DNA of 64,000 nucleotides from contig JAFGVD010000007.1 in assembly GCA_016938135.1 (NCBI GenBank), forward strand, positions 1-64,000, read 5' to 3'. Positions 1 through 64,000 of this stretch are shown one piece after another. This DNA is from Coriobacteriia bacterium (GTDB taxonomy: Bacteria > Actinomycetota > Coriobacteriia > Anaerosomatales > Anaerosomataceae). Below the pieces are notes generated by a model, which saw nothing but the letters and a program-made list of their open reading frames with translations, searched no databases and was not told where the DNA came from. Both the position numbers and the translations under genes were made by a program. The first letter of the stretch is position 1. The number at the start of each line of letters is the position of its first letter.

Positions 1-174
1 GGTGTAGGTGACCCCGGTGGCGTATGCCGCAGTATTGGAGAGCGTGGTGGTGGGGACGCCTCCTGGTACCTGAATCGCGTACGTGACAGCGGGCGCCAGG
101 AGCGTGGTGAGAACGGTCAGCGCGGCTGCGAATAACCTCGCGAATCCGTGTCTCTGTCCCAGCCTTGCGATCAC
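1..174 (-). CDS. secreted protein, N-terminal fragment
   Basis: Reading leftwards, a GTG at 174 preceded by a GGGGAG box opens a frame that runs off the left edge. It begins with a basic stretch (RLGQRHGFARL), then a hydrophobic segment ending in LLAPAVTYA, which looks like a Sec signal peptide. A Thr/Ala/Gly-rich region follows, as is common in cell-surface repeat proteins. An in-frame ATG at 225 is an alternative start and would add a Lys/Arg-rich leader of 17 residues. Only about 58 residues are in the window, so no function can be given. Confidence 0.6.
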   Translation of the reverse strand, partial: MIARLGQRHGFARLFAAALTVLTTLLAPAVTYAIQVPGGVPTTTLSNTAAYATGVTYT

Positions 175-263
175 TGCTGATCTCCCCGCCTTTGGCTTGT
201 CAGCACGGTTCTTCTGCGCACACATTACCGCACATCATACATCGGCAGGAAACTTGCGGAACC

Positions 264-1628
264 TTAGTTGCGCAGGCTGTTGAGAGGGGCGGGGAATCGT
301 CCTCCTCGTCGCGCGAGCACGGTTCCCGCCCAGGGGCTGACGTCCATCACAGGCGCCGCACCCAGTAGTCCGCCGTAGTCAACGGTGTCACCCGGTCTCT
401 TGCCAGCGGCTGGTATCAGTCGTGCTGCGGTGGTCTTGCTGTTGATGACGCCGATGGCGCACACATCAGACATGATGGTGGCTACCGTCTCCACCGCCGT
501 GTCACCGGGGATGGCGATCATGTCCAGACCTACCGAGCAGACCGACGTCATCGCTTCAAGCTTCTCAAGCGTGAGGGCTCCGTCACGGACTGCGCGCACC
601 ATATTGGCGTCCTCGGACACCGGAATGAAGGCACCGGACAGCCCGCCGATGGAGCTGGTGCCCATGGCACCACCCTTCTTGACTGCGTCGTTGAGGAGAG
701 CGAGCGCTGTCGTCGTGCCGGGCCCCCCGCACCGTTTGACTCCGATAGCCTCGATGATCGCGGCGACGCTGTCCCCCTCGGCAGGGGTGGGTGCCAGTGA
801 AAGGTCGACGATGCCGCGTTCCACGCCCAGGCGCCGCGCGGCTTCACGGGCCACCAGCTCACCGGCGCGAGTGATCTTGAAAGAGGTCGCTTTGATCGCC
901 TCGGCAACAGCGGTGAGATCGGCGTCCTGCGGGAGCGATTCCACGACGGCGCGCACCACGCCGGGACCTGAGATCCCAACGTTGATGACGGCATCGGCTT
1001 CGCCGGAGCCGTGGACGGCGCCTGCCATGAAGGGGTTGTTCTCCACCATGTTGCAGAAGACGACCAGCTTGGCGCAGCCGATGCTGTCGCGGGCCGCGGT
1101 CAGGGCCGCCGTCTCGCCGATGATCTCGGCCATACGCAACACGGCATCCATGTTGATGCCGGCCCGCGTCGACGCCACATTCACCGATGAGCACACGCGT
1201 TCGGTGGAGGCAAGCGCCGCCGGGATCGAGTCCATGAGCATCTTGTCGCCTGCGCCGATGCCTTTGTGTACCAGTGCCGAGAAGCCCCCGATGAAGTCCA
1301 CTCCCACTTCGCGGGCGGCCCGGTCCATCGCCACGGCGATGGGCGTGAGGTCGTGACCCTTACCGTGCACGAGTTCAGAGATTGCCGACACGGCGATGCG
1401 TTTGTTGATGATGGGGATGCCGTACTCGCGCTCTATGGCCTCGGCCACCGGGACCAGGCGCTCGGCCGCGGAGCTGACTTTGTCGTAGACGCGCGCGGCG
1501 ACCGTGGCTATGTCGTCTGCCGCGCAACCGCCTAGCGAGAGGCCGAGCGTCACCGTGCGAATATCCAGGTGCTGTTGGGTGACCATTGTGAGGGTCTCGG
1601 CGATCTCCTCGGGCGTGATTCGCAGCAT
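264..1628 (-). CDS. PFL family protein (UPF0210/DUF711)
   Basis: A 454-residue protein matching the full length of the UPF0210/DUF711 family, which carries the same fold class as pyruvate formate-lyase and ribonucleotide reductase. Family-like stretches include SVNVASTRAGINMDAV near residue 150 and GGLSGAFIPVSEDANM near residue 345. The biochemical role of the family is not established. The start is an ATG with AAGGAG five bases upstream. It lies 12 bases after an ACT-domain gene, a pairing seen in many bacteria, so the two form an operon. The ACT protein may be a small regulatory partner (inference). Confidence 0.9.
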   Translation of the reverse strand: MLRITPEEIAETLTMVTQQHLDIRTVTLGLSLGGCAADDIATVAARVYDKVSSAAERLVPVAEAIEREYGIPIINKRIAVSAISELVHGKGHDLTPIAVAMDRAAREVGVDFIGGFSALVHKGIGAGDKMLMDSIPAALASTERVCSSVNVASTRAGINMDAVLRMAEIIGETAALTAARDSIGCAKLVVFCNMVENNPFMAGAVHGSGEADAVINVGISGPGVVRAVVESLPQDADLTAVAEAIKATSFKITRAGELVAREAARRLGVERGIVDLSLAPTPAEGDSVAAIIEAIGVKRCGGPGTTTALALLNDAVKKGGAMGTSSIGGLSGAFIPVSEDANMVRAVRDGALTLEKLEAMTSVCSVGLDMIAIPGDTAVETVATIMSDVCAIGVINSKTTAARLIPAAGKRPGDTVDYGGLLGAAPVMDVSPWAGTVLARRGGRFPAPLNSLRN

Positions 1629-1640
1629 CCGGACTCCTTC

Positions 1641-1916
1641 TTATATACGGTGCATGAATCGGAACACGTCTTCACGCTGCAGGGTTATCTGCATACCCAG
1701 CGATTCCGCCACGTCAGCGAGTCTTTCCTGCACGTCCTCGAAAGTCGTCTTGTCCTCATCCACGGTGACGAGCATCGTCATAGAGAACACGCCGGACAAG
1801 ATGGTCTGTCTGATGTCCTCGATATTGGTGCTCGACTGAGCAAGTGCTGTGGAGACCGCGGCTACGATACCGACGCGGTCTTCGCCAAGCACGGAGAGAA
1901 TGGCCTTCGTCTGCAT
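1641..1916 (-). CDS. ACT domain protein (UPF0237-like)
   Basis: A 91-residue stand-alone ACT domain. It opens with TKAILSVLGEDRVGIVAAVS, the usual beta-alpha start of ligand-binding ACT modules, followed by NIEDIRQTILSGVFSMTMLV. ACT domains usually bind small molecules such as amino acids; no catalytic part is present. It is first in an operon with the DUF711 protein downstream. AAAGG six bases before the ATG supports the start. The ligand cannot be told from the sequence. Confidence 0.9.
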   Translation of the reverse strand: MQTKAILSVLGEDRVGIVAAVSTALAQSSTNIEDIRQTILSGVFSMTMLVTVDEDKTTFEDVQERLADVAESLGMQITLQREDVFRFMHRI

Positions 1917-1997
1917 GGGTGGCCTTTCGTTCTAGAACGGTGCTGACAGGCTATACTCTACCCGCTGGACCCGCAACAGACTCAAGGGAGGTGTGGT

Positions 1998-2228
1998 ATG
2001 GCGGTGCCCGTCACCCCAGTGCGCATTGGCGATGTGGTGCGTTTGAAGAAGCCGCATCCCTGCGGCGTCAATGAATGGCAGGTCACCAAGCTGGGTATGG
2101 ACATCGGCCTGATGTGCGTAGGATGCCAGCGCAAGGTGCGGCTTGAGCGCTACGAGTTCGACCGCCGCTTCCGCGGGTGGATACACAGGGCGACCGAGAC
2201 TGCCGAGGATACCGGGGTCGAAGGCTAA
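1998..2228 (+). CDS. DUF951 domain-containing protein
   Basis: A 76-residue small protein of the DUF951 family: an N-terminal KPHPCG stretch, then VTKLGMDIGLMCVGC and a basic RRKVRLER-like segment. The CxxC pair near residue 37 could bind metal (inference). The family is widespread in Gram-positive bacteria next to unrelated housekeeping genes and has no proven function. GGGAGG six bases upstream fixes the ATG. It is transcribed away from the ACT gene, and its end overlaps the end of the convergent envelope gene by four bases. Confidence 0.85.
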   Translation: MAVPVTPVRIGDVVRLKKPHPCGVNEWQVTKLGMDIGLMCVGCQRKVRLERYEFDRRFRGWIHRATETAEDTGVEG

Positions 2229-3187
2229 GAGCCGTTCGCTCCTGTGGATGAATCGTCGCTCGCGACGGCATTCAGCTGCATGTGCACGTGATCGCCACCG
2301 TTAGCGGTATAGCCTCCAAGCTGCAGGTCGACTTTGTCCGACATCTCGCGTACGCACGCAAGCTGCGTCACCCCGCCGGTCACGATGTCTCCCTCGGACA
2401 CCAGCACGTCATCGACATGTATCAAGACGAGGTCGATGTCATCGAAGCCGTCCGGCCGGATGTGGATCTCGTAGTCGTCGTACTTGTCATAGAGCTTGTA
2501 GGCTTTGACCTCCACAACGGTACCGGAGACCGGCGAGAAGACCGCGCTGCCGGGGAGCGCTCCACAGTCGGCGGCAGTGTCCGGTGGGCCGGTGCGGTTG
2601 CTGCGCCACATCCGCAGAACGCAGCCTGCCCACAGATCGGCCTCGCCAAGGTCAGCAGCCTGCGCCTCATCCAGCGGCGGAACACCCTGGATCTCCACTG
2701 CGGCTTCCATGTCCGCGTCGGGCACGAGCGAGGTCATGGATTGCGCGGCGGTCCCCGATGCCTGGTGGAATGCAACGGCGGTCACGTCGTCGGGGTCGAT
2801 GGGAAGATGCAGGTCGAGTTCGCCGAGGCAGGCGAAACACGGCGTTGGCTCGCGTGCCTGCTCGGCCGCCGCCCCTTCCGCCTCCGTCGCTGCCGTGGCA
2901 ACGGGCAGGGTCGCCTGATCTCCGGAGTCTGAGCGACCCATGGCGAACAGCGTCCCCGCGATCACAAATACCGAGAGCGCGATCACAAGCAGGTAGGAAG
3001 GAGAAGTGTTCCTCTTGCGGCTGTGGCGGCGGCTTCCTCGGACATCGAGACCTGCATCCCTAACAGGACGCAGTCCCGGGGTTGTTGCACGCCGCGTGCG
3101 TGGTGGCTGCGCGCTGATGCGCCGTGAGTTGGTGCGCTGCGCGTTGGTGCGCTGCGACCGACGGGGGCGGGGGGATGTATGACTCAC
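2225..3187 (-). CDS. membrane-anchored M23-like (degenerate) envelope protein
   Basis: 320 residues: a very basic, Arg/Thr-rich cytoplasmic tail of about 60 residues, one membrane helix (residues 63-85), an Ala/Glu linker, and a C-terminal beta-rich domain. The final part has a lysostaphin/M23 pattern: GSAVFSPVSGTVVEV near residue 215 and HVHMQL near residue 303, the family's HxH zinc motif. The first zinc-ligand His of active M23 peptidases is not in its usual place, so it may bind rather than cut peptidoglycan (inference). The start is a GTG overlapping the capA-like stop, so the two genes are translationally coupled. Confidence 0.6.
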   Translation of the reverse strand: MSHTSPRPRRSQRTNAQRTNSRRISAQPPRTRRATTPGLRPVRDAGLDVRGSRRHSRKRNTSPSYLLVIALSVFVIAGTLFAMGRSDSGDQATLPVATAATEAEGAAAEQAREPTPCFACLGELDLHLPIDPDDVTAVAFHQASGTAAQSMTSLVPDADMEAAVEIQGVPPLDEAQAADLGEADLWAGCVLRMWRSNRTGPPDTAADCGALPGSAVFSPVSGTVVEVKAYKLYDKYDDYEIHIRPDGFDDIDLVLIHVDDVLVSEGDIVTGGVTQLACVREMSDKVDLQLGGYTANGGDHVHMQLNAVASDDSSTGANGS

Positions 3188-4410
3188 GGCGTCACCGTCG
3201 CGATGTCACCGTCAAGGGTCACGTTGGTCCCGCGCTTGGCGGAGATGTCGTGCAGCCGCTGCAGAATCGTCGTGGCCTCCTTGTCATGCACGTACTCGGG
3301 CTTGCCGTTCTCGTCCAGGTAGACTGGTGTGATCGTGACGTCATTCACACCTGAGGGACCCAAAGAGGCATCCAGTATGAATGCCTCGCCCGTCTTGCGC
3401 GAGTAGTGGTCGAACACGAAGTCGCCCAGTGAATAGGCGATCAGTCGGCCATTATAGTACTCGACCGCCTGTATGACATGGGGATGATGGCTCATGACCA
3501 TATCCGCGCCGGCGTCCACGGCGCGATGCGCATCGGTGACCTGGTCGCCGTTGCAGTCGTCCTCGTACTCGACGCCCCAGTGGAAGCTCACGATGACGTA
3601 GTCGTAGCTCTCTTTTGCCGAGCGGATCGCTTCCTCCACCGCATCCATGTTATTGCGGCCCTGTGCGAGACCGGCACTGGAACTGGTGGCAACGAACCCT
3701 GCGGGCAGGATGTGGGAGAAGGACAGAAACGCCACCGTGGCACCGTTGCGTTCCACCACCGCCGGTGTCCACGCAGCGTCACGGTTCGCCCCTGCTCCGG
3801 AGTGGCCGATCCCGTTCTCATCCAGCAGCGTCACCGTGTCGGCCAGAGCATCAGCGCCGTAGTCGAGCACGTGGTTGTTCGCCAGTGACAGGAAGTCAAA
3901 GCCTGCGGCCGCGAGGCCCTCGACGCCGCGGGGGTCGCCTCGGAAGGTCACGTCCTTGGCGGTGTTGCGGGTGCCGCCGTCAGACAACGGGCTCTCAAGA
4001 TTGCCGACGGCCACATCGGCAGCGGCAAGCTGCGCTGCGACCTCTTCCAGAGGCTCGAGCCCGCCGGCAGACTGGACAAGCGATTTCACCTTGCGATCGA
4101 AGATCATGTCGCCTACTGCAGCCACGGTGATGGTGGCGGGCTGGGAAGGCTCGGGAGGCAATGTGGGTTCTTGCGAGACCACAGGCTCGACTGCGGCAGT
4201 GGGGACAGCTGACGGTGCGGCGGTAGGGGCCTTGGCGCTTGTGACGGCGAGAGGACACAGCCCGGGGAAGGCGAACGCGAAGATCGCGACGGCCACAACG
4301 ACCAGGCCGCCGCCCGCCGCGAGGGCGATAATGGCACGCCTGCGACGCCTGGCCGCGGCGAGTTTGCCGTTGGCCGTGCGATACCCCGGCGATCGTGTTG
4401 ATGTGTCCAT
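3184..4410 (-). CDS. CapA family metallophosphatase-like protein
   Basis: 408 residues from the ATG at 4410, which has GGAG nine bases upstream; a longer frame opens further up but would cross the divergent promoter region. A basic N-terminus and one membrane anchor (residues 20-45) are followed by a Pro/Thr/Val linker and a PGA_cap/CapA domain with VGDMIFDR, GNLESPL, SLANNHVLDYG, FHWGVEYE, SHHPHVIQ and GDFVFDH. The family resembles calcineurin-type phosphoesterases and is linked to poly-gamma-glutamate capsule synthesis or, more loosely, cell envelope polymers. No capBC genes are nearby, so a capsule role is not supported here. Confidence 0.88.
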   Translation of the reverse strand: MDTSTRSPGYRTANGKLAAARRRRRAIIALAAGGGLVVVAVAIFAFAFPGLCPLAVTSAKAPTAAPSAVPTAAVEPVVSQEPTLPPEPSQPATITVAAVGDMIFDRKVKSLVQSAGGLEPLEEVAAQLAAADVAVGNLESPLSDGGTRNTAKDVTFRGDPRGVEGLAAAGFDFLSLANNHVLDYGADALADTVTLLDENGIGHSGAGANRDAAWTPAVVERNGATVAFLSFSHILPAGFVATSSSAGLAQGRNNMDAVEEAIRSAKESYDYVIVSFHWGVEYEDDCNGDQVTDAHRAVDAGADMVMSHHPHVIQAVEYYNGRLIAYSLGDFVFDHYSRKTGEAFILDASLGPSGVNDVTITPVYLDENGKPEYVHDKEATTILQRLHDISAKRGTNVTLDGDIATVTP

Positions 4411-4538
4411 GCGCTCAGACTCCGTCAGGTACGTCAGCTTGTCTCTGGTGAGTACTATAGTAGTGGCAGCAAGTTGCGAGCCGTTGATTCTATGGGTCCC
4501 CGCAAGCGATCTGGTCGTTTCGTTGTTGGTAAGGTCGC

Positions 4539-4566
4539 TTGTGCGGACATCTGTGGATGATAGAAT
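4539..4566 (+). promoter_or_regulatory. probable sigma70-type promoter of the V-ATPase operon
   Basis: TTGTGC at 4539-4544 and TAGAAT at 4561-4566 are separated by 16 bases. Transcription would start near 4573, about 34 bases before the first ATPase gene. It is the best hexamer pair in the 196-base gap. It is called from sequence alone. Confidence 0.45.
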
Positions 4567-4606
4567 CGCACGATACATCAGGGGTGAAAACCCAAGGGGT
4601 GGGTTC

Positions 4607-4912
4607 ATGGAAAAGCTCGAACAGATACTCCATGCCGAGGAGCGCGCGCGCCAGGCCGTCTCCCAGGCGCGAGAAACGGCGCAGGGAACCCTCAAAGGCG
4701 CTCGTACGGACGCCGAACAAGCGTTGGCTGCTGCCCGAACAGCTGCTCAGAAAGACGCGCAAGCTCAGGCTGCCAAGATCATCGGGCAGACCACTGCTGA
4801 AGCCGAGAGGACCGCTGCCGAGGCGCGCGAGCGTACGGCGACGATGCTTGACCAGGCGCAGAAACGTATTCCGGACGCTGTGAGCGCCGTAGTGGGAGAG
4901 CTGGTGGACTGA
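4607..4912 (+). CDS. V-type ATP synthase subunit H/G (peripheral stalk)
   Basis: A 101-residue protein that is almost all Ala/Glu/Gln/Arg heptads, predicted as one long coiled coil, ending in DAVSAVVGELVD. This matches AhaH/NtpF-type subunits, which pair with subunit E in the peripheral stalk. The ATG at 4607 is chosen because it gives the normal family length and starts at the coiled coil; a much longer open frame upstream lies antisense to capA. First gene of the operon; two bases separate it from subunit I. Confidence 0.85.
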   Translation: MEKLEQILHAEERARQAVSQARETAQGTLKGARTDAEQALAAARTAAQKDAQAQAAKIIGQTTAEAERTAAEARERTATMLDQAQKRIPDAVSAVVGELVD

Positions 4913-4914
4913 GC

Positions 4915-7056
4915 GTGGCCGTAGCGCGCATGCTCAAAGTGACGGCTATTTCGCACGCTTCTGCGGCAGAAGAGCTTGTCGACAACCTCCGCAAAGCAGG
5001 TGTTCTCGATATCGTCGAGGGCGCCCATGACCTTCCAACCCCGCATTCCAGCGCCGTCGAAGAGCGGATAGCCCAGCTGGACGAACAGATAGCCTATGCA
5101 CAGTTCGTGGTCGAGTTCCTGGGCAGGTACCACACTTCAGACGCACCGTTTTCATCGTTCATCTCGGAGAAGTTCCATCTGACCGAGGACGAGTTCTACG
5201 CTCTGGACACCGACGAGGCGTTCTTCGACCTCTATGGTGAATGCGAGTACCTTTCGGACCATCTCGCTTCCATGGAGCGCCAGCGCGAACGGCTCCGCTC
5301 GCTCATCAGCGAATTACAGCCGTGGGCGCCTCTCCATCTCCAGATCAGCCAGTGGCGGGGAACGGAGCATGTCATGCTCCTCACCGGAACCGTGCCGGCT
5401 TCAGAAGGAGAAGCGATCCGCGAGCATCTGCGTGGCGCGGTCTCCGAGGTCACGGTAGAGGAGCTCGGTGCGGTAGGGAGCAGGTCGGCGTGGGTGGTCA
5501 TGGCGCACAAGGAGCACGTTGATGACGTTCGTGCCGCCTTGCACCTCACCAACTTCACCGAGGTCGCATTCCCGGAACTGTCCGACTATCCCGCCGAGGA
5601 GATCTCCGTTGCACAAGAGCAACTGAAAGACCTCGCCAACGACACGACGCGCATGCTTGAGCGCGCGAAGGAGCTCTCCGATGAGCACTACGAGCACTGC
5701 GTAGGACTTGCCGAGGCGCTCGTCTCGGCGCGTGACATACTGCTGGTTCGTGAGAGCTTCGGCGCGACCGAGCGCACGATCGTCATCTCCGGCTGGGTCA
5801 CCGCGGACAAGCGCGGCAGGCTTGAAGCGGTGACGGAGTCCATGCGCACCGTGGTGGATCTCACGCTTGAGCAGCCGGGGCCGGAGGACAAGCCGCCCAT
5901 CGAGCTCGATAACCCCGCATGGCTGCGGCCGTTCGAGGTGCTGACCGATCTCTATGGCCGTCCGCAGTATGACGAGGTGGATCCCACGCCGCTCATGGCC
6001 GGCTTCTTCTTCATCTTCTTCGGCATGGCGTTGGCCGATGTGGGCTATGGCCTTGTGCTGCTCATCGTCGCGCAGCTCATCAAGCGCAAGCTGGATGTGG
6101 GCGAAGGCGTGAAGCGCTTCATGGACCTGCTCACCTACGGCGGCGTGGCGTCGATGCTTCTGGGCGTCGTGACCGGTTCGTACTTTGCGGTGGACGCCAA
6201 GCTGGTGCCGGACTTCCTTCTCACCTTCAAGCTCTTCGACCCGTTGGAAGACATCATGCTGTTCCTCGTGATCAGCGTGGCACTAGGTGTGGTGCACATC
6301 CTGCTGGGTTTGATGACACGCGCGGTCGTCCAGATACGGCAGGGCGATTGGCGCGGTGCAGTGGCCGGTCATCTTTCCACTATCGTCCTCCTTGCGGCCA
6401 TCACGGCCGGCGCGCTGCTGCCCGGGGCCACGTCGGCGTTCATCATCGGCGGGCTGGGTCTCACATTGCTGCTCAAAGGGCGGGTTCTCGAGGTGCCTTC
6501 ACAAGTGGAGGCACCTGTCTGGGACAAGGCGCTGGGCTGGGCCTGGATCGTCTCGGTGGTGGCGTTCTTCGCCGCGGCTGCGATCGGGGGCCCCTCGGTC
6601 GTCTCCCAGGTCTTCCTGGTGCTCACGGCCGTCTGCCTGTTCATCTCAAGGACGGGGCGCAAGGCCATCGTCTCGATGCTGGTGGGCGCCTACGATACGT
6701 ACGGCATGTCCGGACTCATCTCGGACTTCCTCTCCTATACGCGACTCGCGGCGCTGGGTCTTGCGGGTATGCTCGTGGGCCAGGTGGCCAATCAGCTGGG
6801 CACCATCGTGATGCAGCTTCTGGGGCCGGTTGCGGGTCTGGTCTTCGCGGTGCTCGTGGTGGTCATCCTGCATTCGATAAACCTTGTGATCAACCTGCTG
6901 GGCGCATTCGTCCATCCCACGCGTCTGCAGTTCGTGGAGTTCTTCAGCAAGTTCTATGAGGGGGGCGGTCGTAACTACGCGCCGCTGAGCCCCAAGACCA
7001 AGTCGGTTGTTCTGCACCCTCAGGTAGGGTCGCAGGAAGGAGGCAAGACAACGTGA
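4915..7056 (+). CDS. V-type ATP synthase subunit I (a subunit)
   Basis: 713 residues with a GTG start. The N-terminal half (1-355) is the soluble arm that contacts the peripheral stalks. From about residue 360 (MAGFFFIFFGMALADVGYG) there are seven or eight membrane helices that form the ion half-channels facing the K ring. The helix with SDFLSYTRLAALGLAG carries the expected channel arginine, essential for ion release. Size and layout are normal for NtpI/AtpI. Its stop overlaps the start of the K gene. Confidence 0.95.
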   Translation: MAVARMLKVTAISHASAAEELVDNLRKAGVLDIVEGAHDLPTPHSSAVEERIAQLDEQIAYAQFVVEFLGRYHTSDAPFSSFISEKFHLTEDEFYALDTDEAFFDLYGECEYLSDHLASMERQRERLRSLISELQPWAPLHLQISQWRGTEHVMLLTGTVPASEGEAIREHLRGAVSEVTVEELGAVGSRSAWVVMAHKEHVDDVRAALHLTNFTEVAFPELSDYPAEEISVAQEQLKDLANDTTRMLERAKELSDEHYEHCVGLAEALVSARDILLVRESFGATERTIVISGWVTADKRGRLEAVTESMRTVVDLTLEQPGPEDKPPIELDNPAWLRPFEVLTDLYGRPQYDEVDPTPLMAGFFFIFFGMALADVGYGLVLLIVAQLIKRKLDVGEGVKRFMDLLTYGGVASMLLGVVTGSYFAVDAKLVPDFLLTFKLFDPLEDIMLFLVISVALGVVHILLGLMTRAVVQIRQGDWRGAVAGHLSTIVLLAAITAGALLPGATSAFIIGGLGLTLLLKGRVLEVPSQVEAPVWDKALGWAWIVSVVAFFAAAAIGGPSVVSQVFLVLTAVCLFISRTGRKAIVSMLVGAYDTYGMSGLISDFLSYTRLAALGLAGMLVGQVANQLGTIVMQLLGPVAGLVFAVLVVVILHSINLVINLLGAFVHPTRLQFVEFFSKFYEGGGRNYAPLSPKTKSVVLHPQVGSQEGGKTT

Positions 7057-7559
7057 ACGAGCTGTTTTGGGGTATGTCGGGCATGACGTGGGCGCTCATG
7101 GGTGCCGCGTTCGCTGCCATCGGAGGAGGAATCGGCTCGGCCATCGGTATCACGACGATCTCCAACACCGCGTCGGGTATCGTCACCGAGGATTCCGAGA
7201 AGTTCGGCCGGGTTCTGCCGCTCGCCGCTATGCCGGGTACGCAGGGCATCTACGGACTCATCACCGCCATCCTGGTGCTGCAGTTCTTCGAGATCCTGCT
7301 GCAGACCACGGCACCCAACATCCCGGGTGAGCTTGGCTTCAAGATCTTCCTGTCCTGCCTGCCTGTTGCGGTGCTGTGTCTGGTGACCGCCATCTATCAG
7401 GGCATGACAGCCGTGGGTGCTGCCGGTATGGTCGCGCGTCGCAGCGAGGACTCCGGTAAGGCACTGATCTTCCCGGCCCTGGTAGAGACCTACGCCGTGT
7501 TCGCGCTCATCGCCACGATCTTGATGCTGTTCTCGCTTCGCGGCATCTACATGGGGTGA
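7053..7559 (+). CDS. V-type ATP synthase subunit K (rotor ring proteolipid)
   Basis: 168 residues forming four membrane helices, a duplicated two-helix hairpin. Only the second hairpin keeps the ion-carrying glutamate (ALVETYAVF, near residue 147). The residues that coordinate Na+ in Enterococcus hirae NtpK have counterparts: Thr and Gln in MPGTQGIYG, Gln in AIYQGM and the Glu just named. This is direct sequence evidence for Na+ binding by comparison with that structure. Na+ coupling itself is inference. GTG start overlapping the subunit I stop. Confidence 0.95.
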   Translation: MNELFWGMSGMTWALMGAAFAAIGGGIGSAIGITTISNTASGIVTEDSEKFGRVLPLAAMPGTQGIYGLITAILVLQFFEILLQTTAPNIPGELGFKIFLSCLPVAVLCLVTAIYQGMTAVGAAGMVARRSEDSGKALIFPALVETYAVFALIATILMLFSLRGIYMG

Positions 7560-7563
7560 TCGC

Positions 7564-8166
7564 GTGGCGCTTGCGGACATCATAGGCCGCATCGAGAGCG
7601 ACGCCGGAGCTGAAGGGCGGGCGCTGACTGACGGCGCGCGTGCCAGGGCCGAAGCGATCATGGCCGAGGCGAAACGTGAGGGAGAGCACTTCCACGAGCG
7701 TGCGGTCCATGACGCCCGTAGGGATGCCGAGTCTCGCGCCGCAACGTTGCTGGCCAACGCGCGTTTGAGCGCAAGAGACGAGATGCTTTCCGGCAAGCGC
7801 GCGCTCGTGGAGCGCGTCTTGCGAGAAGCCGAAGAGCAGCTGTTGGCTCTGGACGACGAGGCGTACTCGCGCCTGATCGCGCGAGGTATCGTCCGGGCCG
7901 CCCACGGCGGCGATCACGTGCGCGTGGCCGCCGCGGACAAGATGCGCCTCAGCGGGCTTGCCTCGGCGGTGCAAGCGCTGCTTGCCGAGGAAGGCATCAA
8001 TCGCGAGCTGGTCTTCTCGGAAGAGACAGCGGATATTGCACACGGTGTCATCTTGCAGGCCGACCGCGTGAGCGCTGAGATATCGCCGGCATCGTTGATC
8101 GCGGGACGTCGCGATGAGCTTGCGGGCGTCGCGTCGTCGCGGTTGTTCCTCGCTGAGGAGGCGTGA
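7564..8166 (+). CDS. V-type ATP synthase subunit E (peripheral stalk)
   Basis: 200 residues. The first 110 are a charged helix (EGRALTDGARARAEAIMAEA) for the coiled-coil stalk with subunit H. The C-terminal part is the globular head that clamps the A3B3 crown. It is low in family-specific motifs, so the call rests on length, coiled coil and operon position between K and C. GTG start four bases after the K stop. Confidence 0.85.
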   Translation: MALADIIGRIESDAGAEGRALTDGARARAEAIMAEAKREGEHFHERAVHDARRDAESRAATLLANARLSARDEMLSGKRALVERVLREAEEQLLALDDEAYSRLIARGIVRAAHGGDHVRVAAADKMRLSGLASAVQALLAEEGINRELVFSEETADIAHGVILQADRVSAEISPASLIAGRRDELAGVASSRLFLAEEA

Positions 8167-8170
8167 GGCG

Positions 8171-9160
8171 TTGTTCTACCGGAAGTCGGTGACAGAGCCA
8201 ATACGCTACGGTTACGCCGTCGGGCGCGTCCGTGTCCTTGAAGGGCGGATGCTCTCGGGAGGCACATACGAGCGCTTGCTTGATGCGCCCAGCTTCACGG
8301 AGCAGCGGCGTGTGCTCTCGGACTCTCCGTACGGACGCTTCCTTGAGGATGTCGAGACCGTCGAAGACATCGAGCGCGGTCTTGATCGCGCGCTCGATGA
8401 ACTCTATGGCTTTCTGGTCACGGCTAATCTCCCGCTCCCGGTCATACGCTTCTTCCGTGTGCGGTACGACTACGCCAACTTGGAGGCCCGCCTCAAAGCG
8501 GAGCTTCTGGGAGCCCCTGTTGACGACCTGCTCGTCGGTCTGGGCACGATCCCGGTCGAGGTGATGCGCGGCCCGGCCGCACAGCTCCCCAAGTTCGTGC
8601 GGGACATCTACATGGCCTTTGCCGATGAGGGCAGCGAGGTGAGCGAGGAGCGGATCACCACCACGGTGGACAGGGCACTGTTCGCGGACCTGAGCGAGAG
8701 CGCGAAAGACTCGAAGAGCCGTTTTTTGGCGGGTCTTGCCGCGCTGATGGTCGACCTGGCCAACCTTAAAGCGCTGCTTCGGGCGAGGACGAAGAACTGG
8801 CGTGCGCCTGATGCTGCAGTGCTGCTGCTTGAGGGCGGCAACGTTTCCGGAGCCGAGCTGATGAAGCTCTACTCGTCTTCGGTCCCGGAGATCGCTGAGG
8901 CGCTCGCCAAGCGCGGACCGCTCAAGGGCGTTTCTGCCGAGCGGATCGTCGACCTCGGCAACTACGACGTGCTGGCAGACGACCTCGTCGTGCGCTATCT
9001 CAAGCGCGCGCGGATGGTCGCCGCTGGTCCCGAGCCCGTCATCGGCTACGTCATGGCGCGTCAGGCAGAAGTGATGATGCTGAGGATGCTGCTCATCGGA
9101 CGGCTGTCCGGGGTCCCCACCGAGGTGCTCCGGCGTCGTCTTCGCGAGCGATACGAATAG
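8171..9160 (+). CDS. V-type ATP synthase subunit C (central stalk socket)
   Basis: About 329 residues. The family start (YGYAVGRVRVLEGRML) is clear and is followed by the all-helical domain that seats the rotor on the K ring. The TTG at 8171 has AGGAGG nine bases upstream and sits four bases after the subunit E stop. A GTG at 8189 is the alternative start and would shorten the protein by six residues. It needs no catalytic residues. Confidence 0.88.
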   Translation: MFYRKSVTEPIRYGYAVGRVRVLEGRMLSGGTYERLLDAPSFTEQRRVLSDSPYGRFLEDVETVEDIERGLDRALDELYGFLVTANLPLPVIRFFRVRYDYANLEARLKAELLGAPVDDLLVGLGTIPVEVMRGPAAQLPKFVRDIYMAFADEGSEVSEERITTTVDRALFADLSESAKDSKSRFLAGLAALMVDLANLKALLRARTKNWRAPDAAVLLLEGGNVSGAELMKLYSSSVPEIAEALAKRGPLKGVSAERIVDLGNYDVLADDLVVRYLKRARMVAAGPEPVIGYVMARQAEVMMLRMLLIGRLSGVPTEVLRRRLRERYE

Positions 9161-9170
9161 GTGGTGTGAG

Positions 9171-9497
9171 TTGGCGAAGATCGCGGTCGTAGGCGATTCA
9201 ACGAGCGTGGCGGGGTTCCGTCCGCTTGGCTTCGCCGTGTTCCCTGTTGAACACGCCGAGCAGGCACGCGCGCTGTGGGCGCGTCTCTCGGCAGGTGAGT
9301 ATGGCGTCGTCTTCATGACCGAGCCGGTCTATGAGGCGATGGAAGACCTGATCGCCGAGGCCATGGACCAGCCGGTTCCGGCGGTCACCGTCATCCCCGG
9401 TGCAGGAAGTGCCGGTGGTGTGGGCGAGGCCAAGATCAACCGCGCGATCGAGCGTGCGCTCGGCACGAGCGTTCTGATCCGAGAAGAGGAAGATTAG
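9171..9497 (+). CDS. V-type ATP synthase subunit F
   Basis: 108 residues with a TTG start preceded by AGGTGG. It opens with AKIAVVGDSTSVAGFRPLG, the Rossmann-like fold of subunit F, which binds subunit D in the central shaft and, in other V-ATPases, stimulates ATP hydrolysis. EPVYEAMEDLI and the VTVIPGAGSAGG segment fit the family. It ends immediately before subunit A. Confidence 0.93.
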   Translation: MAKIAVVGDSTSVAGFRPLGFAVFPVEHAEQARALWARLSAGEYGVVFMTEPVYEAMEDLIAEAMDQPVPAVTVIPGAGSAGGVGEAKINRAIERALGTSVLIREEED

Positions 9498-11294
9498 ATG
9501 GAGCAGGGCAAGATTGTGAAGGTAGCCGGTCCGCTCGTCGTCGCGGAAGGCCTGGTCAGCTCTCGTATGTATGACCTGGTTCGCGTTGGCGCGGAAGGGC
9601 TCATGGGCGAGATCATCGAGATGCGCGGAGACCGCGCCTCGATCCAGGTGTACGAGGAGACTGAGGGTCTTGGCCCCGGCCAGCCTGTGGAAGCGACGGG
9701 TGCGCCGCTCTCTGTGGAGCTTGGCCCCGGAATGCTTGAGGCCGTCTACGACGGCGTCCAGCGTCCACTCGACGTGCTCGAGCAGATGGCGGGCGCCTTT
9801 CTCTCTCGCGGCGTCACCGCACCGGGTCTGGACCGGGACAAGCGCTGGGAGTTCAAGCCGACCCTGAAGGCGGGCGACCGGGTTGAGAGCGGCGACATCA
9901 TCGGCACCGTGCAGGAGAACGCGGTCATCGAGCATCGCATCATGGTGCCGCCGGGTGTCTCGGGCGTGATCGAGGATCTCTCGGCAGGCAGCTACACGGT
10001 CACCGAGCCGGTCGGCAGCCTGAAGACCGCCGCGGGCGATAGCGTGGACCTGATCATGATGCAGGTCTGGCCGGTGCGTGTTCCCCGGCCGTACCGCAAG
10101 AAGATCTCCGCAAACGAGCCGCTTACCACCGGTACCCGCGTCATTGACACGTTCTTCCCTCTCACTAAAGGCGGCGTCGCTTGTATCCCGGGGCCGTTCG
10201 GCGCCGGCAAGACCGTCACTCAGCACCAGATCGCCAAGTGGTCTAACGCTGAGGTCGTCATCTTCATCGGTTGCGGCGAGCGCGGCAACGAGATGACAGA
10301 CGTGCTCATGGAGTTCCCGGAGCTCATGGACCCGTATTCCGGCGAGCCGCTTGTGAAGCGAACGGTTCTTGTGGCCCACACCTCCAACATGCCGGTCGCG
10401 GCGCGCGAGGCGTCAGTCTACACCGGCATGACGATGGCCGAGTACTTCCGTGACATGGGTTACGCGGTCGTCTTGCAGGCGGACTCTACGAGCCGCTGGG
10501 CAGAGGCGATGCGCGAGATCTCCGGTCGCCTTGAGGAGATGCCGGGCGACGAAGGCTTCCCGGCATACCTGGGCACCAAGCTGGCGGCGTTCTATGAGCG
10601 TGCCGGCCGTGTACACACGCTGGCCACCGAGACCGAGCGTGAGGGTTCTGTCTCGGTCGTGGGTTCCGTATCACCTCCCGGCGGCGACCTCTCCGAGCCG
10701 GTCGTGCAAAACACCCTGCGCGTGGTGAAGGTGTTCTGGGCCCTGCAAGACAAGCTCGCCTATGAGCGTCACTTCCCGGCCATCGATTGGCTGACCAGTT
10801 ACTCGCTCTATCTCGACAAGGTGACGCCGTATTGGAACGCCAACGTAGGACCGGAGTTCCGTGAGCGTCGCGACCGCTGCATGGGCATCTTGCAGCGCGA
10901 GAGCGAGCTTGCTGAGATCGTGCGACTCGTCGGCCTTGAGGCGCTTTCTGCCGAGGAGCAGGTGCTCATGGAGACCGCCAAGTCCATCCGAGAGGACTTC
11001 TTGCAGCAGAACGCGTTCCGCGATGACGATCAGTTCACCTCGCTCAGTCAGCAAGACAAGCTGCTTGAGACCATCCTGCTGTTCCACGAGAAGGCGATCG
11101 AGGCGCACAGCAAGGGCGCCGCGCTCAAAGACATCTTCGCGGCGCCGGTGCGCGAGCGCATCACCCGCGCGAAGTACCTGGATGAGGACAAGCTGGCCGA
11201 GTTCGATGAGATCGCCAGTGACATCGAGACCCAGTTGGTTGGTGACGGCTTCGATGACGACGAAGTCGCTGTCTACGCGGGAGGTGAGCGGTAG
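9498..11294 (+). CDS. V-type ATP synthase catalytic subunit A
   Basis: 598 residues: a beta-barrel domain, the A-type non-homologous insertion (about residues 115-190), and the nucleotide-binding domain with the Walker A GPFGAGKT near residue 232 and GCGERGNEM. The catalytic glutamate is in that GER segment. [20 protein letters not shown] is the usual A-subunit motif. It hydrolyses or makes ATP in the A3B3 crown. Full length. The last base of its stop is the first base of subunit B's GTG. Confidence 0.98.
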
Positions 11295-12712
11295 TGCGCG
11301 AGTACATGACCACACGCGATATCGTTGGACCGCTCCTGCTTGTAGAGAATGTGGTGGACGTGACCTACGGCGAGCTTGTGGAGCTTGAGTTCCCCAACGG
11401 CACGCGTTCTTTGGGCAACGTCTTGGAAGTCAACGAGGACGTCGCTCTCGTGCAGGCGTTCGAGGGCACGCGGGGTTCCAACCCCTCGGAGACCAAGGTC
11501 AAGTTCCTGGGACGCTCGCTGGAGCTTGCCGTCAGCAAGGACATGCTCGGCCGCGTCTTCGACGGCCTGGGCCGCCCGCGCGATGACGGCCCCGAGATCA
11601 TCCCCGAGAAGCGTCTGTCCATCTACGGACAGCCGATCAACCCTACAGCGCGAGACTTCCCCGATGACTTCATCCAGACGGGCGTCTCGGCTATCGACGG
11701 TCTGAACCCGCTCGTGCGTGGCCAGAAGCTCCCGATCTTCTCGGGCAGCGGGCTTCCGCACAACCAGCTTGCGGCGCAGATCGCACGTCAGAGCGCGGTG
11801 CTCCAGCGCGGCGCGGCAGCCGATGAGATCGGCGAGCCCATCGAGGGCGAGTTCGCCGTCGTGTTCGCGGCTATGGGAATCACCTTTGAGGATGCCGACT
11901 TCTTCATCGACGAGTTCCGCAACACCTCCGCCATCGAGCGGGCGGTGCTCTTCCTTAACCTGGCCGATGATCCGGCTGTCGAGCGTATCGCGACCCCGCG
12001 CATGGCGCTTACCGCCGCCGAGTACCTGGCGTACGAGAAGGACATGCACGTCCTGGTCATCCTCACGGACATGACCTACTACTGTGAGGCGCTTCGCGAG
12101 GTCTCGGCTGCGCGCAAAGAGGTCCCCGGGCGCCGTGGTTATCCCGGCTACCTCTACACCGACCTGGCCACCATCTATGAGCGCGCAGGTCGCGTGAAGG
12201 GTCGCAAGGGCTCTATCACGCAGGTGCCGATCCTCTCGATGCCTGACGATGACAAGACGCACCCCATCCCGGACCTCACCGGCTACATCACCGAGGGTCA
12301 GATTGTGCTGGACCGCAACCTGCACCGTCGCGGCGTCTATCCGCCGGTCGCGGTGCTGCCGTCGCTCTCGCGCCTCAAGCAGAAGGGCATCGGCCCGGGC
12401 AAGACGCGCGAGGACCACGCCGACCTCTCCAACCAGCTGTTCGGTGCGTACGCGCGTGGCTTGCAGGCAAAAGAGCTCGCGGTCATTCTCGGCGAGGCGG
12501 CGCTCTCGGACAGCGACAAGGCGTTCGTGGCGTTCGCCGACGCGTTCGAGGACCGCTTCATCCGCCAGGGTGCCGGCGAGGACCGTTCTGTGGGCGACAC
12601 GCTCGCTTTGGGCTGGGAGCTCATGAAACTTCTGCCGCGCACGGAACTCAAGCGCATCAAAGACGTGTTCGTCGAGAAGTACCTTCCTGCCGAGGAGGAC
12701 GCGGACGCGTGA
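11294..12712 (+). CDS. V-type ATP synthase regulatory subunit B
   Basis: 472 residues with a GTG start one base inside the subunit A stop; ATG at 11306 (MTTRDIVGP) is a possible alternative. The Walker A position reads [11 protein letters not shown], the normal non-catalytic B form. [20 protein letters not shown] and the [21 protein letters not shown] region are typical. It shares the nucleotide sites with A but does not catalyse. The stop overlaps the following small gene. Confidence 0.98.
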
Positions 12713-12903
12713 CCGATGGGACCCTCATAGCGCTCGTCATCGCACTGCTTGCGGTGCTCGTCGTCGTGCAGCTGCTCAGCGCCGTCGCTGCCCACAGGCT
12801 GGGCGGCAAGTCGAGCCGTGGAGTCATCACCCTACGCGTGGTCAACGCGGTGGGCGTGACAGCGCTCATCCTATGGCTGCTCATCGATCGGTTCGGGGGC
12901 TGA
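12709..12903 (+). CDS. small two-helix membrane protein inside the V-ATPase operon
   Basis: 64 residues with a GTG start overlapping the subunit B stop by four bases, and a stop four bases before subunit D. Two hydrophobic helices (about 6-26 and 43-59) flank a basic loop, [11 protein letters not shown] recognise no family. Its position between B and D, in a run of coupled genes, argues that it is translated and could be an assembly or regulatory factor, or a small membrane part of the enzyme (inference). The codon use is like the neighbours. Confidence 0.75.
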
Positions 12904-12907
12904 TCCT

Positions 12908-13549
12908 GTGACAAAGATGCGCGTCAATCCCAATCGCATGGAGCTGCTCAAGCTGAAGCGACGCGGCGACGTGGCCAAACGCGGCCACAAGCTGCTGAAG
13001 GACAAGTTCGATGAGCTGCTCAAGGAGTTCATCGCACGTATCTCGGAGAACCGCCGACTGCGAGCCGAGGTGGAAGCCGAGCTCAAGTCGGCCTACGGGC
13101 TGTTCGCGGTCGCACGTGCCGAGGCGGGCCGCGCGGCCATCACGCAGGCGCTGCTTGCGGGTGAGCCAAGCGAGCTGCTCGATACCAGCGAGAAGAGCGT
13201 CATGAGCGTGCATGTCCCCATATTCGAGCAGCGGGAGCTCGCCGAGCCCGGCGGTTACAGCTTCTCCACGCTGCCGGTGGTCCTCGATGAGGCGCTCGCG
13301 CGTCTGGCTGCCGTGGCTCCACGGATGCTGGAGCTGGCTGAGCGCGAGAAGGCAATCGAGCTTCTGGCCGCGGAGATAGAGCGCACACGTCGTCGTGTGA
13401 ATGCTTTGGAGTATGTGCTCATGCCCTCGATCGCCGAGACCATCAAAGACATCCAGATGAAGCTCGACGAGGCCGAGCGGGGTAACCTCACGCGCCTCAT
13501 GAAGGTGAAAGACATCATCGCCGCGCAGGAAGCGGCCGGAGAGCAATAA
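12908..13549 (+). CDS. V-type ATP synthase subunit D (central shaft)
   Basis: 213 residues with a GTG start. MRVNPNRMELLKLKRR is the conserved N-terminal helix of subunit D, which turns inside the A3B3 crown. A C-terminal helix (NALEYVLMPSIAETIKDI) forms the second strand of the coiled coil, as in T. thermophilus and E. hirae. Normal length. It is the last gene of the operon; a possible structured RNA and a strong terminator follow. Confidence 0.96.
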   Translation: MTKMRVNPNRMELLKLKRRGDVAKRGHKLLKDKFDELLKEFIARISENRRLRAEVEAELKSAYGLFAVARAEAGRAAITQALLAGEPSELLDTSEKSVMSVHVPIFEQRELAEPGGYSFSTLPVVLDEALARLAAVAPRMLELAEREKAIELLAAEIERTRRRVNALEYVLMPSIAETIKDIQMKLDEAERGNLTRLMKVKDIIAAQEAAGEQ

Positions 13550-13572
13550 CGGCATGCAGGGTCTAAAGCGTG

Positions 13573-13658
13573 CGGGAGGGTAGACCGATAATCCAAGTGT
13601 CAGGGTCGTTAAGACAAAACCTGATGCACGATTCGGTCGGGTCAGGATGCCCCTCCCG
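13573..13658 (+). ncRNA. possible structured RNA downstream of the V-ATPase operon
   Basis: The 3' gap folds well by eye. An outer 8-bp stem (13573-13580 with 13651-13658) encloses an irregular hairpin: 13584-13588 pairs with 13633-13637, 13591-13593 with 13630-13632, 13597-13599 with 13627-13629, and 13600-13604 with 13620-13624. The last three helices stack with two-base bulges. The apical loop is A-rich. A terminator follows at 13682. It may be a 3'-UTR element of the ATPase mRNA or a small RNA. I recognise no known riboswitch consensus in it. Confidence 0.35.
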
Positions 13659-13681
13659 GCTCGTACTGAAGAGTGGATGAC

Positions 13682-13716
13682 GAAGGCCCCGATGCGACAA
13701 GAGCATCGGGGCCTTC
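13682..13716. terminator. bidirectional rho-independent terminator
   Basis: Perfect 14-bp inverted repeat (13682-13695 and 13703-13716, core GGCCCCGATGC) with a 7-base loop. It lies between the rightward V-ATPase operon and the leftward tldE end and can serve both. The T-run on the + side is short (GTGCGTTT). Confidence 0.75.
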
Positions 13717-13741
13717 GTGCGTTTGCGAAAGGTCGAGCCGG

Positions 13742-15085
13742 CTACCGCGTCTGACCGGTGAACTCCCAGTTGGAGAGCAGCAGCGCCGGAGCCAGGTTCG
13801 CGCCGCCGTCCTCGGGGCCTATCAGGGTGCGCTTCTTGCCGACGGCTTCCACCGCGTTGAGCGCGTCGACGGCGCTCTGGGTGAACCGCAGGTTCTTCAC
13901 CGGCTGAGCAAGACGCCCGTCCTCTATGAGGAACGTCCCGTCTCGCGTCATCCCTGTGAGGATCGCGCGTACCGGGTCTTCAACGTTCACATAGTGGAAT
14001 CTGGTCACATACACGCCGCGTTTGACCGCGCCGATCATGTCCTCGATGCGCGCGTCGCCTGCCGCGATCTCCAGGTTCATCGGCATGGGACCATAGGGGT
14101 TGGGCGCCGGCAGCGCGTGTCCGGTGTTGGGGAGTCCGAGCTTGGCGGCCCAGTACGAGTCGGTGACAGGTGAGCGTCCAACGCCGGCATCGATGAGGGG
14201 GGTGCGCTGCTTGGGCATTCCCTCGAAGTCGAACGTGAGTCCGAGCGTCTCGGCAGACGTGGCGTCATCGGTGATGGAGATCAGCGGCGATAGCAGCTTC
14301 TGGCCGATCTTGCCCGAGAGGAATGAGCTCTCCTCGGCATAGGGCTTTGCGCCCAGGCCAAGATAGCCGAGGAAGTCGAGTATGTCCGAGACGGCCTCCG
14401 GTGCGAGCACGACGGTGTAGACGCCCGGATCCAGCGAGACCGCGCCATCCGAGCGCAGGGCGAGCAGCGCTGCTTCGTCGCCCAGGGCGGTGGGGGAGAA
14501 GTCGCCCGCGGCGCCCGAGAGATGCGACGCCCATCCGGAGCCGCCGTTCGCGCTCATGGAGAGCACGGTCGACCTCACGGTGGAGACGCCCATGCCCACA
14601 TTCACGCCCAGTGAGTTCGCCACTGCAACGGTGTACTCGGTGGCGCTCACGGTGCCGGCGGCGGTCAGGTCGCGCAGGGCTGACTGCGCGATGATGGCGG
14701 CGGCGGCTTCAGCGCGTGCGCTGGCGTCGAAGGCCCGCACCGACGGGTGTACCCGGTCGGGCGTCACGACCTCCATGGGAGAGGGGAGGCCGGGGAAATC
14801 CGGGTCCTCGGGTGCAAGACGGGCCGCTGCGACCGCGCGCTCGCAACAGGCGGCCAGCGATGTGTCATCGAGGCGGTTGGTGGACGCCACGCCCATGCAC
14901 TTGCCTACGACGGCTCGCACAGAGATGCCCGTGTCACTCTCGGCCACGTTCTGGTGGATGCGGTTGTCCGCGAAGCGCGTGAGTGCGGCGTCCTCGCTTG
15001 TCACCAGCGCTTCGGCACCATCGGCATGCGTGAGTCCCACAGCCCGAAGTGCAAGTTCGCGTGCCTGCTCGGCGGTGAGCATCAT
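13742..15085 (-). CDS. tldE: TldE/PmbA family protein
   Basis: 447 residues of the TldE (PmbA) family, the non-catalytic partner of the TldD metallopeptidase. TldD/E heterodimers cut unfolded or leader peptides, for example in maturation of microcins and other modified peptides. Landmarks are RFADNRIHQNVAESD near residue 35 and GMTRDGTFLIEDGRLAQPVK near residue 395. It lacks the HExxxH zinc motif, as expected for TldE. The ATG overlaps the tldD stop by four bases, so both proteins are made together. Confidence 0.93.
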   Translation of the reverse strand: MMLTAEQARELALRAVGLTHADGAEALVTSEDAALTRFADNRIHQNVAESDTGISVRAVVGKCMGVASTNRLDDTSLAACCERAVAAARLAPEDPDFPGLPSPMEVVTPDRVHPSVRAFDASARAEAAAAIIAQSALRDLTAAGTVSATEYTVAVANSLGVNVGMGVSTVRSTVLSMSANGGSGWASHLSGAAGDFSPTALGDEAALLALRSDGAVSLDPGVYTVVLAPEAVSDILDFLGYLGLGAKPYAEESSFLSGKIGQKLLSPLISITDDATSAETLGLTFDFEGMPKQRTPLIDAGVGRSPVTDSYWAAKLGLPNTGHALPAPNPYGPMPMNLEIAAGDARIEDMIGAVKRGVYVTRFHYVNVEDPVRAILTGMTRDGTFLIEDGRLAQPVKNLRFTQSAVDALNAVEAVGKKRTLIGPEDGGANLAPALLLSNWEFTGQTR

Positions 15086-16524
15086 CGTCCCACCCCCACC
15101 TGGACGTCGCGGAATCGCGCGGGTGCGGCGCCGTGGGCCACGTGTGCAACCTGCATGGGCTCGCCCTTGCCGCAGTTGGGGATGCCCCAGACCTGCCAGT
15201 GGTCTGCCGAGCAGACCGCGTCACACGAGTTCCAGAACTGCGGCGTGATGCCGGTGTAGTTGGGGTTCTTGATCATCTTTCCAAGCTCGCCGTTCTTGAT
15301 CTCCCAACCTATCTCGCACGCGAACTGGAAGTTCAGGCGCCGGTCATCGATCGACCAGGAGTTGTTGGTCTCCATATAGATGCCGTCCTCGGTGTCGGCG
15401 ATGAGGTCCGGCAGCGACCAGCCGCCGGGCTCCAGAGACAGCGTCGTCATGCGCACGAGCGGCGTGCGGTTCCATCCGTCCGCGCGCATGCAGCCGTTGC
15501 TCTCCCGGCCGATACGCACCGCTGACTCGCGTGAGGACAGGAAGCCTGTGAACAGCCCGTCTTTCACGATGAAGTCGCGCTGCGCGGGGACTCCCTCGTC
15601 GTCGTAGCCAAAGCTGCCGAGAGACCCCGGTATGGTCGCGTCACTGGTGACGGTCACGTGCTCCGAGCCGTACTGCAGCACTCCCAGGTCCTCCAGTGTC
15701 AGGAACGAAGTCCCTGCGAATGCGGCCTCATCACCCAAGACGCGGTCCAACTCGGTGGGATGCCCGATCGACTCATGCACTTGAAGGGCCAGCTGTGGTC
15801 CGTCGATGACTATCGTCTTCGTGCCTGAGGGGCACGGCGCTGCCGAGATGAGCCCGGCGGCCTGCTCGGCAACACGAACCGCATTCCCTGGTAGGTCGAG
15901 CGCTAAGATGGCCTCCCAGCCGCCCTGGACCGCCTGACCGCCGTGTGAGTTGGGGTAGCTCCTGGGCAGTATCTCGCCGTCTTCGATAGCGTATGCGGTG
16001 ATACCGGCAGCGGACTCCGTGTACTTCTGCTCGATGAAGCTGCCGATGGTGGAGCCGAACGTCTTCTCCACGCGGATGAACCCCAGTGCGCCTTTGGCGA
16101 TCTTCACGGCCGGCTCCGCTCGCAGCGCGGCGTCCGCCGCCAGCAGCAGGTCGAGCTTCTCGTCAAGGCTCACCGTGAAGGGATCGATCCGGCAGGGACC
16201 TTCCCAGCTGTCGTTGTACGCGGGTAGCGCCGAGAGCTCCACGGGCGTGCGTGTGGTCAGCGCGGAAGCCTTGGCGATGGCCACGGCCTGACGGGCCACA
16301 TCAACGACCGCATCGCTCTCAAGGCTTGAAGTGGCCGCGAAGCCCCATGAGCCGCTGGCGATAGCCCGGACGCCGATACCCAGAGACTCAGAGGTGCTGA
16401 CGCCCTCTACGACCCCGTTACGCGCCGAGAGGTTCTCCTGGGTGGTGTGCACGACCCTGACGTCCGCATAGGATGCGCCCGCAGCTGAAGCCGCCTGGAG
16501 TGCCCTGTCGATGAGTTCTCTCAT
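15082..16524 (-). CDS. tldD: TldD family zinc metallopeptidase
   Basis: 480 residues from the ATG at 16524 (GAGGAAA box upstream); a longer frame exists but lacks a ribosome site. QVHESIGHPTELDR near residue 250 holds the HExxxH zinc motif of TldD. ARNGVVEGVSTSESLGIGVR near residue 37 is the usual N-terminal signature. With TldE it forms the active peptidase. No peptide-precursor gene is visible nearby, so general peptide turnover or a remote substrate are both possible. Confidence 0.95.
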   Translation of the reverse strand: MRELIDRALQAASAAGASYADVRVVHTTQENLSARNGVVEGVSTSESLGIGVRAIASGSWGFAATSSLESDAVVDVARQAVAIAKASALTTRTPVELSALPAYNDSWEGPCRIDPFTVSLDEKLDLLLAADAALRAEPAVKIAKGALGFIRVEKTFGSTIGSFIEQKYTESAAGITAYAIEDGEILPRSYPNSHGGQAVQGGWEAILALDLPGNAVRVAEQAAGLISAAPCPSGTKTIVIDGPQLALQVHESIGHPTELDRVLGDEAAFAGTSFLTLEDLGVLQYGSEHVTVTSDATIPGSLGSFGYDDEGVPAQRDFIVKDGLFTGFLSSRESAVRIGRESNGCMRADGWNRTPLVRMTTLSLEPGGWSLPDLIADTEDGIYMETNNSWSIDDRRLNFQFACEIGWEIKNGELGKMIKNPNYTGITPQFWNSCDAVCSADHWQVWGIPNCGKGEPMQVAHVAHGAAPARFRDVQVGVGR

Positions 16525-16626
16525 GATGTTTCCTCGCTCTAGTACGTGTGATGTCGGAAAACAGCCGACCACAAGACGATATCAGACCGTCTGTTGAAGC
16601 GTCGGCGGGGGGGCTGGTGGTCCAGC

Positions 16627-17778
16627 TTACGGAGATGAAGTACCGGTGATGGGGGAGGTTCGAGGCTGCCAGTCATAGCGACGAGCCCCGGCGTAGTCTG
16701 AGCGCTCAGCGAGCAAGCTCAGTTTCACGAAGTCTCCCGTGCGAGGCGCGTGGATGAAGTAGCCACCGCCAACGTAGATGCCAACGTGATGCACAGGAGA
16801 GCCGAAGAAGACTACGTCACCGGGCTCAAGGTCAGCGGGTGCGATCTTCTCGCCGAGAAGGAACTGAGCGCCCGAGTAGTGAGGCAGGCTCACACCGTGC
16901 TGCTGGAAGACGTACATGACCAGCCCTGAGCAGTCGAAGCCGGATGTGGACGCGCCTCCCCAGAGGTACGGGATGCCGTGGTAGGAGAGCGCGGTCTCCA
17001 CGGGCGATCCGGCATCGACGACGATGCCTGCATCGTTGGCACCCGAGAGGATCGCTTGCATCAACGCTGCTTCTTCTTGCTGGCGTCGCTCGGCCTCAGA
17101 GTCGAGCAGTGCAAGCAGCTCGCTTTGCGCCTGGGCGAACATCTCTTCTCGCTCCTGGATCCGGAGCATGACCTCTATGCGCCGCGCTTTGAGTGTGAAC
17201 TCAAGCGACTCGGCGTGAAGTTGCTCGTTCTCTAGAGCGGTCGCCTTCGCTGCTACGGCGTCACGCTGCTGCCGGAGTGTCTCTGCGATGTCGGCGTCAG
17301 TTTCGCCAAGCGTCCGGAGGAACCGGATGCGTGCGACGAGGTCGGTCACGGACTTGGCTCCCAGGAGCACGTCCAGCGTGTTCAGGTCGCCGTCTCTGTA
17401 TATCTCGCGTGCGCGCTCGGACAGCTGTTCGGATTGCACGCTGAACGCGATCTCGGCGTTGTCGAGTTCGAGCTTGGTTGCCGTGAGCCTTTGTTGCGTG
17501 GTCTCCAACTCGAATATGGCGGCGTTGTACGCCTCGGTGGCGATGCTCAGTTCTCGATCAAGCTCTTCGAGTTGAGCCTGGAAGGCGTCCAGCTCGGCTT
17601 GCTTGCTGGCCAGCTCGCCCCGGAATTCGGCTGTCTCGGTGGAGTCTGTCGTGGGCGCCACGGGGTCGGTAGATGTTTGAGCCGGCGTTGCGAAAGCGGT
17701 ACCGCCGAACACGAGTGTGGCGATGATTGTGAGGGCGATGGCGCTTCTTGAGAGGCGCCTGATCAGGGTGGGTCCCAT
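16627..17778 (-). CDS. secreted NlpC/P60 peptidoglycan endopeptidase
   Basis: 383 residues from the ATG at 17778 with GGAAGG five bases upstream; a TTG further up gives seven extra residues. A signal peptide (IALTIIATLVFGGTAFA) is followed by a long coiled-coil domain (about residues 45-245) as in actinobacterial RipA/CwlO proteins. The C-terminal C40 domain has GFDCSGLVMY (catalytic Cys), HHVGIYVGGGYFIHAP (catalytic His) and a GDVVFFG segment. It should cleave the D-Glu/meso-DAP bond in peptide stems during cell separation. The coiled coil probably holds it autoinhibited, as known for this class. Confidence 0.93.
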   Translation of the reverse strand: MGPTLIRRLSRSAIALTIIATLVFGGTAFATPAQTSTDPVAPTTDSTETAEFRGELASKQAELDAFQAQLEELDRELSIATEAYNAAIFELETTQQRLTATKLELDNAEIAFSVQSEQLSERAREIYRDGDLNTLDVLLGAKSVTDLVARIRFLRTLGETDADIAETLRQQRDAVAAKATALENEQLHAESLEFTLKARRIEVMLRIQEREEMFAQAQSELLALLDSEAERRQQEEAALMQAILSGANDAGIVVDAGSPVETALSYHGIPYLWGGASTSGFDCSGLVMYVFQQHGVSLPHYSGAQFLLGEKIAPADLEPGDVVFFGSPVHHVGIYVGGGYFIHAPRTGDFVKLSLLAERSDYAGARRYDWQPRTSPITGTSSP

Positions 17779-17926
17779 CACTGCCTTCCATCGAGCCAAG
17801 CGTTAGTTAACGTTGCTTAAAGTATAGCACCGACGCTGCTGGTCGACCTTCGCATATGTACCATACCCATCTTGCCCATGCTTTGCGAAAACCTTGCCGA
17901 TTCCCATGTGCGGCGGCGGAGATGTC

Positions 17927-17955
17927 TTGCATAGCGGCATGGAGGATGGTAACCT
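17927..17955 (+). promoter_or_regulatory. possible promoter of the initiator tRNA
   Basis: TTGCAT (17927-17932) and TAACCT (17950-17955) with a 17-base spacer, ending 26 bases before the mature tRNA 5' end. The -10 element is weak, so this is tentative. Confidence 0.35.
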
Positions 17956-17981
17956 GGCAATCCCACGAGATGTGGTTACGT

Positions 17982-18058
<77 letters not shown>

Positions 18059-18269
18059 AATAAATGCGCAGGTCAGAGGCCTATCGGCTCTCTGGCCTGT
18101 TTTGTTTCTCAGGCAGATAGTCCGCAGCCCCTCTCACAGTTCTAGCCAGAAGCATCGTGTTGGAGGATACTCACACCCGTTCCGGACAGCAGGCTCTGTT
18201 GGATTCGGCCTGTCTTCATCCGTGGACATCCGATTCGTTTCCGAGAGTGAACATCGAGGGGATGCTTTG

Positions 18270-19652
18270 ATGAGCGACAAGGAGAAGTCGACCGAGACGA
18301 AACGTGAGGGGTTCTCAACGACGCTGGGGGTTCTGGCTGCGACGCTGGGTTCGGCAGTGGGTCTGGGGAACATATGGAAGTTCCCGTCACTGACAGGGCA
18401 GAACGGCGGCGCGGCGTTCGTGTTCGTCTACTTGATCTGCGTGCTGCTCATCGGTCTGCCCGTCATGATCTCCGAGTTCATCATCGGCCGGAGGGCCGGC
18501 GCCAACAACGTTGGCGCGTTCAAGAAGCTGGAGCCTTCGCCCACCAAGCCGTGGTACATGACGGGTGTTGTGGGTGTGGCAGCAGCGTTCCTGATCATGT
18601 TCTTCTACACCGACGTGGCGGGGTGGGTCTACTCCTACGCGTTCAAATCACTGACAGGCGGGTTCTCCCAGGTGGGTGCTACCGAGACCGCTGACGTGTT
18701 CGCCAAATACGTCGGTAGCGTGGCCGGACCTTTGGTCTGGCAGTGGATAGTGCTGGCAACGATCAGCGTCATCATCATCGCAGGCGTCACCAAGGGCATC
18801 GAGCGCATGACGAAGACGCTGTTGCCGATTCTTCTGGTCTTGCTGCTCATCTGCGACATTCGAGCGTTGACGCTTCCGGGCGCGTTCGCTGGTGTGGAGT
18901 ATCTCTTCCGGCCGGATTTCACCAAGATCACGGCCGGGGTCGTCCTCGCGGCTCTGGGTCTGGCGTTTTTCAAGCTCTCGGTCGGCATGGGCACCATGAC
19001 GACGTACGGCAGCTATATAGGCAAGAAGGAGAACATGCCGGCCAACGCCGTCAAGGTGGCACTATCAGACACGCTGGTCTCCATCCTGGCCGGTCTGGCG
19101 GTGTTCCCTGCAGTCTTCGCCTTTGGATTCCAGCCTGACGCCGGACCCTCGCTGCTGTTCATCACCATCCCCGCCGTCTTCAAGACCATGCCGTTCGGAC
19201 AGCTGTTCCTGACGATGTTCTTCGTGTTGGCGTCCATCGCGGCCACCGGCGCGATGATCTCGCTTCTGGAGGTCCCGGTGGCTTATCTGACCGAGGAAAA
19301 GCGCTGGTCCCGGATGACCGCCACGCTTGTCTCGGCGGGCACGATGGGCGTCATCGGTAGCCTGGCGACGCTCTCGACTAGCACCCTGTCGGACACGCTG
19401 GTGTTCGGCAAGACCTTCTTCGACCTGTTCGACTTCGCGTCCTCCAATATCGCCCTGCCGGTTGGAGGCATCTTGATCTGCCTCTTCGTCGGGTGGAAGC
19501 TGGGTCCGAAGGTGATCATGGACGAGGCCTCCAATGCCGGTGCGCTCAACAACGTGGTCTTCCTGAAGGTCTTCACGGTGCTGGTGCGCTACGTGGCTCC
19601 GCTTGCGATCCTTGCGGTGCTGCTCAACGGTCTTGGGATCATCACGTTCTAG
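18270..19652 (+). CDS. neurotransmitter:sodium symporter (NSS) family transporter
   Basis: 460 residues from the ATG at 18270 with GAGGGG eight bases upstream; the longer frame upstream has no ribosome site. TM1 carries LGSAVGLGNIWKFP, the unwound NSS helix that binds substrate and two Na+ ions in LeuT-type proteins. NGGAAFVFVYL follows. Eleven or twelve helices are expected. It should import an amino acid (often tryptophan, tyrosine or a branched-chain residue) with Na+. The substrate is not predictable. It stands alone after the tRNA, and a hairpin follows. Confidence 0.94.
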   Translation: MSDKEKSTETKREGFSTTLGVLAATLGSAVGLGNIWKFPSLTGQNGGAAFVFVYLICVLLIGLPVMISEFIIGRRAGANNVGAFKKLEPSPTKPWYMTGVVGVAAAFLIMFFYTDVAGWVYSYAFKSLTGGFSQVGATETADVFAKYVGSVAGPLVWQWIVLATISVIIIAGVTKGIERMTKTLLPILLVLLLICDIRALTLPGAFAGVEYLFRPDFTKITAGVVLAALGLAFFKLSVGMGTMTTYGSYIGKKENMPANAVKVALSDTLVSILAGLAVFPAVFAFGFQPDAGPSLLFITIPAVFKTMPFGQLFLTMFFVLASIAATGAMISLLEVPVAYLTEEKRWSRMTATLVSAGTMGVIGSLATLSTSTLSDTLVFGKTFFDLFDFASSNIALPVGGILICLFVGWKLGPKVIMDEASNAGALNNVVFLKVFTVLVRYVAPLAILAVLLNGLGIITF

Positions 19653-19693
19653 CTTCGGGCGTCCGGGGTCCCGTTTTCATAGCGGTCCATGTC

Positions 19694-19725
19694 CAGACCG
19701 GAGAGCCATGGGGCTTTCCGGTCTG
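19694..19725 (+). terminator. terminator after the NSS transporter
   Basis: Eight-bp stem CAGACCGG/CCGGTCTG (19694-19701 with 19718-19725), with an inner GCC/GGC pairing. It is followed by a short T-containing tail without a strong T-run, so it may be weak. Confidence 0.5.
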
Positions 19726-19783
19726 CATGTTTCCGGGGCAGGGTCGGGGTCCTGGGTACATATGACACGAGGGGGGATGTGAG

Positions 19784-20311
19784 ATGTCAATCAGACGATT
19801 GCTCACGGGGATGGTTGTTTTGCTGCTGACCGTCAGTCTGGCCGGGTGCAGTAGCGAGACGAGCGTCGAGGAAGGCGCAGCGGAGAGCGATGAGGGCGAT
19901 GCGGTCATAGCGCCGGTCTCCGAGGTCGATCTCGACTGGCTTGAGGGCGAGTGGACCGTGCTCACCACGCTTGTCTACATCGACAATCCGGTGATGGAGC
20001 CTGCTGCGAACCAACCGATGGCCGAGTGGGTCTGCGAGATAGACGGGTCCACGATGTATCTCGTGACAGACATGCACACCTACGAAGGCACGCTCACCAG
20101 TGATGACGGTGACAACTGGAAATACGTCGCCAGCTCGACGTACGTCGATGACGGCGGCATCGTCTGGACGAGCGCCATCGAGGTGGACGGCATCAAGAAC
20201 AGTGACGATTCCTTCGTTGGCGAGATGCTCGGCGAGATATCGTCCGACGCGGAAGGCCACCTCTATAGCGCGCAGTGGAGCCTCAACGCCGAGCGCATGG
20301 CAGGGGAGTAG
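19784..20311 (+). CDS. lipoprotein of unknown function
   Basis: 175 residues. The N-terminus MSIRRLLTGMVV and the lipobox LAGC (Cys 22) mark a lipoprotein, followed by an acidic Glu/Asp/Ala linker to residue 45. The rest is beta-rich, with WLEGEWTV, VCEIDGSTMYLVTD and DDGDNWKYVAS; its W/G-W pattern recalls lipocalin-like beta barrels, but I cannot place it in a family. ATG at 19784 preceded by a G-rich box (GAGGGGGG). It converges on the GNAT-like gene with a gap of nine bases. Confidence 0.8.
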   Translation: MSIRRLLTGMVVLLLTVSLAGCSSETSVEEGAAESDEGDAVIAPVSEVDLDWLEGEWTVLTTLVYIDNPVMEPAANQPMAEWVCEIDGSTMYLVTDMHTYEGTLTSDDGDNWKYVASSTYVDDGGIVWTSAIEVDGIKNSDDSFVGEMLGEISSDAEGHLYSAQWSLNAERMAGE

Positions 20312-20320
20312 TCGCTTCCG

Positions 20321-21508
20321 CTACAGCTGGTAGTCCCAGATGCGCCACTTCTTGTACTCATGCCCGCCCATGAACTCGGATGCACGGATGACGAGGTCGT
20401 TGTTCTCCAGCAGCAACGACGCATCGCAGTCCTTGTAGCCATTGGTCTTCGCGTAGGCGAGCACCTCGTCGAAGAGCAGGGCGTCAGCACCCATGCGGCG
20501 GTAGCCGGGCAGTATGCCGAAGAACATCAGCCGCACGCGCGGCAGATGACGTCGCGTCATGAGAAGGCGCGCGACCCGGGTGTAGTCAGAGTCGCCGTAC
20601 CACTTCCAGCGAGGCTGAAGCGCCACGTTGGGATCGGGGAAGCATCCTAAAACGGCGATGGGCTTGCCCTCGTGGTAAGCGAAGCGGATCAGGCCCGGAT
20701 CGAGGATGAGCTTGAGTGTCTCCACGAGCATCTCGGCTTCCCAATCCGTGATGGGCAGGAAGCCCCAGTTCTCGGCCCAGGCCTGGTTGTAGATATCGAT
20801 GATGAGCTTGACCTCGGCCTCAAGGTCTTTGAGCACTACCGATCGCGTCTCAAGCGTGCCGCGCTTGCGTAGGGAGTTGGCGACACGCGTGAGCCGTTCA
20901 TTGGCAGGCTTGGTGAGGTCGATGAGATACGCGACGTAGTCCTTGGCCTTCTCAAAGCCGTATCGCTCGATGAACTCGCCGTAATATGGCGGGTTGTACG
21001 TGTGCTCCACGTAGACGTCCTGATCGAAGCCTTCTATCAGGCACGCCTGGCGTTCATGCGTGATATTGGAGTACTCGCCGGGGCCGCGCAGCACCTCGGC
21101 GCCATGTGCCTTGCACCAGTCGCGTGCGGCATCCAGGAGCTTTTTGGCAACCGCATAGTCCTCGATGACCTCGAAGAAGCCGAAGAATCCGAACTTGCCG
21201 CCCCAACCCTGGTCGATACGCTCATTCACTACTGCCGAGACACGCCCGACGGGCTTACCGTCCCGGTGCGCCATGAAGTGCGTCGCCTTCGCGGTCTTGT
21301 GGTAGGGGTGGTCGGGGGTGAGCAGGCCTGTCATGCCAAGCAGCTTGTTGCCCAGAAGATCGCCATCCAGCTGTGGCGTCCAGTGCTTGTCGCCCTTGTA
21401 GAGCTCGTAGGGGAAACGAACGAAGTCCTTGAGTCGGGGATCGCCGAGGGGTATCTCGGTGATCGTGACGTTACCCGTTGGTGTGGCCGGCTCAGATTCC
21501 CCGTTCAT
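20321..21508 (-). CDS. GNAT-fold N-acyltransferase-like protein (candidate sphingoid N-acyltransferase)
   Basis: 395 residues from the ATG at 21508 with GGGAG five bases before it. It belongs to the double-GNAT-like family marked by FVRFPYELYKGDKHWTPQL at the start, AHRDGKPVGRVSAVVNE, KFGFFGFFE and VEHTYNPPYYGEFIERYGF. In proteobacteria this type of protein is found near lipid genes. GNAT-type bacterial ceramide synthases have been described in Caulobacter, and the SPT-like enzyme four genes away makes that a plausible role here (inference; membership of the same family must be tested). It is divergent from the acyltransferase gene. Confidence 0.6.
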   Translation of the reverse strand: MNGESEPATPTGNVTITEIPLGDPRLKDFVRFPYELYKGDKHWTPQLDGDLLGNKLLGMTGLLTPDHPYHKTAKATHFMAHRDGKPVGRVSAVVNERIDQGWGGKFGFFGFFEVIEDYAVAKKLLDAARDWCKAHGAEVLRGPGEYSNITHERQACLIEGFDQDVYVEHTYNPPYYGEFIERYGFEKAKDYVAYLIDLTKPANERLTRVANSLRKRGTLETRSVVLKDLEAEVKLIIDIYNQAWAENWGFLPITDWEAEMLVETLKLILDPGLIRFAYHEGKPIAVLGCFPDPNVALQPRWKWYGDSDYTRVARLLMTRRHLPRVRLMFFGILPGYRRMGADALLFDEVLAYAKTNGYKDCDASLLLENNDLVIRASEFMGGHEYKKWRIWDYQL

Positions 21509-21581
21509 CGTCGCTCCCTGATCGTTTTGATTGAAGTCTGTTGTCGAGCGTAGCAGACACGCCGCCACCGAACGAGGGTAC

Positions 21582-21590
21582 TGCTACACT
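21582..21590 (+). promoter_or_regulatory. possible extended -10 promoter of the lipid operon
   Basis: TGCTACACT: a TG-N motif joined to TACACT (21585-21590), 34 bases before the first ATG. No convincing -35 is seen, as is usual for extended -10 promoters. A similar TGCTACGCT lies on the other strand in the same gap and could serve the divergent gene. Confidence 0.35.
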
Positions 21591-21624
21591 TCATAAGGTG
21601 CCAATAGAGGAGTGATCGATCCGC

Positions 21625-22518
21625 ATGGATCTCAGTGCGATCTCGAACAGCAAATGGGCTACCGGCGTTGCGCTTGGGGTGGGCAAGATGGTCCCTCCTC
21701 GCGTGGGGCATGGGCTTGTGCGTCGAGCCGCTCTCAAGATCTCCGCCAACCGCGATGACCCTATGGTGCAAACGATGCGCGCTAACCAGTGGATGGCGTC
21801 TCGTGGCACTCTGAGCGGGCAGGCGCTCGATGATGCGGTTCGCGATGCGTTCGCATATAGCGGACGCTTCCTCTACGACCTCTACCACGTCATGGAGGAC
21901 CCCGATGCGCTGATGGGGATGGTCGAAGTCGATGAGACGTTCGAGCGGGTGCTCGCCGAGGCGAAGGAGGGCCCTCATGTCTACGCGGGTGTCCACCTTG
22001 GCAACTTCGACCTGATCGGCCGTGCGCTTGGCTTCAACGGCTGGAAGCAGCAACTGCTGACCGTCGCTGACCCCAATGGCGGCTACAAGTGGCAAAACGA
22101 GATGCGTGAGCGATACGGCTTCGATGTGACCCCAGTGAGCATCGAGGCGCTCAAGCACGCATCGCGTAGACTTGCCGAGGGGGGATCGGTCACAACCGGG
22201 CTGGACCGTCCGCTTCCGGATGCGAAGCAGTTCCCGGTGTTCTTCGACAAGCCATCGTCAGTGCCGTTGCTCCACGTTCGCCTGGCCATGCGCGCGAAGG
22301 TGCCGGTCGTCGTCATCTCGGCGATGCTTGGCGAAGACGGGAAGTACCGTCTTCAGGCTTCGGAGCCGATACACATGGAGACCGGGGGGAGCACCGCTTC
22401 TGACATGCTCGCCAACGGAGAGCGCGTCTTGGTCGAGGTTGAGAAGCGCATTGAACGTGCGCCACGCCAGTGGGCGATGACGCACCCTGTGTGGCCCGAC
22501 GTGGTTGGGACAGTCTAG
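21625..22518 (+). CDS. lysophospholipid/lipid A-type acyltransferase (LPLAT)
   Basis: 297 residues. The H-x4-D motif (VHLGNFDLIG, near residue 120) and the later substrate segment VFFDKPSSVPLLHVRLA match the LpxL/HtrB-like branch of the LPLAT superfamily, which in actinobacteria includes PatA. Such enzymes move an acyl chain to a hydroxyl of a lipid. There is no membrane helix at the N-terminus; the protein is probably peripheral on the inner face. First gene of a rightward set with the CDP-alcohol phosphotransferase and the patatin. Confidence 0.85.
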   Translation: MDLSAISNSKWATGVALGVGKMVPPRVGHGLVRRAALKISANRDDPMVQTMRANQWMASRGTLSGQALDDAVRDAFAYSGRFLYDLYHVMEDPDALMGMVEVDETFERVLAEAKEGPHVYAGVHLGNFDLIGRALGFNGWKQQLLTVADPNGGYKWQNEMRERYGFDVTPVSIEALKHASRRLAEGGSVTTGLDRPLPDAKQFPVFFDKPSSVPLLHVRLAMRAKVPVVVISAMLGEDGKYRLQASEPIHMETGGSTASDMLANGERVLVEVEKRIERAPRQWAMTHPVWPDVVGTV

Positions 22519-22557
22519 TTGGAGCGCCTCTGCTGCGCATGCGAAAGGAAGGCCTGA

Positions 22558-23238
22558 ATGGGCTCTGGTATGGAAGACATCAAGAAGCACAAGCGAGTAA
22601 ACGACATGCTGCTCGGTCCGCTGGAACGCCCCGCTTTGCAGTGGCTCGCCAAGCACAGTCCCTCCTGGATCACGCCTGATGTCTTGACCACTATCGGGAC
22701 ACTGGCCAGTGTCGGGGTGTTCGCGGGCTATGCGCTCAGCAACCAAAGCATCTGGTGGCTGTGGTTCGTCAACCTCGGCTTCCTGGTCAACTGGTATGGC
22801 GACAGCCTCGATGGCACGCTTGCCCGCTACCGCAAGATCGAGAGGCCCAAGTTCGGCTTCTACATCGATCACACCGTGGACGCCATCAGCGAGTTCCTGA
22901 CCATCATCGGCATTGGGATGTCGCCGTTTCTGCGCCTGGACATCGCTGCGTTCGCTCTCATCGGCTACCTGCTCATGAGCGTGCACGTCTACGTCCGCAC
23001 GTGCGTAGACGGCGTCTTCAAGATCAGCTTCTCGAAGGTGGGACCAACCGAGATGCGCGCCATCATCGTGCTGGTGAACATCGCAATCTTCTTCGCACAG
23101 GACTTCTTCCTAAGCGAACTCGTCTTCGGTCTGCGGCCTTTCGACATCATCGGCGTTGGACTTGCCGTGGGTATGGGTATCGCCTTCTTGGTTGCGTCGT
23201 CGCGCGAAGCATTGCGTCTTGTAAGATTGGGAGAGTAG
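22558..23238 (+). CDS. CDP-alcohol phosphotransferase
   Basis: 226 residues, about six membrane helices. The family motif D-x2-D-G-x2-A-R-x8-G-x3-D-x3-D is complete (from DSLDGTLARYR to GFYIDHTVD, residues 81-107). Such enzymes join a CDP-linked alcohol (diacylglycerol, or the nucleotide-activated head group) to an acceptor alcohol and release CMP. Which acceptor cannot be told: inositol phosphate, glycerol phosphate, choline, ethanolamine or a ceramide-like lipid are all possible. GGAAGG precedes the ATG. Confidence 0.88.
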   Translation: MGSGMEDIKKHKRVNDMLLGPLERPALQWLAKHSPSWITPDVLTTIGTLASVGVFAGYALSNQSIWWLWFVNLGFLVNWYGDSLDGTLARYRKIERPKFGFYIDHTVDAISEFLTIIGIGMSPFLRLDIAAFALIGYLLMSVHVYVRTCVDGVFKISFSKVGPTEMRAIIVLVNIAIFFAQDFFLSELVFGLRPFDIIGVGLAVGMGIAFLVASSREALRLVRLGE

Positions 23239-23248
23239 GCGGCCACAG

Positions 23249-24148
23249 ATGAGCGGCATGTTCTCGCGTGGGCCTCGAAGACTGGGGGTCGCGCTGGGCG
23301 GCGGCAGCGCACGCGGCCTGGCCCATATAGGCGTTCTCAGGGTGCTTGCCGGGGCGGGACTGATCCCCTCAGCTATTGCCGGCACGAGTATGGGTTCTAT
23401 CGTGGGAGCGTTCGCGGCGGCCGGCTACTCGATGGGCGAGCTTGAGCAGATCGCGGTCGAGCTGGACGTTCGCGACATGGTCTCGTTTGCCGACCTGCGT
23501 CCCGGGCGAGCGTCTCTTATCAACGGCGAGAAGGTCGAAGCGTGGTTGCGCGAGTGGCTGCCGCCCACCTTTGCCGAGCTGAAGCTGCCATTCGTGTGTG
23601 TCTCCGTGGATCTGCGCACCGGGACGGTCGTCAGGCACGCCGAGGGAGACCTCATCAAAGCGGTGCGCGCGAGCTGCTCTATCCCCGGTGTGTTCACACC
23701 GGTAGTGCGCGGCGATGAAGTCCTCGTGGACGGAGGCGTCCTGGAGCCCCTGCCGGTGTCGACGCTCAAGGCTATGCATGCATCAGATGTGCAGGTCGCG
23801 GTCACGGTGGGCAGGCTCGGCGTCCTGCGTCCGGGCTTTGGCTTTGGTGACCGTGAGCGCAGCGGTGTCCAGCGCTTGTGGAACTCGCTGGTCGACCAGG
23901 AGCAGAAGGACAAGGACAAGGAGAAGGAGCCGCGGGGCCTTCAGACCCTCAATGTCTCCCTCCAGGTCATGCAGCGGGAGCTGGAGCGCCCGGCGATGGA
24001 AATGGCCGACGTCGTCGTGGCACCGGATGTAGCGGCGTTCGACGGACACGAGTTCCTCGAGGCCGAGCGGCTCATCGCTCTCGGTGAGCAGGCTGGCGAG
24101 AACGCCCTTCCCGCGGTCCTGCGGCGCCTGGGCGTCAGTCCACGCTGA
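23249..24148 (+). CDS. patatin-like phospholipase
   Basis: 299 residues. The oxyanion hole GGGSARGLAHIGVL is at residues 14-27, the nucleophile elbow GTSMGS near residue 48, and the dyad Asp in DGGVLEPLPV near residue 163. This is a bacterial patatin lipase of the RssA/NTE branch without extra domains. A charged Lys/Asp/Glu segment (KDKDKEKEP) interrupts the C-terminal half. It may hydrolyse an acyl chain of the lipids handled by its neighbours (inference). Confidence 0.92.
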   Translation: MSGMFSRGPRRLGVALGGGSARGLAHIGVLRVLAGAGLIPSAIAGTSMGSIVGAFAAAGYSMGELEQIAVELDVRDMVSFADLRPGRASLINGEKVEAWLREWLPPTFAELKLPFVCVSVDLRTGTVVRHAEGDLIKAVRASCSIPGVFTPVVRGDEVLVDGGVLEPLPVSTLKAMHASDVQVAVTVGRLGVLRPGFGFGDRERSGVQRLWNSLVDQEQKDKDKEKEPRGLQTLNVSLQVMQRELERPAMEMADVVVAPDVAAFDGHEFLEAERLIALGEQAGENALPAVLRRLGVSPR

Positions 24149-24210
24149 TCTCGCGGGTCTCGGCACGCTACCTGCTACCATGTGCGAGTCGTCGTCTCGA
24201 GGAGGAACGC

Positions 24211-24837
24211 GTGCCAGCTGCAGCCAAGCCCCGTTTCAGGAATACGCTCTATATCGCCATAGCACTGCTCGGTGTCTTGACCGCAGTGCTGGTCGCGCTG
24301 ATCCCGCCGGATGAGAAACTGGGCGGAATGGTGCGCCTTGTGATGACGCACGGGGCTTCGACATGGGTCAACATGGCAACCTTCACGCTGGCAGGAGTGC
24401 TTGGTCTGGTCTTCGTCACGGGAGCGGCGTCCACCCGTCGCTGGGGTGAGGCGTTCCGCTGGATATCGTTCCCGCTCTGGATCATCAACTCCGCGTTGGG
24501 CCTGCTCTCGATGAAGCTCATCTGGGGCGGCATCTTGTGGGATGAGCCCCGTCTCATGATGACCTTCGGGCTTCTCGCCGCCGCGGCTGTCGTCCTGGCG
24601 CTCCAGCTTGTGTTCGACGCGCCAAAGCTCACTGCTGTGCTGGACGCGACGCTTGCTGGCGGACTGTGGGCACTCGTGCTGCTGTTGCCCAACCTCTTCC
24701 ACCCGGACAGCCCGGTCTTCAGCTCTGGCAACTGGGCGTTTATCGGGCCGTTCCTCGGCATCGTGGCAGCGCTGCTGGCGATCGCAGCGTGCATCGCGGT
24801 GCTCATCGCCCGCAGGCCTGAGCCCGCGGGCGAGTAG
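24211..24837 (+). CDS. polytopic membrane protein, weakly CcmC/CcsA-like
   Basis: 208 residues, six predicted helices; GTG start with GAGGAGG four to five bases before. Two short segments recall the haem-handling CcmC/CcsA family: THGASTWVNMATF, and WGGILWDEPRLMMTF in the place of the family's WGxWWxWDxRL. A histidine precedes the first. The resemblance is weak and the protein may be something else, perhaps a membrane partner of the lipid genes beside it. Confidence 0.45.
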   Translation: MPAAAKPRFRNTLYIAIALLGVLTAVLVALIPPDEKLGGMVRLVMTHGASTWVNMATFTLAGVLGLVFVTGAASTRRWGEAFRWISFPLWIINSALGLLSMKLIWGGILWDEPRLMMTFGLLAAAAVVLALQLVFDAPKLTAVLDATLAGGLWALVLLLPNLFHPDSPVFSSGNWAFIGPFLGIVAALLAIAACIAVLIARRPEPAGE

Positions 24838-24846
24838 TCCCGGACC

Positions 24847-26037
24847 CTAGCCTACGACTCCGAGCTCCTTGCCGATCCTGGCGAAGGTCTCCAGCACGTA
24901 GTCCATCTGCTCATCGGTGTGCGACGCCATGTAGCTGGTGCGCAGAAGTGCCCGACCCGCGGGGACCGCAGGTGGACGCACAGGGTTCACGAAGATCCCT
25001 TCGTCGAGCAGGCGCTTCCAAAACGCGAACACCAGCATCTCATCTCCGAGGATGATGGGGATCACAGGCGTCTCGCTGGTGCCCAGGTCGAAGCCCAGAT
25101 CACGGTAGCCCTTCTGCATGCGCGTGGTGATCTCCCACAGGCGCTCGCGGTGCTGCGGTTCGCTCTCCATCACATCGAGCGAGCCCAGGCATGCGCCCAC
25201 CGAGGCGGGAGACATGGCTGCCGAGAAGATGAACGGGCGCGAGTTGTGCCGTATGTAGTCGATCACTTTCGCATCGCCGGCGATGAAGCCGCCAAGCGAC
25301 GCGAAGCTCTTGGAGAACGTCCCCATGATGAGGTCGACATCGTCGGTGACACCGAAGTGGGCCGCTGTGCCCTCGCCCCTGGGGCCGAGCACGCCGCTGG
25401 CATGTGCGTCATCCACCATCAGTCGGGCGCCGAACTCCTTGCAGATCTCGATCATCTCGGGCAGAGGAGCGACGTCTCCCTCCATGCTGAACACGCCGTC
25501 CACGACCACGAGGGTGCCCCCGTGTGCGTTGGACCCCAGTGATGCCAGCGTCTTGCGTAGGCTCACCAGGTTGTTGTGCTCGAAGCGGGACACCTTGCCG
25601 TAGGACAGCTTGCAGCCGTCGTAGATGCTTGCGTGATCGTCTTTATCGATGACGACGTTGTCGTGTCGGCCGACGATGGCCGAGATGGTGCCCAGGTTCG
25701 TCTGGAAGCCCGTGGAGAAGACCAGGGTCGCCTCTTTGCCCACGAATGCGGCTAGACGCTGCTCCAGCTCCTCGTGGATGGAGAAGTTCCCGTTGAGCAG
25801 GCGGGAGCCGGTGCAGCTTGGGCCGAACTTCTCCAGGGCGTCATGCGCCCTTTTGCGTACGTGGGGGTGGGTGGTCAGGCCCAGGTAGTTGTTCGAGCCC
25901 AGCATGATGAGCTCGCGACCGTCCATGAGGACTTTGGAGTCTGATTCGGACTCGATCACTCGGAAGTAAGGGTAGTATCCAGACGCTTTCGCATCGTCAG
26001 CGTCGGTGTAGTCAAGGCACTTCTGGAAGATGTCCAT
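24847..26037 (-). CDS. serine palmitoyltransferase-like alpha-oxoamine synthase
   Basis: 396 residues from the ATG at 26037 with GGGGAG four bases before. It is a fold-type I PLP enzyme with YYPYFRVIESESDSKVLM and GSNNYLGLTTHPHV at the start, CTGSRLLNG, HASIYDG, DDAHASGVLG, and the PLP lysine in MGTFSKSFASLGG near residue 235. The YPYFR opening and CTGSRxLNG are typical of bacterial SPT-type enzymes rather than of BioF or Kbl. It would join serine (or alanine/glycine) and an acyl-CoA or acyl-ACP to a 3-keto sphingoid base. No biotin or threonine-degradation genes are near. Confidence 0.75.
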   Translation of the reverse strand: MDIFQKCLDYTDADDAKASGYYPYFRVIESESDSKVLMDGRELIMLGSNNYLGLTTHPHVRKRAHDALEKFGPSCTGSRLLNGNFSIHEELEQRLAAFVGKEATLVFSTGFQTNLGTISAIVGRHDNVVIDKDDHASIYDGCKLSYGKVSRFEHNNLVSLRKTLASLGSNAHGGTLVVVDGVFSMEGDVAPLPEMIEICKEFGARLMVDDAHASGVLGPRGEGTAAHFGVTDDVDLIMGTFSKSFASLGGFIAGDAKVIDYIRHNSRPFIFSAAMSPASVGACLGSLDVMESEPQHRERLWEITTRMQKGYRDLGFDLGTSETPVIPIILGDEMLVFAFWKRLLDEGIFVNPVRPPAVPAGRALLRTSYMASHTDEQMDYVLETFARIGKELGVVG

Positions 26038-26149
26038 CGAGCTCCCCTCGGGACACGGGTGTTTTTGCATACCTCGCTATTCTAGCCGTTTCAGTCGCGG
26101 TCATGTTGGTCGGTGTTCCTTCCCAAGCGCGGCAACGGCGCGTACTATG

Positions 26150-26295
26150 GCTCTACAACCGAACACGGGTCCTGGGTGCTCGACGCTGTCGAGAGAATAG
26201 GGAAGTCGGTGAGATTCCGACGCGGACCCGCCACTGTGATGAGGCGCACATGCCTCTAAGTCAGGAGACCTGCCCAGGATCTGCGACGCGGCCTT
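26150..26295 (+). promoter_or_regulatory. adenosylcobalamin riboswitch
   Basis: Carries the conserved blocks of the cobalamin riboswitch: GGGTGCT, GTCGGTGAGATTCCGAC (26205-26221), GACCCGCCACTGTGA (26225-26239) and AGTCAGGAGACCTGCC (26259-26274). It is followed by an expression-platform terminator and then the btuF-type gene. It should switch off B12 uptake when the coenzyme is plentiful. The 5' edge is approximate. Confidence 0.95.
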
Positions 26296-26352
26296 CGAGG
26301 TGGAGGCACGGTCGCTGCCACGTGCATGCGTTCCGGCAGACCGAACACCTTG

Positions 26353-26380
26353 AAGACTCTCGCATCGGCGAGGGTCTTTT
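26353..26380 (+). terminator. riboswitch-controlled terminator
   Basis: An 11-bp stem (26353-26363 with 26368-26378, one G:T pair), an ATCG loop and a TTTT tail, 64 bases before the first start codon. It fits premature termination when the upstream riboswitch binds ligand. Confidence 0.85.
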
Positions 26381-26443
26381 CGTGTTTTCGGCCCGCGTTC
26401 GGCGGAATGTCGGGAATGTATGGACGGACGCAGGAGGAATGGA

Positions 26444-27385
26444 ATGAAAGCTAGAGTTGGAACCAAGAGCCGCATCGCGGCGACGTTGCTGGCGCTCATG
26501 TTGCTGGCAACGGCGCTCACCGGATGCGGCAGTGCTGCACAGGACGAGGAGGCCGAGGCCCCCAAGACCGCGGCGTTCCCTGTCACGGTGACAGATGACG
26601 CCGGCCGAGAAGTGACGGTCGACGCAAAGCCGGAGCGCATAGTGTCGCTGGCTCCCGCAAACACGGAGATCCTGTACGGACTGGGAGCTCTCGACCGTGT
26701 GGTCGGGGTCACCACCTACGACGACTACCCGCCCGAGGTGGCCACGCTTGAGAAGGTGGGCGACTTCGTCGGTCCCAACCTTGAGGCGATAGCCGCTCTC
26801 GATCCCGACCTCGTGCTGGTGACCACTGGCGTGCAGGCCGAGATCATCTCGCAGATCGAGGCGCTGGGTGCTACGGTCATCGCGGTAGACCCGCAGAACC
26901 TGGACGCTCTCTATGTGTCCATAGCCACGGTTGGCGACGCCATCGGCGAGCCGGCCAAGGCCGAGGAGGTCGTCTCGGAGATGCAGCGCGAGCTGGCCGC
27001 TATCCAGGAGGCTATCGATGCCGCGCCCGTGCGCTGCTTCATCGAGATCGCGCAAGACCCGCTCTACACTGCAGGTGCAGGAACGCTGCTCAATGACCTC
27101 ATCGAGCAGGCCGGTGGCGAGAACGTCGTCGTGCAGGAGGGCTATGTGGGCTACTCCGTGGAGCAGCTGCTGACCGATGATCCCGAGGTCTACCTTGCGA
27201 CCCTCGGCTCGATGAGCGACCCTGCCGATCTTGCCAACAGGCCCGGCTACGAAGGTCTTTCTGCCGTCAAGAACGGTCGTGTGGCGGTCCTCGAGGACAA
27301 TCTGGTGAGCCGCCCCGGTCCGCGTGTCATCCAGGGAGTGCGCCAGATCGCCGAGGCGTTGCACCCGGAAGCGTTCGGAAACTAG
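26444..27385 (+). CDS. btuF: cobalamin ABC transporter substrate-binding lipoprotein (BtuF-like)
   Basis: 313 residues from the ATG at 26444 with AGGAGG six bases before. The lipobox ALTGC is near Cys 27. The mature part is a class III binding fold: FPVTVTDDAGREVTV, RIVSLAPANTEILYGLGA, then LDPDLVLV and the linking helix with two similar lobes. The class also binds siderophores and haem, but the cobalamin riboswitch upstream and the adenosyltransferase downstream point to a corrinoid ligand. First gene of btuF-btuC-btuD-cobO. Confidence 0.93.
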   Translation: MKARVGTKSRIAATLLALMLLATALTGCGSAAQDEEAEAPKTAAFPVTVTDDAGREVTVDAKPERIVSLAPANTEILYGLGALDRVVGVTTYDDYPPEVATLEKVGDFVGPNLEAIAALDPDLVLVTTGVQAEIISQIEALGATVIAVDPQNLDALYVSIATVGDAIGEPAKAEEVVSEMQRELAAIQEAIDAAPVRCFIEIAQDPLYTAGAGTLLNDLIEQAGGENVVVQEGYVGYSVEQLLTDDPEVYLATLGSMSDPADLANRPGYEGLSAVKNGRVAVLEDNLVSRPGPRVIQGVRQIAEALHPEAFGN

Positions 27386-27386
27386 C

Positions 27387-28409
27387 GTGAGCACCGCTCC
27401 CGGATCGGCGCGCAGGCGCCTCGCAATCGCGACCCTAGGGGTCTTGCTGCTGGTTGCGATGGTGCTCGCCGTCGGTCTGGGCGCGGTGAACGTGAGTCCC
27501 GCCGATACCATCTCGGCAATCGCACGCGGTATCCGCGGAGAGCAGCTCGTGCAGTCGGACGCCGTCATCTGGCAGTTGCGTCTGCCGCGCGTGTTGTTGG
27601 CGGCACTGGTGGGTTCCGCGCTGGCGCTTGCCGGAGTGCTCTACCAGGCGCTGTTCAAGAATCCGCTTGCCGACCCGTACATCCTCGGTGTCTCGTCCGG
27701 CGCGGGTCTGGGTGCGACCATCGCATTCGTCGCTGCCGGCACGAGCTTCGCAAGCCGCTCCTTCGGGGTCCCGGTGGGGGCGTTTTTGGGAGCGCTTCTG
27801 ACCATCGCGTTCGTGGTGCGTCTGGCGTCTCGCGCGGGCCGGGCGGACACGGTGTCGCTTCTGCTGGCGGGCGTTGCCATCTCATACACGCTGTCGGCGG
27901 TCACGTCGTTTCTGATGGTGGTGTTCCGCAACTCCATGCAGTCGGTGGTCTTCTGGATGATGGGCGGACTCACATCCGCCTCATGGCAGAACGTGTGGGT
28001 CGTCTCGGTCATGTTCACCATCGGTGCGGTCGTCCCCATCTTCTACGCGCGGGAACTCGACATCATGCTGCTTGGCGACGAGCGTGCAGGTCAACTGGGC
28101 GTCAACGTGGAGCGCTTCAAGCTCATCGTGCTCGCCGCAGCATCCCTTGTGGTGGCCGCCGCCGTGTCGGTCTCAGGGCTTATCGGCTTTGTGGGCCTCA
28201 TGACGCCGCATATGGCGCGGTTGGTCCTTGGCCCCGATCATCGGCTCTTGCTGCCCGCTTCCACGCTTGCAGGTGCCATCGTGATGGTGCTCGCCGACCT
28301 TGCTGCCAGGACGGTCCTGGCTCCTGTCGAGATACCCGTCGGGATCGTCACGGCTGTCCTGGGCGGGCCCTTCTTCCTGTGGCTCCTTGTTCGTAAGGAG
28401 CGCCGATGA
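27387..28409 (+). CDS. btuC: cobalamin ABC transporter permease (BtuC/FecCD family)
   Basis: 340 residues with a GTG start one base after the btuF stop. FecCD-type permeases have ten helices. Visible are VWQLRLPRVLLAALVGSALA-like residues near 60, the NPLADPYILGVSSGAGLGA segment near 95, and GLIGFVGLMTPHMARL near 265, which forms the coupling helix facing the ATPase. It ends in an ATGA overlap with the ATPase gene. Confidence 0.95.
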   Translation: MSTAPGSARRRLAIATLGVLLLVAMVLAVGLGAVNVSPADTISAIARGIRGEQLVQSDAVIWQLRLPRVLLAALVGSALALAGVLYQALFKNPLADPYILGVSSGAGLGATIAFVAAGTSFASRSFGVPVGAFLGALLTIAFVVRLASRAGRADTVSLLLAGVAISYTLSAVTSFLMVVFRNSMQSVVFWMMGGLTSASWQNVWVVSVMFTIGAVVPIFYARELDIMLLGDERAGQLGVNVERFKLIVLAAASLVVAAAVSVSGLIGFVGLMTPHMARLVLGPDHRLLLPASTLAGAIVMVLADLAARTVLAPVEIPVGIVTAVLGGPFFLWLLVRKERR

Positions 28410-29680
28410 ACCCCCTGCAGACACCCCGCCTCGCGTTCTCCGCTGCGATCGTCGGCTACGGCGGGGCGCCCATCGTGCGCGGGGTCGATCTTGAGGTTGC
28501 CGCGGGAAGCTTCGTGGGTCTTGTGGGACCTAACGGTGCGGGCAAGTCCACGCTGCTGCGGTCCGTGACGGGTGCTGCCGATCTTCTCTCGGGCTCCGTC
28601 ACCCTGGACGGGGAGTCCGTGGCGCGCATGTCGGCCAAAGAGCGCGCCCGCTCGGTAGGGGTCGTCCCGCAGACGCTACCGGTCGCGTTCGCCTTTGACG
28701 GCCGCTCGTTCGTGCAGATGGGGCGGCATCCGTGGCTGGGCAGGTTGCAGGACCTGACGGACGAAGACCACGATATCGTCGAAGAAGTGATGGAGCTGAC
28801 CGACACCGCCCGCTTCGCGCATGAGCGCGTGGACACGCTATCCGGCGGTGACCTGCAGCGTCTCACGGTCGCGCAAGCATTGGCGCAGCGCCCGCGGGTG
28901 CTTCTGCTTGATGAGCCGACCAGCCATCTGGACCTGAACCATCGCCTGCAGGTGCTTGACCTGGTGCGTCGTCTGGCCGATGACGGCATGGCGGTTCTCG
29001 CCGTGTTCCACGACCTGGACATCGCGGCGCGCTACAGCGACCGCATCGCTGTGGTCTCCGATGGCGAGATGATTCCTGCGCGGCCCCCCGAGCGCGCGCT
29101 TGAAGCCTCGGTGATCGAGTCGGTATTCGGGGTGAAGGCGGTCGTCCGCACCGACCCGGTCACCGGCACGCTTGCGATCACGCCGGTGGTGCGACGTGCG
29201 GATGTCGAGCGCCCGACACGCGGCAGGGTAGGGGTGGTGTGTGGCACGGGGACCGGCGCGGTGTTGATGCGCAGTCTCGCGCTTCGAGGTGTTTCCGTCG
29301 CGGCGGGGGCCCTCAACTGCGGTGACGTCGATCAGGCGGTGGCGGTCACGCTGGGTGCAGACCACATCGATCTGCCGGCTTTCGGAGAGATGGCCCCGGA
29401 AGCGGAGCTTGCCGTCCGTCAGCGATACGCCGGTTGCAGCTGCGTTATCGTCGCTCCCACGCCGTTCGGCCGGGCGAACGTCGGCAATCTACGGGCGGCT
29501 CTCCAGAGCGGTGTACCTCTCATCCTCATGGGAGAGATGTCTGCCGAGAGGGACTTCTCGGGCGGTCAGGCGACCTCCCTGTGGGAGCAGGCCGTAGATG
29601 GCGGCGCTGTGCGGGTAGGAACCGACGCAGAGGCGCTGGATGCGGCGCTGGGTCTGTTGCGCGATGGTAGCGAGGAGTAG
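28406..29680 (+). CDS. btuD: cobalamin ABC transporter ATPase with an extra C-terminal domain
   Basis: 424 residues; BtuD/FecE ATPases usually have about 260. Residues 1-255 are a normal ATPase: Walker A GPNGAGKSTLL (near 42), signature LSGGDLQRLT (near 150), Walker B VLLLDEPTSHLD (near 173). Residues 265-424 form an added alpha/beta domain: GRVGVVCGTGTGAVLM, a Gly-rich Rossmann-like start, then GALNCGDVDQAV and CSCVIVAPTPFGRANVGNL. I do not recognise the family. The context suggests sensing or handling of corrinoid or nucleotide (inference). Confidence 0.93.
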   Translation: MNPLQTPRLAFSAAIVGYGGAPIVRGVDLEVAAGSFVGLVGPNGAGKSTLLRSVTGAADLLSGSVTLDGESVARMSAKERARSVGVVPQTLPVAFAFDGRSFVQMGRHPWLGRLQDLTDEDHDIVEEVMELTDTARFAHERVDTLSGGDLQRLTVAQALAQRPRVLLLDEPTSHLDLNHRLQVLDLVRRLADDGMAVLAVFHDLDIAARYSDRIAVVSDGEMIPARPPERALEASVIESVFGVKAVVRTDPVTGTLAITPVVRRADVERPTRGRVGVVCGTGTGAVLMRSLALRGVSVAAGALNCGDVDQAVAVTLGADHIDLPAFGEMAPEAELAVRQRYAGCSCVIVAPTPFGRANVGNLRAALQSGVPLILMGEMSAERDFSGGQATSLWEQAVDGGAVRVGTDAEALDAALGLLRDGSEE

Positions 29681-29683
29681 CTC

Positions 29684-30217
29684 ATGACAACTCAGGGACG
29701 GGTCGGCCGCGTGCAGGTCTATACCGGCGAAGGCAAGGGCAAGACCACCGCGGGTGTGGGACTCTGTGTCCGCGCTGCCGGCGCAGGGCTGCGCGTGCTC
29801 TTCTTGCAGTTCGTCAAGGGAGGACGCCGGAGCAGCGAACTCGATATGCTTGAGCGCATCGGCGTGGAAGTCGTGCGTCCGGCGCGCGCGTGGACCGGGC
29901 TTCTCAGCGGGGGACCCACCGAGGAGGACTACCGTTCGGTCGCGGAGGCGTGGGGTGTGGCCCGGGCGGCCATCACCGGTGGTGAGTACGATGTCATCGT
30001 TCTCGACGAGATCAACGTAGCGCTCGCCTACGACCTGTTGGAAATCGACCCCGTGCTGGCAGCTCTGGATTCCCGCCCGCTGCATGTGGAAGTGGTGTTC
30101 ACAGGTAGGGGTGCGCCGGAAGGCCTGGCGCAGGTCGCAGACCTCATCACCGAGATGGTCCCGCGCAAGCACTACTACGACGCGGGCGTGAACGCCCGTC
30201 TCGGAATCGAGTTCTAG
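29684..30217 (+). CDS. cobO: corrinoid adenosyltransferase (CobO/BtuR family)
   Basis: 177 residues, the usual size of the CobA/CobO/BtuR family. The P-loop GEGKGKTTAGVGL (residues 12-24) binds ATP in the reversed orientation of this family, and IVLDEINVAL near residue 105 is the second family motif. It adenosylates cob(I)alamin after import and makes the coenzyme form sensed by the riboswitch at the operon head. The three upstream genes are the importer; the ATG is three bases after the btuD stop. Confidence 0.96.
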   Translation: MTTQGRVGRVQVYTGEGKGKTTAGVGLCVRAAGAGLRVLFLQFVKGGRRSSELDMLERIGVEVVRPARAWTGLLSGGPTEEDYRSVAEAWGVARAAITGGEYDVIVLDEINVALAYDLLEIDPVLAALDSRPLHVEVVFTGRGAPEGLAQVADLITEMVPRKHYYDAGVNARLGIEF

Positions 30218-30245
30218 CGGGAGGGCGACCGCCCCGTCAGGGCAG

Positions 30246-30524
30246 TCAAGAGACCGGGATGTAGGGCGGCGGCGCGATGTAGTCCGGGCCCATCGGCGAA
30301 GCTGGTGTCGTGGCCTCGGCGCTCGCGATATCCGGCGCTGCAGTCTCTTCAGTAGCTGCAGTAGCTGCAGTAGCTTCAGTAGCTTCAGTCTCTTCAGTTG
30401 CCATGGCTTGTGTCGGCGCTGATTCCACAGGAATGGGCGGGAAGAGCATCCCGAAGTGCGCCGTGAGCAAGACGACGGACGTCAACATCGCTATGAGAGC
30501 CAGACTCATCACGCCGCGTACCAT
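30246..30524 (-). CDS. small membrane protein with Glu/Ala/Thr tandem repeat
   Basis: 92 residues: one N-terminal helix (VMSLALIAMLTSVVLLTAHF), a run of Glu-Ala-Thr triplets near residues 43-63, then a Pro-rich tail ending PYIPVS. The ATG has GGGAGG seven bases before it. No family recognised. The repeats are encoded by nearly identical nine-base units. It lies convergent to cobO. Confidence 0.65.
   Translation of the reverse strand: MVRGVMSLALIAMLTSVVLLTAHFGMLFPPIPVESAPTQAMATEETEATEATAATAATEETAAPDIASAEATTPASPMGPDYIAPPPYIPVS
30345..30402. repeat. nine-base tandem repeat within a coding region
   Basis: Imperfect repeat of a 9-mer close to TTCAGTAGC / TGCAGTAGC, about six units long. It encodes the Glu/Ala/Thr run of the small membrane protein. 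The number of copies may vary between strains. Confidence 0.7.
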
Positions 30525-30576
30525 CAGATGCCTCCCTGACCGCCTGAGGTACCGTGCGCAAACCGCGTGCCAGGGG

Positions 30577-31380
30577 CTATCCGGAGCAGGTCACCGTGGT
30601 GTGCTGTGATGCGACGATGATCCTCGTGTCGGCTCCCAACCGGTGCACGCACGCTTCCAGCGTCTCGCGCACGATCTGGGGCCGGTTGTTCTGCTCCGAG
30701 AGGTGCACCGCGCATACGCTGCGCACTCCGCTTTCGATGAGTCGTTCAAGAACCAGGGCCGCATCGTCGTTCGACAGGTGTCCGGTAGCCGAGAGGATCC
30801 GGTTCTTCAAGAAGGCCGGGTAGGGGCCGGTTCTGACCATGTTCACGTCGTGGTTTGATTCCAGGCCCACCATCGAGCAGCTCTGAAGTACTTCGAGAGC
30901 GGCGGCCGGTACGTGCCCCGTGTCGCTCGCCAGGCCGAAACGCACGCCCCGAGCGTCTTCAAAGGCGTAGCCCACGGGCTCTACGGCGTCGTGACTTGTT
31001 CGGAACGCCCGGATCTTCAAGCTGCCTATCGTGAAGTCGTCGTCGGGGCGGATGCGCTCCATCACTTTGACGGCTGCCAGGTGGCTCGATCCCTCGATAG
31101 TGCCTGCCGTGGCCAGAACAGGCACGTCCAGGCACTTCGCTAATACTCGCACGCCGGCTACGTGATCCGAGTGTTCATGGGTGAGGAGGATGCCGCACAC
31201 GTTGGCTTCGTCCACGCCCGCCTCGGCCATCCGGCGCCGTGTCTCCCGTGCCGAGAGCCCGGCGTCCACCAAGATGACTTCATCTGCCGAGCAGACCGCG
31301 ATGCAGTTTCCGCGTGAGCCGGAGCCGAGGAACGCGATGTGGAACTCGCATCCGGTTTCAGGATGTTTGGATAGGGTCAT
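30577..31380 (-). CDS. MBL-fold metallo-hydrolase (WalJ/YycJ-like)
   Basis: 267 residues. It opens with FHIAFLGSGSRGNCIAV, the form seen in YycJ/WalJ proteins (SSGNC type), then the metal-binding LLTHEHSDHVAGV (residues 66-78), a downstream LASDTGHVP and SHDAVEPVGY. Members are suspected exonucleases linked to replication or cell-wall control; the exact substrate is open. A TACAAT box lies six bases before the ATG and there is no Shine-Dalgarno, so the message may be leaderless. Confidence 0.88.
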   Translation of the reverse strand: MTLSKHPETGCEFHIAFLGSGSRGNCIAVCSADEVILVDAGLSARETRRRMAEAGVDEANVCGILLTHEHSDHVAGVRVLAKCLDVPVLATAGTIEGSSHLAAVKVMERIRPDDDFTIGSLKIRAFRTSHDAVEPVGYAFEDARGVRFGLASDTGHVPAAALEVLQSCSMVGLESNHDVNMVRTGPYPAFLKNRILSATGHLSNDDAALVLERLIESGVRSVCAVHLSEQNNRPQIVRETLEACVHRLGADTRIIVASQHTTVTCSG

Positions 31381-31386
31381 GAGCGC

Positions 31387-31417
31387 ATTGTAGCTGCATG
31401 CGCTCGGTGGGCATAAT
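31387..31417. promoter_or_regulatory. overlapping divergent promoters
   Basis: Rightward: TTGTAG (31388-31393), 18-base spacer, CATAAT (31412-31417), start near 31424, with a 28-base leader to the ATG at 31452. Leftward: -10 TACAAT (complement of 31387-31392) ends six bases before the ATG at 31380, so the start of the transcript coincides with the start codon. Confidence 0.45.
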
Positions 31418-31451
31418 CAAACCTGTAGTCCCGTCTACTAAGGAGTGCTCG

Positions 31452-31811
31452 ATGGCAAAGGACCGCTGGTCGCTCAGGAACATCTATCTGTACCTCGTAT
31501 GCTTGATCACGCTCATCATGGTGATCTTCTCGGTGGTCAACGTCGTTCGTGCAACGGTCGAGCTCGTCTATCCGGATCCCGGTTACTTCTATGAGATCCC
31601 CATTGAGAAGGGTGGCACCTCAGAACTGACCCAGGAGCAGATCGATCGTCAGAACGAGCAGCAGCGCCAGCAGTCTCAGCGTCAGGCGATCTTGAGTCTG
31701 GTTGGCGGCGCGGCACTTCTCGTTGTGGCGGGACCACTGTACGTCTATCACTGGCGCAAGATCGAGGTCGAGCACAGCGATACCACGCCGGACAAGACCG
31801 TCGGCGCCTGA
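31452..31811 (+). CDS. two-helix membrane protein of unknown function
   Basis: 119 residues from the ATG at 31452 with AGGAG six bases before. Helix one is IYLYLVCLITLIMVIFSVV; an outside loop has ELVYPDPGYFYEIP; a Gln/Arg-rich stretch (QNEQQRQQSQRQ) precedes helix two (ILSLVGGAALLVVAGPLYVY). This arrangement is often seen in DUF5671-like proteins, but I cannot confirm membership. No partner is obvious. Confidence 0.75.
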   Translation: MAKDRWSLRNIYLYLVCLITLIMVIFSVVNVVRATVELVYPDPGYFYEIPIEKGGTSELTQEQIDRQNEQQRQQSQRQAILSLVGGAALLVVAGPLYVYHWRKIEVEHSDTTPDKTVGA

Positions 31812-31881
31812 CAGGAATTGATCGCCCGGCGCCTGGTCGTCACCGATCACCTGTACACCACGAGAGCAGAGGAGACATTTC

Positions 31882-32127
31882 ATGGCCGTCAAGCTGTTCG
31901 CGCTTTCTACGTGCCCGTACTGCCGGATGACGCGCAAGTACCTCGAGGACAATGACGTCGAGTTCGACCTTCTGGAGGTCGACTTGCTCGAGGGGCAGGA
32001 GCGCACGGACGCGATCGCCGAGGTGAAGGAGCTCTCCGGCGGGACATCGTTTCCCGTAGCGGTGATCGATGACGAGGTGATCGTGGGCTTCAACAAGAAG
32101 AAGATCAGGGAGATGTTGAGTCTATGA
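31882..32127 (+). CDS. glutaredoxin-like protein
   Basis: 81 residues with the active site STCPYCRMTRKYL near residue 12, the cis-Pro motif GGTSFPVAVIDDE near residue 55, and VGFNKKKI at the end. Members of this branch (NrdH/YruB-like) take electrons from a thioredoxin or glutathione-type donor. The stop overlaps the ATG of the FTR-Rieske gene, so the two are translationally coupled. A role as electron acceptor or partner of that protein is a strong inference. Confidence 0.93.
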   Translation: MAVKLFALSTCPYCRMTRKYLEDNDVEFDLLEVDLLEGQERTDAIAEVKELSGGTSFPVAVIDDEVIVGFNKKKIREMLSL

Positions 32128-32798
32128 GCGGCAGCAGCACTCGTCCCGTCCGACGCAGGTTTCCCGAGGGGACAACCGCAGAGGATCTCAAGGAATACAT
32201 GGCGCCGTTCGTGGCGACTCTCGGCTATAAGTTCAACACCGAGAGCGAGTTCGTCGACGAGGTGCTGACCTCTGAGCTCGAGATCTTGGAGAAGACAGGT
32301 GACGTGTTCTGTCCGTGCAGGATCCGTACGGGAGACCCCAAAGAGGACGCGAAGATCGTCTGCCCGTGCATCCCATTCTACCTGGAGCAGTTCGCGGCCA
32401 TGCGTAAGTGTTGGTGCGGACTGTTCATCAGGACAGATGTTGATGACGGCGCCGAGCTTCTCGGCGTGATCGAGGAGCCGGAGCCGGGGTCGGCCGTAGA
32501 CGTCCCGGTCTGCCGGGTTGAAGACCTCCCCGACGGTCAGGTGCGGCATGTGAAGATCGGCAAGCAAGACATTGCCCTCGCTCGCGTGGGCGATGAGTAT
32601 TTCGCCCTCTCAAACCTATGCCGGCATGCTTTCGGTCCGCTGTCCGACGGAATCCTCGACGGCTACTACGTGATGTGCCCTTGGCACGGTTGGCGCTATG
32701 ACCTCCGAGACGGGACAACCGATCATCCCGACGCGGATGTGAGGACCTACGAGGTCACGGTTTCTGATGGGTTCGTGCTGGTAAGAGCAGGATTGTGA
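32124..32798 (+). CDS. ferredoxin:thioredoxin reductase catalytic domain fused to a Rieske domain
   Basis: 224 residues. Residues 20-105 match the FTR catalytic chain, with CPC at 63-65, CPC at 80-82 and CWC at 96-98, giving the [4Fe-4S] ligands and the redox disulphide. Residues 125-224 are a Rieske domain with C166-x-H168 and C185-x2-H188 (CPWHGW). The first block has spacing CPC-x14-CPC-x13-CWC, longer at the end than in cyanobacterial FTR. The Rieske domain resembles soluble Rieske ferredoxins. The protein probably brings electrons through the Rieske centre to the glutaredoxin-like partner just upstream. Confidence 0.88.
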   Translation: MSGSSTRPVRRRFPEGTTAEDLKEYMAPFVATLGYKFNTESEFVDEVLTSELEILEKTGDVFCPCRIRTGDPKEDAKIVCPCIPFYLEQFAAMRKCWCGLFIRTDVDDGAELLGVIEEPEPGSAVDVPVCRVEDLPDGQVRHVKIGKQDIALARVGDEYFALSNLCRHAFGPLSDGILDGYYVMCPWHGWRYDLRDGTTDHPDADVRTYEVTVSDGFVLVRAGL

Positions 32799-32839
32799 TG
32801 GGCAGTGGTCACCAGGGAGTTATGCTATATTAAGCGCCA

Positions 32840-34114
32840 ATGAATGCGAATGATGACAATCGGTACCTGGTGAACAGGCGGCGTACTAAAGGTCGTCTGT
32901 TTTGTCTGCGCTTCATCTTGCCCATAACCGTATCGGTCGTGATCGGTATCCTGCTCTCGGTGAACGCCTCTGAGGCCCAAGCGTTCGTCGAGCCCAATAC
33001 TCTTGGTGGCAGCGGCTGTTCCTGTCATGACGTCCATGGCGACCCGAGCATCTTCAGCTCCGCCGGAGGGGACTGCGCATCTTGCCACGCTGCGTCGGAC
33101 TCCAGCGGTTTCACGAGTGCCGAACCCAGCGGACCGCACGGGGGCTACACCACCACGACCAGGAAGTGCGCAGTGTGCCATTCCGTACATGACGCCTCTG
33201 CGGATGGTGTCGTGTTGCTGCCGGCCGCGACTGTCGTCGATACCTGCTTCACCTGCCACGATGGAACGCAGGGCTGGGGGGTGTATGGCACGATCGAGGC
33301 TCGGGGTGGCACAGTTGGAGGAGGTCATTCGTACGGGTCTTCGACTTCGGTGCCTGGGGGAGACGCGTCCACGGGTGGCGCCGCCACGAGGGTGTTCAGC
33401 GGCCCGGGTGACACTTTGATATGTACCGACTGTCATAGCCCTCATGGCAGCTATCTGGTCCAGTCGTTCGTTGGCGAGCGCAACCGCGTGAGAACGACTG
33501 CATTCGATACAACTCCTGAGTCGTCTCGTCTCTTGCGCACGGAGCCCACAGGGGCGGCGTCACCGGTGACATCGTATGGCTCCGATTGGTGTCTTGGCTG
33601 CCACGCTGGGCGTGACTCCGGAGGAGTGGTGCACAACCATCCTGTCGAGAGTATAGGAACGGTAGCGGAACCATACACTTACGAGAATGTTGCAGTGCTC
33701 GACAGTGACGACGAGACCAGTGACACGGTGATCGGGCAGATGGGTGGCGTGACAGGGGCGCAGGAGCACGGTGGCTTCTACACGGTTTCCGGACGCAATC
33801 GCGGTTTCCTTATGCCTTATCCTCGTACTACCGGCATTGGCGGTCAGGACGGTCATTACCCCATGTGCCAACAGTGCCACGAGGACTCACGAGATGCGGG
33901 TACGCTCGTTGGCGATGGTTCCACGGCTGACGCAGCGGGGTTCAGCGTCCCCTATGGTGACAGTGTTGGCTGGTCCGGCTCGGCGTGGGTGACAACGACT
34001 GCCGACAACCCTCGGTTCCAGAACTTTCCTCATGAAACGCAGAATGCGTATATGCTCGTGGAGACAGCCGACAACCTGTGCCTCAACTGCCATCCCGCCG
34101 CGCAGCTGCCGTAG
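32840..34114 (+). CDS. multihaem cytochrome c (doubled-CXXCH type)
   Basis: 424 residues with a Sec signal peptide (FILPITVSVVIGILLSVNASEAQA). Seven standard haem c motifs are visible: CASCH, CAVCH, CFTCH, CTDCH, CLGCH, CQQCH and CLNCH. Near residue 58 there is also CSCHDVH with one residue between the cysteines. The Gly/Ser/Asp-rich spacing and paired motifs fit extracellular or periplasmic carriers related to anaerobic respiration or metal reduction. No Shine-Dalgarno is close to the ATG. It stands alone. Confidence 0.9.
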   Translation: MNANDDNRYLVNRRRTKGRLFCLRFILPITVSVVIGILLSVNASEAQAFVEPNTLGGSGCSCHDVHGDPSIFSSAGGDCASCHAASDSSGFTSAEPSGPHGGYTTTTRKCAVCHSVHDASADGVVLLPAATVVDTCFTCHDGTQGWGVYGTIEARGGTVGGGHSYGSSTSVPGGDASTGGAATRVFSGPGDTLICTDCHSPHGSYLVQSFVGERNRVRTTAFDTTPESSRLLRTEPTGAASPVTSYGSDWCLGCHAGRDSGGVVHNHPVESIGTVAEPYTYENVAVLDSDDETSDTVIGQMGGVTGAQEHGGFYTVSGRNRGFLMPYPRTTGIGGQDGHYPMCQQCHEDSRDAGTLVGDGSTADAAGFSVPYGDSVGWSGSAWVTTTADNPRFQNFPHETQNAYMLVETADNLCLNCHPAAQLP

Positions 34115-34162
34115 AGCCTGTTGGTAGCTGAGACAAGCGGTTGCCATAGGTCAATCACGAAC

Positions 34163-34185
34163 AAGGGCGCCCACTGGGCGCCCTT
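34163..34185. terminator. bidirectional terminator
   Basis: Inverted repeat AAGGGCGCC/GGCGCCCTT (34163-34171 and 34177-34185) with a 5-base loop, between the cytochrome gene (+) and the SPFH gene (-). Confidence 0.65.
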
Positions 34186-34210
34186 GGCACACTCCGGGAG
34201 AAGACTCGCG

Positions 34211-35137
34211 TTACTCGGTGGTCTTCTCTTTGAACAGCTCCGCGATGCCACCGATGCTGCCCATGATCCCGCTGACCTCCATGGGGAGGAACACCTTGTT
34301 CGCGGGCCCGTCCGCGATGGCCTTGAGGGCCTCGAGGTAACGGATGGCGATGAGGTCATTGGTGGGGTTGCCTTCGTGCACTGCGCTGAACACCGACTTG
34401 ATAGCGAGTGCCTCACCCTCTGCCAGCGCGATCTTCTGGAACTTCTCGGCTTCGGCCACGTCCTTGATGGCCTGGGCCTTACCTTCGGCTTCAAGAATAG
34501 CAGCGCCCTTTGAACCCTCGGCACGCGTGATCGCGGCTTGCTTGTCACCGTCGGCTTCAAGGATCAGGGCACGACGGGTACGCTCGGCTTTCATCTGGCG
34601 GTGCATGGCCTCGGTGACATCCATCGGCGGCTCGATGCGCTGCAGCTCCACGCGTACCACGCGTACGCCCCACTTGTCAGTGGCGTCGTCAAGAATCTGA
34701 CGCAGCGCCGAGTTGATCTGCTCACGTGAGGTCAGCGACTCGTCAAGCTGCATCTCGCCGATGACGTTACGCAGGTTGGTCTGTGCCAGCTTGGTGGCGG
34801 CGATGTAGAAGTTGGCCACGTTGTAGACCAGTTTCACCGGGTCGGTCGCCTCGTAGTAGACGACTGCGTCCACGGTGACAACGACGTTGTCTTTGGTGAT
34901 GACTTCTTGCGGGGGCACGTCGACGACGTTCTCGCGCATGTCCACCTTCGTCATCTTGTCGATGACCGGAATGATGATGGTTAGTCCGGAATCGACGGTG
35001 CGCTGATACTTGCCGAGACGTTCGACGAGACCTTTTTCATACGGTCGGACGATACGAATGCCAGCCATGGCGTAGAAGAACACCACGAATAGCACCACGG
35101 CGCCGAACACGACGGCAAACGCCGCTCCAGAATCCAT
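34211..35137 (-). CDS. SPFH/stomatin-like protein
   Basis: 308 residues from the ATG at 35137 with GGGGG six bases before. One N-terminal helix ([20 protein letters not shown]), then the SPFH domain: [33 protein letters not shown], and a long Ala/Glu/Lys helix to the end ([19 protein letters not shown]). It is the slipin/prohibitin-homologue type that pairs with NfeD. The NfeD gene precedes it by one base. The pair is thought to shape membrane microdomains and quality control. Confidence 0.95.
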
Positions 35138-35138
35138 G

Positions 35139-35594
35139 TCAGTCCCCCTTCGTATCTGCAACTTCTACGGGCGTCACAACCAGGTGGGTGCCCTCGATGC
35201 GATCGATGATCACACGCGTGCCTACGGGAATGAGCTCTGTGGCAGGGGAGTCAGCACGCCATTCTTCACGCTCGATGCGTATCCGACCTGCACCATCTCC
35301 TGGCTCGATGCCTTCGGTGACAGTGCCGATCTTGCCTACCAGGCGGTCGACATTCACCTTCTGTGGCGGCTCATGAGTCACGCGGTCAGCGAAGCCCCGC
35401 AATCCGAACAGCAGCGCAATAGAGACGGCGAGAAACGCCGCCCACTGCCAGCCCAGGCTCAGGCCAAGGTAGTCCACAGCTGCCGCAGCAGCAGCGCCTA
35501 TCCCGAACGGGAGCAGGAAGAAACCAGCCGTGAACATCTCGCCCACGATGAGAACCGCTGCCAGGCCGACCCACACCCAGAACCATGCGTCCAT
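35139..35594 (-). CDS. NfeD family membrane protein
   Basis: 151 residues: an N-terminal helix region ([19 protein letters not shown]), a second pair of helices up to residue 65, then an OB-fold domain with [11 protein letters not shown] and the typical beta strands ([18 protein letters not shown]). This is the short NfeD form without the ClpP-like protease part, always found with a slipin gene, as here. Confidence 0.95.
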
Positions 35595-35665
35595 TGCATC
35601 ACACTCCCCGAGTGATCCGATAACTCGACACTAATCGTAAGGAGGCACTGAAGGAAGTGTGTACC

Positions 35666-36568
35666 CTAATTCGCGCTTTGTTCCTCGTCATCTCCGAGAG
35701 GAGACAGGCCCCGCTCGGCCGCCACAGCATCCAGGGCCAGCATGACGACTTCTTCAACCATCGGATCCAACGCGAAGTCGAGTTCTTTCTCGAACGATAC
35801 TTTGAGATAGCCGTTGCACGTCTTGCATGTGTGGATGCGATGGCCGGGGTCTTCCTGGTCGAACAGATACTCAAGACTCTCGGGTGTGCGCTCCCCGCAT
35901 CTGGCACAGCGCAGTCGAGCGAAGATCCACTCTGCACGGCACAGGGGGCAGGAGAGCATGCGAACGCCGCCCTGTAGGTTTCCTTTGTCCAGAACCCGAC
36001 CGAATGACGCAGGAGTGCCGCACACGGGGCACAGACCGGAGCTCCACCGGGTCCAGTCGAACTCCTTCAAGGGCTTGAGCGCCTTGGTTGCGCCCGCGGA
36101 TATGAACGGAGTGATGGCGGTGGTCACAATGAACGAGTACGTGGACAGCGGGGCCGCACCGGCCTCTTTGGAGAGACGTGCATACATCAAGGATACGAAC
36201 GAGTCGATTCCCTTGAGGACATCTTGGACCATTTCGTCTGTGACGGTGGACTCGAAGTCAGCCGCTTTGAGGGCGTCGGACTGTTCCAGGGGAAGACCGC
36301 CCTCTTCGGCGAGCAGATCCGCTACCGCACGCAACGCACTGCGCAGCGGAGCAACAGGGATGGACGGTGCAGACATGGCAAAGACTATGCGTCCTGACGC
36401 TAGGGCCTCTTCGATCTTGTCATTTTCGGGGGGCGTCCAGTCGAGTGCCTCTTGTGCGAAGGAGTCCTGGAGATTCCAGAGCTTCTCGAAGAAGGCGAGC
36501 GTCGGTGCGATGTCAGGTCGGATCTCGCTGTAACGCTGGATGGATTTCGAGCGCGGTGAAGGAGTCAC
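35666..36568 (-). CDS. fdhE: formate dehydrogenase accessory protein FdhE-like
   Basis: 300 residues with the four Cys pairs of FdhE: CPVCG (near 183), CPLC (207), CARCG (220), CKTCN (248), which hold iron or zinc. FdhE is needed for activation of respiratory formate dehydrogenases. The formate dehydrogenase genes lie 1.3 kb away on the same strand, with two + strand redox genes between. The C-terminus ends in an acidic tail. Confidence 0.88.
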   Translation of the reverse strand: MTPSPRSKSIQRYSEIRPDIAPTLAFFEKLWNLQDSFAQEALDWTPPENDKIEEALASGRIVFAMSAPSIPVAPLRSALRAVADLLAEEGGLPLEQSDALKAADFESTVTDEMVQDVLKGIDSFVSLMYARLSKEAGAAPLSTYSFIVTTAITPFISAGATKALKPLKEFDWTRWSSGLCPVCGTPASFGRVLDKGNLQGGVRMLSCPLCRAEWIFARLRCARCGERTPESLEYLFDQEDPGHRIHTCKTCNGYLKVSFEKELDFALDPMVEEVVMLALDAVAAERGLSPLGDDEEQSAN

Positions 36569-36743
36569 AGTGCCTCCATTTGGGTTGCCGGTTTGTGATT
36601 CTTACCCACTCACAGGGTACCGCAATGCCCCCTGAGGTACCAGCGCGCCTGCGCATTCCGGTGTTCGGTCAAAACCTTCCATGGGTACAATAGTAAGCAG
36701 TCTCGATGACGAGGCCGGCGACTCGACAGGCGGGGTGAAGGGT

Positions 36744-37322
36744 ATGCGGCGAAGACACGGCACGACGTTTGTTTTGCTCCTGGTAGCGGTGGGACTGTCG
36801 TTTGCGCTAGGGGGGTGCAGCACGGAGGGCGTTGGAGAGGATTCAGAGCTCCCGCCCCAGGAGGGTCTTGAGATCGGTGACATCGCTCCCGATTTCCGGA
36901 TGCAGAGTCAAGATCAGGTCACAGTGGCTCTGAAAGACTACGCAGGGACGAAGAACGTCGTGCTGGTCTTCTATCCCGCGGACTTCACGCCTGTTTGAGA
37001 GGGCGAGCTGTCCGGGTACCGTGACAACTACCAGTTCTTCCAGGATCGTGATACCGAGGTCTTTGGCATCAGCCTTGACGGGTGGGCCAGTCATGCTGAG
37101 TTCCGAGCGCAGCTTGAGATCCCATTCGATCTACTGAGTGACTGGGAGCGCACGACTACTCCCGAGTACAGGGCGTTCAACGAGCGGCAGATACTGGCCA
37201 ACCGCTGGAGTTACCTGATCGACAAGGAAGGCAAGATCGTCTACACGCAGCATTCGGGTCTCAACGAGCCGCGGGATATCGACGCCATGATGGATGCTGT
37301 TGAGAAGCTGTACGCGGAGTAG
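36744..37322 (+). CDS. selenocysteine peroxiredoxin lipoprotein
   Basis: 192 residues if TGA at 36996-36998 is read as Sec (residue 85). The N-terminus (RRRHGTTFVLLLVAVGLSFA, Cys 25 in LGGC) is a lipoprotein signal. Then GDIAPDFRM and VVLVFYPADFTPV-U-EGELSGYRDNY: the peroxidatic Cys of AhpC/TSA proteins is replaced by Sec exactly in the FTPVC position. The frame stays open 108 codons past the TGA, with FGISLDGWASHAEF and IDKEGKIVYT. A hairpin follows the TGA. Start chosen at the Met before the signal peptide. It should reduce peroxides outside the membrane; the resolving partner is probably the thioredoxin-like lipoprotein 56 bases downstream. Confidence 0.85.
36996..37029 (+). promoter_or_regulatory. 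Sec codon and candidate bacterial SECIS hairpin (peroxiredoxin)
   Basis: TGA at 36996-36998. Seven bases on, AGCTGTC (37006-37012) pairs with GACAACT (37023-37029; one C:A mismatch), continued by CGG/CCG around a GTA loop at 37016-37018, leaving one unpaired T at 37022. The loop lies about 18 bases after the TGA, the range used by SelB. Confidence 0.6.
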
Positions 37323-37378
37323 CAGTCCGAACATGTCGATAGTGCCCCGGAAGGGCACATCGTCTTGGAGGAGGAACC

Positions 37379-37813
37379 ATGAGAAGAGCTTTAAGCCTGG
37401 TGCTTGTTGTGGCGTTGTTCGCGAGTATGGTGGTGCTTGCAGGCTGTGACAGCTCTACTGCCGAGAAAGCGCCGCTTACCTTCATGCAGTTCTATGACCC
37501 CGAGTGCCCGTTCTGTCAGGCGATGGAGCCCATCGTCGAGAACCTGCGCGCTGAGTACGAGCCAAAGATAGAGAGCTTCCAGATTATCGATGTCTCCACT
37601 GATGAAGGACGCGCTCAAGCTGAGGAGTTCGGTGTGTTCATTACGCCGACATTCTTCTTGCTTGATGCCGACGGTGAGACTTTGGACAAGATCTCAGGTG
37701 CGGCTACTGAAGAGAACATGAAGAAGTTCATCGATCGTGGCATAGACGATGTGACGGGTGAAGCTACCGGCCCCAAGGAGGAGATACCTACCGAGGGCGG
37801 CACGGAGCAGTAA
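37379..37813 (+). CDS. thioredoxin-like lipoprotein
   Basis: 144 residues. Lipobox LAGC (Cys 23), then TFMQFYDPECPFCQAMEP with the CPFC redox site at 43-46, and the cis-Pro motif VFITPTFFLLD. The C-terminal tail is acidic and Pro/Glu-rich. GGAGGA precedes the ATG. The context suggests reduction of the Sec-peroxiredoxin lipoprotein in the same operon. The electron source across the membrane (for example a CcdA/DsbD-type protein) is not in the window. Confidence 0.93.
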   Translation: MRRALSLVLVVALFASMVVLAGCDSSTAEKAPLTFMQFYDPECPFCQAMEPIVENLRAEYEPKIESFQIIDVSTDEGRAQAEEFGVFITPTFFLLDADGETLDKISGAATEENMKKFIDRGIDDVTGEATGPKEEIPTEGGTEQ

Positions 37814-37834
37814 TACGAGAGCCAGAGCATGCGA

Positions 37835-37866
37835 AAGGGGCCGGATCCTGCTGGATCCGGCCCCTT
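37835..37866. terminator. bidirectional terminator
   Basis: Perfect 14-bp repeat AAGGGGCCGGATCC/GGATCCGGCCCCTT (37835-37848, 37853-37866), four-base loop and a T-rich tail (CTTT). It closes the peroxiredoxin operon and faces the formate dehydrogenase operon. Confidence 0.85.
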
Positions 37867-37895
37867 CTTTGACCAGGGTGAACGGTGGAGAGTGG

Positions 37896-38573
37896 TTACT
37901 CTACCGAGACCTTGTCACCCTTTGCGAGCTCCTCTTTGGCCCAGGTGCCCCAGTGGTACAGAGCGTCGGACTCAGAGACCTTACCGTCGCCGAACATGAG
38001 GCGAACAGAGCCACGGTAGGGCTGGAACACGCCGGCACCCAGGTAGATGTGAACGAACATCATGAGTCCCAGCAGGACGAAGGCCACGTCGTGCGCCACG
38101 AGCATCCACAGTGTCAGCGTCCCGTTGATGGCAACGCCAGAGGCGGAGAGCCACAGGAAGACACCGGAGATGGAGATGGCGATCGCGAACGCGAACAGCA
38201 TCCAGTCTGACAACGCCTGGCCGGACTTGAGTTCTTTCTGCTCAGGCATGTGCTGCTTCGCACCGGTGAACAGGTAGGGGAAGAACTTCGCCATGAACTC
38301 TTTGTCGCCGGCGTCCCACTTGTAGAACATGTTCTTCAAGAAGTGCTTGAAGCCCTTCGGGTTCACGACTACTGCCAGCAGTGGTGCGGCGATGAAGATA
38401 ACGGCCATCACACGGTGGACCGTACGTGCACCCTGCATGGCGCCCAGCCCGACGGCCGACGCTACGGCTGGGATGAAGAGCATGAGTCCCGTCACGAACA
38501 GTGACATACATGCAATCGTGTGAATCCAGTGAAGACCGCGTGCAAACGCGCTCTGGCGCTGAATGTATCTCAT
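37896..38573 (-). CDS. fdnI: formate dehydrogenase gamma subunit, cytochrome b556 type
   Basis: 225 residues, four membrane helices with histidines for two b haems: ARGLHWIHTIACMSLFV, GARTVHRVMAVIFIAAP and VAHDVAFVLLGLMMFVHIYLG. It anchors the complex and passes electrons from the beta subunit to menaquinone. The C-terminus (DALYHWGTWAKEELAKGDK) is cytoplasmic. Its ATG overlaps the beta stop at one base. Confidence 0.94.
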   Translation of the reverse strand: MRYIQRQSAFARGLHWIHTIACMSLFVTGLMLFIPAVASAVGLGAMQGARTVHRVMAVIFIAAPLLAVVVNPKGFKHFLKNMFYKWDAGDKEFMAKFFPYLFTGAKQHMPEQKELKSGQALSDWMLFAFAIAISISGVFLWLSASGVAINGTLTLWMLVAHDVAFVLLGLMMFVHIYLGAGVFQPYRGSVRLMFGDGKVSESDALYHWGTWAKEELAKGDKVSVE

Positions 38574-39412
38574 TACTCCACCTCCCCAATCGTCCAGGTG
38601 TCAGTCTTCTCATCGTACGAGTGCTCGCCGCGCTTGTACTTGGAGCCCATCGCGAAGGAGAATCCGAGGGCACCAACGACAACACCAACGCCGACTGCGC
38701 TAAGCGGCTTCGCGAGATCGAGCAGGCTCGTTGCGACCGGAACCTTCGGATCACGGATCAGGCCGTGAGCCTCAAGACCGCGGTGCGCCACGATAATCGT
38801 GTGCATACCACCGACTTCGTTCTCGCCGTAAATCTCGGCCTTGTCGAAGCCCTGCTCCTTGAGAGTGTCTACGCGCGCCTTTGCCTTTGCCACCATCTCG
38901 GCTCGATCGCCGTACTCAAGGGCATCGGTGGGGCATGCAGTGACACAGGCGGGGTCTTTGTCTGCAGACGTGCGGTCGAAGCACTGCCAGCACTTGAACG
39001 ACTTGGCGTAGTCGGTTCCACCGATAACCTTTGCTCGGGGAATCGAGAACGGGCAGTTGTTCACGCAGTACTGACAACCGATGCACTTGTCCTGGTCGAT
39101 GACTACCGCGCCATTGTCCTTGTGGCTGATGGCGCCCACAGGGCAGGCCATCTCGCATGCGGCGTCGGTGCAGTGGAAGCATGCGTGGCGCATGAAGTTC
39201 CACTCAACGCCGATGTCCATGGAGACCTCGGAGAAGGTCATGAGCAGCCATGTGTCCGGGTCGAGATCGAGCGGGCCCTGATAGCTCTTTGTGAATTCAT
39301 ACTCCTCGGCCGTGAGAGGCGCGGGAAGCTGGTTCCACTGCTTGCAGGCTATCTGGCAACCCTTACAGGCGGTGCACTTAGAGGCGTCGTAAAGAATCGC
39401 TGTCTCAGCCAT
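38573..39412 (-). CDS. fdnH: formate dehydrogenase beta subunit, four [4Fe-4S] clusters
   Basis: 279 residues from the ATG at 39412 with AGGAGG six bases before. Cysteine blocks: CTACKGCQIACKQW, CFHCTDAACEMACP, CIGCQYCVNNCPFSIP and CWQCFDRTSADKDPACVTACP. A single C-terminal helix (LSAVGVGVVVGALGFSFAMG) ties it to the gamma subunit. It carries electrons from the alpha subunit. Overlaps neither neighbour; one base separates it from alpha. Confidence 0.96.
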   Translation of the reverse strand: MAETAILYDASKCTACKGCQIACKQWNQLPAPLTAEEYEFTKSYQGPLDLDPDTWLLMTFSEVSMDIGVEWNFMRHACFHCTDAACEMACPVGAISHKDNGAVVIDQDKCIGCQYCVNNCPFSIPRAKVIGGTDYAKSFKCWQCFDRTSADKDPACVTACPTDALEYGDRAEMVAKAKARVDTLKEQGFDKAEIYGENEVGGMHTIIVAHRGLEAHGLIRDPKVPVATSLLDLAKPLSAVGVGVVVGALGFSFAMGSKYKRGEHSYDEKTDTWTIGEVE

Positions 39413-39413
39413 G

Positions 39414-42400
39414 TCACACCTCCTGCTTCCGGATGTTGACAAGGAACGCCTTGCTTTCCGGAATCATCGTGTTGGCATCGCCAACGTTGGGGGAGAGCTC
39501 GTTGGCGGAACCACCAACAGAGCAGGTACCGGCATAGCCCCAGTGCCACGGAGTGCCGATCTGATGGACTGTCTTTCCGCTGACGGTGAAGGGCTTGACG
39601 CGGTCAGTGACCATTGCATAGGCCGTGATAGCGCCTCGCTTGTTCTCGATCACCACGTTGTCACCGGATACGATGTCCTTTTCTTCCGCCAGTTCACGCG
39701 AGAGTTCGACGAACATCTTCGGCATCGTCTGGACGAGCCATGGCAGGTTACGGGTGAGAACGCCGGACTGCCAGTGCTCGGTGAGACGGAATGTCGTCAT
39801 GACGATCGGGTACTCGTCCGCTGTACCGCGGGTCTCTTCGGCCGTCGGGTAGATCGTGATGGCCGGGTTGACCTGCGTGCTGGACATCTGGTTCTCTACC
39901 GGAGCCTCAAAGGGCTCGTAGTGCTCTGGGAACGGTCCATCTGCCATACCCGGGGCAAAGAACCGACCTGCGCCTTCCGGCACCATGATGAATGCTGTGG
40001 AGTTTGGCGGAGTCGGTGTTGCCACTCCGTCCGCGTCTACGACCTGGAAGCCGAAGTCCGGAACGTCGTTGCGGAGCCACTTGGTCCCGTCCCACTTCAC
40101 AAGAATCTTGTTCTCGTTCCAGGGCTTACCGCTCGGGTCCGCCGATGCGCGGTTGTAGATAACGCGGCGGTTGACCGGCCATGCGAACGACCATCCGAGG
40201 TACGAGCCGATGGGCTCAGTGAGTCCTTCGCCAGGTTCATCGACATCGTTGCGGGAGCCGGTGGGCTGATCTGCCGGCTCGTTGGAATCGTTGTTGTTCC
40301 AGTAGCCGGAGTAGATCCAGTTACCACACGCGGTGGAGCCGTCGGCAGCAAGCAGGGTGAAGTTCTTCACGAGGCTGTTGTCGGCGACCGTGTAACCGTT
40401 GAGCGCACGAGCTACCTTGGTGATATCGGCGTGGCCGGCATCGTCGAGGTAGTCCCAGGTGAGCTCTGTGATCTGCTCGGGATTTGCGCCGCCCTCGGCC
40501 TTGTAGAGATCCTGGAGCTTGAGAACAAGCTCTGTACAAATCTCCAGGTCGTCCTTCTGGTCCTCACGAGGTTCGACTGCCTTGTAGCGCCACTGGATCC
40601 AGCGGCCGGAGTTCGCGATCTCGCCCTGCTTCTCGTAGTGACAAGCAGCGGGAAGCAAGAAGACTTCGGTCTGGATGTCGGCAGGAGTGGCGTTGGCCTT
40701 CTCGCTCCAGAAGATCGAGGTCTCGGTCTCCCAGAGGTCGATGGCGACCATCCACTTTAGCTTCTCAAGTGCCTTGCGCTCCATGCCGCAGTTCGGGCCG
40801 GCCTGTGCGGGGTTCTGACCCCAGCAGAACAGTCCCTCCATCTCGCCGTTGTACATCTTCTCGAACATGGCGATATGGCTGTGGTTCGAGCCGTCGTACT
40901 TGGGAAGCATGTCGTAGGCGTAGTCGTTGTCGACCGTGGCGTAGTCTCCGTACAGTTCCTTGAGAAGGCTGATGAGGAACTTCGGCTTGTTGGTCCAGTA
41001 GCTGCCTGCAGGTGTCTCCGTTGACAGATAGTCGGCGAGCTTTGGATGCTTGACGCTGGTCGGCGATGACATGTAGCCGGGGATGATGTGGAACAGCATC
41101 GCCATGTCGGTCGAACCCTGGACGTTGGACTCACCACGGAGGGCGTTGACGCCACCGCCTGCAACACCCATGTTGCCAAGGAGCAACTGGGTCATTGCCA
41201 TGGCGCGGACGTTCTGTGAGCCGTAGGTGTGCTGGGTCTGGCCCATCGCGTAGAGGATGGAGCCGGCCTTGCCGGGCTCACCGGTAGAGGCGTACAGCTC
41301 ATAGACCTCAAGCAGACGATCAAGCGGCATGCCCGTGATGCTGGAAACAAGTTCCGGTGTGTAGCGCGAGTAGTGCGCCTTCATGAGCTGCCAGACGCAG
41401 TTCGGATCCTGAAGTGTAGCGTCCTTCTTGGGGGTCTTGATGGTAGGTGTCGTGAACGCCGGCGTGCCAGCTCCGTTGACCCATGCCATCTTGCCGGTCT
41501 CGGTGGTGTCCCACTGCTCTTCGGACTCGATCTGGTATGCCCAGGTCGCCTTGTCTGCGGCGTACTTGGCGGTGGCTGTGTCGTAGCCACTGAACAGGCC
41601 GTCGGAGAAAGCGTAGTCCGGCGTTACAAGCCAGGAGGCCGTTGTATACGCCTTGACGTACTCATCATGCTGCAGGTTGTTCTCCATGATGTAGTTGAAC
41701 AGACCACCATAGAAAGCGATGTCAGTACCCGAGCGGAGCGGCGCGTACAGGTCGGCGACAGCCGCGGTACGCGTGAAGCGTGGGTCGACGACGACGAGCT
41801 TGCCGCCCATGAGCTTGGCTTCAGTTATCCACTTCATCGAAATCGGGTGGTTCTCGGCGCAGTTGGAGCCGTTCACCATGATTACGTCGCAGTTCTTAAG
41901 GTCGATCCAGTGGTTCGTCATGGCACCGCGCCCGAATGTGTTGCCCAAACCTTGGACAGTGGCGCTGTGTCATATACGGGCCTGGTGCTCGATGAACGTC
42001 ACGCCGAGCGCGCGAGCGAACTTCTGCACCGCATAACACTCTTCGCCGTCGAGACCCGCGCCACCAAGGTTGCCGATCGCTTCGCAGCGGTTGACGGTAG
42101 CACCGTTGGCATCAGTGGCCTCATAGTTGGCATCGCGCGTCTCCTTGACACGCTTGGCAATCTCTTCGATCGCCCATTCCCAGTCCTTCGTCTCCCATTC
42201 AGAAGAACCGGGAGCACGGTACTGGACTTTGGTCAGTCGATACGGGTTCGGTTCTAGTGCGCCCGTCTCGGGGTTGTACACGTTGCGGATGTTGAACTGG
42301 GCCGAGCCCTTTGAGCACAGCGCACCGCGGTTGATGGGGTGGTCCGGATCGCCTTCAAGGTTGACGAGTTCGCCATCGATCACCGAGCAGATTCCGCCGC

Positions 42401-42572
42401 AACCTACAGCGCAGTAGCAGCAGATCGTTGGTGATTCAGTGGCACCCTTGATGCGGAGCTCCGGAACGGCATCAGCCGCGAGAGCGTTGGCAGGGCCAAA
42501 TACCTCGGCCAGGGCTCCGGCAGCGAAAGTCGCGCCGGTGAGCTTGAAGAAGCTACGCCTGGAAAGGTTCAC
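39414..42572 (-). CDS. fdnG: formate dehydrogenase alpha subunit, selenocysteine-containing, Tat-exported
   Basis: 1052 residues when the TGA at 41970-41972 is read as Sec (residue 201). Tat leader NLSRRSFFKLTG; [4Fe-4S] cysteines in CCYCAVGCGG and CSKG; catalytic EHQARI-U-HSATVQGLGNTFG, the exact FdnG context; then GRGAMTNHWIDLKNCDVIMV and the MGD-binding domains to the C-terminus. Without readthrough the gene would break into two perfectly collinear pieces. I chose GTG at 42572 because GGAGG lies five bases before it; ATG at 42584 would place the ribosome site inside the frame. It oxidises formate outside the membrane. Confidence 0.93.
41942..41972 (-). promoter_or_regulatory. Sec codon and candidate SECIS hairpin (formate dehydrogenase)
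   Basis: TGA at 41972-41970 (minus strand). After 11 bases, TGTCC (41958-41954) pairs with GGGCA (41946-41942) around a 7-base loop AAGGTTT. The loop is about 20 bases past the TGA and has the GGTT that SelB contacts in other SECIS loops. Confidence 0.55.
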
Positions 42573-43220
42573 CCTTACCTCCATTCACAGGAAACATACG
42601 ATTGGTCAGTTCACGTACCAGTCTGTACCTGCGTTCTGTGCGCTTTGCGCAACCCTCCAATCCACACACTACGTGTCGCTGAATCGCTGACTTGGGCGGG
42701 GATTCCCTCCCGGCCTTCGGTGTGCGATTACCAGCGGCTGGACAGTAGGTAGCCCCCGTCGTCTTCGAACGAGGGGCATGGGGGGGTCAAGGGGAGAAAC
42801 GCGAAAAGCGCCACAGATATAAACGACTGTGCGACAGTCGTATCTGTAGCGCCCACTACAGAGTTGCTTCGTACCGCGGAGAATGCCGGTTCTCTCACGT
42901 CAACCCCCTTACCATGCACCGAGGGTAGCACAGGGTCACAGAGGATGTGTAGGGTCTGAATCGTTGCTTCGGACAGGCGGTAGTCTCGCTCAGGCAAATT
43001 CAGGCCCCACGCCTGTGAGCTGCAGGCGAAGCAGTATGGAAACATGCATGAAATGAATCATCTGACCGCTCGTCAGAGGGGCGACCCTTAGGAAGCCTGT
43101 TCCTCTGTTGAATATTCCAAGAATCTGATACACTCCCACAATCTCAGGCGGAGCGCGTGTCACTTCCAGATTCCGATGACTCGCGACAAGCAAGAACGTG
43201 TGCAGAAACGGAGGAAAGGC
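42573..43220. other. 648-base divergent intergenic region
   Basis: Separates fdnG (-) from the branched-chain importer (+). I find no convincing gene. It holds a G/C hairpin (42694-42711) in the fdnG leader, the strong hairpin at 42808-42852 described separately, and the promoter area of the importer near 43100-43200, with TTGAAT and TACACT spaced 15 bases apart. I looked for tRNA-Sec here and found no cloverleaf. Confidence 0.5.
42808..42852 (-). terminator. strong orphan hairpin with T-run on the minus strand
   Basis: Inner stem ACGACTGT/ACAGTCGT (42823-42830, 42834-42841, loop GCG), middle stem CAGAT/ATCTG (42814-42818, 42842-42846, a four-base bulge), outer GCGC/GCGC (42808-42811, 42849-42852). 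Read leftwards it is followed by TTTT and C/T-rich bases, like a terminator. No gene lies upstream on that strand, so it may end a small RNA or attenuate fdnG transcription. Confidence 0.5.
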
Positions 43221-44435
43221 ATGACCATAGGTAAGAGCAAGAGGTTCTTCGCTCTGGTCGCCGTTCTCGCATCCCTGACCATGGTGGTCACGGGTTGTGG
43301 CGGTACCAGCGCGGACACTACCGACGGAGACGCCGGTTCGGAAATGGTTGAGATCAAGATTGGTGTCAGCTCACCGTTCACTGGCGACGTTGCCGCTCTT
43401 GGGCTCGGCATCAAGAATGGTGCGACTCTCGCGATCGACGAGGCTAACAACGATCCGGAACTTGCTGAGCTTGGTATCAAGATCAGCGGATTCTTCGTTG
43501 ACGATGCGGCTGACCCCAAGACTGGCGTCACCGCGGCAAACCAGATGGTCTCTGACTCGGCAGTCGTCGGTGTCGTTGCCCACCTGAACTCAGGCGTTTC
43601 CATTCCGACGTCTGCGGTCTACAACGAGGCCGGCATCGTCCAGGTGTCGCCTGCGTCGACAAACCCCGCTCTCACCGAGCAGGGCTTTGCCAACGTCTTC
43701 CGCGTTTGCACCATCGACACCGTGCAGGGCTCCTTCGCCGGTGACTTTGCGATCGACATGCTCGGCGCCACCAAGGTCGCCGTCATCGACGACTCGACTC
43801 CTTATGGTGAGGGCCTTGCGGCCGAGTTCGCCAAGCAGTTCGCTGCCCGTGGCGGCGAGGTAGTCGCTACTGAGAAGATCCAGCTTAAGGACCAGGACTT
43901 CAAGGCGCTCGTGACCAAGATCCAGGCCCTTGATCCCGACATGATCTACGTCGGCGGCATGTACACCGAGGCTGCGCTCATCAGCAAGCAGGCCAAGGAA
44001 GCCGGACTCGACGTTCCCACGATGGGTGGCGACGGTCTCTATACGCAGCAGTTCGTGGATATCGCCGGTGCGGCTAATGCCGAGGGCGATCTTGCGACCT
44101 CTGTTGGTCTGCCTCTTGACCTGCAGCCCAAGGGTGTCGACTTCAAGGCAGCCTTTGAGGCCACGTTCCCCGGACAGACTATCGAGGCGTACGATACGTA
44201 CGCATACGATGCGGCTATGGTCATTGTTGAGGCCATCAAGCAGGTTGCTGCCGACATGGGTGCCGACCAGGTCGCCACTCCTGCTGGCAAGCAGGCTGTC
44301 ATCGAGGCCGTTGCAGCAATCAACTACGCCGGTGTGACCGGTGACGTCTCCTTTGATGAGAAGGGTGACACCACCAACAAGGCCATCACCGCCTACGTGG
44401 TCAAGGACGGCGCGTTCGTTCCTTACGAGCAGTAA
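43221..44435 (+). CDS. livK: branched-chain amino-acid-type ABC transporter substrate-binding lipoprotein
   Basis: 404 residues from the ATG at 43221 with GGAGG six bases before. Lipobox VVTGC near Cys 24. The binding fold has IKIGVSSPFTGDVAALGLG, DEANNDPELAELG, AVVGVVAHLNSGVSI and YVVKDGAFVPYEQ at the end. The class binds Leu/Ile/Val but also other amino acids, amides or urea. First of five genes; a hairpin downstream probably sets a higher level for this gene. Confidence 0.93.
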   Translation: MTIGKSKRFFALVAVLASLTMVVTGCGGTSADTTDGDAGSEMVEIKIGVSSPFTGDVAALGLGIKNGATLAIDEANNDPELAELGIKISGFFVDDAADPKTGVTAANQMVSDSAVVGVVAHLNSGVSIPTSAVYNEAGIVQVSPASTNPALTEQGFANVFRVCTIDTVQGSFAGDFAIDMLGATKVAVIDDSTPYGEGLAAEFAKQFAARGGEVVATEKIQLKDQDFKALVTKIQALDPDMIYVGGMYTEAALISKQAKEAGLDVPTMGGDGLYTQQFVDIAGAANAEGDLATSVGLPLDLQPKGVDFKAAFEATFPGQTIEAYDTYAYDAAMVIVEAIKQVAADMGADQVATPAGKQAVIEAVAAINYAGVTGDVSFDEKGDTTNKAITAYVVKDGAFVPYEQ

Positions 44436-44468
44436 GGCCTGTTCTCTAGCGGGCCTGGTCAGTGAGTT

Positions 44469-44501
44469 CGGGCGGGCGACCCTATCCGGGTTACCCGCCC
44501 G
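44469..44501 (+). terminator. hairpin between the binding protein and permease genes
   Basis: CGGGCGGG/CCCGCCCG stem (44469-44476, 44494-44501), further ACCC/GGGT pairing inside. There is no T-run, so it is more likely to block 3' decay or attenuate than to terminate fully. Confidence 0.45.
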
Positions 44502-44573
44502 TGCTCGCGCCGACCAGGAGAGCCACAATGGACTGAGCTCGCGCAACCCCGCACGACTTTGGATGGAGCGGCT

Positions 44574-45503
44574 GTGTCAATCGACCTGAGCACTGTCCCT
44601 CAGCAGATCGTCAACGGCGTGACACTGGGCGGCATGTACGCACTGATCGCACTTGGTTACACACTTGTCTACGGTATCTTGCTCATGATCAACTTCGCCC
44701 ACAGCGAGATGTTCATGGCGGGTGCCTACTTTGGACTCCTCTTCTTGAACATACTCAGCAAGGTAGCGTTCTTCACAAGCAGTACAATCGGATTCATCTT
44801 GCTGTACGTGATAGTGTTCCTTCTCGCAATGACCTGCACGGGTATCCTGGGCATGCTCACAGAGCGGTTTGCATATAGACCGTTGCGGCATGCTCCCCGT
44901 CTGGCCCCGCTGATCTCTGCCATCGGCGTGTCCTTGTTCTTGCAGAATGCGGCGCTGCTCTGGATCTCCTCACGCTCGATACCGTTCCCGGTGCTCTTCC
45001 CCGTGAAGAACTACCGGATCGCCGGAGCGAATGTGAGCACACTCCAGATACTTATCGTCGTTTCCACTATCTTGCTTCTGATCGGTCTGGATACCTTCAT
45101 CTCGAAGACCAAGATCGGCAAGGCGATGCGGGCCACCTCGCAGGACCGTGACGCGGCAGGGCTGATGGGCGTCAATATCAACTCGGTCATCGCACTGACG
45201 TTCTTCATCGGTCCTGCCCTTGGTGGCGCGGCCGGTATGTTCAGCGGTATGTACTACGGCAACATCAAGTACAACATGGGCTTCATACCCGGCATCAAGT
45301 CATTCACCGCAGCCGTCATCGGCGGTATCGGCAACCTGCGGGGTGCCATGTTGGGTGGATTCATTCTTGGCTTTATCGAGGCGATCGCGGCAGGCTTCTT
45401 GAGCTCCGGCTACAAAGACGTCATCGCGTTTCTGATCCTCATCTTGGTACTGATCTTCCGTCCGGGCGGTTTGCTCGGCGAGTCCGTCGTGGAGAAGGTG
45501 TAG
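44574..45503 (+). CDS. livH: branched-chain ABC transporter permease (LivH)
   Basis: 309 residues with a GTG start at 44574 and GGAG five bases before; ATG at 44559 would add five residues. Eight or nine helices. GVTLGGMYALIALGYTLVYG and INFAHSEMFMAGAYFG open the protein. The coupling segment is MGVNINSVIALTFFIGPALGGAAG. Normal LivH length. Confidence 0.95.
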   Translation: MSIDLSTVPQQIVNGVTLGGMYALIALGYTLVYGILLMINFAHSEMFMAGAYFGLLFLNILSKVAFFTSSTIGFILLYVIVFLLAMTCTGILGMLTERFAYRPLRHAPRLAPLISAIGVSLFLQNAALLWISSRSIPFPVLFPVKNYRIAGANVSTLQILIVVSTILLLIGLDTFISKTKIGKAMRATSQDRDAAGLMGVNINSVIALTFFIGPALGGAAGMFSGMYYGNIKYNMGFIPGIKSFTAAVIGGIGNLRGAMLGGFILGFIEAIAAGFLSSGYKDVIAFLILILVLIFRPGGLLGESVVEKV

Positions 45504-45505
45504 CT

Positions 45506-46708
45506 ATGGGCGGCAGCAAGATGGACGTAATGACATCGATCGATAGCGGCAAGCTCTCGCCCAAGAAGATCGCACTCTACGTTGTGTTGGCCCTTGCAGC
45601 GATCGGGCTTCCACTGTACTTCCAGTCTGTGGGCAACGCATTCATGGTGCACATCTTCGCGCTCGTGGGCATCTACATCATGCTCTCTTTGGGCCTGAAT
45701 ATCGTCGTCGGTTACGCTGGCCTGCTGGACTTGGGCTACATCGCCTTCTACGGAATGGGCGCTTACGTGGGTGTGTTGCTCGGGTACGTCTTCCAGGGCA
45801 TCACCGGCGGACCGGGGAGCGCTCTTGCGGGCTTCTCCTACTGGTTCTTGCTCATACCGGCGGCGCTTGCGGGCGCTCTTACCGGTATCGCGCTTGGAAC
45901 GCCGGTACTGCGTCTGCGTGGAGACTACCTGGCGATCGTCACCCTTGGTTTTGGAGAGATCGTCCGTATCGCGTTGACCAACAACATCGGTGGCCTCACC
46001 AATGGCTCGGCGGGTCTACCGCGAGTCGGGGAAATCATCGTTCCCGCAGCCGGGCAGAAGTGGGTATATCTGAATCTCTCTTCGGCGAACTTCACGTTCT
46101 CCAAAGACCTCTTCTGGTACTTCGTGATCGTCGCCCTTGTGCTGTTGGCGGTATTTGTCATTCGTCGCTTGGACAACTCGCGGCTTGGCCGCGCATGGGT
46201 TGCTATGCGTGAGGACGAAGTTGCAGCAGCCGCCACAGGCGTCAACATTATGCAGACGAAACTGTGGGCGTTCTCCCTGGGCGCGATGTGGGGTGGCGTA
46301 GCCGGTATCACATATGCGTACTGGGTGGGATTCATCAGCCCTGAGTCTTTCAACTTCATGGAGTCAGTCCTGGTCGTGTGTATGGTCGTTCTCGGCGGTA
46401 TGGGTTCGATTCCGGGAGCGGCGCTCGGCGCAGTCATCATCGCCGGTCTTCCGGAGATTATCCGGTACCTGGCTCAGTCGCCTCTGCTGTCCGGCGTTCT
46501 CACAGCCGAGCAGGCATCTGCGATCGGCGACTACCGGTTCTTGATCTTCGGTGGCTTGATGGTTGTCATGATGGCGCTGAGACCGCAGGGCATTCTGCCG
46601 TCCAAACGGCGTGCCCGCGAGCTCACTGAGGCTGAAGCGATTATCGAGGAAGAGAATGAGAGTCTCTGGGAGGCCGAGCACAAGCACGACACCCCCCATG
46701 GCCTGTAG
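45506..46708 (+). CDS. livM: branched-chain ABC transporter permease (LivM)
   Basis: 400 residues, about ten helices. MLSLGLNIVVGYAGLLDLGY and the coupling segment MREDEVAAAATGVNIMQTK are typical of LivM. An acidic cytoplasmic tail (EAIIEEENESLWEAEHK) closes it. It starts two bases after the livH stop. Confidence 0.95.
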   Translation: MGGSKMDVMTSIDSGKLSPKKIALYVVLALAAIGLPLYFQSVGNAFMVHIFALVGIYIMLSLGLNIVVGYAGLLDLGYIAFYGMGAYVGVLLGYVFQGITGGPGSALAGFSYWFLLIPAALAGALTGIALGTPVLRLRGDYLAIVTLGFGEIVRIALTNNIGGLTNGSAGLPRVGEIIVPAAGQKWVYLNLSSANFTFSKDLFWYFVIVALVLLAVFVIRRLDNSRLGRAWVAMREDEVAAAATGVNIMQTKLWAFSLGAMWGGVAGITYAYWVGFISPESFNFMESVLVVCMVVLGGMGSIPGAALGAVIIAGLPEIIRYLAQSPLLSGVLTAEQASAIGDYRFLIFGGLMVVMMALRPQGILPSKRRARELTEAEAIIEEENESLWEAEHKHDTPHGL

Positions 46709-46735
46709 GTCGAGAGAGGAAGGTCGGGCCTTAAA

Positions 46736-47521
46736 ATGGCACGATTGGTTGAAGCACAGAGCGTGACTATGATGTTCGGTGGCCTCAAGGCCCTGAACAA
46801 TATCGACTTCCATATAGACGAAGGCGAAGTCGTTGCATTGATCGGCCCCAACGGTGCCGGCAAGACGACGTTCTTCAACTTGATGACGGGCATCTACAAG
46901 CCGACCATGGGCTCGCTCACGTTCCGTGGTCAGTCGCTTGGCGGCCGTAAGCCACATCGTATATGCGAGATGGGGATCGCCCGTACGTTCCAGAACATCC
47001 GGTTGTTCCAGAACATGACCACACTTGAAAATGTGATGGTCGGGCGGCACACGCGCACGAATGCGGGTCCGTTCCGTGCCGTGTTGAGGACACCTGGCTT
47101 CAAGCGTGAAGAGCAGCATACTGTGGACGAGGCGCGAAAGTGGTTGAAGTTTGTCGGTATGGAGAAGAAGGCCAACGAGCTTGCCAAGAACCTTCCCTAC
47201 GGTGACCAGCGTCGACTTGAGATCGCCCGTGCGTTGGCCAGCGAGCCTAAGCTCCTTTTGCTCGACGAGCCGGCCGCAGGCATGAACCCTCAAGAGAGCG
47301 CATCGTTGACCAAGCTCGTGTCGCGGGTGCGCGACAGTGGCGTGACGGTTCTGCTCATCGAGCACGACATGAAGGTCGTCATGGATATTGCCGACCGCAT
47401 CTTTGTCTTGGACTTCGGCGAGAAGATCGCCGAGGGACTTCCGGCTGAGATCCAGCGTGATCCCAAGGTCATCGAAGCGTATCTCGGCTCAGGTGCCGAT
47501 GCGTTGCTGGCTGAGAACTAG
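46736..47521 (+). CDS. livG: branched-chain ABC transporter ATPase (LivG)
   Basis: 261 residues. Walker A GPNGAGKTTFFNLMTG (near 40), the LivG-specific RTFQNIRLFQNMTTLENVMV (near 85), Walker B LLLLDEPAAGMNPQE (near 178) and the H-loop LIEHDMKVV. LivG proteins carry an extra segment after Walker A as seen here (IYKPTMGSLTFRGQSLGGRK). 27 bases after livM. Confidence 0.96.
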   Translation: MARLVEAQSVTMMFGGLKALNNIDFHIDEGEVVALIGPNGAGKTTFFNLMTGIYKPTMGSLTFRGQSLGGRKPHRICEMGIARTFQNIRLFQNMTTLENVMVGRHTRTNAGPFRAVLRTPGFKREEQHTVDEARKWLKFVGMEKKANELAKNLPYGDQRRLEIARALASEPKLLLLDEPAAGMNPQESASLTKLVSRVRDSGVTVLLIEHDMKVVMDIADRIFVLDFGEKIAEGLPAEIQRDPKVIEAYLGSGADALLAEN

Positions 47522-47534
47522 GAAGGGAGGACAC

Positions 47535-48239
47535 ATGCTCAAAGTAGAGAACCTTCATACGTTCTACGGCCAGATTGAGGCTTTGAAAGGCATCACCGTC
47601 AATGTCGAGCAGGGTGAGATCGTCACCCTCATCGGTGCGAACGGTGCCGGCAAGTCGACGACGCTGAAGACCATCTCGGGTCAGCTTACTCCCCAGAAGG
47701 GTTCGATCACGTTTGAGGGTGAGGATGTCACCGGGCTGGAGGCCCATGTCGTGACCGGCAAGGGCATCATCCAGGTCCCCGAAGGTCGTCACATCTTCCC
47801 GCGGATGAGCGTTGAAGAGAACCTCGAGATGGGCGCTTTCCTGCGCAAGGACGATGAGATCAAAGACGACATCGCGATGGTATACGACCTGTTCCCGCGC
47901 TTGAAGGAGCGTCGCCTGCAGAAGGGCGGCACGCTTTCCGGCGGCGAGCAGCAGATGCTTGCCACCGGTCGTGGTCTCATGGCGCGTCCGAAGCTTCTGA
48001 TGCTGGACGAGCCCTCCATGGGTCTTGCGCCGGTCATCGTGGACGTCATCTTCGACACCATCGTTCGCATCAACAAGGAGGGCATGACCATCCTGCTCGT
48101 GGAGCAGAATGCGGCCATGGCCCTGCAGGTCGCCGACAGAGGCTATGTGTTGGAGACCGGTTCGATCGCGCTCGAGGGTGGCGGCAAGGAGCTGCTGCAC
48201 AACGAGCAGGTCCGCAAGACGTATCTGGGCGAAGTCTAG
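47535..48239 (+). CDS. livF: branched-chain ABC transporter ATPase (LivF)
   Basis: 234 residues from the ATG at 47535 with AGGGAGG upstream; the longer frame overlaps livG and is not used. Walker A GANGAGKSTTLKTISG, LivF-type VPEGRHIFPRMSVEENLEMG, signature LSGGEQQMLATGRGLM, Walker B LLMLDEPSMGLAPV. Last gene of the importer. Confidence 0.96.
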   Translation: MLKVENLHTFYGQIEALKGITVNVEQGEIVTLIGANGAGKSTTLKTISGQLTPQKGSITFEGEDVTGLEAHVVTGKGIIQVPEGRHIFPRMSVEENLEMGAFLRKDDEIKDDIAMVYDLFPRLKERRLQKGGTLSGGEQQMLATGRGLMARPKLLMLDEPSMGLAPVIVDVIFDTIVRINKEGMTILLVEQNAAMALQVADRGYVLETGSIALEGGGKELLHNEQVRKTYLGEV

Positions 48240-48249
48240 TCCTAACGGA

Positions 48250-49551
48250 TCATCTGACGGCTGCCCGGTTCGCCTTCTCGGTGACCCGGGCAGCTGCTTG
48301 TCTGATGGAGATAGTGGAGAAGGTCGGCATGCCGCCTAACACGCGCGCCGCCCCTCCGGACACAACGGCTTTGACGTTATGGGCAGCGCCTGAGGACACG
48401 AGGGCCTCTAAGGGATGACCCGTATCGCCGATCTTCATGGCGATGACGTCGGCGTTGTAGCCGATCTTGAGTCGTCCGAAGCGGTCGCCCAGGCCGAGGA
48501 CATCGGCGCCGGTCTCGGTCATCATCAGAACCAACTGCGATGCGGTCAGGCTGGGCTCGATCTCTTTGAGTACCCGCGCCTCGGCGAACAGGTCGAGGTC
48601 GGTATTGGACGCCGCCGAGTCCGTTCCAAGCGCGATGCGCACCCCTGCGTCGAGGAGCTTGCGCACGGGTGGTTCTCCGTTGCCGAGGAGCGCGTTGGAG
48701 CGGGGGCATAGCACCACTCCCCGGGACTTCCGGGCAAGAAGGTGTGACTCTCCGGCCTGCAGGTGTACGCAGTGGACGACTATCGCGTCGTCCAGCACCC
48801 CGAGGCTGTCGAGGTAGCGGATCGCGCCCATGCGCGGGGGTTGGAACCCCTGTGCAAGGCGCTCGGCCTTGCTCGCGAAGGGGCCGGTGCCCGCTTTGAG
48901 CAGTTGCAGCTCGGCTGAAGATTCCGCTGCGTGGATGCAGAAGGGGATCCGGAGTTCGTCCGCGGTGCGCTTCATCGCCTTCAGGAGTTCAGGGCCGGAC
49001 GTATACGGTGTGTGCGGCGATAGCCCGCATCGCATGCGTGGCGGGCACTCCTCCACGGGTGTTCCGGGAAACTCGAGCTTTTGAAGTGTCTCAGGAAGGC
49101 GCGACGCATTGATGCCCAGGACTTCCCAGAAGTACACGCCCCCGAGGCCTGTGTCTCCGGCCGCAGCTGTCGACTCGGGACCGTACACGATGTCGCCGGC
49201 GACCGTGGTGCCGCCAAGCAGGCATTGTGATGCACCCTCCGCCGCCGAAGCGGCGAAGTCGTCCCCGTTGAGAGATAGGATGACGCGGGTGATGCGGTCG
49301 ATCCACGATGGAAGGTCTTTGTCCGGAGGCACCACGCCATGCAGTGCCGTGAGAGCGAGGTGGGTGTGGGCGTTCACCAGACCGGGCATGATGACGCACC
49401 CCGGATGATCCCGCAGTACCGCTCCGGGATGTCGCGCCACCAGGGCGTCTTTGGTATCCACGTCGTGTATCCGGTTGCCGCTGATCAAGACAGCGCCATG
49501 TTCCAGGGTCTTGGCGCCGGGAGTGATCGCCCAGTCGCCCGCGATGATCAA
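48250..49551 (-). CDS. amidohydrolase, probable MTA/SAH or adenosine-type deaminase
   Basis: 433 residues from a TTG at 49551, chosen because AGAGGAG precedes it and TTGA overlaps the stop of the phosphorylase gene; a longer frame would run deep inside that gene. Metal site GLVNAHTHLALTALHG, substrate site GLSPHTPYTSGPEL, metal-binding His in FCIHAAESSAE and VVHCVHLQAGE, catalytic Asp in IALGTDSAASNTDLDL. The MTA/SAH deaminase family (MtaD) fits best. With the phosphorylase it would give MTA to 5'-methylthioinosine to hypoxanthine plus methylthioribose-1-phosphate. Confidence 0.82.
   Translation of the reverse strand: MIIAGDWAITPGAKTLEHGAVLISGNRIHDVDTKDALVARHPGAVLRDHPGCVIMPGLVNAHTHLALTALHGVVPPDKDLPSWIDRITRVILSLNGDDFAASAAEGASQCLLGGTTVAGDIVYGPESTAAAGDTGLGGVYFWEVLGINASRLPETLQKLEFPGTPVEECPPRMRCGLSPHTPYTSGPELLKAMKRTADELRIPFCIHAAESSAELQLLKAGTGPFASKAERLAQGFQPPRMGAIRYLDSLGVLDDAIVVHCVHLQAGESHLLARKSRGVVLCPRSNALLGNGEPPVRKLLDAGVRIALGTDSAASNTDLDLFAEARVLKEIEPSLTASQLVLMMTETGADVLGLGDRFGRLKIGYNADVIAMKIGDTGHPLEALVSSGAAHNVKAVVSGGAARVLGGMPTFSTISIRQAAARVTEKANRAAVR
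48261..48295. terminator. hairpin overlapping the 3' end of the amidohydrolase gene
   Basis: GCTGCCCGG/CCGGGCAGC (48261-48269, 48287-48295). It lies 22 bases past the livF stop, within the last codons of the convergent gene, and may terminate the liv operon. Confidence 0.4.
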
Positions 49552-50396
49552 CGCGGCTCCTCTGGAAGTCCCAGCAGGCTTGGCTTGCGCAAGTCCATGC
49601 ATCCGCATGCAGCCTGCAGGTCCGCCTCGGCAACCGTGTCGAGCACACATCGCGCGATGGTCTCGGACTCATCGAAGAAGATCGACTTCATCTCGGCGTG
49701 TTCCCACTCCTTCACGACACCCTCGCCGTAGTTGACGACGATGTAGATGCCTGCGTAGCAGGCGCCGATATCGCGCGATAAGAAGACCTCGGGTGCGAAG
49801 GACTGGCCGATGACGTCTCCGCCAAGGCGCTTCATGTAGTCCACTTCAGCCGGCGTCTCAAACCGCGGGCCGTCAGTCACCAGGTACGTGCCTCGCCGGT
49901 ACACCCTTGGGAAGGCGGGGCTCGCCGAGAGGTACAGGTGACGCGACAGATCCGGGCAGACGGGCTGCCGCATGACGAGCAGATGGTCTCCTCGGACATA
50001 GATGTCTTGCTTGACGGTGAGGTCGATGAAGTCATTGGGGACGACCACGTCGCGCGGATCGAGCAGATGGTTGAGCGAGCCTACGCCACCATCGGCCACC
50101 ACCTTGCGGACGCCGGCCTCGTGAAACACCCAGAACACCTGCAGTGAGGCGTCGCCGCGCTTCACATTCCGCCGCCAGCCGTGCATCTTCACGGCTAAGG
50201 CATGCCGTGTGCCGAGCGGCCCGTCCACGCTGAAATGCGTGAATGCAGGAGAGCGGCCGAACGGCGTGTCGAAGACGAGGTCTTCAGCAAGTACCGTTAC
50301 ACGCTCGTCTGCCAATCCGGCAGGGAACGCGAATGAGAGTGTGCCGCTGCCTCCGCAGATGCCGAACTGCGCGTGCGGTACTATGGTGCCCGCCAT
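49548..50396 (-). CDS. methylthioadenosine/methylthioinosine phosphorylase-type enzyme
   Basis: 282 residues of the MTAP/PNP family: FGICGGSGTLSF, then HGWRRNVKRGDASLQVF, ADGGVGSLNHLL, VTDGPRFETPAEVDYM and YIVVNYGEGVVKEWEH. The residue that selects adenine or hypoxanthine cannot be settled by eye. Pairing with a deaminase in the same operon argues for methylthioinosine as substrate, as known for Pseudomonas aeruginosa MTIP. The ATG is close to a weak ribosome site (AGGAGGACA). Confidence 0.85.
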   Translation of the reverse strand: MAGTIVPHAQFGICGGSGTLSFAFPAGLADERVTVLAEDLVFDTPFGRSPAFTHFSVDGPLGTRHALAVKMHGWRRNVKRGDASLQVFWVFHEAGVRKVVADGGVGSLNHLLDPRDVVVPNDFIDLTVKQDIYVRGDHLLVMRQPVCPDLSRHLYLSASPAFPRVYRRGTYLVTDGPRFETPAEVDYMKRLGGDVIGQSFAPEVFLSRDIGACYAGIYIVVNYGEGVVKEWEHAEMKSIFFDESETIARCVLDTVAEADLQAACGCMDLRKPSLLGLPEEPR

Positions 50397-50414
50397 AACG
50401 TGTCCTCCTTCGTC

Positions 50415-51689
50415 CTACCGGTGCATGCTGAGCATCTCGCGTAGGCGCTTGCTTGCCAGTGAAACGCCACCCACCTGCCACCAATAGAGCACATACGTGA
50501 GCCGCTTCATGATGATAGCCGGCAGTCCTGACAAGTTCATTCCGAACATCCAGCCAACACCCCAGCTGGGCCCGACGCTGACGAACTCGCCGTGCATGTT
50601 GGGCTGAAACGGCGTGGGCGCCTGTCCGTGTACTTCTCGGACGATGTTCTCGGCGGTGTGCTCGGCCTCTCTGATGGCGAACTGCGCCAGCATGGGGATC
50701 GTCTTGTTGGTTGCCGGGTCGCGGAAGGCTGCGACGTCGCCAACGATGTAGATATCGTCATGTGCGGGTGACTTGCAGGTCTCGGACGTGACGAGCCTGC
50801 CGCCGGGATCCGCCTCAAGCCCCCAGCTCACCGCATCGGGATCGGCCTTGGCGCCCCCGCAGAAGACAAGGACCGCCGAGTCGATCACCGAGCCATCCTC
50901 AAGGTGCACACCGTTCTCTTCGACTCGCGAGACCATGGACCCGGTGAACAGCTCCACACCGAGTCTGGCGAGGCGCTTCTTGGCGCGCTCGCGGAGGCTC
51001 TTGGGCAGGTCGAACAAGATGTCGGGACGCCCTTCTATGAGCCTTACTCGAAGATCGGCGGGATCCAGCCCGAATGCCCGCATCCGCTTGGGCAGCAGTT
51101 GTGCCAGCGTGCCGACGATCTCGACTCCGGTGGCTCCACCGCCGATGACGGTGAAGGAGAGCGCACGGGTTCTCTCGGCAGGTTCTTTGAGTTTGACCGC
51201 GGCGCGGAACTGCACCTCACCGCGACGCTGGAGCTCCTGCGCATCGGCCACCGACCACATCGTGACGGCGTGCTCTTTGAGCCCAGGGACGGGGGGCACG
51301 AAGGCGATCGCACCGGTGGCGATAGCCAGCCGCCAGTAGGGGACCGTGTCGGTGGCCTCACCGCGCGGGCCCACCGTCACGACGTGCTCGTCAGAGTGCA
51401 CGGCATCCAGACGGTTGTAGCAGACCGTGACGGGGAGGTCTTTGAACACGGTGGGATGCCACAGCTCGCAGAACTCCGAGCGAGCGGGACCCACGGCGAC
51501 CAGGTCAAGCTCGGAGAGCGCCTGCTGGCACGGGTTGGGTTCGATCAGCATGATCTCGACGTCTGGAACGCCTTTCAGCTTCCTGCCGAGATTCACGGCT
51601 AATGTGGTCCCGGCGTATCCGCCACCGGCGATCACTATCCTGCGACCGACTCCGGGCGTGGCGCACGTGGACGAAGGCGCTTGCTGCAT
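50415..51689 (-). CDS. NDH-2-like NAD(P)/FAD dehydrogenase
   Basis: 424 residues from the ATG at 51689 with AGGAG five bases before; a longer frame is less likely. Two Rossmann motifs: RRIVIAGGGYAGTTLAV (FAD, residue 16) and TVIGGGATGVEIVGTL (NADH, near 170); then DDIYIVGDVAAFRDP. The C-terminus has an amphipathic/hydrophobic part (LSGLPAIIMKRLTYVLYWWQ) that would bind the membrane. Type II NADH:quinone oxidoreductases feed quinone without pumping. Next gene downstream is the phosphorylase; probably separate function. Confidence 0.85.
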   Translation of the reverse strand: MQQAPSSTCATPGVGRRIVIAGGGYAGTTLAVNLGRKLKGVPDVEIMLIEPNPCQQALSELDLVAVGPARSEFCELWHPTVFKDLPVTVCYNRLDAVHSDEHVVTVGPRGEATDTVPYWRLAIATGAIAFVPPVPGLKEHAVTMWSVADAQELQRRGEVQFRAAVKLKEPAERTRALSFTVIGGGATGVEIVGTLAQLLPKRMRAFGLDPADLRVRLIEGRPDILFDLPKSLRERAKKRLARLGVELFTGSMVSRVEENGVHLEDGSVIDSAVLVFCGGAKADPDAVSWGLEADPGGRLVTSETCKSPAHDDIYIVGDVAAFRDPATNKTIPMLAQFAIREAEHTAENIVREVHGQAPTPFQPNMHGEFVSVGPSWGVGWMFGMNLSGLPAIIMKRLTYVLYWWQVGGVSLASKRLREMLSMHR

Positions 51690-52127
51690 GTGGGCTCCTT
51701 TCGCAAGCCTCATGAGTAAGTACCCGAATGGCAGCGCTGCCGGGTGCGGTCGAACGGGTATCCTCGTGACAATTCTGTCGCACCGACTCACCAAAGCGTT
51801 GGTGCTCGCATACCAGTATGACACAAAACCGCTGGTAGATGGCTTGTCAGAGTTGGCACACGCGTTGCCGAATTCCCTCCTGTCTCGCGGCTCGATGCCT
51901 ACGTCAGTTCGCGGATATCAGGCATTTGATGTAGTAGAACGATCGAGCCTGGAGGTACGGTAGCGTATGGCGTCATCGGTGACCTTGATCTTGATGCCCG
52001 CGTCCTGGCCTCGCATCTCGGATGGTGACTCGTGACCCAGTGCCATCCTCTACAATGACGGGTAGCCGGAGCTTGAGAACGAGCGTTGGGACGATAGGAG
52101 CAAGATGACACGCCCCGCTTACAACTG
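51690..52127. other. 438-base intergenic region upstream of the methyltransferase and NDH-2 genes
   Basis: No supported gene of normal size. A palindrome GGCAGCGCTGCC (51731-51742) lies 42 bases from the NDH-2 start and may be an operator or hairpin in its leader. A seven-codon leader frame before the methyltransferase is listed separately. Confidence 0.4.
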
Positions 52128-52128
52128 A
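52105..52128 (+). CDS. seven-codon leader ORF
   Basis: TAGGAG precedes ATG at 52105; the frame MTRPAYN ends in TGA whose last base is the first base of the methyltransferase ATG (TGATG). The methyltransferase has no ribosome site of its own, so translation is probably coupled through this leader. Its small size means it is inferred from layout only. Confidence 0.4.
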   Translation: MTRPAYN

Positions 52129-52967
52129 TGCAAAACGAATACGCGCTCCTCGATAGCGGCGAAGGCCGCAAGCTCGAGCGATTCGGCTATGTGGTCTTGT
52201 CACGTCCGTGTGAGCAGGCGGTCTGGGAACGGCAGGACCCGGAGGCGTGGGCGGTCTGCTCGGCGTCTTTTGACCGGGAACACGGATGGACGGCCTGCGG
52301 CGGGGCACAGATGCCCGACAGCTGGGTCGTGACGATCAACGACATCACGATGAGACTTAAGCCAAGCCCTGCAGGGCACCTGGGCGTCTTTCCGGAGACC
52401 CGTGAGCTGTGGGGCATGGTCACGGACACGCTGAGGGGCGCGCAGGTGAAAGGCTCAGGGGTCCTGAACCTGTTCGCGTATTCGGGCGGAGCGACCATGG
52501 CCGCGGCGCGCGCCGGCTTTCCCGTGTGTCACCTGGACTCCTCGAAGTCGATGGTCACCCGCGCTCGGGACAATGCTGCGCTGAATCACTTGGGTGATGC
52601 GCCCATTCGCTGGATCGTCGAGGACGTCAACAAGTTCTTGGACAGAGAGATCCGCAGGGGTCGGCGCTACGATGCCATCATGCTCGATCCGCCGTCGTTC
52701 GGACGCGGCGCCAGAGGCGAGCAGTACAAGATCGACAGGGATCTTGTTCTCACGCTTGAGAAGTGCAAGGCCCTGTTGACCGAGAAGTCCGTGTTTCTGT
52801 TGCTTACTTCGCATACCCGTGGCGTTACGGCACCGCAACTCGAAGGCGTCGTGGGCGGGCTTATGGGCCGCGGCAAGACGGCTACGGGTGAGATGGAGCT
52901 GACCGGTGCCACCGGTGTGCGCGCTGTTAGCAGCGGGGTATGGGTGCAGTGGAAACCCGAACAGTAG
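52128..52967 (+). CDS. class I SAM-dependent methyltransferase (RlmI/COG1092-like)
   Basis: 279 residues. SAM site VLNLFAYSGGATMAAARAG (near 111), acidic HLDSSKSMV, motif IV LDPPSFGRGARGEQYKID (near 185), consistent with 23S rRNA cytosine methyltransferases of the RlmI group. The N-terminal PUA domain of RlmI is missing; a different N-terminal part (RFGYVVLSRPCEQAVWERQ) is present, as in a short subfamily. The target nucleotide is unknown. Confidence 0.85.
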   Translation: MQNEYALLDSGEGRKLERFGYVVLSRPCEQAVWERQDPEAWAVCSASFDREHGWTACGGAQMPDSWVVTINDITMRLKPSPAGHLGVFPETRELWGMVTDTLRGAQVKGSGVLNLFAYSGGATMAAARAGFPVCHLDSSKSMVTRARDNAALNHLGDAPIRWIVEDVNKFLDREIRRGRRYDAIMLDPPSFGRGARGEQYKIDRDLVLTLEKCKALLTEKSVFLLLTSHTRGVTAPQLEGVVGGLMGRGKTATGEMELTGATGVRAVSSGVWVQWKPEQ

Positions 52968-53027
52968 GAGATGTGGGTAATCACTACGTACGCACTATCG
53001 TGAACTGTAACAATCAAGGAGGACGCT

Positions 53028-53249
53028 ATGGCCGGCAAGATCTTCTTCAGAGAGCGTCGCAAGGTCGACGAGGGCGAGAAGAAGCCGCGCTTCAACGTGG
53101 TGGCGACTCAGGGTACGGATCTCAAGTTCCAGGTCAAGCACATGCGTCGCCAGGAACTCGAGATCATCGCCGAGTCTGCCGGTGCGGAGCTCATCGAGCT
53201 TGAAGTCGAGGAGAAGGGCCGCAAGCGGGAGTCGAAAGACAGCGAGTAG
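53028..53249 (+). CDS. small charged protein, unknown
   Basis: 73 residues, 40 percent charged. It opens MAGKIFFRERRKVDEGEKKP and has FNVVATQGTDLKFQVKHMRR followed by a helix QELEIIAESAGAELIELEVE and a Lys/Glu tail. GGAGGAC precedes the ATG. It lies 77 bases before the molybdenum-storage homologue on the same strand. No family recognised; the strand-strand-helix layout suggests a small nucleic-acid- or protein-binding fold (inference). Confidence 0.75.
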   Translation: MAGKIFFRERRKVDEGEKKPRFNVVATQGTDLKFQVKHMRRQELEIIAESAGAELIELEVEEKGRKRESKDSE

Positions 53250-53326
53250 CAGTATTCTCTGTTCCGGGCGACTGATGCACACTTGAGACGCATACGTATA
53301 CGCACACGCAGACATGGAGGTAGCCG

Positions 53327-54157
53327 ATGCCGCTCATCCGCGAGCGAGACAGCAAACGACTGCACATCAAGGGCAGGCTGATGGGCGAGAGCCTTGTGAG
53401 CGAGTCGTTCCTTGACTCGCTGGAGGTGGCGCCGCAGCAGAGGTTGTTCCCTGATGTGAATGTGATGAAGATCGGCGGACAGTCGATCTGTGATCGCGGA
53501 AAGCACGCGCTGCCCGGCATCATCGAGGAGATCGCGGCAAACAGGGACGAGCACAAGATGCTCCTGCTGACCGGTGGCGGCACACGGAGTCGGCATATCT
53601 ATGCCATCGGACTTGAGCTGGGCATGCCTACCGGCATCATCGCGGCTTTCGGAAGCTCCGTCTCCAAGCAAAACGCACTGTTGGTGGCTACGCTGCTCTC
53701 TCAGCATGGTGGTATCGAGATAGACCAGGACGCCATCATGAAGCTGCCCAACTACTTCGCGCAGGGCTGCATCCCCGTGACGCAGGGGATGCCGCCCTAT
53801 GACTACTTCGCCATACCTCCCGAGAAGGGGCGGATCCCCATCCATCGGACCGACGTGGGAACGTTGCTGATGGCCGATCTCATCGGTGCAAAGAGTTGTA
53901 TCTTCCTCAAAGACGAGCGGGGGCTTCACACCAACGACCCCAAGAAGGACCCCGAGGCGGAGTTCATCCCGAAGATCACCGTTTCGGAGTTGCGCGAGAT
54001 GCACCTGGACGACCTCATCATCGAGCGTCCATGCCTTGAGATCCTGGAGAACAGCCAGGTGGTCGACCACATCCAGATCATCGATGCGACGCAGCGCGGC
54101 AACATCACCAAAGCGTTGGCCGGCGAGCACGTGGGGACGCTTATCACTCGGGACTAG
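53327..54157 (+). CDS. molybdenum storage protein-like (amino acid kinase fold)
   Basis: 276 residues matching MoSto (MosA/MosB) over the full length: VNVMKIGGQSICDRG (near 45), LLTGGGTRSRHIYAIGLELG, AFGSSVSKQNALLVATLL, GMPPYDYFAIPP, RTDVGTLLMADLIGAK, IFLKDERGLHTNDPKKDP and the end GNITKALAGEHVGTLIT. In Azotobacter the alpha3beta3 hexamer uses ATP to pack polymolybdate or polytungstate. Here one gene only is seen, so a homohexamer is likely. A UMP kinase is the alternative fold relative, but the MoSto-specific segments fit better. It would supply metal to the formate dehydrogenase. Confidence 0.82.
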   Translation: MPLIRERDSKRLHIKGRLMGESLVSESFLDSLEVAPQQRLFPDVNVMKIGGQSICDRGKHALPGIIEEIAANRDEHKMLLLTGGGTRSRHIYAIGLELGMPTGIIAAFGSSVSKQNALLVATLLSQHGGIEIDQDAIMKLPNYFAQGCIPVTQGMPPYDYFAIPPEKGRIPIHRTDVGTLLMADLIGAKSCIFLKDERGLHTNDPKKDPEAEFIPKITVSELREMHLDDLIIERPCLEILENSQVVDHIQIIDATQRGNITKALAGEHVGTLITRD

Positions 54158-54178
54158 CGCGACCCGGCTTGGCCTAGC

Positions 54179-55288
54179 CTAGAACCTGCGCACCTCTCGG
54201 TAGAGCGTGTCGCGCTGCACGGGCGTGAAGCCGGCGTTGCCGATGAGGCGCACCAGCTCATCTCGGGCAAGCATGAACCTGGTGCCCGCCGAGGCGACCA
54301 CGTTTTCCTCGATCATCGTCGAGCCCATGTCATTCGCACCGAAGCACAGCGACACCTGTCCGATCTTGGGACCCTGTGTCACCCACGACGCCTGGATGTT
54401 GGTGACGTTGTCGAGGAGCAGCCGCGAGACGGCCAGCGTGCGCAGGTACTCCCAGCCGCTGGCCGCAGCACCGGTGAACTCACCTTCGGCAAGCTCGGTG
54501 TTGCCGGGCTGGAAGCTCCACGGGATGAACGCGCGGAAGCCTACGGCGCCCTTCTCGGCGGCCTCGTCTTGCACCTCGCGGACGCGTCGCATGTGCGCCA
54601 CGCGATCCTCCACGCTTTCCGTGCCGCCGAACATCATCGTGGCTGTCGTGGACATGCCAAGCTCGTGTGCCTCGCGCATGACGTTCAGCCACTCGTCGCT
54701 TGTCGCCTTCTTGGGCGAGACGTGGCTGCGTACGCTGTCCACCAAGATCTCCGCACCACCACCGGGTAGCGAGTCCAGGCCGGCGTCGCGCAAGCGCTGC
54801 AGGACCTCGCGTGTGCTGATGCCCGAGATGCGCGCGATGTGTACCATCTCGGGCGGGCCGAAGCCGTGCACGTGGATGGGGTAGCGCTCCTTGAGAGCGC
54901 GGAGCATGTCCTCGTACCACTGGATGCCCAGGTCAGGATGCAGGCCGCCTTGCAGCAGGATCGCGGTGCCCTCCAGTGCGAGCGTCTCTTCGACCTTCTC
55001 GTAGAGCGCGTCGGGCGAGAGCACATATGCGTCGTCGTCGCTGCTGTCGCGGTAGAACGCGCAGAAGCGGCAACCGCTCACGCATACGTTGGTGTAGTTC
55101 ACGTTGCGGTCCACGATGAACGTGACTTCACGCTCGGGGTGCAGCCGGTCGCGCATAGCCGAGGCGGCGGCGCCCAGCTGCAGGATGTCGGCGCTCTCCA
55201 GCAGCGCAAGCGCTTCTTCTTCCGAGAGGCGATGCTCTCCGCGCGCAGCCGCGAACGCCAGGGCATGGAGGTCGTCGTGTTCATTCAT
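54179..55288 (-). CDS. mqnC: cyclic dehypoxanthinyl futalosine synthase
   Basis: 369 residues, radical SAM with CVSGCRFCAFYRD (near 70), LLQGGLHPDLGIQWYEDML, HGFGPPEMVHIAR, SLPGGGAEILVDSVR and FIPWSFQPGNTELA. It closes the ring of dehypoxanthine futalosine in menaquinone synthesis. The ATG overlaps the mqnA stop by four bases. Menaquinone is needed by the formate dehydrogenase and NDH-2. Confidence 0.94.
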   Translation of the reverse strand: MNEHDDLHALAFAAARGEHRLSEEEALALLESADILQLGAAASAMRDRLHPEREVTFIVDRNVNYTNVCVSGCRFCAFYRDSSDDDAYVLSPDALYEKVEETLALEGTAILLQGGLHPDLGIQWYEDMLRALKERYPIHVHGFGPPEMVHIARISGISTREVLQRLRDAGLDSLPGGGAEILVDSVRSHVSPKKATSDEWLNVMREAHELGMSTTATMMFGGTESVEDRVAHMRRVREVQDEAAEKGAVGFRAFIPWSFQPGNTELAEGEFTGAAASGWEYLRTLAVSRLLLDNVTNIQASWVTQGPKIGQVSLCFGANDMGSTMIEENVVASAGTRFMLARDELVRLIGNAGFTPVQRDTLYREVRRF

Positions 55289-56115
55289 TTGCCGAACACC
55301 TCGATCGTCGGCACGGCGTCGAGCTGGCCGATCGTGGCCGCCTCCGTGAGGTAGCGTGCGAGTCCTTCGCGGTAGCGCGGCTCAAAACGGAACTGCAGCG
55401 CGTCGAAGTAGCTGCGGAACTTCTCGGCAGGGAACTGCTCCCAGCGTGCGGCGTAGTCGGAGATGTCGTCGAGATGGCTGCGGCAGTAGGCGAGCGACCC
55501 TGAGAGCGCTTCGGCCACCGCCTGCACCGCCCCGGGCTGCTCGGCGGCGTAGCTGCGGCGTACCGCCCACACGGCGTACACCATGGGAAGGCCCGTCCAC
55601 GCGGTCCAGACCGTGCCCAGGTCGTAGGCGAAAAGCCCCTCGGGCTGGTCCCAGTAGGCGCGCAGCGCCTCGTCACCGATGAGCAGCGCGGCGTCAGCGT
55701 CACGCAGCATCGCCGGCAGGTCCGGCGGCATCTCCACGAAACCAGGCGTTGCGCCCCAGTGCTTGTCGATGAGCACGCGCGCCAGCACCTGCGAGGTACG
55801 CGAGGTGTTGGTGAGCGCGACGGTGCGGCCGGTGAGTTCCTCGGCGGGCACCTTGGAGACCAGCAGGATGGACTGCACTTCACCGTTGCTGGAGATGGCG
55901 ATGTCGGGCAGCAGCACGAGGTCGTCGGCGTGGCGCGCGTACTCTATGGCGGGGATGGGCGCCATATCGAGCTTCCCCTCCAGCAGCTCGCGGGCAAGGT
56001 CCGCGGGATTCGCGCGCACCAGGTCCACGTCGAGCAAGACGTCGTTTTTCACCATGCCGTAGTACAGCGGCAGGCAGTTGATGAACTGGATGTGACCAAG
56101 ACGGGGACGGGGCAT
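55285..56115 (-). CDS. mqnA: chorismate dehydratase
   Basis: 276 residues. RLGHIQFINCLPLYYGM at the start, then LLEGKLDMAPIPAIEYARH, VALTNTSRTSQVL and DAALLIGDEALR. This is the MqnA fold, like a periplasmic binding protein without signal peptide. It turns chorismate into 3-enolpyruvylbenzoate, the first step of the futalosine route. ATG at 56115, three bases after mqnE. Confidence 0.94.
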   Translation of the reverse strand: MPRPRLGHIQFINCLPLYYGMVKNDVLLDVDLVRANPADLARELLEGKLDMAPIPAIEYARHADDLVLLPDIAISSNGEVQSILLVSKVPAEELTGRTVALTNTSRTSQVLARVLIDKHWGATPGFVEMPPDLPAMLRDADAALLIGDEALRAYWDQPEGLFAYDLGTVWTAWTGLPMVYAVWAVRRSYAAEQPGAVQAVAEALSGSLAYCRSHLDDISDYAARWEQFPAEKFRSYFDALQFRFEPRYREGLARYLTEAATIGQLDAVPTIEVFGK

Positions 56116-56118
56116 CGC

Positions 56119-57225
56119 TTACTCCCCGTAGATGCGCACGATGTTGTAGAGGGTGTCGCGTTCCACCGCGATGTGGCCGGTCTCCTCGATGGTGGCAACG
56201 AGGTCGTCTTTGGACATCGCCTCAGGCGTCGTGGCGCCGGCCATGTGAGTGATGCGCTCCTCAACCACGGTGCCGTCCAGGTCATCCACGCCAAAGGCGG
56301 TGGAAAGCTGCGCCACCTTCAGGCCCAGCATGATCCAGAACGCCTTGATGTGCGGGATGTTGTCTATCATCAGGCGCCCGATCGCGAGCGTCTTGAGGTC
56401 ATCGAAGCCGGTGGTGGCCGGAAGGTCGGCAAGCTCGGTGTTGGCGGGATGGAAGGCGAGCGGGATGAACGCCAGGAAGCCGCCGGAGAGGTCTTGCTGC
56501 TCACGCAGCAAGATCATGTGGTCGACGCGCTCCTCGATGGTCTCGATGTGGCCGTAGAGCATCGTGCAGTTGGTGGCGATGCCCAGCGAGTGCGCTTCGC
56601 CGTGGATGCGCAGCCACACGTCGCCGCGTGTCTTCTTGTCCCAGGCTGCCACACGCGTCCTTTCCGAGAAGATCTCGGCGCCACCACCGGGCAGGGCGTC
56701 CAGACCGGCCTCCTTGAGGTCGGTCAGCACTTCCAGGGTGCTCTTCTTGCCGATGATCGCCATGTGCTCGATCTCTACAGCGGTGAACGCTTGCACGATG
56801 ACGTGCTTCGGCGCAGCTTCGCGCACCTTGCGCACCATGTCCACGTAGAACTCGTAGCTCCACTCGGGGTGCAGGCCGCTCACGATATGGATCTCATACG
56901 CACCGTCGGCCACGCCCTCGCGGGTCGCCTCCACGATGCTTTCGAGCGTCATCTCGTATGCGCCCTCTTCGCCCTCGCTGCGGGCGAACGCGCAGAACTT
57001 GCAGCGGTTGCGGCAGATGTTGGTGGGGTTGATGTGACGGTTGACCATGAAGTGCACGCGGTCGCCGTTCTTCTCTCGGCGGACATGGTCGGCCATCTGT
57101 CCTATACCGAGAAGATCGTTGCTGTTGTAGAGGGTTATGCCGTCCTCGCGCGTGAGTCGTTCGCCGGCCACTACTTTGGCGGCGATGGGTCCAAGCGCGG
57201 GATCTGTCAGGTGGAATTCAGACAA
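56119..57225 (-). CDS. mqnE: aminofutalosine synthase
   Basis: 368 residues from a TTG at 57225, chosen because GGAGG lies six bases before it; the ATG 21 bases upstream would put that box inside the gene. Radical SAM site CRNRCKFCAFARSEGE (near 68), VSGLHPEWSYEFYVDMV, ALPGGGAEIFSERTR and FIPLAFHPANTELADLP. It joins the enolpyruvyl benzoate with SAM to give aminofutalosine. First gene of mqnE-mqnA-mqnC; mqnB and mqnD are not in the window. Confidence 0.94.
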   Translation of the reverse strand: MSEFHLTDPALGPIAAKVVAGERLTREDGITLYNSNDLLGIGQMADHVRREKNGDRVHFMVNRHINPTNICRNRCKFCAFARSEGEEGAYEMTLESIVEATREGVADGAYEIHIVSGLHPEWSYEFYVDMVRKVREAAPKHVIVQAFTAVEIEHMAIIGKKSTLEVLTDLKEAGLDALPGGGAEIFSERTRVAAWDKKTRGDVWLRIHGEAHSLGIATNCTMLYGHIETIEERVDHMILLREQQDLSGGFLAFIPLAFHPANTELADLPATTGFDDLKTLAIGRLMIDNIPHIKAFWIMLGLKVAQLSTAFGVDDLDGTVVEERITHMAGATTPEAMSKDDLVATIEETGHIAVERDTLYNIVRIYGE

Positions 57226-57381
57226 GGGATACCTCCGTGCGCCCATGTGGGATTCGGGGTCATGTGACCTGCCGATTCTAGCACCCTGGCTTGGCCAGGG
57301 GCAGCTGTCGTTCGTGTCCAATAGGGTATGAACACTCCCATGGACCGGCAAGACGTGCTGGCCACGATGGAGGGAGACACC

Positions 57382-58359
57382 ATGCGACTCAGGCGCATAC
57401 TCGCGCTCGCGCTCGCTGTGATGCTGATGTTGGCTGCAGCGGGTTGCAGCGCGACTGAGACTACCGATACCGGAGACGGCGATGACGGCGTCGAGTCCAA
57501 AGGGCCCATCACCGTGGGCTCCAAGATAGACACCGAAGGCGGCGTTCTGGGTCAGATCATCATCGCTGTGCTGGAGGACAACGGCTTCGATGTGGTCGAC
57601 AAGACCAAGACCGGCCAGACGGAGGTCGTGCGCAAGGCTCTGCTCTCCGGAGAGATCGACATCTATCCGGAGTACACAGGGACAGCCCTGACACAGTTCT
57701 TCCCGGGCGAGAACATCGGGGACGGTACGAGCAAGGATGCCCAGGCGTCTTACGACACCGTCGCGCAGCTGGATGCCCAGCAGAACAACATCATGTGGCT
57801 GGAGCGTGCGCCCGCCAACAACACATGGGCTATCGCCATTCCGCAGTCCCTGTCAGAGGCCGAGGGTATCGTGAGCTTCGAGGATTGGGCGGACTACATC
57901 AATGGCGGTGGCGCGGTGAAGCTCGTGGCCTCACAAGAGTTCGTCGACCGCGTTGAGGACGGTGTGCCTGCTATCGAGAAGGCATACGGGTTCACGCTGA
58001 GCGCCGACCAGCTCATCATCCTCTCGGGTGGGGACACGGCGCAGACTGAGGCGGCAGCCGCGCAGGGCACGAACGGCGCCAACGCCGCGATGGCGTATGG
58101 TACCGACGGTTCTCTCTCGGCGTTGGGACTCGTCGTGCTGGAAGACCCGATGAGCATCTGGCCGGTCTATGAGCCGGCGCCGCTCGTTCGCGGTGAAGTG
58201 CTGGAGATGTACCCTGAGATCGCCGATATCCTGAACCCGGTGTTCAAGGGCATGACCCTCGCGGCGCTTCAGGAGCTCAACGGCCGGGTGGCGGTGGACG
58301 GAGCCGATCCCCGGGACGTGGCACGCGACTACCTCTTAGCCGAAGGGCTCATCCAGTAG
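57382..58359 (+). CDS. glycine betaine/choline-type ABC transporter substrate-binding lipoprotein
   Basis: 325 residues from the ATG at 57382 with AGGGAG six bases before. Lipobox AAAGC near Cys 22. OpuAC-type fold: PITVGSKIDTEGGVLGQIIIAVLEDNGF, VRKALLSGEIDIYPEYTGTAL, and AYGTDGSLSALGLVVLEDP. EYTGTAL is typical of the osmoprotectant/QAT group (OsmF/OpuCC). The ligand is a compatible solute such as glycine betaine, or choline. Confidence 0.9.
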   Translation: MRLRRILALALAVMLMLAAAGCSATETTDTGDGDDGVESKGPITVGSKIDTEGGVLGQIIIAVLEDNGFDVVDKTKTGQTEVVRKALLSGEIDIYPEYTGTALTQFFPGENIGDGTSKDAQASYDTVAQLDAQQNNIMWLERAPANNTWAIAIPQSLSEAEGIVSFEDWADYINGGGAVKLVASQEFVDRVEDGVPAIEKAYGFTLSADQLIILSGGDTAQTEAAAAQGTNGANAAMAYGTDGSLSALGLVVLEDPMSIWPVYEPAPLVRGEVLEMYPEIADILNPVFKGMTLAALQELNGRVAVDGADPRDVARDYLLAEGLIQ

Positions 58360-58360
58360 C

Positions 58361-59536
58361 GTGAGTGACCACAGCCTGCAAACGCGATTCGACCGCGTGG
58401 CGCTCGTGGGGGCGATCGTGACCCTTGCGGGTGCCACTGCGCTTCCGTTTGTGGAACTGCGTCCCAACAGGCTCGTACCCGGCACCGTGCATTCGTTGGC
58501 TGACGCCGGTGTGTGGATGTTTGCGACCTGGGGCCTTGTGGCCCTGGCGCTCCTGTCAGCGGTCGCGCCAAGCGCCAAGGCTCGATCGGCCGCCTCATCT
58601 GCAAGCGCGTATGGGTTGGTCGCCGTCCTCGCGTGGGCGTTGGGCGAGGCCGCCAGCACCCTGCTTGTGGGACAGACGTCGGTGGCGCGCGTGTCCATCG
58701 GCTCGGGCGCCTGGGTGATCTTGCTGGGCGCCGCGGTCATAGGCTTTGCGGGAGGCGAGGAGCGCAAGCGTTATCTGTTGCGACGCCTCGGCCCGCCGGT
58801 GCTGGTACTGGCGGCTGTCGTCTCGGCGTTCGTATGGGGTGGGCTGGACGACATCTCGCTTGCGCAAGAGTTCGAAGTCCGCGCGGAATCGTTTTGGCAG
58901 CTGCTTGCGGGACATCTTGCGCTTGCGGGAGCGGGAGTGGCCCTGGGCGCGGTCTTCGGTGTGCCACTGGGCCTGTGGGCGACGCGTGATCGTAAGGTGC
59001 GAGGTGTGGTCCTGGGTGTGACCGGCATCATCCAGACGGTGCCGAGCCTCGCGCTTCTCGGCCTGCTGATCCTGCCGCTGTCCGCGCTAGGCAACGCGGT
59101 CCCCTTCCTGCGGGACCTGGGCGTGCGCGGTATCGGTGCGGCACCCGGGCTTGTGGCCCTCACCATGTACGCGCTGCTGCCCATCGTCCGCAATACCTAT
59201 GTGGGACTTGCCGAGGTGGACCCGGCGGTCGTGGATGCCGGTCGGGGCATGGGTATGAGCTCGCGCCAGCTGCTCATGCGCGTTGAGCTTCCCCTGGCGT
59301 TGCCGCTCATCATGGAGGGGTTGCGCACCGCCTCGGTGCTGCTGATCGGCATCACCACGCTCACGGTCTTCGCGGGCGCGCGCAACCTGGGCATCCTCAT
59401 CTTCGAGGGGCTTGGACAGTTCGCTCCCGATCTGATCTTGCTGGGCGCGTTGCCGGTGATCGTTCTGGCGGTCGTCGTGGACGTGGCCCTCTCGGCGCTG
59501 GCGAAAAGACTCACACCGGAAGGGGTCCGCGAATGA
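58361..59536 (+). CDS. osmoprotectant ABC permease with extra N-terminal membrane region
   Basis: 391 residues, about 160 longer than the usual permease. The last 215 residues are the normal domain (LAGHLALAGAGVALGAVFGV, LPIVRNTYVGLAEVDPAVVDAGRGMGMSS, the coupling EAA-like loop). Residues 1-165 add four or five helices (ALVGAIVTLAGATALPF, FATWGLVALALL). Such extensions occur in some OpuB-like permeases. GTG start one base after the binding protein. Confidence 0.9.
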   Translation: MSDHSLQTRFDRVALVGAIVTLAGATALPFVELRPNRLVPGTVHSLADAGVWMFATWGLVALALLSAVAPSAKARSAASSASAYGLVAVLAWALGEAASTLLVGQTSVARVSIGSGAWVILLGAAVIGFAGGEERKRYLLRRLGPPVLVLAAVVSAFVWGGLDDISLAQEFEVRAESFWQLLAGHLALAGAGVALGAVFGVPLGLWATRDRKVRGVVLGVTGIIQTVPSLALLGLLILPLSALGNAVPFLRDLGVRGIGAAPGLVALTMYALLPIVRNTYVGLAEVDPAVVDAGRGMGMSSRQLLMRVELPLALPLIMEGLRTASVLLIGITTLTVFAGARNLGILIFEGLGQFAPDLILLGALPVIVLAVVVDVALSALAKRLTPEGVRE

Positions 59537-60663
59537 TCCGTCTGGAAGGCGTCACGCGACGTTATGGCGATGAACTGGCCGTGGACGACCTGTCGCTCGA
59601 GGTCGCAGAGGGCGAGGTGTGCGTCCTCATTGGTCCGTCAGGCTGTGGCAAGACCACTACGCTGCGGATGATCAACCGCCTCATAGAGCCCAGCGGTGGA
59701 AGCATCATGGTGAACGGGCGAAACGTCATGTCCATGCGTCCCGAGGAGCTCCGCCGCGGCCTTGGCTATGTCATCCAGTCCATTGGCCTGTTCCCGCATC
59801 TTTCAGTGGAGCGCAATATCGGCGTCGTGCCGCATCTGCTGGGCTGGGACAAACAGCGGATGGCAGAGCGCGCTCGTGAGCTCCTGCATCTCGTCGGCCT
59901 CGATCCCGAGGTCTATCTGGGGAAGTACCCGCGGCAGCTCTCCGGTGGCGAGGCGCAGCGGGTGGGCGTGGCGCGGGCGCTGGCGGCTGATCCGCCGGTT
60001 CTGCTGATGGATGAGCCGTTCGGCGCTGTAGACCCGCTCAACCGTGAGCGGCTGCAGGCCGAGTTCGCCCGTATCCAGCGCGAGCTGCACAAGACGGTCC
60101 TCTTCGTGACGCATGACATAGACGAGGCGATTCGTCTGGCCGACAAGGTTGCGATCATGCGAGACGGCAGGCTCCAGCAGTTCGCATCGCCGGAAGAGGT
60201 GCTCAACCATCCGGCCAACAAGTTCGTGCATGACTTCGTGGGAGCAGATCGAGCGCTCAAGCGGCTCGTTCGCGTGCGTGTGGAAGACGTTATGCGCTCG
60301 CCGGCCATCGTGCAAGAGGGTTCAGAGGAGCTTGCGTTCCGCGTCGCTGCGGGCAGACGGCGTTTCGTGTACGTGATCGATGCCGCTGGAAAGCTTGTCG
60401 GCTGGATGGACACAGCGGACCTCGAGCCGGATATGGATCCTGCCGAGGCGCTCACACGGGTCGATCCCGCGCAGGCTTCCGTTCGATCGGACGCGAGTCT
60501 GCGCGATGCGCTTTCCCGGATGCTGGGTCTTGGCTTCCGTGCCATCGCAGTCACCGATGACAAGTGCCGTCTGGTGGGGGAGGTCACTTTTGCCGCAGTC
60601 GAGGAGGCCATGACTGAAGGCGATGAGCACATCACCAATATCGCCGAGGAGGACGCCGGGTGA
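59533..60663 (+). CDS. osmoprotectant ABC ATPase with CBS domains
   Basis: 376 residues. Walker A GPSGCGKTTTLRMINRLIEP (near 38), signature LSGGEAQRVGVARAL, Walker B VLLMDEPFGAVDP. The last 125 residues are a tandem CBS pair (VRVEDVMRSPAIVQEGSEE, DASLRDALSRMLGLGFRAIA), which in OpuA senses ionic strength. Start overlaps the permease stop; its stop overlaps the second permease. Confidence 0.94.
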   Translation: MIRLEGVTRRYGDELAVDDLSLEVAEGEVCVLIGPSGCGKTTTLRMINRLIEPSGGSIMVNGRNVMSMRPEELRRGLGYVIQSIGLFPHLSVERNIGVVPHLLGWDKQRMAERARELLHLVGLDPEVYLGKYPRQLSGGEAQRVGVARALAADPPVLLMDEPFGAVDPLNRERLQAEFARIQRELHKTVLFVTHDIDEAIRLADKVAIMRDGRLQQFASPEEVLNHPANKFVHDFVGADRALKRLVRVRVEDVMRSPAIVQEGSEELAFRVAAGRRRFVYVIDAAGKLVGWMDTADLEPDMDPAEALTRVDPAQASVRSDASLRDALSRMLGLGFRAIAVTDDKCRLVGEVTFAAVEEAMTEGDEHITNIAEEDAG

Positions 60664-61403
60664 GCAGGCGACGCACCATAGCGATTGCGGTCACGGTGGC
60701 AGGCGCGCTTGCCTTCGTCTGGCTCATCAACGCCACGGCGCTGTGGGAGTTCGCCCTGCGGGCGCTGTTCCCCACGCTGCGCGACGTGTTGATGCCGCGT
60801 GACACCCTGGCGACATTCGTGCTGCAGCACCTTGCCCTCGTGGGGACGTCTAGCGTGCTCACGATAGCAGTGGGCGTTCCTCTCGGCATCTGGGTCACTC
60901 GACGAAGTGGCGCCGAGTTCCGCTCGCTTGTGGTCGCCGGGACAGACCTTGGGCAGACGTTCCCGCCGGTGGCGGTGTTGGCGCTTGCGATGCCGGTCCT
61001 CGGTTTTGGCTTCTGGCCCACCATCATGGCGCTGTTCATCTACGGGTTGTTCCCGGTCGTGAGCGCCACGATCGCCGGCATCGAGGCGGTGCCCCGTTCG
61101 GTTGTCGAAGCCGGGGTCGGCATGGGGATGAGCTCTTCGCAGGTCCTTATGCGCGCCGAGCTGCCGCTCGCGTCTCGCGTGATCGTCTCGGGCATCCGCA
61201 CCTCGGTGGCCATCAACATAGGGACGGCCACGGTGGGTGCAGCTATCGGGACCGGCGGACTCGGCGTCCCTATCATCGGCGGCCTTGCCGTGCAGAACAT
61301 GGCGTACGTGCTTGAAGGCGCTATCCCCGCGGCTCTGCTGGCGGTGCTGGCCGACTCGATTCTCGCGCAGGTGGAGTCGGCAGTGACGGTGGCCGAGGGG
61401 TAG
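60660..61403 (+). CDS. osmoprotectant ABC permease, second subunit
   Basis: 247 residues, six helices. Standard OpuBB/OpuCB-like permease: LALVGTSSVLTIAVGVPLGI, GTDLGQTFPPVAVLALAMPVL, the coupling loop IEAVPRSVVEAGVGMGMSSS and NIGTATVGAAIGTGGLGVPI. GTG start overlapping the ATPase stop. Completes a four-gene importer with two different permeases. Confidence 0.94.
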   Translation: MSRRRTIAIAVTVAGALAFVWLINATALWEFALRALFPTLRDVLMPRDTLATFVLQHLALVGTSSVLTIAVGVPLGIWVTRRSGAEFRSLVVAGTDLGQTFPPVAVLALAMPVLGFGFWPTIMALFIYGLFPVVSATIAGIEAVPRSVVEAGVGMGMSSSQVLMRAELPLASRVIVSGIRTSVAINIGTATVGAAIGTGGLGVPIIGGLAVQNMAYVLEGAIPAALLAVLADSILAQVESAVTVAEG

Positions 61404-61404
61404 T

Positions 61405-62862
61405 ATGGCCCTCTCGGCCCTAGCGCCCCGGCCCTCCACCCCGTACCCTTGCAGTATGTCCTTACTTCCCGATACTGCCCGCGCCACCGCCTCCGAGCAC
61501 GAGATGCTGCCGGTGGGTTCTGTGGTGCTCGCGCTCGTTTCCGGCGGTGCTGACAGCGTTTCGCTGTTGCGCCTGTTGGCGGACGGCCAGCTGGGTGATG
61601 ACCTGCGGCTGTCTGTGCTGCACGTCAACCACATGCTCCGTGGAGATGCCGCCAACGCCGACGAGGCGTTCGTCGGCGCGTTGTGCGCCGAGCTCGACAT
61701 CCCGTGCCGTATCGTGCGCTTCGACGTGGCGGCGTATGCCGAGGCCGAGGGGCTCAACCTTGAGGACGCCGGCAGGCGCGTCCGCTACCGCTTTGCAGAA
61801 GACGAGCTTGATGCTCGCTGCGAGAGCCTTGGCGTCTCGCCGCTTCGAGGGCGGATCGCTGTGGCGCACACGCTCAACGATCAGCTTGAGACGTTTCTGA
61901 TGCGCCTGGTGACTGGCTCAGGCCCTGCGGGGCTGCGAGCGATCGCCCCGGTGCGCGGTCGTATCGTCAGACCGCTGCTGGGCGCACGCCGCACGCAGGT
62001 CGTGGAGTACCTGGAGTCTTTGGGCCAGAGCTGGCGTGAGGATGCGACGAACGCGGATACCTCGAGGCTGCGATCATGGGTTCGCCACGAGCTGAAGCCG
62101 CTCGTGGAGAGCGTGAATCCCGCTTTTGACACCACCCTGGAACGCACGATCCGCCTTCTTTCCGACGAGGACGGGCTTCTCTCGGAGATGGCCGAGGCGT
62201 TCAGCTATGACTTCACCGAGCCGGTCGACGACGGCATCGCATTCAATCGCGACTACATGGCGACGCTCTCAAGACCGATGGCGCGCCGCACCGTTCGCGA
62301 GTCGTTGTTCCGCACGTTTCCAGAGGCTACCCGCCTTGAGTTCGAACACGTTGAGGCGCTTGTGGACGGTCTGGCCGAGGACTCCTTCGCGCGGGACCTT
62401 CCATTTGGCCTGCACGCTCGCACCGAGTACGGTAAACTCGTGGTTTCCCATAGGGATGCCGAGTCCATACGTCTGGCACCATGCTTGCTCGAAGTGCCAG
62501 GCACGTGCGACCTCGGTCAGCTCGGCGTCATCGAGGCGCGCTTCGTCCGTCTCGAAGACGTGAATGACGATCCGCAACGAGCCTTCGTGGACGGTGCGCT
62601 CGTTGGGGAGGCACTCACTGTGGATCGCCCGCGTCAGGGCGATCGGTTCAGGCCTCTCGGTATGGACGGCTCCAAGAAGCTCTCAGACCTGTTCATTGAC
62701 GGGAAAGTGCCCAAACGGTTGAGGGTCACTACGCCCGTGATACGGTACCGCGACCGGATCGTGTGGGTTGCGGGTCTGCGGCTCAGTGACGAATTCAAGG
62801 TCACGACGCAGACGACCGGGGTGCTGGAGTTGCACTGGCGAGGGGAACAGACTAGTACGTGA
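61405..62862 (+). CDS. tilS: tRNA(Ile)-lysidine synthetase
   Basis: 485 residues. The PP-loop ALVSGGADSVSLLRLL (near 44) binds ATP; HVNHMLRGDAANADEAF and AVAHTLNDQLETFLMRLVTG continue the catalytic domain; GDRFRPLGMDGSKKLSDLFID is the C-terminal tRNA-binding part. It changes C34 of the AUA-reading tRNA to lysidine. ATG at 61405 with GAGGGG before it; ATG at 61456 is the alternative. Confidence 0.95.
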   Translation: MALSALAPRPSTPYPCSMSLLPDTARATASEHEMLPVGSVVLALVSGGADSVSLLRLLADGQLGDDLRLSVLHVNHMLRGDAANADEAFVGALCAELDIPCRIVRFDVAAYAEAEGLNLEDAGRRVRYRFAEDELDARCESLGVSPLRGRIAVAHTLNDQLETFLMRLVTGSGPAGLRAIAPVRGRIVRPLLGARRTQVVEYLESLGQSWREDATNADTSRLRSWVRHELKPLVESVNPAFDTTLERTIRLLSDEDGLLSEMAEAFSYDFTEPVDDGIAFNRDYMATLSRPMARRTVRESLFRTFPEATRLEFEHVEALVDGLAEDSFARDLPFGLHARTEYGKLVVSHRDAESIRLAPCLLEVPGTCDLGQLGVIEARFVRLEDVNDDPQRAFVDGALVGEALTVDRPRQGDRFRPLGMDGSKKLSDLFIDGKVPKRLRVTTPVIRYRDRIVWVAGLRLSDEFKVTTQTTGVLELHWRGEQTST

Positions 62863-62897
62863 CGGCATGACCGTCACCCGCGTGGAAAGGTGAGCGG

Positions 62898-63437
62898 ATG
62901 CATCAGGACGTCGAGCGCATCATCTTGTCCGAAGAGGATATCCAGGCGCGCGTGCGCGCTCTGGGAGCCGAGATCGCCGCAGACTATCAGGGGCGATCAC
63001 TGTTGATGGTCGCAGTCTTGCGAGGCGCTGCCTTGTTCGTCGCCGACCTTGCCCGCGCGATCGACGGCCCCGTTGAGCTCGACTTCATGGCGGTCTCCAG
63101 CTACGGGAGTTCCACGAAGTCATCGGGCGTGGTGCGCATCCTGAAAGACCTGGATGAGACGATCGATGGCCGGGACGTGCTGGTCGTGGAGGACATCCTG
63201 GACACCGGTCTGACGCTCAAGTACCTGCTGCGCAACCTGGCATCACGCAAGCCCCGGAGCCTCGAGGTGTGCACGTTGCTCTCCAAGACGGGTAAGCAGC
63301 GTGTGCCGATCGACTGTAAGTACATCGGGTTCGAGATCCCGGATGAGTTCGTTATCGGTTATGGATTGGACTACGCCGAGCGGTACAGGAATCTTCCGTA
63401 CGTTGGCGTTCTGAAACCGGCGGTCTACTCGGTGTAG
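62898..63437 (+). CDS. hpt: hypoxanthine phosphoribosyltransferase
   Basis: 179 residues. [19 protein letters not shown] and the PRPP motif [18 protein letters not shown] (near 94). It salvages hypoxanthine and guanine; hypoxanthine would also come from the methylthioadenosine branch at 48-50 kb. Classic order tilS-hpt-ftsH, seen in many Gram-positive bacteria. AGGTGAGC precedes the ATG. Confidence 0.96.
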
Positions 63438-63459
63438 CCCACCTCAAGGAGTGTTGAGT

Positions 63460-64000
63460 GTGAACAAGAACCTACGAACCGCTCTGTTCTACATGCTGGT
63501 GATCGTGGCGCTGTTCGCGTTTATCGTGAACAGCTTCGACGCCGGCGGTGGGATCGTCGAGCTGAACGCTAGCGACTTCGTCAAAGCGTTGAAAGACGAC
63601 AGGGTCGTCACAGCGGAAGTCTTCCTTCGCAACAAGGAGATACAGGGCACCTTCTATGAGGATGCCCAGGCGAAGACCGACAAGGAACCGAGCGAATTCA
63701 CCACGACCTATCAGGGCGATGACTGGTTCGCCCAGCTCATCGACGAGAACCCTCCCATTGAGGGATACACCGTCAACACCCAGGACCAGAACTGGTTCGT
63801 CTCGCTGCTCGTGCAGCTCGTCCCGGTTCTTCTGATCGTCGGGTTCATGTTCTTTATCCTGAACCAGATGCAGGGGTCCAACTCCAAGGTGATGTCGTTC
63901 GGCAAGGCGAAAGCCAAGCGTATGACCCGTGATCAACCCAGGATCACGTTTAAAGACGTGGCAGGCGTGGATGAGGCGGTCGAGGAGCTGCAGGAGATCA
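63460..64000 (+). CDS. ftsH: ATP-dependent zinc metalloprotease FtsH, N-terminal part
   Basis: GTG start with AGGAG eight bases before. 180 residues are visible: helix one LFYMLVIVALFAFIVNSF, an extracytoplasmic FtsH-N domain (LNASDFVKALKDDRVVTAEV), helix two LLVQLVPVLLIVGFMFFILN, then FGKAKAKRM and ITFKDVAGVDEAVEELQEI, the start of the AAA domain. The Walker and HExxH motifs are beyond the right edge. It degrades membrane and regulatory proteins. Confidence 0.96.
   Translation, partial: MNKNLRTALFYMLVIVALFAFIVNSFDAGGGIVELNASDFVKALKDDRVVTAEVFLRNKEIQGTFYEDAQAKTDKEPSEFTTTYQGDDWFAQLIDENPPIEGYTVNTQDQNWFVSLLVQLVPVLLIVGFMFFILNQMQGSNSKVMSFGKAKAKRMTRDQPRITFKDVAGVDEAVEELQEI

Follow-up and report, generated by a model that had tools for sequence, protein, structure and literature searches.

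A predicted exported selenocysteine peroxiredoxin paired with a thioredoxin lipoprotein at a formate dehydrogenase locus of Anaerosomatales

The window, which is the whole 64,000-nucleotide stretch analysed here (Coriobacteriia bacterium, order Anaerosomatales; GCA_016938135.1, contig JAFGVD010000007.1, positions 1 to 64,000 of the forward strand), carries a peroxiredoxin gene (prx) that opens with a lipoprotein signal and is predicted to be read through an in-frame TGA as selenocysteine (Sec). Recoding of this TGA and the export signal are judged close to certain. The product is proposed, with moderate confidence, to be a lipid-anchored one-Sec peroxidase that is recharged by thioredoxin (Trx), probably via CcdA, and that most likely guards an exported formate dehydrogenase. 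The features of the gene are listed below.

36744 to 37322, + strand: Sec-peroxiredoxin lipoprotein gene, 192 aa with Sec85, stop codon TAG.
36744 to 36818, + strand: predicted lipoprotein signal peptide, lipobox ALGGC, lipidated residue Cys25 (36816-36818); residues G24 and C25 unchanged across the 12 orthologs.
36975 to 36998, + strand: peroxidatic motif PADFTPV-U (P78, T82, Sec85), the three positions invariant; aligns with PLAFTGIC of M. tuberculosis AhpE.
36996 to 36998, + strand: Sec codon UGA; TGA kept in 14/14 copies spanning the site.
37009 to 37026, + strand: candidate bSECIS hairpin, apical loop GUA at 37016-37018, 17 nt after the UGA.
37203 to 37205, + strand: Arg154, invariant among full-length copies and aligned with the active-site arginine of AhpE.

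The frame runs from the ATG at 36744 through the TGA at 36996-36998, its sole internal stop, and continues for 107 codons to the TAG at 37320-37322. When the read-through protein was aligned to AhpC/TSA proteins, as had been suggested in a first-pass annotation of this DNA, the Pfam AhpC-TSA match scored 119 bits (cut-off 26, E 1.2e-34) and ran through the TGA, which lies, as that annotation had claimed, exactly at the peroxidatic position of a P-x-x-x-T-x-x-U motif. The codon-usage score was 0.24 before the TGA and 0.25 after it, whereas both other forward frames scored below zero. Plain ORF calling returned a truncated ORF of 105 aa (36681-36998) and no in-frame ORF of at least 80 aa downstream of the TGA, and the expectation that gene callers would miss or split the gene was borne out by this stump. 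Annotation cuts genes of this kind at the Sec codon, which makes it easy to overlook this protein and how it is linked to formate dehydrogenase.

A profile search of the PDB placed M. tuberculosis AhpE first (1xvw, 2.6e-32), as did Foldseek with an AlphaFold2 model (pLDDT 77, built from a 12-row alignment; 1xxu, target TM 0.89). P78, T82, Sec85 and R154 are invariant and line up with the AhpE active site. The nearest relative is the one-Cys AhpE subfamily and not PrxU of Eubacterium acidaminophilum, with which the protein had initially been compared. That comparison stands for the position of Sec in the AhpC-TSA domain, which is peroxidatic as in PrxU and the TxxU Prx family, but it does not extend to kinship: membership of PrxU was rejected on the NCBIfam model NF040737 (61 bits against a cut-off of 270), and, unlike PrxU and the TxxU proteins, the window protein is predicted to be exported and is tied to formate dehydrogenase. 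With AhpE (Rv2238c) it shares the P-x-x-x-T-x-x-[C/U] motif, the aligned arginine and the one-Cys type lacking a resolving cysteine. AhpE, however, uses Cys and begins directly at the peroxiredoxin domain, with no export signal, whereas the window protein uses Sec, carries a lipobox, comes with a Trx lipoprotein dedicated to it and is linked to formate dehydrogenase. The reductant shown for M. tuberculosis AhpE is mycothiol/mycoredoxin and not an exported Trx (PMC8945050), which counts against the electron route proposed below. In a tree of 57 sequences, built without the wrong-frame rows L135, L140, L147 and L076, the Sec lipoproteins formed one clade (support 100/98.7) that included the distant copy of genome G399.

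In every complete copy a short charged N-terminus and a hydrophobic stretch precede an invariant Gly-Cys lipobox, although signal and linker are the fast-evolving parts of the protein. The lipobox pattern is satisfied in 11/12 full-length copies, L048 having LTGC with Pro at -4; in the distant copy L130, whose start codon is uncertain, TISC stands behind a hydrophobic stretch. LspA (PF01252) was found in the genome at 127 bits. The lipoprotein signal noted in the first-pass annotation thus held up, with the lipobox Cys kept in every complete copy and LspA available. An inventory of Cys and Sec across the 12 full-length copies gave no residues other than Cys25, where the lipid would be attached, and Sec85. 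Since Cys25 is the only Cys beside Sec85, the protein would be a one-Sec lipoprotein, and resolution must come from a partner.

A candidate partner lies directly downstream, and the pair is embedded in a formate dehydrogenase locus, in which fdhB, fdhC and fdhE were named by sequence reading, with additional support as given.

35666 to 36568, - strand: fdhE-like formate dehydrogenase accessory gene.
37379 to 37813, + strand: thioredoxin-like lipoprotein gene (trx), lipobox VLAGC, CPFC at 37505-37516 (Pfam Thioredoxin 3.9e-12); presumed reductant.
37896 to 38573, - strand: fdhC, membrane cytochrome b subunit (also synteny).
38573 to 39442, - strand: fdhB, iron-sulfur subunit.
39414 to 42584, - strand: fdhA, catalytic subunit with Tat-type signal SRRSFFK and Sec codon at 41970-41972 (synteny, Sec scan).

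The trx gene starts 56 bases downstream of prx, and its equivalent directly follows prx in every locus that is long enough. The locus itself is on the minus strand, with the pair set between its fdhC and fdhE on the + strand; lying opposite to fdhABC and fdhE, the pair is not co-transcribed with them in the window's order. Among the 61 genomes of the order, fdhE was found in 21, namely in 14/14 with the peroxiredoxin versus 7/47 of the others, a co-occurrence given without a p-value for genomes that are related. In fdhE genomes without the pair and with fdhC in reach, fdhC adjoins fdhE with nothing between them, and in G038 the order SPFH-NfeD-fdhE-fdhC-fdhB-fdhA is whole while the pair is absent; the pair is therefore a cassette that a known locus has either gained or lost. 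It is not essential to formate dehydrogenase, because seven members of the order lack it but have kept fdhE, the fdh locus being readable in most of them. Conversely, wherever its context was readable, prx was at the fdh locus. The Trx partner and the formate dehydrogenase context, both absent from the first-pass annotation, are the best clue to function. A promoter scan of 36500-38000 gave nothing useful. When the window was scanned under a strict codon filter for further Sec genes, fdhA alone was returned, which is no proof of absence because the filter missed prx itself.

Two neighbouring gene groups were also recorded. At 34211-35594 lies an SPFH and NfeD-like pair, which adjoins fdhE even in G038, the genome without the peroxiredoxin pair; its SPFH gene is 82-95% identical across the order. 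At 31882-32798, sequence reading showed two genes, one glutaredoxin-like and the other joining a cysteine cluster like that of ferredoxin-thioredoxin reductase to a Rieske-like domain; in most relatives this fusion gene shares synteny with the fdhE/prx locus.

From the position of Sec, its constraint, the Sec machinery, the lipobox, the lone Sec, the partner gene and the formate dehydrogenase linkage, all read from the sequence, we infer catalysis, an electron route and protection of formate dehydrogenase as follows. SelB, tRNA-Sec and the SECIS hairpin would decode UGA as selenocysteine, and the protein would be exported, lipidated at Cys25 and anchored to the outer face of the cytoplasmic membrane. 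There Sec85 would reduce peroxide, passing to the selenenic acid, and, because the protein is without a resolving cysteine, the oxidised Sec would be reduced by the co-encoded Trx lipoprotein (CPFC). The latter would be recharged across the membrane, probably by a CcdA-type carrier encoded elsewhere in the genome. A CcdA-family gene is present at C47:9382-10038, not at the prx locus, so that carrier and Trx-fold lipoprotein occur in the same genome with their genes unlinked. A working precedent for the route from CcdA to a surface Trx is the Etrx1/Etrx2-CcdA-MsrAB2 system of S. pneumoniae (PMC3914529), in which surface Trx-fold lipoproteins pass electrons from CcdA to an extracytoplasmic oxidative-stress enzyme, as is proposed here; its enzyme, however, is a methionine sulfoxide reductase and not a Sec peroxiredoxin, and in the window CcdA is not at the locus. 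The task of the pair would most likely be to keep peroxide from the Tat-exported, oxygen-sensitive Sec formate dehydrogenase.

A second arrangement was found in G399, a genome of another class from a phylum-wide sample, which has a prx ortholog (E 9.7e-72) with TGA at the same position. There a single strand carries prx-trx-fdhA-fdhB-fdhC in that order. Its FdhA begins with a Tat-like sequence and contains Sec193, and the Trx lipoprotein (L164:938-1339) has the active site DPT-U-PRC, that is UPRC in place of the CPFC of the others, with its Sec codon TGA at L164:1088-1090. Three consecutive genes for predicted exported proteins would therefore each contain a Sec codon. The arrangement is known from one genome, prx being absent from the other two genomes examined in that class. 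Multi-selenoprotein operons such as grdA-grdB, frhA-frhD-hdrA, SAO and Tso likewise place Sec genes of one pathway next to each other, but the combination of exported Sec-Prx, Sec-Trx and Sec formate dehydrogenase is absent from those listed in PMC13188914.

We regard it as about evenly balanced whether these genes form an extracytoplasmic selenium redox module, in which a Sec-Prx lipoprotein and a Trx lipoprotein guard an exported Sec formate dehydrogenase and which has become a run of three selenoproteins (prx-trx-fdhA) in one lineage. The TxxU Sec-peroxiredoxins are already known as a selenoprotein family (PMC13188914, PMC1794560) and are included in the 2026 catalogue (PMC13188914). A lipoprotein or signal-peptide form is not mentioned in the 2026 (PMC13188914) and 2022 selenoproteome reviews, and a wider literature search, confined to open-licence papers and thus weak evidence, gave no exported, formate-dehydrogenase-linked Sec-Prx; this form appears to be undescribed. 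If the proposal is right, anaerobes station the chemistry of a selenium peroxidase on the membrane's outer face, equip it with a thioredoxin of its own and link it to formate dehydrogenase, and selenoproteins would there protect a selenoprotein outside the cytoplasm. The oxygen sensitivity of formate dehydrogenase restricts its use in CO2 reduction.

That formate dehydrogenase is the client is suggested by the linkage to a Sec formate dehydrogenase, an enzyme of a kind inactivated by oxygen. For one such enzyme, PMC11323313 describes inactivation by O2 with displacement of the Sec ligand; a section heading of the same paper states for D. vulgaris FdhAB that ROS are not responsible for substrate-dependent inactivation in vitro. 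This weakens a pure peroxide-guard reading and leaves two other functions as live rivals, namely surface defence and thiol/selenol maintenance. In the first, the protein would defend the membrane and all surface proteins against peroxides and lipid hydroperoxides in general, its position at the fdh locus reflecting co-regulation only. The preference of the AhpE subfamily for long-chain fatty-acid hydroperoxides (PMC8945050) agrees with such a role, as do the lipid anchor, which would place the enzyme at the membrane, and the pneumococcal Etrx lipoproteins, which serve general extracellular oxidative stress resistance (PMC3914529). We nevertheless consider it unlikely, though well short of negligible, because prx is always at the fdh locus where the context is readable, including the different operon of G399. 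In the second, the pair would maintain thiols or selenols of formate dehydrogenase, by repairing or activating the enzyme or as a redox switch, and peroxide would be the signal and not the target. Tight linkage to fdhA and fdhE, the presence of Sec in both partners in G399 and the loss of one formate dehydrogenase to oxygen via Sec displacement (PMC11323313) would fit, but the peroxidase motif residues P, T, Sec and R are all intact, which makes it rather improbable.

The proposed guarding peroxidase presupposes that UGA is decoded as Sec, and the machinery for this was found when the genome was searched for selABCD: selA, selB, tRNA-Sec and selD lie in one cluster. SelB scored 376 bits, above the cut-off, and is directly followed by tRNA-Sec (65.8 bits; ARAGORN tca); SelA was assigned by reading the ORF before selB (L001:85-1482), and SelD (362 bits) is encoded upstream of selA. 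In 9/14 other genomes tRNA-Sec scored at least 65 bits; it was marginal in two (G020, G025) and below the threshold used in G014, G028 and G046, for which assembly gaps or the limit on scored candidates are the only explanation offered. The selD gene (G000:C49:42754-43671), close upstream of selA-selB-selC, itself has an in-frame TGA. Two tRNA-Sec matches over the Rfam cut-off were seen in G001 (C15/C77), G039 (C1), G399 (C3/C16) and G007 (C23/C32), both being clearly high-scoring in G001 and G039, which could be duplication or an assembly effect.

Published bSECIS constraints are a loop of 3-9 nt with G in the first two positions, 16-37 nt from the UGA, a stem of 4-16 bp and an MFE of at most -7.5 (PMC13188914). 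The hairpin that had been noted after the TGA was located at 37009-37026 and fits them, with a GUA loop, 17 nt spacing, a 7-bp upper stem with a bulge and an MFE of -10.2. The rule is not cleanly satisfied in L057-L059, the three most divergent members of the order, in which the fold differs, and comparison of hairpin MFE with synonymous-codon shuffles gave a modest, only suggestive z of -2.5 to +0.6. Readthrough of UGA as another amino acid (Trp or Cys, by near-cognate decoding) is very improbable given the complete selABCD with a SECIS-like hairpin, the UGA at a known Sec site (ARI-U-H) in the formate dehydrogenase of the same locus, and the confinement of UGA to the catalytic position. An altered genetic code was ruled out, as TGA ends other genes (prx of L048), is confined to the active site and is accompanied by Sec machinery.

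Conservation of the Sec codon was followed through 12 full-length copies (the window's included), the partial copy L059 and the distant copy L130, all 14 having TGA, an agreement far beyond chance; 13 are in Anaerosomatales and one in another actinobacterial class. The 11 other full-length orthologs, from the genus, family and order of the window genome, are 54-77% identical to its copy. Upstream of the TGA, in the mature part, pN/pS was 0.32, and downstream it was 0.28; decay of the 3' half, the finding that would have spoken for a pseudogene, was looked for across genera and was not seen. Over the 15 codons that follow the TGA, synonymous differences at invariant residues averaged 0.20, versus 0.46 elsewhere (permutation p 0.003, on few codons from related sequences). 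A search of the 398 class genomes at E 1e-20 gave no Cys ortholog of the lipoprotein, and neither did two peptide patterns run against about 85,000 species genomes; class hits at 40-43% identity were PrxQ/Bcp-like Cys proteins without a signal. That the TGA is a true stop, a sequencing error or the mark of a decaying gene is vanishingly unlikely: TGA does terminate genes elsewhere, as at the end of the same gene in L048, but 14 copies, whose genomes were assembled separately, share the identical TGA, purifying selection is equally strong on its two sides, and Sec machinery is present. Pseudogene and sequencing error were ruled out by the 14 conserved copies and equal constraint.

The other peroxiredoxin hits of the order nearly all have TGA at the peroxidatic site as well. 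They comprise AhpC-like (FTFVU), PrxQ/Bcp-like (NTPGU) and Prx-glutaredoxin fusion (TPVU) types, at loci L160:2098 (G000:C42:43932-44360), G000:C38:6409-6783 (L161), L031, L034, L044, L033 and L040. Cys seems to have been replaced by Sec across several cytoplasmic Prx types in the order.
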